From: an uncultured Collinsella sp.
GTDB taxonomy: Bacteria; Actinomycetota; Coriobacteriia; Coriobacteriales; Coriobacteriaceae
Assembly (NCBI GenBank): GCA_934646965.1
Contig: CAKUEZ010000035.1
Location: 1 to 18,288 of the forward strand
DNA length: 18,288 bases
Direction of reading: 5' to 3'
Position numbers and translations under genes: made by a program. A model generated the notes under the pieces. The model had not been told where the DNA came from. It was given only the letters and a program-made list of their open reading frames with translations, and searched no databases. This document shows, piece by piece, positions 1-18,288 of the stretch (the stretch's first letter is position 1; each line of letters starts with the position of its first letter).

Positions 1-58
1 TTCTTAAACGACTAGTCAAACAAGAACACCCAATGACTACCTTGGACCGTGACAACGC

Positions 59-222
59 CGCAGGTAGAGAACGGACAGCGAGCGCCCGCCAGAGCGAACA
101 AATTGGCATGAAAAGAGGACGGCATAGGCCTTCTGGTCATGCCGTCCTCTTTGAATGACAAGTTGTCGCTCTGGTGGGCGCGCAGCATCAACTGGTTACG
201 CGGTTTGGTAAAACCGCGTAAC
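59..222 (-). repeat. 164-base two-hairpin element, copy 1
   Basis: On the minus strand this starts three bases past the stop of the RGG gene. Hairpin B comes first (195-222, a perfect 12-bp stem, loop GGTA on the plus strand). A linker follows, then a long imperfect hairpin A: outer arms 82-101 and 163-181, inner perfect 14-bp stem 112-125/139-152, apex CCTTCTGG. The boundary is the plus-strand heptamer CGCAGGT at 59-65. The copy at 1824-1987 has the same length and places the TTCT apex and the GGTA loop at identical offsets, so the two align without gaps. It probably acts as a complex transcription terminator or a structured 3' UTR. A REP-like DNA palindrome is the alternative. Confidence 0.8.
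112..152 (-). terminator. Intrinsic terminator inside copy 1 of the element
   Basis: A perfect 14-bp stem (112-125 with 139-152) encloses an apex containing TTCT on the plus strand. Read on the minus strand it ends in TTTTCA, as expected for termination of the RGG gene that ends at 226. A U run of three or four is weak, but the stem is very stable. It could also act on a plus-strand gene lying left of the window. Confidence 0.7.
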
Positions 223-225
223 TAA

Positions 226-1146
226 TTAGAAACGATTGCCACGGAAGCCGCCGCCGTTGCGGCCGCCACGATCGCCACCGCGACCGCCGCGGTCGTTACC
301 GCGGTTGCCGCCGAAGCCGCCACGGTTGCCACCGCGGTCGCCATAGCCGCCACGGTTGCCGCCGAAGCCGCCGCGACCACCACGGTCGCCGCCGCGGTCA
401 CCAAAGCCGCCACGGCCGCCACGGCCGCCACGATCGCCACCGCGACCGCCACGGTCGCCACCACGGCCACCGCGATCGCCAAAGCCGCCGCGACCGCCAC
501 GGTCGCCGCCGCGGCCACCGCGATCGTCACGACCGCCGCGAGGACCGCGGTCCTCGTCCAGGCCCATGGCGACGAGCGGGGCGATAACCTTATCGAGGGC
601 AGCCATCAGCTCGGTGGCCTCCTCGTAAGAGAGCTCGGGCAGAAGCTTCTCCTTCTTGTTGGCAAGCTCGGTTAGGCCCTCGGCAGCATCCTCAGCAGCG
701 AAGACGACGATCTTGCGCATGTCGCCCTCGACATCGTCGATACGGCCGACCAGGTCGGCAGCCTCGGCCTCGGCCATCAGGCCATCGAGCTCACGAAGGC
801 GCATGCCCAGCAGATCGGACATCTCCTTCTGCTCCATCTTGGGCTTGAGGTCAAGGAGCTTAATGGCGCGCTCGATGTTCGCCATGCGCTCGGCCTTGGC
901 CTCCTCCTCCTTGGAAATAGCAAAGCGACGGCTGCGCAGCAGGCGGGCGGCCTTCTGCATCTTGTCCATCAGCTCTTCGTCATCGTAATCTGCGGCGGCC
1001 TCGACAACCTCGGCCTCCTCCTCGGCGGAAACCTCGTCAGCAGCCTCAACCTCGGCAGCTTCGGTCTCCACGGTCTCGACTGCCTCGACCTCGGCAGCCA
1101 TGGTCTCGTTCTCGGTCTCGTTCATGATCTCTTCGTTCTCAGACAT
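226..1146 (-). CDS. MarR-like winged-helix protein with acidic N-terminus and RGG-box tail
   Basis: 306 residues in three parts. Residues 1-60 are Glu/Ala-rich and very acidic. Residues about 88-160 read like a MarR-type winged helix: QKEMSDLLGMRLRELDGLM as the helix-turn-helix, then DLVGRIDDVEGDMRKIVV as the strand-wing-strand, including the D-x-R wing pattern. Residues 200-306 hold about twenty RGG tripeptides spaced by D, N, F and Y. RGG boxes bind RNA and G-rich nucleic acid; MarR domains bind DNA. The combination suggests a nucleic-acid-binding protein, perhaps RNA-linked, but the target is unknown. The ATG at 1146 has AAGGAG four bases upstream (1151-1158). The RGG repeats create long antisense open frames, which I left out. 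It diverges from the deformylase-like gene at 1359. Confidence 0.8.
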   Translation of the reverse strand: MSENEEIMNETENETMAAEVEAVETVETEAAEVEAADEVSAEEEAEVVEAAADYDDEELMDKMQKAARLLRSRRFAISKEEEAKAERMANIERAIKLLDLKPKMEQKEMSDLLGMRLRELDGLMAEAEAADLVGRIDDVEGDMRKIVVFAAEDAAEGLTELANKKEKLLPELSYEEATELMAALDKVIAPLVAMGLDEDRGPRGGRDDRGGRGGDRGGRGGFGDRGGRGGDRGGRGGDRGGRGGRGGFGDRGGDRGGRGGFGGNRGGYGDRGGNRGGFGGNRGNDRGGRGGDRGGRNGGGFRGNRF

Positions 1147-1150
1147 GAGA

Positions 1151-1158
1151 CTCCTTCT
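1151..1158 (-). promoter_or_regulatory. Ribosome binding site of the RGG gene
   Basis: Reads AGAAGGAG on the minus strand, four bases before the ATG at 1146. It supports this start over later in-frame ATGs. Confidence 0.75.
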
Positions 1159-1302
1159 TGGCCCTCTCGGGCATCATCGCCCCATTCGCGGGGCCCGTCG
1201 CGCACTCTTTGCGCTTATAAAATCATGCCTCTCGGCAAAACGTCCATTAGTTTATGGTGTCGTCCGCCAATCTAGCTGCAGAATCTATGTGCACACATTA
1301 AT

Positions 1303-1322
1303 GCGACATGTCGCGGTATCAT
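1303..1322 (+). promoter_or_regulatory. Palindrome and possible -10 box ahead of the first deformylase-like gene
   Basis: GCGACATGTCGC (1303-1314) is a perfect 12-bp palindrome, followed by TATCAT (1317-1322) as a possible -10. The start codon at 1359 would lie about 30 bases past the transcription start. No good -35 is visible. The position would suit a repressor or activator site, but this is inference from symmetry and placement alone. Confidence 0.35.
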
Positions 1323-1358
1323 GGCGTGAACCAAACGCGCCCATCTAAGGAGCCCGCC

Positions 1359-1769
1359 ATGATCAAGCCCATCATGAAGTCCGAGTTCTTTTTACGCCTA
1401 CCCTCCGAAGACGCCGGCCCCGAAGACGCCGCAACCGGACAGGATCTTCTGGACACCCTGCACGAACACGAGCACGAGTGCGTGGGGCTTGCCGCCAATA
1501 TGATCGGCGTACGCAAACGTATCATCTGCGTAAAGGACGGCAGCAAGTCGTTGCTCATGTACAACCCGCAGATTCTTGAGCAGGTCAACGCCTATCAGAC
1601 CAGCGAAGGATGCCTTTCGCTGGTTGGAGAGCGCCCCTGCACCCGCTATCGTCGCATTAAGGTGGAATACCTGGACGAGAACTTCGTGCACCGCATCAAG
1701 AACTTCTCGGGCTACACCGCCGAGATCATTCAACACGAAATCGACCACTGCAACGGGGTTGTCATTTAA
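1359..1769 (+). CDS. Peptide deformylase-like protein (motif I altered)
   Basis: 136 residues from the ATG at 1359, which has AAGGAG six bases upstream; an upstream in-frame extension to 1308 has no such site. Peptide deformylases remove the N-formyl group from new proteins using a metal bound by one Cys and two His. Motif II (EGCLS, metal Cys) and motif III (QHEIDH, two His and the catalytic Glu) are intact. Motif I reads GLAANMIGV where active enzymes have GxGLAAxQ, so the oxyanion Gln is Met. The protein is also shorter than the usual 150-190 residues. It could be a weak deformylase, a specialised one, or a non-deformylase hydrolase of the fold. The second copy at 9303 has the opposite defect. 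No linked fmt gene is present. Confidence 0.85.
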   Translation: MIKPIMKSEFFLRLPSEDAGPEDAATGQDLLDTLHEHEHECVGLAANMIGVRKRIICVKDGSKSLLMYNPQILEQVNAYQTSEGCLSLVGERPCTRYRRIKVEYLDENFVHRIKNFSGYTAEIIQHEIDHCNGVVI

Positions 1770-1823
1770 ACAGCCAAGGAAAATGAATCGTTTTGCTCCG
1801 TCGCGTGCGGGCCACGATAGCAA

Positions 1824-1987
1824 CGCAGGTTGAGCACACGACAGCGAGCGAGTCGCATTTGCGCCAAGGTGACGTGAAACAAAAGGGCGCTGACCTTCTG
1901 GTCGCGCCCTTGAAGTTGAACGTCAGATTGGCGTGAATGCGGCTCGCGCAGCGTCAAGCGGTCCGCCGTTCGGTAGAACGGCGGAAC
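1824..1987 (-). repeat. 164-base two-hairpin element, copy 2
   Basis: Fills most of the gap between the convergent deformylase-like and aminotransferase genes. Its minus-strand start shares a base with the aminotransferase stop codon. Hairpin B is 1960-1987 with loop GGTA at 1972-1975. Hairpin A has an inner stem 1883-1890/1904-1911, apex GACC-TTCT-GGTC, and imperfect outer arms that reach to about 1837 and 1951. The linker CGCAGCGTCAA and the boundary CGCAGGT match copy 1 almost exactly, while the stems differ by paired changes. Only the stretch 1770-1823 of this intergenic region shows nothing I can name. Confidence 0.8.
1883..1911 (-). terminator. Intrinsic terminator inside copy 2 of the element
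   Basis: Stem AAGGGCGC with GCGCCCTT, continued by GACC/GGTC around a TTCT loop. On the minus strand it is followed by TTGTTTC, which fits termination of the aminotransferase gene. It may also stop plus-strand transcription from the deformylase-like gene. Confidence 0.75.
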
Positions 1988-3507
1988 TATTGTTGACGGT
2001 AGTGATCGAAGAAGTCGGCGAGGTCTTCGAGGGACTCTTTGAGCACTTCCATGCGCGGCAGGTAGACGATGCGGAAGTGGTCGGGCTCGGCCCAGTTAAA
2101 GCCGCCGCCGCGCGTGATCAGAATCTTCTTCTCGTGCAGCAGGTCGAGGGCGAACTGCTCGTCGTCGGTGATGTTGAACTTCTTCACATCCATCTTGGGG
2201 AAGATGTAGAACGCCGCGCGCGGCTTGACCACCGAGATGCCATCGATCTTGCTAAGCGCCTCGTACACAAAGTTACGCTGCTCGTAGACACGACCGCCGG
2301 GGCGAATGTAGTCGTTGACCGATTGATGTCCACCTAGCGCCGTCTGAACGATGGACTGAGCCGGCACGTTAGAGCACAGGCGCATATTCGAAAGCATGTT
2401 GATGCCCATGATGAAGTCGCTCATGCAGCGCTGATTGCCCGAAAGCACCATCCAGCCAATACGGTAGCCTGCGATCATGTGCGACTTGGAAAGGCCGCTA
2501 AAGGTGACGCAGGGCAGGTCGGGAGCGAGCGAGGCAATCGAGACGTGCTCGTAGCCGTCCATGCACAGACGGTCGTAGATCTCGTCGGCAAAGATCATCA
2601 GCTGGTGCCTGCGCGCGATCTCGACGATACCCTCGAGCACCTCACGCGGATAGACGGAACCCGTGGGGTTGTTGGGGTTGATGATGACAAGAGCCTTGGT
2701 CGCGCTCGTGATCTTGGACTCCATATCCTCCAGGTCGGGATACCAATCGGCCTGCTCGTCGCACAGATAGTGCACGGGATGACCGCCGGCAAGGGTTGCG
2801 CACGCCGTCCACAGCGGATAGTCGGGGCTGGGGATCAGGATCTCGTCGCCATTGTCGAGCAGCGCGTTCATCGAAAGCTGAATGAGCTCGGACACGCCGT
2901 TGCCCGTGTAGATGTGCTCCATCTGAACATTGGGCAGGCCCTTGATCTGCGAGTACTGCATAATCGCTTTGCGCGCAGAGAACAGGCCACGCGAGTTGGA
3001 ATAGCCTTCGCAGTCGGGCAGCTGCTGGCGCATGTCCTTAATGACTTCATCGGGCGTGCGGAAACCGAAGGGCGCCGGGTTACCGATATTGAGTTTGAGG
3101 ATGCGCTCGCCCTCGTCCTCCATACGGGCAGCCTCGTCGACGACGGGACCGCGTACGTCATACAGGACGTTATCGAGCTTGGCGGATTTAGAAAAAGTGC
3201 GCATGGTGGTGCTCCTTGCAATTTGAGCCGTGGGGTTAGGCTCGGATTTGGCAACGTTATGGGACGAGGACGTCTCGCCTTGGTCAGCGTCACTGGCGAG
3301 CAGCCAGGTAACATCGACCTCCAAAATACGGGCGAGCAACTCTGCCACATCGCGCCGCGGGATCGTCTTGCCGCTCACATATTGGCTCATCTGACTCTTG
3401 CCGAGTTTTTTGCCGAGCATCTCCGATGCGCGGATCACGTCCGACTGGCGAACGTCGCGATCGGACATAGCCTGTCGCAGGCGATCGCTAAACGTCTCTT
3501 GGGCCAC
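1987..3507 (-). CDS. alaA: XRE-type regulator fused to AlaA-like alanine aminotransferase
   Basis: 506 residues from a GTG at 3507 with AAGGAGG five bases upstream (3513-3519); the upstream ATG at 3546 lacks a site and overlaps the promoter. Residues about 4-75 are an XRE helix-turn-helix (KLGKSQMSQYVSGKTIP is the recognition region). A loose Ser/Asn/Pro linker follows. From residue 102 the sequence closely resembles the whole of E. coli AlaA: KLNIGNPAPFGF, YTGNGVSELI, NPNNPTG, and SGLSK with the PLP lysine at 341 (240 in AlaA numbering). AlaA makes alanine from pyruvate and glutamate. The layout parallels MocR proteins, which join a GntR domain to an aminotransferase, but here the DNA-binding part is XRE and the enzyme looks complete. 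An in-frame ATG at 3204 with its own ribosome site could make the enzyme alone. Confidence 0.9.
   Translation of the reverse strand: MAQETFSDRLRQAMSDRDVRQSDVIRASEMLGKKLGKSQMSQYVSGKTIPRRDVAELLARILEVDVTWLLASDADQGETSSSHNVAKSEPNPTAQIARSTTMRTFSKSAKLDNVLYDVRGPVVDEAARMEDEGERILKLNIGNPAPFGFRTPDEVIKDMRQQLPDCEGYSNSRGLFSARKAIMQYSQIKGLPNVQMEHIYTGNGVSELIQLSMNALLDNGDEILIPSPDYPLWTACATLAGGHPVHYLCDEQADWYPDLEDMESKITSATKALVIINPNNPTGSVYPREVLEGIVEIARRHQLMIFADEIYDRLCMDGYEHVSIASLAPDLPCVTFSGLSKSHMIAGYRIGWMVLSGNQRCMSDFIMGINMLSNMRLCSNVPAQSIVQTALGGHQSVNDYIRPGGRVYEQRNFVYEALSKIDGISVVKPRAAFYIFPKMDVKKFNITDDEQFALDLLHEKKILITRGGGFNWAEPDHFRIVYLPRMEVLKESLEDLADFFDHYRQQ
3204..3217 (-). promoter_or_regulatory. Internal ribosome site and start for a free AlaA enzyme
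   Basis: AAGGAG (3212-3217) lies seven bases before an in-frame ATG ending at 3204. Initiation there would give a 405-residue protein beginning MRTFSKSAKL, which matches where AlaA enzymes begin. Use of this start is inferred from sequence only. Confidence 0.5.
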
Positions 3508-3529
3508 TAGAACCTCCTTGCTGGCAAAG

Positions 3530-3610
3530 TTCAATTTATAGAACACGAATTGAACCTGAGTTCAATTTAGGCAGCAGTGTAACGCGGCACTTTTCAGGAA
3601 AGTTCAATTT
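3530..3610 (-). promoter_or_regulatory. Operator array and promoter of the XRE-AlaA gene
   Basis: Four copies of the half-site TTCAATTT/AATTGAA lie at 3530-3537, 3548-3555 (inverted), 3561-3568 and 3603-3610. The middle pair forms the palindrome AATTGAAC-CTGA-GTTCAATT (3548-3567). On the minus strand TTGAAC (3560-3565) can serve as -35 and TATAAA (3535-3540) as -10, with a 19-base spacer, so the palindrome would cover the -35. XRE proteins usually bind such dyads, so autoregulation by the fusion protein is the simplest reading. Confidence 0.65.
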
Positions 3611-3668
3611 CACAAAGAAATGCGTTAAGTTCCAAGATTTGCTCCAAAGCCGATAACAGTGTGCACCA

Positions 3669-4526
3669 TTAGAGATATTCGAGAAATCGAGCCGCCGCAA
3701 GCGAAACGTCGGCCGTGCGGTATATGGCATTGATCTGCCGATGAGGATGCCCCTCCAGCGGCCGGATAGCGACATCGAACTGGCATCGGCACAAGATGAG
3801 CGCCGGAAGAACACTCACGCCCAGACCATCCTCGACCATGGCCATGATCGCATAGTCATCCCAGGTCGATAGCTTAGAGCGCACCGTTAGGCCCGCACGG
3901 CGAAACAGCGGCGTAATCTCGTCGTCGCTCCCGCGTTCCAGCAGGATAAACTGCTCGTTGGCCAAATCGGCAAGAGAAACGGCCTCCGCAGTAGCAAGCG
4001 GAGAGTTTCCCGGCACCACCGCCATCAGCTCGTCTTGCACCAACGGCCGCGACGCCATGCCGGCGCCGCGTGGCTCACGCGGGATAAAGCCCAGGTCGCA
4101 GCGGCCTTCCGCCACCCATTGCTCAATCTCGGAGTAATCACCCATCAGCAGCTCATAATCGACATCCGGGTGATCGGCGCGAAACCGCGCGATGACCGGC
4201 GGCAGCACATGGGTCGCCACGCTCGAAAACGTGCCGATGCAGATCTTGCCGCGCATGAGCCCGCGCATCTCGTCCACGCGTCGCTGCAGGCGGCCAAACT
4301 CCTCGCATAACGCCTCGACGGCCGGCATGATCTGCCGCCCGTCGGCAGAAAGCACCACGCCCTCGCGGCTGCGGTCGAGCACCTTAAAACCCCAGTCGGC
4401 CTCAAGGTCGCCCACCATACGGCTCACGCCCGACTGCGAATAGCTCAGGCGCTCAGCGGCGCGCGTAAAGCTACCGGCACGCACCGTCTCGAGCAGCACT
4501 TGCATCTTTTGGATATTGGTCTCCAC
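3669..4526 (-). CDS. LysR-family transcriptional regulator
   Basis: 285 residues from a GTG at 4526, preceded by AGGGA six bases upstream; an ATG at 4547 is the alternative and would add seven residues. The N-terminal helix-turn-helix is typical of the family (VRAGSFTRAAERLSYSQSGVSRMVGDLE, near residues 14-42, scanned here in two pieces). The effector domain begins near residue 85 (KICIGTFSSVATHVLPPVI) and carries the family's MVEDGLGVSVLP stretch near the C-terminus. LysR proteins sense a small molecule and often control a divergent neighbour, here the DMT exporter 118 bases away. The downstream aminotransferase has its own promoter, so it is less likely a co-transcribed target. The ligand cannot be read from the sequence. 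Confidence 0.9.
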   Translation of the reverse strand: METNIQKMQVLLETVRAGSFTRAAERLSYSQSGVSRMVGDLEADWGFKVLDRSREGVVLSADGRQIMPAVEALCEEFGRLQRRVDEMRGLMRGKICIGTFSSVATHVLPPVIARFRADHPDVDYELLMGDYSEIEQWVAEGRCDLGFIPREPRGAGMASRPLVQDELMAVVPGNSPLATAEAVSLADLANEQFILLERGSDDEITPLFRRAGLTVRSKLSTWDDYAIMAMVEDGLGVSVLPALILCRCQFDVAIRPLEGHPHRQINAIYRTADVSLAAARFLEYL

Positions 4527-4545
4527 GGCACGTCCCTGCCTTTGC

Positions 4546-4577
4546 ATGAATATTTGTCATGTCTCCCATGCATTATA
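4546..4577 (-). promoter_or_regulatory. LysR/DMT divergent control region
   Basis: ATGAATATTTGTCAT (4546-4560) fits the LysR T-N11-A box with ATGA/TCAT dyad ends. A consensus TATAAT lies on the minus strand (4572-4577) about 45 bases before the LysR start, with no clear -35. The box would sit at or just past the LysR transcription start, as expected for autorepression. Confidence 0.45.
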
Positions 4578-4644
4578 TTCGCTTTTCTTCTATAGCCCGT
4601 TACCCCATAGTGAACTTGCACGGATATAGAGGGGACGGCAGTGC

Positions 4645-5556
4645 ATGAACAACGGATTGGTTACATACTTAGCGGCATTACTGTTGTTTGGCTCTAACGG
4701 TATCATCGCCGCGGCCATCGCGCTGCCAAGCTCCGATATCGTGCTCCTGCGCACGTTTTTGGGTGCGCTCTCGCTCATCATCATCCTCGTCACTACGCAA
4801 CGCCATAAGCTGCAGGCACCGTCTCGTCCCCGCGAAGCCGCGGCCCTTATCCTCTCGGGCGCCGCGCTGGGTGCCAGCTGGATATTCCTGTTTCGCGCCT
4901 ACCAGACCATTGGCGTCGGTATCTCCTCGCTGCTGTATTACTGTGGCCCCATCATCGTTATGGCCCTCTCCCCGCTCATTTTTGGCGAAAAGCTGACCGG
5001 CGGTAAAATCACCGGCTTCATAGCCGTCGCCTGTGGCGCTTTCCTCATTGCGGCACAGGGCCTCGGCGGCAATATGCCCATCGCGGGCATCGCGTGCGGC
5101 ATCGCCTCGGCCTTCTGCTACGCGTTGATGGTCATTGCCAGCAAGGGGGCGCCGCACATCGAAGGGCTCGAGAACTCCACGCTCCAGGTGAGTGCCGCCT
5201 TTGTAACCGCGCTGGTTCTCACGCTCATCACGCAGGGCGTCCCCTCGTTTTTCTCCCCCAGCATCGCCACCGGCATCGATTGGCGCGCTGTCGCCACGCT
5301 CGGCGTCGTCAACACCGGGCTCGGCTGCCTGCTCTACTTTAGCGCCGTCGCCAAACTGCCCGTGCAGACCGTCGCCGTCGTCGGCTACCTCGAGCCGCTT
5401 TCGGCTGTCGCCTTCTCCGTCTTCCTTTTGGGCGAGGCTATGACGCCCGTCCGCCTGATGGGAGCCGCGCTGATCATCGGCGGCGCGATCTTCTGCGAGC
5501 TCGCCGGCAAACGCGCAAGTGCCAAAGCCGGTATTGCCCAGGCAGCACGCGCCTAA
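4645..5556 (+). CDS. DMT-superfamily (EamA) transporter
   Basis: 303 residues, very hydrophobic, with about ten membrane helices arranged as two five-helix EamA repeats (first half to about residue 140, second half after). Typical features are LLYYCGPIIVMALSPLIFGEKLT closing the first repeat (given here as the helix 3-4 region) and VGYLEPLSAVAFSVFLLGE closing the second. These proteins usually export amino acids, nucleosides or other metabolites. The divergent LysR gene suggests control by that regulator, a common pairing for amino-acid exporters. The ATG at 4645 has AGGGG ten bases upstream, a slightly long spacing. The Ala-rich C-terminus is cytoplasmic. Substrate is unknown. Confidence 0.88.
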   Translation: MNNGLVTYLAALLLFGSNGIIAAAIALPSSDIVLLRTFLGALSLIIILVTTQRHKLQAPSRPREAAALILSGAALGASWIFLFRAYQTIGVGISSLLYYCGPIIVMALSPLIFGEKLTGGKITGFIAVACGAFLIAAQGLGGNMPIAGIACGIASAFCYALMVIASKGAPHIEGLENSTLQVSAAFVTALVLTLITQGVPSFFSPSIATGIDWRAVATLGVVNTGLGCLLYFSAVAKLPVQTVAVVGYLEPLSAVAFSVFLLGEAMTPVRLMGAALIIGGAIFCELAGKRASAKAGIAQAARA

Positions 5557-5571
5557 CAGCTCCTCTTCATG

Positions 5572-5643
5572 TTTCAAAACAGGAGTGCATCCGCGGTACC
5601 ACCTTGCAGCAAACCATACAGCGGATACGCCCCTGTTTTGAAA
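5572..5643 (-). promoter_or_regulatory. Large hairpin with a T-box-like core on the minus strand
   Basis: Perfect 12-bp outer arms (5572-5583/5632-5643) enclose an inner stem (5587-5594/5621-5628). On the minus strand 5591-5605 reads AAGGTGGTACCGCGG, almost the T-box consensus AGGGTGGNACCGCG with its UGGN tRNA-acceptor pairing site. The inner stem has a G-U pair only if read as minus-strand RNA; the plus strand gives C-A there. But no gene lies downstream on that strand, only the antisense of the DMT exporter. It may instead serve as the end of the exporter transcript, or be a relic. Confidence 0.4.
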
Positions 5644-5665
5644 TGCCACTTACGCAAACGGCTAC

Positions 5666-5679
5666 TCCCCAGCTGGGGA
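5666..5679. promoter_or_regulatory. 14-bp palindrome upstream of kup
   Basis: TCCCCAGCTGGGGA is a perfect inverted repeat about 90 bases before the kup start. It might be an operator or simply a hairpin. No convincing -35/-10 pair could be set around it. Confidence 0.3.
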
Positions 5680-5765
5680 TTATTGTCTAAAGCACCCCGA
5701 TGTGCCAAACTGCTCTTATATGTATAAAGACGGCATAAAGACCTTTTGCCCCTGGCAAGGGTCAG

Positions 5766-8015
5766 ATGTCTAAGGGAGTCCACGTGGCACACAACAAACG
5801 GGAGGCAGCCCTCCAAGATCAGCAAAGCCAGGGCGGGCACGGAGCTATCCCGCTCTCCGCTGGCATGCTGCTCGTAACGCTCGGCGTCGTCTACGGCGAC
5901 ATCGGCACGAGCCCCATGTACACCATGAAATCCATCGTCGCCAACAACGGCGGCATCGGCACCGTCAGCGAGGACATGATCCTGGGCGCGCTTTCGCTCG
6001 TCATCTGGACCATGACGCTCGTGACCACGGTCAAGTACGTGCTGATCGCCATGAAGGCCGACAACCATAACGAAGGCGGTATCTTTGCCCTCTTTAGCCT
6101 GGTGCGCAAGGTGGCACCATGGCTGATTCTGCCCGCCATGATCGGCGGCGCGGCACTGCTCGCCGACGGCATCCTCACCCCCGCCGTCACCGTTACTACG
6201 GCTATCGAGGGCCTGCGCACCATTGAGTGGGGCCATGCGCTGCTGGGCGACGGCCAGACCAACGTGATCATCATCACCATCATCATTATCTGCGGCCTGT
6301 TTGCCATGCAGCGCGCCGGTACTTCGTCGATCGGCAAGCTGTTTGGCCCGCTCATGACGCTGTGGTTCCTGTTCCTGGCGGGCGCCGGCCTGTTCAACAT
6401 GCTCGGTAACCTGTCCATCCTGCGCGCGCTCAACCCCATCCGCGGCATCATGTTCCTGTTCTCGCCCATCAACCACTCGGGCATCATGGTGCTCGGCTTC
6501 GTCTTTCTGTCGACGACCGGCGCCGAGGCCCTCTATTCGGACATGGGCCACGTGGGCAAGGCCAACATCTACGCATCTTGGCCGTTCGTAAAGGCGGCAC
6601 TCATCCTCAACTATCTGGGCCAGGGCGCTTGGCTGCTCGCCAACAACTCCAACCCCCAGATGCTCGCGATGGATATCGTCAACCCGTTCTACATGATGCT
6701 TCCCGAGCCCCTGCGCCCCTTTGCCATCGTGCTTTCGGCCGTCGCAGCCATCATCGCCTCGCAGGCACTTATCACCGGCTCGTTCTCGCTGGTATCCGAG
6801 GCAACCCGCCTCAACCTTATGCCGCATCTGCGCATTCACTACCCCAGCGACACCAAGGGCCAGCTCTATATTCCGCTCGTCAACAACATCATGTGGGTCG
6901 GCTGCATCTTTATTGTGCTGCTGTTCCAAAACTCCGAGCGCATGGAGAGCGCCTACGGCCTCGCCATCACCGTAACCATGCTCATGACCACGACGCTTTT
7001 GACGAGCTACATCGCCGGCATCCTCAAGCACAAGCTGGGCGCTTGCGTCTTCGCCCTGCTCTTTGGCGCCATTGAGCTGTGCTTCTTCGCTTCGTGCCTC
7101 ACTATGTTCTTTGACGGCGGCTACGTCATGATCTTCCTGGCCGCGCTGCTGTTCGGCCTCATGTACGTGTGGCGCCGCGGTACCGCCATCGAGCGTACGC
7201 AGACGATTCTGCTGCCCGTCTCCAAGTATATCGACCAGCTCAATCGCCTGCGCAACGACGAGACTTATCCCGTACTCGCCGACAACCTGGTGTTCCTTAC
7301 CAACAGCCCCGACCCGCTCACGCTCGACCGCGACGTGCTCTATTCCATCCTGGACAAGCACCCCAAGCGCGCCAAGGCCTATTGGTTCATCAACGTACAC
7401 GTTACTGACGAGCCCTATACGCACGAGTATTCCGTCGAGACCTTTGGCACGGACTTCCTGTTCCGCGTGCGCTTGAACTTGGGCTTTAAGGTCAACCAGC
7501 GCGTCAACGCCTATCTGCGCCAGATCGTCGGCGACCTGATGGCTTCGGGTGAGCTGCCGCCGCAGCACCACACCTACTCCATCTACGAGACGCGCGGCAA
7601 CGTAGGCGACTTCCGTTTTTGCATGCTGCGCAAGATGCTCGCCCCCGAGACGGACATCAACCGCAACGACCACCGCGTCATGGCCATCAAGTACGCCGTC
7701 CGTCGCGCCTGCGGAAGCCCAGCACGTTGGTATGGCCTTGAGAACTCGGCAATCATCATCGAGTACGTGCCGCTCTTTGCCCGCATGCGTCCGGCAGTCA
7801 AGCTGGTACGCACCCAGGTTCCGCTCGAGGTTCAGGTCGAAGAGGCCGAGGAAATGGAAGTCGACATCTTCTCGGACGACCTGGTCGACGGCAACAAAGC
7901 CGGTAGGGACATGAACGTCGACCCCACCGAGTTGCTCGAGAGCGTCGCCGATACGCCCGAACAGCAACAGCTCGACGGACTCGAGAGCGAACAGCTCAAC
8001 GACGCCAACTTCTAG
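5766..8015 (+). CDS. kup: KUP-family potassium uptake transporter
   Basis: 749 residues. KUP proteins import K+ with H+. The signature GDIGTSPMYTMKS (residues 44-56) and NEGGIFALFSLV are present, followed by about twelve membrane helices to roughly residue 460. The rest is a cytoplasmic domain ending in an acidic tail (repeated E, D and Q after about residue 690). It is about 125 residues longer than E. coli Kup (622). Two starts are possible: ATG at 5766 (AAGGG four bases upstream) or GTG at 5784 (AAGGGAG five bases upstream); the second has the better site. The gene stands alone, with a strong terminator downstream. No c-di-AMP riboswitch could be recognised upstream, although such switches often control kup genes. 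Confidence 0.93.
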   Translation: MSKGVHVAHNKREAALQDQQSQGGHGAIPLSAGMLLVTLGVVYGDIGTSPMYTMKSIVANNGGIGTVSEDMILGALSLVIWTMTLVTTVKYVLIAMKADNHNEGGIFALFSLVRKVAPWLILPAMIGGAALLADGILTPAVTVTTAIEGLRTIEWGHALLGDGQTNVIIITIIIICGLFAMQRAGTSSIGKLFGPLMTLWFLFLAGAGLFNMLGNLSILRALNPIRGIMFLFSPINHSGIMVLGFVFLSTTGAEALYSDMGHVGKANIYASWPFVKAALILNYLGQGAWLLANNSNPQMLAMDIVNPFYMMLPEPLRPFAIVLSAVAAIIASQALITGSFSLVSEATRLNLMPHLRIHYPSDTKGQLYIPLVNNIMWVGCIFIVLLFQNSERMESAYGLAITVTMLMTTTLLTSYIAGILKHKLGACVFALLFGAIELCFFASCLTMFFDGGYVMIFLAALLFGLMYVWRRGTAIERTQTILLPVSKYIDQLNRLRNDETYPVLADNLVFLTNSPDPLTLDRDVLYSILDKHPKRAKAYWFINVHVTDEPYTHEYSVETFGTDFLFRVRLNLGFKVNQRVNAYLRQIVGDLMASGELPPQHHTYSIYETRGNVGDFRFCMLRKMLAPETDINRNDHRVMAIKYAVRRACGSPARWYGLENSAIIIEYVPLFARMRPAVKLVRTQVPLEVQVEEAEEMEVDIFSDDLVDGNKAGRDMNVDPTELLESVADTPEQQQLDGLESEQLNDANF

Positions 8016-8035
8016 CCCGTCATCTATCCACGGCA

Positions 8036-8070
8036 ACGGCCCCGCACCTCACGAGATGCGGGGCCGTTTT
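8036..8070 (+). terminator. Intrinsic terminator after kup
   Basis: Perfect 11-bp GC-rich stem (8036-8046/8057-8067), ten-base loop, then a run of T. It lies between convergent genes, so it may also serve the bile salt hydrolase gene in the other direction, though that strand lacks a clear T run. Confidence 0.9.
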
Positions 8071-8091
8071 GCGCCGTAATAAACTGGCAGA

Positions 8092-9057
8092 CTACGAACG
8101 ACGCGGCTCGGGAACCACGAGCTTATCGGGGCTCGCGCCCTCGGCATCCATCAGGCTCACGTAGCGAATCGACGGATCCTCATACATCGCGTAGTAATAA
8201 TTGCCCGTGCGCGCGCTAAAGCATCCGGTATAGATAGTCTTCTCGAACTTGCCATCGCCCATCCTGGACGCGCCCTCGATCATCACCACGCCCTCGAGTG
8301 AACGGAACATACGGACGACGTTTTCGGCCTCGCTCTCTTTTTGCGGATAGTTGGCATTGAGATACGCCGCTTTTACAAAACGGCTCGGCGAATAGCAATC
8401 GCCCGGAATGCCGCGCATGCCGGCACCGGCTCCATAGGGCTTAAGCTCGGCGCCACGCCATGTCGCCGTCTGCGGAAAATCGCTTGTGGCGGTGATATAG
8501 GTGCGCAGGTTTTCCATATGCCACGGGAAGGTGGGCTGATTGGCAAGGGTGTCGACCGGATTGTCGTATACATGCAGGCCATCGGCCATCATCTCGACCA
8601 CGATGCTACGCTGGCTGTCGCCGATAATCCAATGGAGCAGCGACACGCCCAGGCCTTCGCCCGCCGATTTGGCCACGATCGCCACGTCACGCAGCGCCAC
8701 CTCAACCTCATCGACCGTCGAAAACGTCGCGGCGACCCACAGGGGAAACTCGTAGGCCGCGATATTGGTCTTGCCGTCAACAGGGTCCTCGGCATACTCG
8801 GCATAACCCGGGAAATTGAGACCCGCCACGGCGAGGCCCGCATCGTTGCCGCAGTCGAAGAACATAGGGTAGTTCTTGTAATCGATGCACATACCGATCA
8901 CTGCGTGTGCCGCCGTCGCGTCGTCGATAAACGAATACGGAATGTGAAACCCGCGTGGCATCACGCGAACCTGTTGGCCGTAGTCAAAGCTCCAGTCGAG
9001 GTTGCGGCCCAAATACATATGGCCGGAATTATCGGTAAATCGAATGCTCGTGCACAT
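8092..9057 (-). CDS. Choloylglycine hydrolase (bile salt hydrolase family)
   Basis: 321 residues. The family cleaves the amide bond of glycine- or taurine-conjugated bile acids; some members act on penicillin V or other amides. It is an N-terminal nucleophile hydrolase: Met1 is removed and Cys2 (MCTS) becomes the nucleophile. Other catalytic residues are visible: R18 and D21 in GRNLDW, N81 in AGLNFPGYA, N173 in LANQPTF, and the Arg of SPSRFVKAA. Length fits the family, and there is no signal peptide, so it is cytoplasmic. AGGAGG lies four bases before the ATG. Bile salt versus penicillin V preference cannot be settled from sequence alone; gut context favours bile salts. Confidence 0.93.
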   Translation of the reverse strand: MCTSIRFTDNSGHMYLGRNLDWSFDYGQQVRVMPRGFHIPYSFIDDATAAHAVIGMCIDYKNYPMFFDCGNDAGLAVAGLNFPGYAEYAEDPVDGKTNIAAYEFPLWVAATFSTVDEVEVALRDVAIVAKSAGEGLGVSLLHWIIGDSQRSIVVEMMADGLHVYDNPVDTLANQPTFPWHMENLRTYITATSDFPQTATWRGAELKPYGAGAGMRGIPGDCYSPSRFVKAAYLNANYPQKESEAENVVRMFRSLEGVVMIEGASRMGDGKFEKTIYTGCFSARTGNYYYAMYEDPSIRYVSLMDAEGASPDKLVVPEPRRS

Positions 9058-9114
9058 AGCGCCTCCTAGCTAAACGTTCTTGCTAGGTTCATTGTCACCA
9101 AACAAAGAGGCGCT
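9058..9114 (-). promoter_or_regulatory. Leader of the bile salt hydrolase gene that could hide its ribosome site
   Basis: Two nested inverted repeats meet at the ribosome site. AGCGCCTC (9058-9065 on plus) matches GAGGCGCT (9107-9114), and CTAGC (9066-9070) matches GCTAG (9082-9086). On the mRNA the 3' arms together cover the AGGAGG at 9062-9067. If the transcript starts upstream of 9114, translation would be blocked until the hairpin opens. The same repeats could be a protein operator instead. Confidence 0.4.
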
Positions 9115-9121
9115 AAACAAC

Positions 9122-9158
9122 AAAGCCCGGACATGACAACAATGTCACGCCCGGGCTT
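9122..9158 (-). terminator. Intrinsic terminator between the second deformylase-like gene and the bile salt hydrolase gene
   Basis: Stem AAGCCCGG/CCGGGCTT (9123-9130/9151-9158) with an inner TGACA/TGTCA stem around ACAA. On the minus strand it is followed by TTGTTGTTT. It separates the two minus-strand genes into different transcripts. Confidence 0.75.
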
Positions 9159-9191
9159 ATACAAGCAAGATAAACTCAACCAAGTCAACCC

Positions 9192-9308
9192 CGCAGGTCG
9201 TCTAAGGGGTCAAAGTGCCGCAGATTGCCACGAAAGAGGAGCGAAGCGTACTTAAGGTACGCGAGCGACGATTGAGCGGCAAGGTGCGGTGCTTTGGTCC
9301 CCTTAGAC
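9192..9308. repeat. Palindromic, MITE-like element overlapping a stop codon
   Basis: The ends GTCTAAGGGG (9200-9209) and CCCCTTAGAC (9299-9308) are perfect inverted repeats, extended with few mismatches to about 23 bases per arm. Inside are TTGCC/GGCAA (9225-9229/9278-9282) and a central GCGTAC/GTACGC (9246-9251/9257-9262). The right end contains the stop codon of the deformylase-like gene at 9303-9305. The left flank carries CGCAGGT (9192-9198), the same heptamer that bounds the two 164-base elements. No target-site duplication was obvious. Confidence 0.6.
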
Positions 9309-9722
9309 CAACTTTCCTAGACAATGGTCGATCATGTGTTGAATCATCTGCGCCTCGAAGCCCACAAAGTCCTGCTTGCGCTCGCGCATCTTGCCGTCGA
9401 CGATCACGTCATAAGCAACCTTGCACTTGATATAGCGCGTGGACTTGGTGACCTCCTCGTGCGTCAGGCAGCTCTCCTCCATCTTGCTGGCGCCCAGGCC
9501 AAACACCAGGCGGGGGTTGTAGAGCACATGGGGCTCGCCGGCGTCGTCCAGGTAGACGCAGACCTTCTTGGTAACGCCAATCTGGTTAGCGGCAAGGCAG
9601 CCGGCATCGTCGAGCGACTTGATGGTATCGATCAGGTCCTGAGCAACCGACTCGTCCTCGACGGTCGCAACCTCACAACGCTGGGACAGGATAGCCTCGT
9701 CGTGGCAAAGCTCTTTAATCAT
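9303..9722 (-). CDS. Deformylase-like protein lacking the catalytic Glu
   Basis: 139 residues from the ATG at 9722, preceded by GGAGG five bases upstream; an extension to 9770 has no ribosome site and would cross the likely -10 (TATACT). Motif I is intact (CLAANQIGV, with Gln). Motif II is ESCLT instead of EGCLS, keeping the metal Cys. Motif III is QHMIDH instead of HExDH: the two metal His remain, but the catalytic Glu is Met. In known deformylases that Glu is essential, so this protein probably binds metal but does not deformylate by the usual route. It shares general layout with the protein at 1359 but is not a close copy. Its last codons and stop lie in a palindromic repeat. Confidence 0.82.
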   Translation of the reverse strand: MIKELCHDEAILSQRCEVATVEDESVAQDLIDTIKSLDDAGCLAANQIGVTKKVCVYLDDAGEPHVLYNPRLVFGLGASKMEESCLTHEEVTKSTRYIKCKVAYDVIVDGKMRERKQDFVGFEAQMIQHMIDHCLGKLV

Positions 9723-9853
9723 ACGTTCCTCCATAGGGTCGTTGTAACCGCTTAAGTATACGGTACCCACACATTTTCATGCGTAAAATACCGTCCGTCT
9801 GCTACAAAGCGCCGAACATCAACATGCGAGGAACAGCAGCGTCGTAAAGGGGC

Positions 9854-9897
9854 TATAGTGGGAGAGTTCGTGTCAATCGGCCTAAACTCGGGGCCGA
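9854..9897 (+). promoter_or_regulatory. Possible -10 box and leader hairpin of the purine permease gene
   Basis: TATAGT (9854-9859) could be a -10, putting the transcript start near 9866. The leader then holds a hairpin TCGGCC/GGCCGA (9877-9882/9892-9897) just before the ribosome site at 9900-9909. It lacks the conserved features of a purine riboswitch. Confidence 0.4.
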
Positions 9898-9914
9898 ACA
9901 AGGAAAGGGTATGC

Positions 9915-11228
9915 ATGGACGAACTTTTTCACGTCAGTGAGCGCAAGTCCACAATCGGGACCGAACTTCGCGCTGGACTGACAACATTCCTGGCGATGGC
10001 CTACATCATCGCCGTCAACCCCGCAGTGCTCTCGGGCGCTGGCATCGATGCGGGAGCGCTCGCCTGCGCCACCTGCCTGGGCGCCGGCATCATGACCATC
10101 TGCATGGGCATCTTCGCCAACCGCCCGCTCGCCTGTGCGTCGGGTCTGGGCATCAACGCCATGATTGCGGGCATCGCCACCACCATGTGCGGCGGCGACT
10201 GGCACGTGGCCATGAGCGTTATCTTCCTCGAGGGCGTCGTCATCTTGCTGCTCGTCCTTTGCGGCCTGCGCGAGGCCATTATGGACGCTATCCCCGTGGT
10301 CCTGCGCCACGCCATCTCGGTTGGCCTGGGTCTGTTCATCGCCATGATCGGCCTGTGCGACGCCGGCATCATCACCGCTGGCGCCGGTACGCTCGTCGGC
10401 CTGGGCGACATCACCTCCCCTACCTTTATCGTCGGCATCATCTCCATCATCGTGACGGTTGCCCTGGCCTCCCGCAACGTGCCGGGCTCGCTGCTCATCG
10501 GCATCATCGTCGCCGTTATCGCCGGCATCCCGCTGGGCGTCACCCACGCCCCCGAGGGCCTCATCGCCCCGCTCAACTTCTCGACCTTTGGCGCCCCGTT
10601 TGCCAGCACCGCCGACGGCAACATGGCCATCGTGAAGGTTCTGACCGACCCGATGCTGCTCGTCGTTGCCTTCTCGCTGCTCATGAGCGACTTCTTTGAC
10701 ACCATGGGCACCGCGATGGCCGTCGCCAAGCAGGGAGAGTTCCTGACCGAGGACGGCAATGTCGAGGACATCCGTCCCATCCTGGTCGTCGACTCCGTGG
10801 CCGCTGCTGCCGGTGGCTTTATGGGCGTCTCCTCCATCACCACCTTCGTCGAGTCCACCTCTGGCGCTGCCGACGGTGGCCGCACGGGCCTCACCTCCGT
10901 CACCACCGGCGTGCTGTTCATTCTCGCCGCGTTCTTCTCCCCCATCGTCACCATCGTTTCCAGCGCCGCCACCTGCGGTGCTCTGGTCTACGTCGGCTAC
11001 CTCATGATGAGCGAGGCCTCCGAGATCGACTGGTCCGACGTGTCGCAGGGTTTCCCGGCGTTCATGATTATCGCCGGTGTGCCCTTCACCTACTCCATCT
11101 CTGCCGGCATTGGTCTGGGCTTTATCGCCTACGTGGTCGTCGCGCTCGTTAAGGGCGAGGCCTCCAAGATCAAGCCGCTCATGTGGATCGCAGCCCTTGC
11201 CTTCCTCGTCTACTTCTTTGTAGCGTAA
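9915..11228 (+). CDS. AzgA-type NCS2 purine permease (adenine/guanine/hypoxanthine)
   Basis: 438 residues from the ATG at 9915, with AAGGAAAGGG ending five bases upstream; an in-frame ATG at 9858 would start before the likely transcription start and adds an uncharacteristic N-terminus. The AzgA signature is clear: AGLTTFLAMAYIIAVNP (residues 20-36) and LLMSDFFDTMGT in the middle. About thirteen or fourteen membrane helices follow the NCS2 plan. Members import purine bases with H+. It is a single-gene unit with a strong terminator. Exact base preference cannot be told from sequence. Confidence 0.92.
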   Translation: MDELFHVSERKSTIGTELRAGLTTFLAMAYIIAVNPAVLSGAGIDAGALACATCLGAGIMTICMGIFANRPLACASGLGINAMIAGIATTMCGGDWHVAMSVIFLEGVVILLLVLCGLREAIMDAIPVVLRHAISVGLGLFIAMIGLCDAGIITAGAGTLVGLGDITSPTFIVGIISIIVTVALASRNVPGSLLIGIIVAVIAGIPLGVTHAPEGLIAPLNFSTFGAPFASTADGNMAIVKVLTDPMLLVVAFSLLMSDFFDTMGTAMAVAKQGEFLTEDGNVEDIRPILVVDSVAAAAGGFMGVSSITTFVESTSGAADGGRTGLTSVTTGVLFILAAFFSPIVTIVSSAATCGALVYVGYLMMSEASEIDWSDVSQGFPAFMIIAGVPFTYSISAGIGLGFIAYVVVALVKGEASKIKPLMWIAALAFLVYFFVA

Positions 11229-11254
11229 CGGCAAGGCTGCCAAAGCAGAACACC

Positions 11255-11292
11255 AAAGCGCGAAGTCGCAACGAGCGGCTCCGCGCTTTTCT
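11255..11292 (+). terminator. Intrinsic terminator after the purine permease
   Basis: AAAGCGCG (11255-11262) pairs with CGCGCTTT (11282-11289), continued by AGTCGC/GCGGCT (11264-11269/11275-11280), then a T-rich tail. Its 3' half is repeated near 13341-13370, which marks one end of the tandem duplication. Confidence 0.85.
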
Positions 11293-11338
11293 TTTAAAGA
11301 CGGGCAGAGCACGGGCGCGCGATATATTGCTTCCCAAA

Positions 11339-11435
11339 TTTTGGACATTTTGCCCTCCAAACGGCACTACCGCCGGCTACATCCTGCAGATATGCTGGGC
11401 GTAATCGCATAGGCCCTATGAGGATGGGAGTAACC
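11339..11435 (+). promoter_or_regulatory. Conserved 97-base leader, copy 1
   Basis: Differs from the leader at 13418-13514 at only two positions by eye. It contains TTGGAC near its start as a possible -35, the palindrome CATAGG-C-CCTATG (11408-11420), and the ribosome site GGGAG at 11426-11430, five bases before the ATG at 11436. No strong -10 could be assigned. Confidence 0.55.
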
Positions 11436-13211
11436 ATGGCCGCCTTGTTCACGACCCCCAAGCGCAATGACAAAACCTCTGGAGCCCATTTTGTCGAGCC
11501 CGACGTGCGCCGTCGCACGCTGCTCGCACACGGCAGCTGGCGCCGCGTGACGCGCCGCATCGTCGTAGGCGCCGTGTGCGCGCTCACGGTGAGCTCGCTG
11601 CTCATGCCGAGCGTCTCGCTCGCGGCCGAGTGGGTGAAAGTCGGCGGCGTCCGCCACGAAGCGGCCGCGGGACCCACGGGAGACGCCGACGGCACCTGGG
11701 CCTGGGACGGTGCCGACGACATGTGGCTCAACGGCTATGACGGCGGTGCGATCGAAGCCGCGGGCAAGCTCAATGTCAATTATTCGGGCAACAACGCCGT
11801 CACCAACGACGACGGCCATGGCATCTATGTTATGGATGGTAATGCCGAGAATGCCGAACTCAACATTCAAGGCGATGCGTCCAGCACGCTCAAAGTGACA
11901 TCTTCTAGCGATACCATCACCTCCGATGGCGACATCAACATCGACGGCGCTGGCACTGTCAACGCCACGAGCACCGAATTCGATGCTATCGATGCCGATG
12001 GCAACCTCACCATCAAGGGCTCGGGTAACGTCAACGCCACAGGCAAATCGGACGGCATCAGGGCCGACGGCGACATTACAATTGACAACAGCGGAACCGT
12101 CACTGCCAAGGCTACCAAGGATCAGGGTATCGATGCCGGAGAAAACCTCGCCATCAAGGGCGGCGGCAAGGTCGTGGCAAGCTCTGTCAAAGACGAGGCG
12201 CTTTTGGCTGACGGCAACATCGAGATCTCGGGCGGCAGCCAGGTCAAGGCGAACTCTGAGGAAGATTATGCCGTCAAGGCCTATGGCGGTCTTACGGTCA
12301 CGAACACATCCCTTGACGCAACCGGTGTTGGTTACGGCGTCTATGTCTACAAGGGCGTCACGCTCGATGGCGCGACCGTGACGGTTCGCGCAAGCTCAGA
12401 TGGCGGGGAAGTCATCGCCCTCTACACCGACGAGGACGACATCGTCATCAAGAACGGCTCGACCGTGGACGCGTTCGCAGAAGGCAGGTTCTCGGTTGCA
12501 ATCTCCACCAGAAACTCCTCGACCAACGGCGCGGGCGGCCACATCTACATCAGCGACTCCGTTGTCAAGGCTATAGCCCGCTATGTCGAGTCCGGTGGCG
12601 ACGGCCCCGATCACTACAGCAACGACCAGGATGGCGAGACCATCCCTGAGCCTGAGGGCTTGAACATTGGTATCTACGCCCAGACCTACGAGGGCATCAC
12701 GCCCGCGACCATCTCGATCATCCGCAGCAAGGTCACGGCCGAGGGAGATACGGCGGCGATCTTCGCCCTCGCCATAAGAGAGGACGGCGAGGCGATCGGC
12801 ACCATCGAGATCAAGAACGCCACCATCCAGACGCCTGCTGGCGGCAAGGTCATTGACTATCGCAACGAGGAAGAGCTCAGCGACGGCATCGCCTACGAGG
12901 CGGGTCAAACCATCGGCACGGGCGATGCCACGATCGACTCCCCCTACGACCAGGCCGTCGCCAAGAACGTCGTCATCGCGCCGCCCGAGGAGACCAAACC
13001 CGGGGAGAAGCCCGGCGAGACCAAGCCCGAGAGCCCCAAGTCCGAGGGCACGAAGACGACCAAGACCGTTGCAGTTGCAACCACGGGAGCCAAGACCACC
13101 GGCAAGCTCGCGGCAACCGGCGACGTCTCGAGCGCGGCCATCATAGCGACCGCCCTTGCAGGAACGGCCGCCATCGCCGCCGGCGCCGTGGTGAGCCGCA
13201 AGCGCTCATAG
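11436..13211 (+). CDS. Secreted, wall-anchored beta-helix protein (Cthe_2159/DUF4353-like), copy A
   Basis: 591 residues from the ATG at 11436 (GGGAG five bases upstream; the in-frame ATG at 11418 has no site). A long basic N-region of about 40 residues leads to a hydrophobic core and a likely cut near SLAA-EWV (about residue 60), typical of large Gram-positive surface proteins. The mature part opens with a WAWDGADDMWLNGYDGG-type segment, then repeated beta-helix coils of about 22 residues (DGDINIDGAGTVNA, DGNLTIKGSGNVNA, and so on). The end has a Pro/Lys/Glu wall region, LAATGD as a sortase signal, a hydrophobic stretch and RKRS. The Cthe_2159 family is known as polysaccharide-binding beta-helices, so adhesion or glycan binding is likely. 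No catalytic motif was seen. Confidence 0.85.
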   Translation: MAALFTTPKRNDKTSGAHFVEPDVRRRTLLAHGSWRRVTRRIVVGAVCALTVSSLLMPSVSLAAEWVKVGGVRHEAAAGPTGDADGTWAWDGADDMWLNGYDGGAIEAAGKLNVNYSGNNAVTNDDGHGIYVMDGNAENAELNIQGDASSTLKVTSSSDTITSDGDINIDGAGTVNATSTEFDAIDADGNLTIKGSGNVNATGKSDGIRADGDITIDNSGTVTAKATKDQGIDAGENLAIKGGGKVVASSVKDEALLADGNIEISGGSQVKANSEEDYAVKAYGGLTVTNTSLDATGVGYGVYVYKGVTLDGATVTVRASSDGGEVIALYTDEDDIVIKNGSTVDAFAEGRFSVAISTRNSSTNGAGGHIYISDSVVKAIARYVESGGDGPDHYSNDQDGETIPEPEGLNIGIYAQTYEGITPATISIIRSKVTAEGDTAAIFALAIREDGEAIGTIEIKNATIQTPAGGKVIDYRNEEELSDGIAYEAGQTIGTGDATIDSPYDQAVAKNVVIAPPEETKPGEKPGETKPESPKSEGTKTTKTVAVATTGAKTTGKLAATGDVSSAAIIATALAGTAAIAAGAVVSRKRS

Positions 13212-13271
13212 GCGCCCTTCATACACGGTCCGGCACTTTTAAAGCCGCCTAGTCCGCACACCGTTTAGCAG

Positions 13272-13306
13272 CGCCACCGCCAAGCTCCCATCCGGCGGTG
13301 GCGTTT
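13272..13306 (+). terminator. Intrinsic terminator after beta-helix copy A
   Basis: CGCCACCGCC/GGCGGTGGCG (13272-13281/13294-13303) with a 12-base loop, then TTT. The same hairpin recurs at 15272-15303. The rest of the gap 13212-13514 holds the duplication junction and the second leader; I see no small gene in it. Confidence 0.85.
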
Positions 13307-13417
13307 CCTGTTTGCGGCCGCCGGGCACGTACGCGAACGGAGTCGCATTGGACGGCTCCGCGCTTGTCTATTTAAAGCCGAGCCACGTGTAGGCGCGCGA
13401 TTTAATTCTTCCCAGGT

Positions 13418-13514
13418 TTTTGGACATTTTGCCCTCCGAACGGCACTACCGACGGCTACATCCTGCAGATATGCTGGGCGTAATCGCATAGGCCCTATGA
13501 GGATGGGAGTAACC
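13418..13514 (+). promoter_or_regulatory. Conserved 97-base leader, copy 2
   Basis: Two differences from the first leader; the palindrome CATAGG-C-CCTATG lies at 13487-13499, and the ribosome site five bases before the ATG at 13515 is unchanged. Confidence 0.55.
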
Positions 13515-15212
13515 ATGGCCGCCTTGTTCACGACCCCCAAACGCAATGAAAAGACCTCAGGAGCCCATTTTGCCGAGCCCGACGCGCGCCGCCGCACGTT
13601 GCTCGCGCACGGCAGCTGGCGCCGCGTGACGCGCCGCATCGTTGTAGGCGCCGTATGCGCGCTTACGGTAAGCTCGCTGCTCATGCCAAGCGTCTCGCTC
13701 GCGGCCGAGTGGGTCAAGGTCAGCGGCAACAAGTACAACACCGCGGCGAGCGACGAGGCCGGTACCTGGTCGTGGGACGGCGCCGACGACTTGAAGCTCA
13801 ACAACTATAACGGCGGCGAGATCCAGGCCGCAGGCAAGCTCAACGTGAATTACTCGGGAACCAACATCGTCACTGCCGAATGGATCGAAAGCATCAACGT
13901 TTCTCATGGCACTAACGAGAATGCCGAACTCAATATCCAAGGCGACGAGGGCGGTACGCTCAGCGTGACATCTACTGAGGACGCTATCCTCTCCACGGGT
14001 AATATCAACATCGACGGAGCGGGGACCGTCAACGCCACGAGCACCGGGTTTGATGCCATCAATGCCGGGGGTGATCTCGCTATCAAAGGTTCGGGCAACG
14101 TCAACGCCACGGGTGCATCGGATGGCATCAGGGCAAACGGCAATATCACGATTGACGACAGCGGAGCCGTTACCGCCAGGGCTACCGAGGACAAGGGTAT
14201 TGGAACCGACAAGAACCTCACCATCAAGGGTGGCGGGACGGTCAAGGCAAGCTCCGAGAAAGACGCTGCCGTCGAGGCCAAGGGCAGCCTCGCAGCCACA
14301 AACGCCTCCCTCAACGTAAACGGTGTTGAATATGGCGTCTATGCCCACAAGGGCATCACCCTCGATCATGCAAACGTGACGGTCCGTGCAGGTAAAGGCA
14401 GATACGGTGGCGCCATCGCCCTCTTCACCTACCAGGACGACATCGTCGTCAAGAACGGCTCCACCGTGGACGCGTTTGCGGAAGGCGAGGTTTCGGCTGC
14501 ATTCTCCACCAGAAACGATCCACCCAACGAGAAGGGTGGCCACATCTACATCAGCGACTCCGTTGTCAAGGCCATAGCCCGCTATGTCGAGAACGGCGAC
14601 GGCCCCACCCCCTACAGCGAAAACCAAGATGGCGAGACGAGCCCCGAGCCCCAAGGCGAGAACATCGGCATCATCGCCCAGACCAGCGAGGGCGTCACAC
14701 CCGCAGTCATCTCGATCATCCGCAGCAAGGTAACGGCCGAAGGAGATACAGCGGCAATCTTTGCCCGTGCCATGAGCGCTGACGGCAAGACAATCGGCAC
14801 CATCAAGATTGAGAACGCCGCCATCCAGACGCCCGAAGGCGGCAAGGTCATTGACTATCGCAAGCTCCGTGACGGCATCTACGAGGCAGGCCAAGCCATC
14901 GGCACGGGCGACGCCACGGTCGACTCCCTCTATATCAAAGCAGTCGCCAAAAGCACGACCATCGCACCTCCCGAGGTAGCCAAGCCGGAAGACCCCAAGC
15001 CCGACGAGACCAAGCCCGCGGAGTCCAAGCAGGACCCCAAGCCTGAGGGCTCAAAGCCGACCAAGGCCGTTGCGGCTTCAATCACGAAAGCCAAGACTAC
15101 CGGCGTGCTCGCGGCAACCGGCGACACCTCGGGTGCGGCCATCGTGGCAACCGTCCTTGCGGGAACAGCCGCTATCGCCGCAGGCACCATGGCGAGCCGC
15201 AAGCGCTCTTAG
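13515..15212 (+). CDS. Secreted, wall-anchored beta-helix protein (Cthe_2159/DUF4353-like), copy B
   Basis: 565 residues, a paralogue of copy A with the same plan: basic N-region, signal peptide ending near SLAA-EWV, WSWDGADDLKLNNYNGG opening, beta-helix coils, Pro/Lys/Glu wall region, LAATGD, hydrophobic stretch, RKRS. The start follows the same reasoning as copy A (ATG at 13515, GGGAG). It is 26 residues shorter, mainly because about one coil is missing near residues 240-265. The C-terminal half (ISDSVVKAIARYVE to RSKVTAEGDTAAIFA) is well conserved, while surface positions of the coils differ. Each copy has its own leader and terminator, so they can be expressed independently. Function is inferred as for copy A. 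Confidence 0.85.
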   Translation: MAALFTTPKRNEKTSGAHFAEPDARRRTLLAHGSWRRVTRRIVVGAVCALTVSSLLMPSVSLAAEWVKVSGNKYNTAASDEAGTWSWDGADDLKLNNYNGGEIQAAGKLNVNYSGTNIVTAEWIESINVSHGTNENAELNIQGDEGGTLSVTSTEDAILSTGNINIDGAGTVNATSTGFDAINAGGDLAIKGSGNVNATGASDGIRANGNITIDDSGAVTARATEDKGIGTDKNLTIKGGGTVKASSEKDAAVEAKGSLAATNASLNVNGVEYGVYAHKGITLDHANVTVRAGKGRYGGAIALFTYQDDIVVKNGSTVDAFAEGEVSAAFSTRNDPPNEKGGHIYISDSVVKAIARYVENGDGPTPYSENQDGETSPEPQGENIGIIAQTSEGVTPAVISIIRSKVTAEGDTAAIFARAMSADGKTIGTIKIENAAIQTPEGGKVIDYRKLRDGIYEAGQAIGTGDATVDSLYIKAVAKSTTIAPPEVAKPEDPKPDETKPAESKQDPKPEGSKPTKAVAASITKAKTTGVLAATGDTSGAAIVATVLAGTAAIAAGTMASRKRS

Positions 15213-15271
15213 ACGCCTCTGCGCACATGGCAGCTCCCGCGAAGGCCTCGAGTCCCAGCACCGTTTAACAA

Positions 15272-15307
15272 CGCCACCGCCGAGCTCCCCTCCGGCGGTG
15301 GCGTTTT
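15272..15307 (+). terminator. Intrinsic terminator after beta-helix copy B
   Basis: The same CGCCACCGCC/GGCGGTGGCG stem as after copy A (15272-15281/15294-15303), here followed by TTTT. Confidence 0.85.
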
Positions 15308-15419
15308 CCATATGCGTCCGCAGGGTATGCACGAGATTGTCTTTGGTCTAGCCCAACCTGCATGAGCCGGCGTGCGACAATGGGGGCCGTCGATATCACA
15401 ACGCCGAGAGAAGCCCGTC

Positions 15420-16085
15420 ATGGAAGCGCATCAAAAGCAGATAACCGTTCATGCACAGCATGCCGAAAGCGCACCAGTCATCTATCTTCCCGTGGTCATG
15501 GGCGACGGCACGGAGGTTTATGAACGCTGCCGAGAGCTCAACTGCCCGCCCTTCACGCTTGTCGGCATTGGCAACCTCAACTGGAATCGCGAGCTGAGCC
15601 CCTGGGGATGCGACGGAACCGTGCGCGATGCCGAGCCCTTTGGCGGTCAGGCATCCGGATTTCTCGATGAGCTGTTGAACTGGATAATCCCAGAGGCCGA
15701 GTCGTCGCTTCCTCAGCCGCCCACCTGGCGTGGCATTGCCGGTTACTCGCTGGCAGGCCTCTTTGCACTTTGGTCCCTCTGGCAAACCGATGCCTTTGGC
15801 CGCGCCGCGAGTGCATCGGGGTCGCTATGGTTCCCGGGCTTTATCGACTACGCACGCGAGCACACGATGTCGAATACGCCCGATGCCGTCTACCTGTCGC
15901 TCGGCAAAAAGGAGACTAAGACGCCCAACCGCATGATGAGGCACGTGCTCGACGACACGCGCGCGATGGAAGAGCTACTCATCAATCGTGGCATTCCAAC
16001 AACACTGGAGCTCAACCCCGGCAATCACTTTGCCCAAACCGATCTGCGCATGGCGCGTGGCATTCACTGGATACTGACGCATTAA
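15420..16085 (+). CDS. Alpha/beta-hydrolase-fold esterase
   Basis: 221 residues from the ATG at 15420; an in-frame GTG at 15372 lacks a ribosome site, and the ATG itself has only a modest GAGAGAAG. The nucleophile elbow is GYSLAG with Ser110, the pattern of the Fes/IroE-like esterase family, and a likely catalytic His lies in PGNHF near the C-terminus. SLGKKE is the usual place of the acidic partner. There is no signal peptide, so it is cytoplasmic. Siderophore esterases have this fold, but no siderophore genes are nearby, so the substrate is open. It is convergent with the uracil permease and shares its terminator. Confidence 0.8.
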   Translation: MEAHQKQITVHAQHAESAPVIYLPVVMGDGTEVYERCRELNCPPFTLVGIGNLNWNRELSPWGCDGTVRDAEPFGGQASGFLDELLNWIIPEAESSLPQPPTWRGIAGYSLAGLFALWSLWQTDAFGRAASASGSLWFPGFIDYAREHTMSNTPDAVYLSLGKKETKTPNRMMRHVLDDTRAMEELLINRGIPTTLELNPGNHFAQTDLRMARGIHWILTH

Positions 16086-16123
16086 AAATGGCGCCCACGC
16101 GTACGCATGGGCGCCATTTTCTG
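16085..16123. terminator. Bidirectional terminator between esterase and uracil permease genes
   Basis: AAAATGGCGCCCA (16085-16097) pairs perfectly with TGGGCGCCATTTT (16108-16120). T runs on both strands suit the convergent genes on either side. The left arm begins in the esterase stop codon. Confidence 0.9.
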
Positions 16124-16142
16124 ATTTAGCTGAACACAACTA

Positions 16143-17477
16143 CTACTCGACAATCTCCTCAAGCTCAGAAACGTCGAACTCAAAGTCGTTACCCGGCAGG
16201 ATGGCGTTGAGCACGATACCCACCAGCGAGCCCACGGCAAGGCCCGAAAGCGAAATCGTCACGCCGCCCAGCTCCAACACGATGGCGCCGGCGGTGCTGT
16301 ACGCAATGCCGAGCGAGAGCACGAGCACCAGCGCGGCAACGAGCACGTTGCGGTTGTTCTGGAAATCGACCTGGTTCTCGATGAGGTTGCGGACGCCCAC
16401 GGCGCTGATCATGCCATAGAGCACGAGCGACACACCGCCGATTACACACGCCGGCATGGCCGCAATGACAGCCGCGAACTTGGGGCAGAACGAAAGCACG
16501 ATGGCGCAGCACGCGGCAATGCGAATCACGCGCGGGTCAAACACACGCGTCAGGGCAAGCACGCCGGTGTTCTCACCATACGTGGTGTTGGCCGGAGCGC
16601 CAAAGAGCGAAGCCAGGATCGTGGCAAGGCCGTCGCCGAGCAGCGTGCGATGCAGGCCAGGATCGGCGATGTAGTTACGCTCGCAAGTGGAGCCGATAGC
16701 CGAGATGTCACCGATATGCTCGATCATGGTCGCAAAGGCCAGCGGCATAATGGTTATGATGGCCGTCGTGGCAAGACCGCTATCGAACTGCGGGCCAAAG
16801 AGCGCAAACACGGTGTTGTCCCACACGATGGGCAGACCGACCCACGGAGCGGCGGCAACGCCCGAAAAATCGACCTCGCCGAGCGCGGCGGCAACGGCAT
16901 AGCTCACCACGACGCCCAGCAGGATCGGCACGATCTTAACCATGCCGCGACCCCAAATGTTGCAGATCACGATAACGGCAACGGCAATAACAGCCACAAG
17001 CCAGTTGGTCTGGCAGTTGGCAATAGCGGAGCTCGCCAGAATCAAGCCGATGGAAATGACGATAGGGCCAGTCACCACCGGCGGGAAGAAGCGCATGACG
17101 CGCTTGGCGCCAAAGGCGCGGAACAGGGCCGCCAGCACCGGATAGAGCAGGCCGGCACAAGCTACGCCCAGGCAGGCGTAGGGCAAAAGCTCGGTCTCGC
17201 CGTTGGGCGCGATTGCGGCATAACCGGCAATAAAGGCAAACGATGAGCCCAAAAATGCCGGCACCTTACCGCGTGACAGGAAGTGGAACAGCAACGTTCC
17301 CAAGCCGGCAAACAAAAGCGTCGCCGAAACCGAGAGACCGGTGAGCACGGGCACCAGCACGGTGGCGCCAAACATGGCAAACAGGTGCTGCAGACCGAGC
17401 AGGAACATGCGCGGGCGGCCGAGCGACGATGCATCGTAGATGGCATCGGTGACGGCGGGCGTCGAGGACTGGGACAT
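16143..17477 (-). CDS. uraA: UraA-type NCS2 uracil permease
   Basis: 444 residues from the ATG at 17477, with AAAGGAC before it (AGGA five bases upstream); an upstream extension to 17651 would run into the next gene and has no membrane character. The NCS2 signature is LGLQHLFAMFGATVLVP. PLAFATMIEHIGD and FGAPANTTYGENTG carry the glutamates that bind uracil and couple protons in UraA. About fourteen helices, with an acidic C-terminal tail. It imports uracil with H+; xanthine or another base is possible, as family members are close. With the AzgA-type permease the window covers both purine and pyrimidine uptake. Symbol given by family resemblance. Confidence 0.9.
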   Translation of the reverse strand: MSQSSTPAVTDAIYDASSLGRPRMFLLGLQHLFAMFGATVLVPVLTGLSVSATLLFAGLGTLLFHFLSRGKVPAFLGSSFAFIAGYAAIAPNGETELLPYACLGVACAGLLYPVLAALFRAFGAKRVMRFFPPVVTGPIVISIGLILASSAIANCQTNWLVAVIAVAVIVICNIWGRGMVKIVPILLGVVVSYAVAAALGEVDFSGVAAAPWVGLPIVWDNTVFALFGPQFDSGLATTAIITIMPLAFATMIEHIGDISAIGSTCERNYIADPGLHRTLLGDGLATILASLFGAPANTTYGENTGVLALTRVFDPRVIRIAACCAIVLSFCPKFAAVIAAMPACVIGGVSLVLYGMISAVGVRNLIENQVDFQNNRNVLVAALVLVLSLGIAYSTAGAIVLELGGVTISLSGLAVGSLVGIVLNAILPGNDFEFDVSELEEIVE

Positions 17478-17503
17478 GGATGTCCTTTCGAATGGAAGGG
17501 CGG

Positions 17504-17562
17504 TCGGGCATATCGAATAACCTGCCCGAACGATACGATCCGAACCATTGTACGTGATACAA
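17504..17562 (-). promoter_or_regulatory. Leader hairpin and palindrome of the uracil permease gene
   Basis: TCGGGCA/TGCCCGA (17504-17510/17523-17529) forms a hairpin in the leader, and TTGTA-CGTGA-TACAA (17548-17562) is a 15-base inverted repeat further upstream. These could be a translational or attenuation control and an operator. A PyrR site could not be recognised. Confidence 0.35.
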
Positions 17563-17599
17563 GCCGCCCCACGTACGCCGTCGCCCGCGAACGGCATCG

Positions 17600-18288
17600 T
17601 TATTTCCAGACACGCTCCGCGATGCGCTTGACTAGCGCGATCTTTGCCCACTGCTCATCCTCGGTGAGCTTATTACCAATCTCGCAGCTGGCAAAGCCAC
17701 ACTGGGGCGACAAGTACAGGTTCTCGAGCGGTACATACTTCGCGGCCTCATTGATGCGCTCGACGATAACGTCCTCGTCCTCCAGCTCCGCTGCCTTGGT
17801 GGTCACGAGGCCTAGCACGACCTTCTTGCCGGGAGCAACGTACTTGAGCGGCTCAAAGCCACCGGCGCGCGGCGTATCAAACTCAAGATAGAACGCGTCG
17901 ACATCCTCATCTGCAAACAGGTACGGTGCAATGGGATCGTAACCACCCTCGAAGGCATAGGTGGAATGATAGTTGCCGCGGCACACGTGCGTGTTGATGA
18001 CCAGGTCGTCGGGCTTGCCCTCGATGACAGCGTTGTTGAGCGCCACACCCAGCTCGCCCACCTTCCGCAGGTCGACCGTGCTCATGCCGGTCTTGGCGAC
18101 AAAATCGGTATCGCAGTAGATGCCCCAAGTGCAGTCATCGAACTGGATATTGCGGCAGCCGGCGGTGTACAGGTCGGCAATCACGGTACGGTATGCGGCC
18201 GCGATGGCATCGGCGAGTTCCTCGTCGGTCTTATAGACGGCGCGCAGGCTCTCCTGCTGACCATCGCAGCGATCGAGCGTAACCTCGG
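17600..18288 (-). CDS. MetE-like cobalamin-independent methyltransferase, C-terminal part (truncated by window edge)
   Basis: 228 residues are visible; the 5' end lies beyond 18288. The open frame continues to the edge, so the apparent start at 18184 is only an internal GTG (VIADLYTAGC). It resembles the C-terminal catalytic domain of MetE and the shorter stand-alone family (YxjG/YxjH type) that transfers a methyl group to a thiol, often homocysteine. The zinc ligands are present: NTHVCRGN (His and Cys), FYLEFDTPRAG (Glu) and SPQCGFAS (Cys). QFDDCTWG is the usual substrate-side stretch. Full-length homologues are about 370 residues. Methyl donor and acceptor cannot be told from this fragment. 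The stop lies 122 bases before the uracil permease start. Confidence 0.88.
   Translation of the reverse strand, partial: EVTLDRCDGQQESLRAVYKTDEELADAIAAAYRTVIADLYTAGCRNIQFDDCTWGIYCDTDFVAKTGMSTVDLRKVGELGVALNNAVIEGKPDDLVINTHVCRGNYHSTYAFEGGYDPIAPYLFADEDVDAFYLEFDTPRAGGFEPLKYVAPGKKVVLGLVTTKAAELEDEDVIVERINEAAKYVPLENLYLSPQCGFASCEIGNKLTEDEQWAKIALVKRIAERVWK

What the first reader, a model, noticed from the sequence alone, without database searches (positions are those of the whole stretch)
59..1987. A 164-base, two-hairpin element occurs twice, each time directly at a minus-strand stop codon
Copies at 59-222 and 1824-1987 have identical length and align without gaps: the TTCT apex is at offset 72-75 and the GGTA loop at offset 148-151 in both. 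Fixed loops and linker (CGCAGC-R-TCAA, CGCAGGT boundary) combine with different stem sequences. Both begin within three bases of the stop codon of a minus-strand gene. This looks like a defined repeat or RNA family rather than two unrelated terminators. It might act as a 3'-end processing or termination module, or give a 3' UTR-derived small RNA.
Basis: seen in the sequence. Interest (0 to 1): 0.78.

Follow-up and report, generated by a model that had tools for sequence, protein, structure and literature searches.

The report
Two-hairpin repeat hugging gene ends
Collinsella and related gut bacteria carry many copies of a roughly 165-base folded DNA repeat placed almost exactly at the ends of genes; its letters change from copy to copy while the fold stays the same, and closely related species can carry different versions at the same gene end, which makes it an unusual relative of known palindromic repeats.

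Summary
Both 164-base copies exist as described and belong to a large dispersed family. A covariance model gives 36-52 matches in 21 of 43 genomes of the genus and 17-43 in eight chosen genomes of other genera of the order. In a phylum-wide draw, hits fell only inside that order (12 of 296 genomes). No Rfam family matches.

Covariation is strong: 40 of 45 pairs change on both sides. The small hairpin lies -3 to 12 nt from a coding stop codon in 53 of 64 and 22 of 32 copies, against 0 of 640 and 5 of 320 shifted controls.

Two surprises. The strand antisense to that gene folds better in 109 of 109 copies (RNA energies). Of nine gene ends filled in both of two sister species, seven carry clearly different family members despite conserved flanks.

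I read it as a REP-like repeat with a new, larger architecture that moves or is exchanged between gene ends. Termination, 3'-processing or sRNA roles are not shown. No transposase partner was found.

The parts
59..222 (+). Copy 1, whole element, in the orientation of the better-folding strand (antisense to the gene 226-1146)
   Evidence: (model hit 57-224, 162 bits)
59..72 (+). Copy 1, boundary segment (CGCAGGTAGAG...)
   Evidence: and alignments
78..186 (+). Copy 1, long nested hairpin HP2
   Evidence: fold, -79.6 kcal/mol, z -12.2; opposite strand -67.8
195..222 (+). Copy 1, small hairpin HP1 (12-bp stem, loop GGTA)
226..1146 (-). Gene whose stop codon (TAA 226-228) abuts copy 1; C-terminal Gly/Arg-rich repeats; no Pfam family
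1824..1987 (+). Copy 2, whole element, same orientation
   Evidence: (model hit 1822-1989, 160.3 bits)
1844..1952 (+). Copy 2, long nested hairpin HP2
   Evidence: minus strand fold, z -8.5; alignment
1962..1985 (+). Copy 2, small hairpin HP1 (10-bp stem, loop GGTA)
1987..3507 (-). Aminotransferase gene with N-terminal HTH (PF00155; HTH below cut-off) whose stop codon TAG 1987-1989 abuts copy 2
1308..1769 (+). Convergent peptide deformylase gene (PF01327); in three relatives the element abuts the stop codon of this gene instead
9206..9301 (+). Third, core-only match (model positions 29-123) at the stop codon of gene 9303-9722(-); outer stem runs across the stop codon

Best explanation
A REP/BIME-like dispersed palindromic repeat family of Collinsella and kin, larger and more structured than known REPs. 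In the direction of the gene a unit reads: stop codon, 0-7 nt, small hairpin HP1, linker, long nested hairpin HP2, boundary. Shown here: copy number, position at gene 3' ends, covariation, which strand folds better, presence/absence between species, exchange of modules between copies. Inferred: copies reach and replace one another at gene 3' ends by recombination between copies and/or an enzyme acting on the folded single strand; insertions survive best right behind a gene; arm-to-arm template switching may help keep stems paired while letters drift; and the hairpins, once transcribed, act as E. coli REPs are reported to do, as a barrier at the mRNA 3' end and, lying under 15 nt from the stop codon, perhaps as a brake on translation. 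What recognises the folded antisense strand, and whether as DNA or RNA, is open.
For: Family and copy number. Covariation. Position: 53 of 64 and 22 of 32 copies within -3..12 nt of a coding stop, controls 0 of 640 and 5 of 320. Exchange: 7 of 9 shared sites of G015/G008 only 69-82% identical with flanks 89-98% identical, while two copies at different loci of G008 are 96% identical; modules swapped at the copy-1 site in 10 close relatives; inversion to the neighbouring gene's stop codon in three relatives; chimeric arms in two copies. Gain: one site filled in 3 genomes and clean in 7 close ones. Likeness to REPs in position and TAG use: section 15 of PMC3733652; TAG at 39 of 53 element-adjacent Collinsella genes against 322 of 671 overall.
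Against: No dedicated enzyme found: Y1/RAYT-like genes occur in 16 of the 18 genus genomes searched but 18 of 20 fetched Y1 regions hold no element and the other two only one about 6 kb away. No target-site duplication at the filled/empty site. Outside Collinsella no two sampled copies of a genome are over 85% identical, so recent spread is seen only in Collinsella. The translation and mRNA effects are borrowed from E. coli REPs, and the antisense strand preference is not explained by them.
Confidence: 0.55

Rival explanations
1. A gene-end terminator or mRNA 3'-end stabiliser working as RNA of the gene's own strand: HP1, or the apex of HP2 with the pyrimidine-rich tract behind it, ends or protects the transcript.
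For: Position right behind stop codons; a copy behind a tRNA gene with TTTTTT after HP1; ordinary terminators at orthologous gene ends without the element (copy-2 site in 5 relatives; two G015 sites in G008; two distant relatives at the copy-1 site).
Against: No U-run behind either hairpin in most printed copies; the terminator scan finds nothing on the minus strand at either window copy (it does flag HP1 of copy 2 on the + strand). 23 of 32 copies outside the genus lie between same-direction genes, often 2-30 nt before the next gene. The gene's own strand folds worse in 109 of 109 copies, and the conserved tandem wobble would be mismatched on it.
Confidence: 0.25
2. A structured antisense RNA: the better-folding strand is transcribed and acts on or shields the 3' end of the opposite gene.
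For: Fold energies; 30 G-U against 7 A-C cells in the genus alignment (counted); tandem U.G/G.U conserved in 32 and 27 of 47 copies; UUCG among the apices.
Against: No conserved promoter-like motif in 75 bases before the conserved GTCAGCGAG in 48 copies (read by eye from the printed rows and profile); in same-direction contexts nothing obvious would transcribe that strand. HP1 loops are GNYA or GNA and hardly ever GNRA. In Collinsella the numbers of G-U pairs in the two strands' best folds are similar, 150 of 3854 against 131 of 3732.
Confidence: 0.1
3. Mainly a mutational product: long quasi-palindromes that are kept paired by template switching during replication, without a function of their own.
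For: Template switching can create and repair stems (abstract of PMC8794818). Orthologs A_319450 and D_123293 share an odd CACATTG but differ on both arms of one stem. Strand polarity to replication outside the genus: 84 of 89 listed copies.
Against: Such correction should also erase the unpaired G/A-rich sites and the tandem wobble, yet these are conserved between genera. It does not explain the fixed distance to gene ends.
Confidence: 0.1

Closest known systems
REP elements of the GTAG superfamily and their dimers/BIMEs, with RAYT transposases (PMC3733652: outline, passages and section 15 seen)
   Same: High-copy dispersed palindromes, mostly behind coding regions and close to the 3' end; often provide a TAG stop codon; RAYT-like proteins exist in the genus (NF047646 at E 2.5e-15 and 6.9e-15, below its cut-off).
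   Different: 164-170 bases with two unlike hairpins instead of 20-40 bp; no GTAG tag at the hairpin foot; Y1 genes not flanked by the element; stems differ almost completely between copies outside Collinsella.
CGTC-tagged REPs (same paper)
   Same: CGTC occurs 5' of both hairpins on the better-folding strand in many copies (CGTCAGCG, GCGTCGA); no dedicated transposase known.
   Different: Described stems are 8-9 bp starting with A-T pairs and with a CCA-like tail; here 12-bp and much longer stems starting with G-C; the CGTC is not directly at the hairpin foot. That paper names five phyla for CGTC repeats, Actinobacteria not among them.
E. coli REPs within 15 nt of a stop codon (passages of PMC12306157)
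   Same: Same distance range to the stop codon; reported there to lower translation.
   Different: Only about 11% of E. coli REPs lie so close according to that passage; here most copies do.
Collinsella-1 RNA motif (RF01700; one table row of PMC2864571 seen)
   Same: Actinobacteria, human gut.
   Different: No Rfam match at gathering score in the window, nor any Collinsella-1 hit at E up to 5 in 1-2100.
Intrinsic (Rho-independent) terminators
   Same: Hairpins at gene ends; occupy places where relatives have terminators.
   Different: No general U-run; second, very long hairpin; strand preference opposite to the gene.

Membership tests
REP, GTAG superfamily | 20-40 bp palindrome with unpaired GTAG at one end | tested here: not met
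   164-170 bases, two hairpins, conserved foot GTCAGCGAG / CGCAGCGTCGA
REP, GTAG superfamily | RAYT gene flanked by the repeats | tested here: not met
   18 of 20 Y1 regions without any element at E 1e-6, two with one about 6 kb away
REP in the wide sense | High-copy dispersed palindromes, mostly behind coding regions | tested here: met
REP, CGTC superfamily | Stem of 8-9 bp opening with A-T pairs, loop of 4-5, CGTC at the foot | tested here: not met
   HP1 stem mostly 12 bp opening with G-C, CGTC set off from the foot; description from passages
Intrinsic terminator | G+C-rich hairpin followed by a U-run on the transcribed strand | tested here: not met
   No minus-strand site at the window copies; printed copies lack it except the tRNA copy
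Rfam families incl. Collinsella-1 | Match at the curated score | tested here: not met
   0 matches in the window; only chance-level hits below
MITE / IS-derived element | Terminal inverted repeats and target-site duplication, related transposase | tested here: inconclusive
   One filled/empty site shows replacement of about 13 nt and no duplication; other pairs too diverged; of transposases only Y1 was searched
Functional structured RNA | Covariation plus a transcribed strand | tested here: inconclusive
   Covariation met; transcription not testable with these tools

The most novel reading that the evidence does not exclude
A previously undescribed class of strand-specific folded element (single-stranded DNA or antisense RNA) that marks gene 3' ends across an order of gut bacteria, exchangeable as a cassette between stop codons, with G/A-rich internal loops, a tandem wobble and GNYA/GNA hairpin loops read by an unknown factor, and outside Collinsella held almost always in one orientation to the replication fork.
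Probability: 0.25. Interest if true: 0.85.

Novelty: new variant of a known kind. Interest (0 to 1): 0.62.

Why it matters
A high-copy repeat locked to gene ends in common human gut bacteria appears in none of the libraries searched. Sister species carry different versions, or none, at the same stop codon, a natural experiment on what such elements do to expression. The fold is better on the strand opposite to the gene, so the question of what reads that strand becomes directly testable. If it is a single-strand-DNA enzyme or an antisense transcript, REP biology would extend to this group with a different architecture.

Tried and rejected
RAYT/REP partnership: tested through Y1 searches and neighbourhoods, not supported.

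Lagging-strand single-strand transposition (IS200/IS605 style, recalled): the strand switch at mid-genome first looked like support. With dnaA placed the better-folding strand is the leading-strand template, the opposite of that prediction. In Collinsella the polarity (74 of 92) does not exceed gene orientation bias (73-77% of genes on the majority strand). Outside the genus it does (84 of 89 listed copies; 32 of 32 copies against 239 of 352 genes in 20 windows that I had chosen around listed copies). Unexplained.

Element supplying the stop codon: TAG excess in Collinsella (39 of 53 against 322 of 671), small outside (13 of 22 against 163 of 353).

Promoter at the left boundary: no conserved motif seen. 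Integron attC likeness: considered from memory only, not tested.

Rows dropped or lists cut: polarity lists of G134, G116, G172 use the 32 of 38, 31 of 43 and 26 of 36 matches printed; Collinsella lists use full-length matches. Of 37 matches I used 32 and dropped 5 of under 50 bits. Of 30 other-genus loci, 13 entered the 45; one search printed 28 of 30. The 64 Collinsella copies include orthologs and are not independent. 11 of 64 and 10 of 32 copies have no scored coding stop beside HP1: one is the tRNA copy; B_367892 has a TGA there that my caller did not score as coding; the rest were not resolved. A B-region partial copy (B204087) was left out of the nine shared sites.

Full report
OBSERVATION. 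The two copies exist as described: 164 bases each, same offsets, 79 of 164 positions identical without gaps (2000 shuffles: mean 42.7, maximum 66). The stretches folded lie far beyond dinucleotide shuffles. Minus-strand stop codons lie 3 nt away (copy 1) or overlap by one base (copy 2). A third, core-only match is at 9206-9301.

A FAMILY. blastn of copy 2 in 29 relatives gave 23-33 matches in 11 of the 18 genomes of the window's genus, 3-8 in three more (best E 1e-9 to 1e-11), and only chance-level ones in the other four genus genomes and in other genera. A covariance model from 25 full copies of two genomes and the window found matches at E <= 1e-4 in 39 of 43 genus genomes: 36-52 in 21, 1-25 in 18, none in 4 (core-only matches included). 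In a class-wide draw 67 of 197 genomes, in 25 of 93 genera, had matches (14 candidates scored per genome). Eight genomes chosen from those hits, of eight other genera, had 17-43 matches each. In a phylum-wide draw 12 of 296 genomes had matches at E <= 1e-6, all in the window's order (9 candidates scored per genome, so weak copies could be missed); the model does not simply ring on any long hairpin. Rfam: nothing at gathering score in the window, chance-level hits in 1-2100.

ANATOMY. Outside Collinsella stems differ almost completely between most copies while these motifs stay. Covariation: 31 of 45 pairs changed on both sides among 25 copies; among 47 copies of other genera 95.3% of cells pair (shuffled 69.3%, slid 34-44%) and 40 of 45 pairs have double changes (that alignment was fitted to the model, which favours the structure). 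In 0.8 Mb of G015 all 10 stop-adjacent hairpins with a TACC, TAAC or TCC loop (gene strand) are followed by the core: nine flagged by the pattern, the tenth (B 185305) seen in the sequence printed.

WHICH STRAND. The strand antisense to the stop-codon gene folds better in 64 of 64 genus copies and 45 of 45 others with RNA energies, and in 62 of 64 and 44 of 45 with DNA energies. Part of this comes from the G/A-rich internal loops. In the genus alignment I count 30 G-U against 7 A-C cells from the table; but the numbers of G-U pairs in the best folds of the two strands are similar in Collinsella (150 of 3854 against 131 of 3732) and differ outside it (240 of 2748 against 97 of 2596). Outside the genus a tandem wobble is conserved (U.G in 32 and G.U in 27 of 47 copies, the rest Watson-Crick but for one cell), mismatches on the other strand. 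HP1 loops outside the genus: GNYA 32 of 45, GNA 7, GNRA 2, others 4; in Collinsella GNYA 58 of 64, GNA 3, GNRA 1, others 2. From memory, GNNA and GNA loops are unusually stable in DNA hairpins and RNA prefers GNRA; a paper search (listing) brought up no source that I read for this. The loops lean towards DNA, the tandem wobble and UUCG apices towards RNA; I cannot decide.

POSITION. With a codon-usage score trained on the same or like genomes, a coding stop codon lies -3..12 nt before HP1 in 53 of 64 genus copies and 22 of 32 others; at ten shifted positions the same test gives 0 of 640 and 5 of 320, at the other end on the other strand 0 of 64 and 4 of 32. Distances run from -2 to 7. One G015 copy follows a tRNA gene by about 10 nt (tRNA by Rfam), with TTTTTT after HP1. 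Of 32 copies outside the genus 23 lie before a same-direction gene, 8 before a convergent one, one is undetermined.

EVOLUTION. Of 14 G015 hits with the HP1 end in the two fetched stretches, 9 have an element at the orthologous place in G008, 4 do not, 1 has no ortholog; one G008 copy is missing in G015. At the nine shared places the elements are 69-82% identical at seven and 94 and 99% at two, with upstream flanks 89-98% identical. Two copies at different loci of G008 are 96% identical. At the copy-1 site the 10 close relatives found all carry an element, nine full and one internally deleted, with HP1, core and boundary exchanged between species and a compensated change in HP1 of L270; three distant relatives have none. 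At the copy-2 site, of 11 close relatives, five have a plain terminator in the same neighbourhood, two a terminator before another neighbour, one the element in the same place, three the element inverted at the stop codon of the convergent deformylase gene. Another G015 site is filled in three genomes, clean in seven close ones, holds another insertion in G011, and is without it in three distant ones; the difference is a replacement of about 13 nt, without target duplication. Arms look chimeric in two copies, L117 and L142. So copies are exchanged, gained and lost.

REPLICATION. dnaA gives the origin. Outside the genus the stop-codon gene is on the leading strand in 84 of 89 listed copies of three single-contig genomes, and in 32 of 32 copies of 20 windows chosen around listed copies, where 239 of 352 genes are leading (binomial p 4e-6; the two sets of copies overlap). 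In Collinsella 74 of 92, no more than the gene bias of 73-77%. I have no good explanation; avoidance of the stronger hairpin on the lagging-strand template is one idea.

MECHANISM. Shown: family, position, structure, better-folding strand, exchange between copies. Inferred: spread or replacement by recombination or an enzyme acting on a folded single strand; help from template switching (abstract of PMC8794818); REP-like action on mRNA 3' ends. Passages of PMC12306157 report that E. coli REPs within 15 nt of a stop codon lower translation; the copies scored lie in that range. A terminator role is the main rival, an antisense RNA the next.

KNOWN KINDS. Outline, passages and section 15 of PMC3733652 describe GTAG and CGTC REPs; neither description is met, though position and behaviour are alike. 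A term search in PMC12306157 found no Collinsella, Eggerthella, Coriobacter or Gordonibacter. Passages of PMC8040213 mention 250 palindromic candidate RNAs of human microbiomes, none that I could identify with this one; its supplementary tables were not open to me. The listings showed no paper on such a family in this group; subscription papers are mostly not in that library.

VERDICT. Confirmed observation, partly supported interpretation; a large REP-like family with a new architecture, an unexplained strand preference and cassette-like turnover.

Noticed in passing
window 9194-9316: Third, core-only copy of the element; the stop codon (9303-9305) of a peptide deformylase gene lies inside its outer stem.
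   Followed up: partly
window 1308-1769 (+) and 9303-9722 (-): Two peptide deformylase genes (PF01327) in one 18-kb window, both with an element nearby at a gene end.
   Followed up: no
window 8092-9057 (-): Choloylglycine/bile-salt hydrolase family gene (PF02275).
   Followed up: no
L077, L081, L083, L084, L085, behind the aminotransferase stop codon: Most of these empty copy-2 sites keep GTTCCGC...GCGGAAC-like arms around a plain intrinsic terminator, as if HP1 arms enclosed it.
   Followed up: no
L076, L270-L272, L275 and the printed flanks of several G015 copies: A second repeated motif (TTGGGGACGTTC..., GGGGACGGAGGAAAACGGAT...) often follows just beyond the element.
   Followed up: no
L263 (G011), behind the stop codon orthologous to G015:C1:192121: A different palindrome (GTGGGACAAATTCATGATGAATTTGTCCCACC) sits at a site that is empty in seven relatives.
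   Followed up: no
G015, G005, G013, G004, G017 (L186-L188, L190, L192, L199, L200): RAYT-like Y1 proteins with a longer C-terminal part; two tested match NF047646 below its cut-off; partner repeats unknown.
   Followed up: partly
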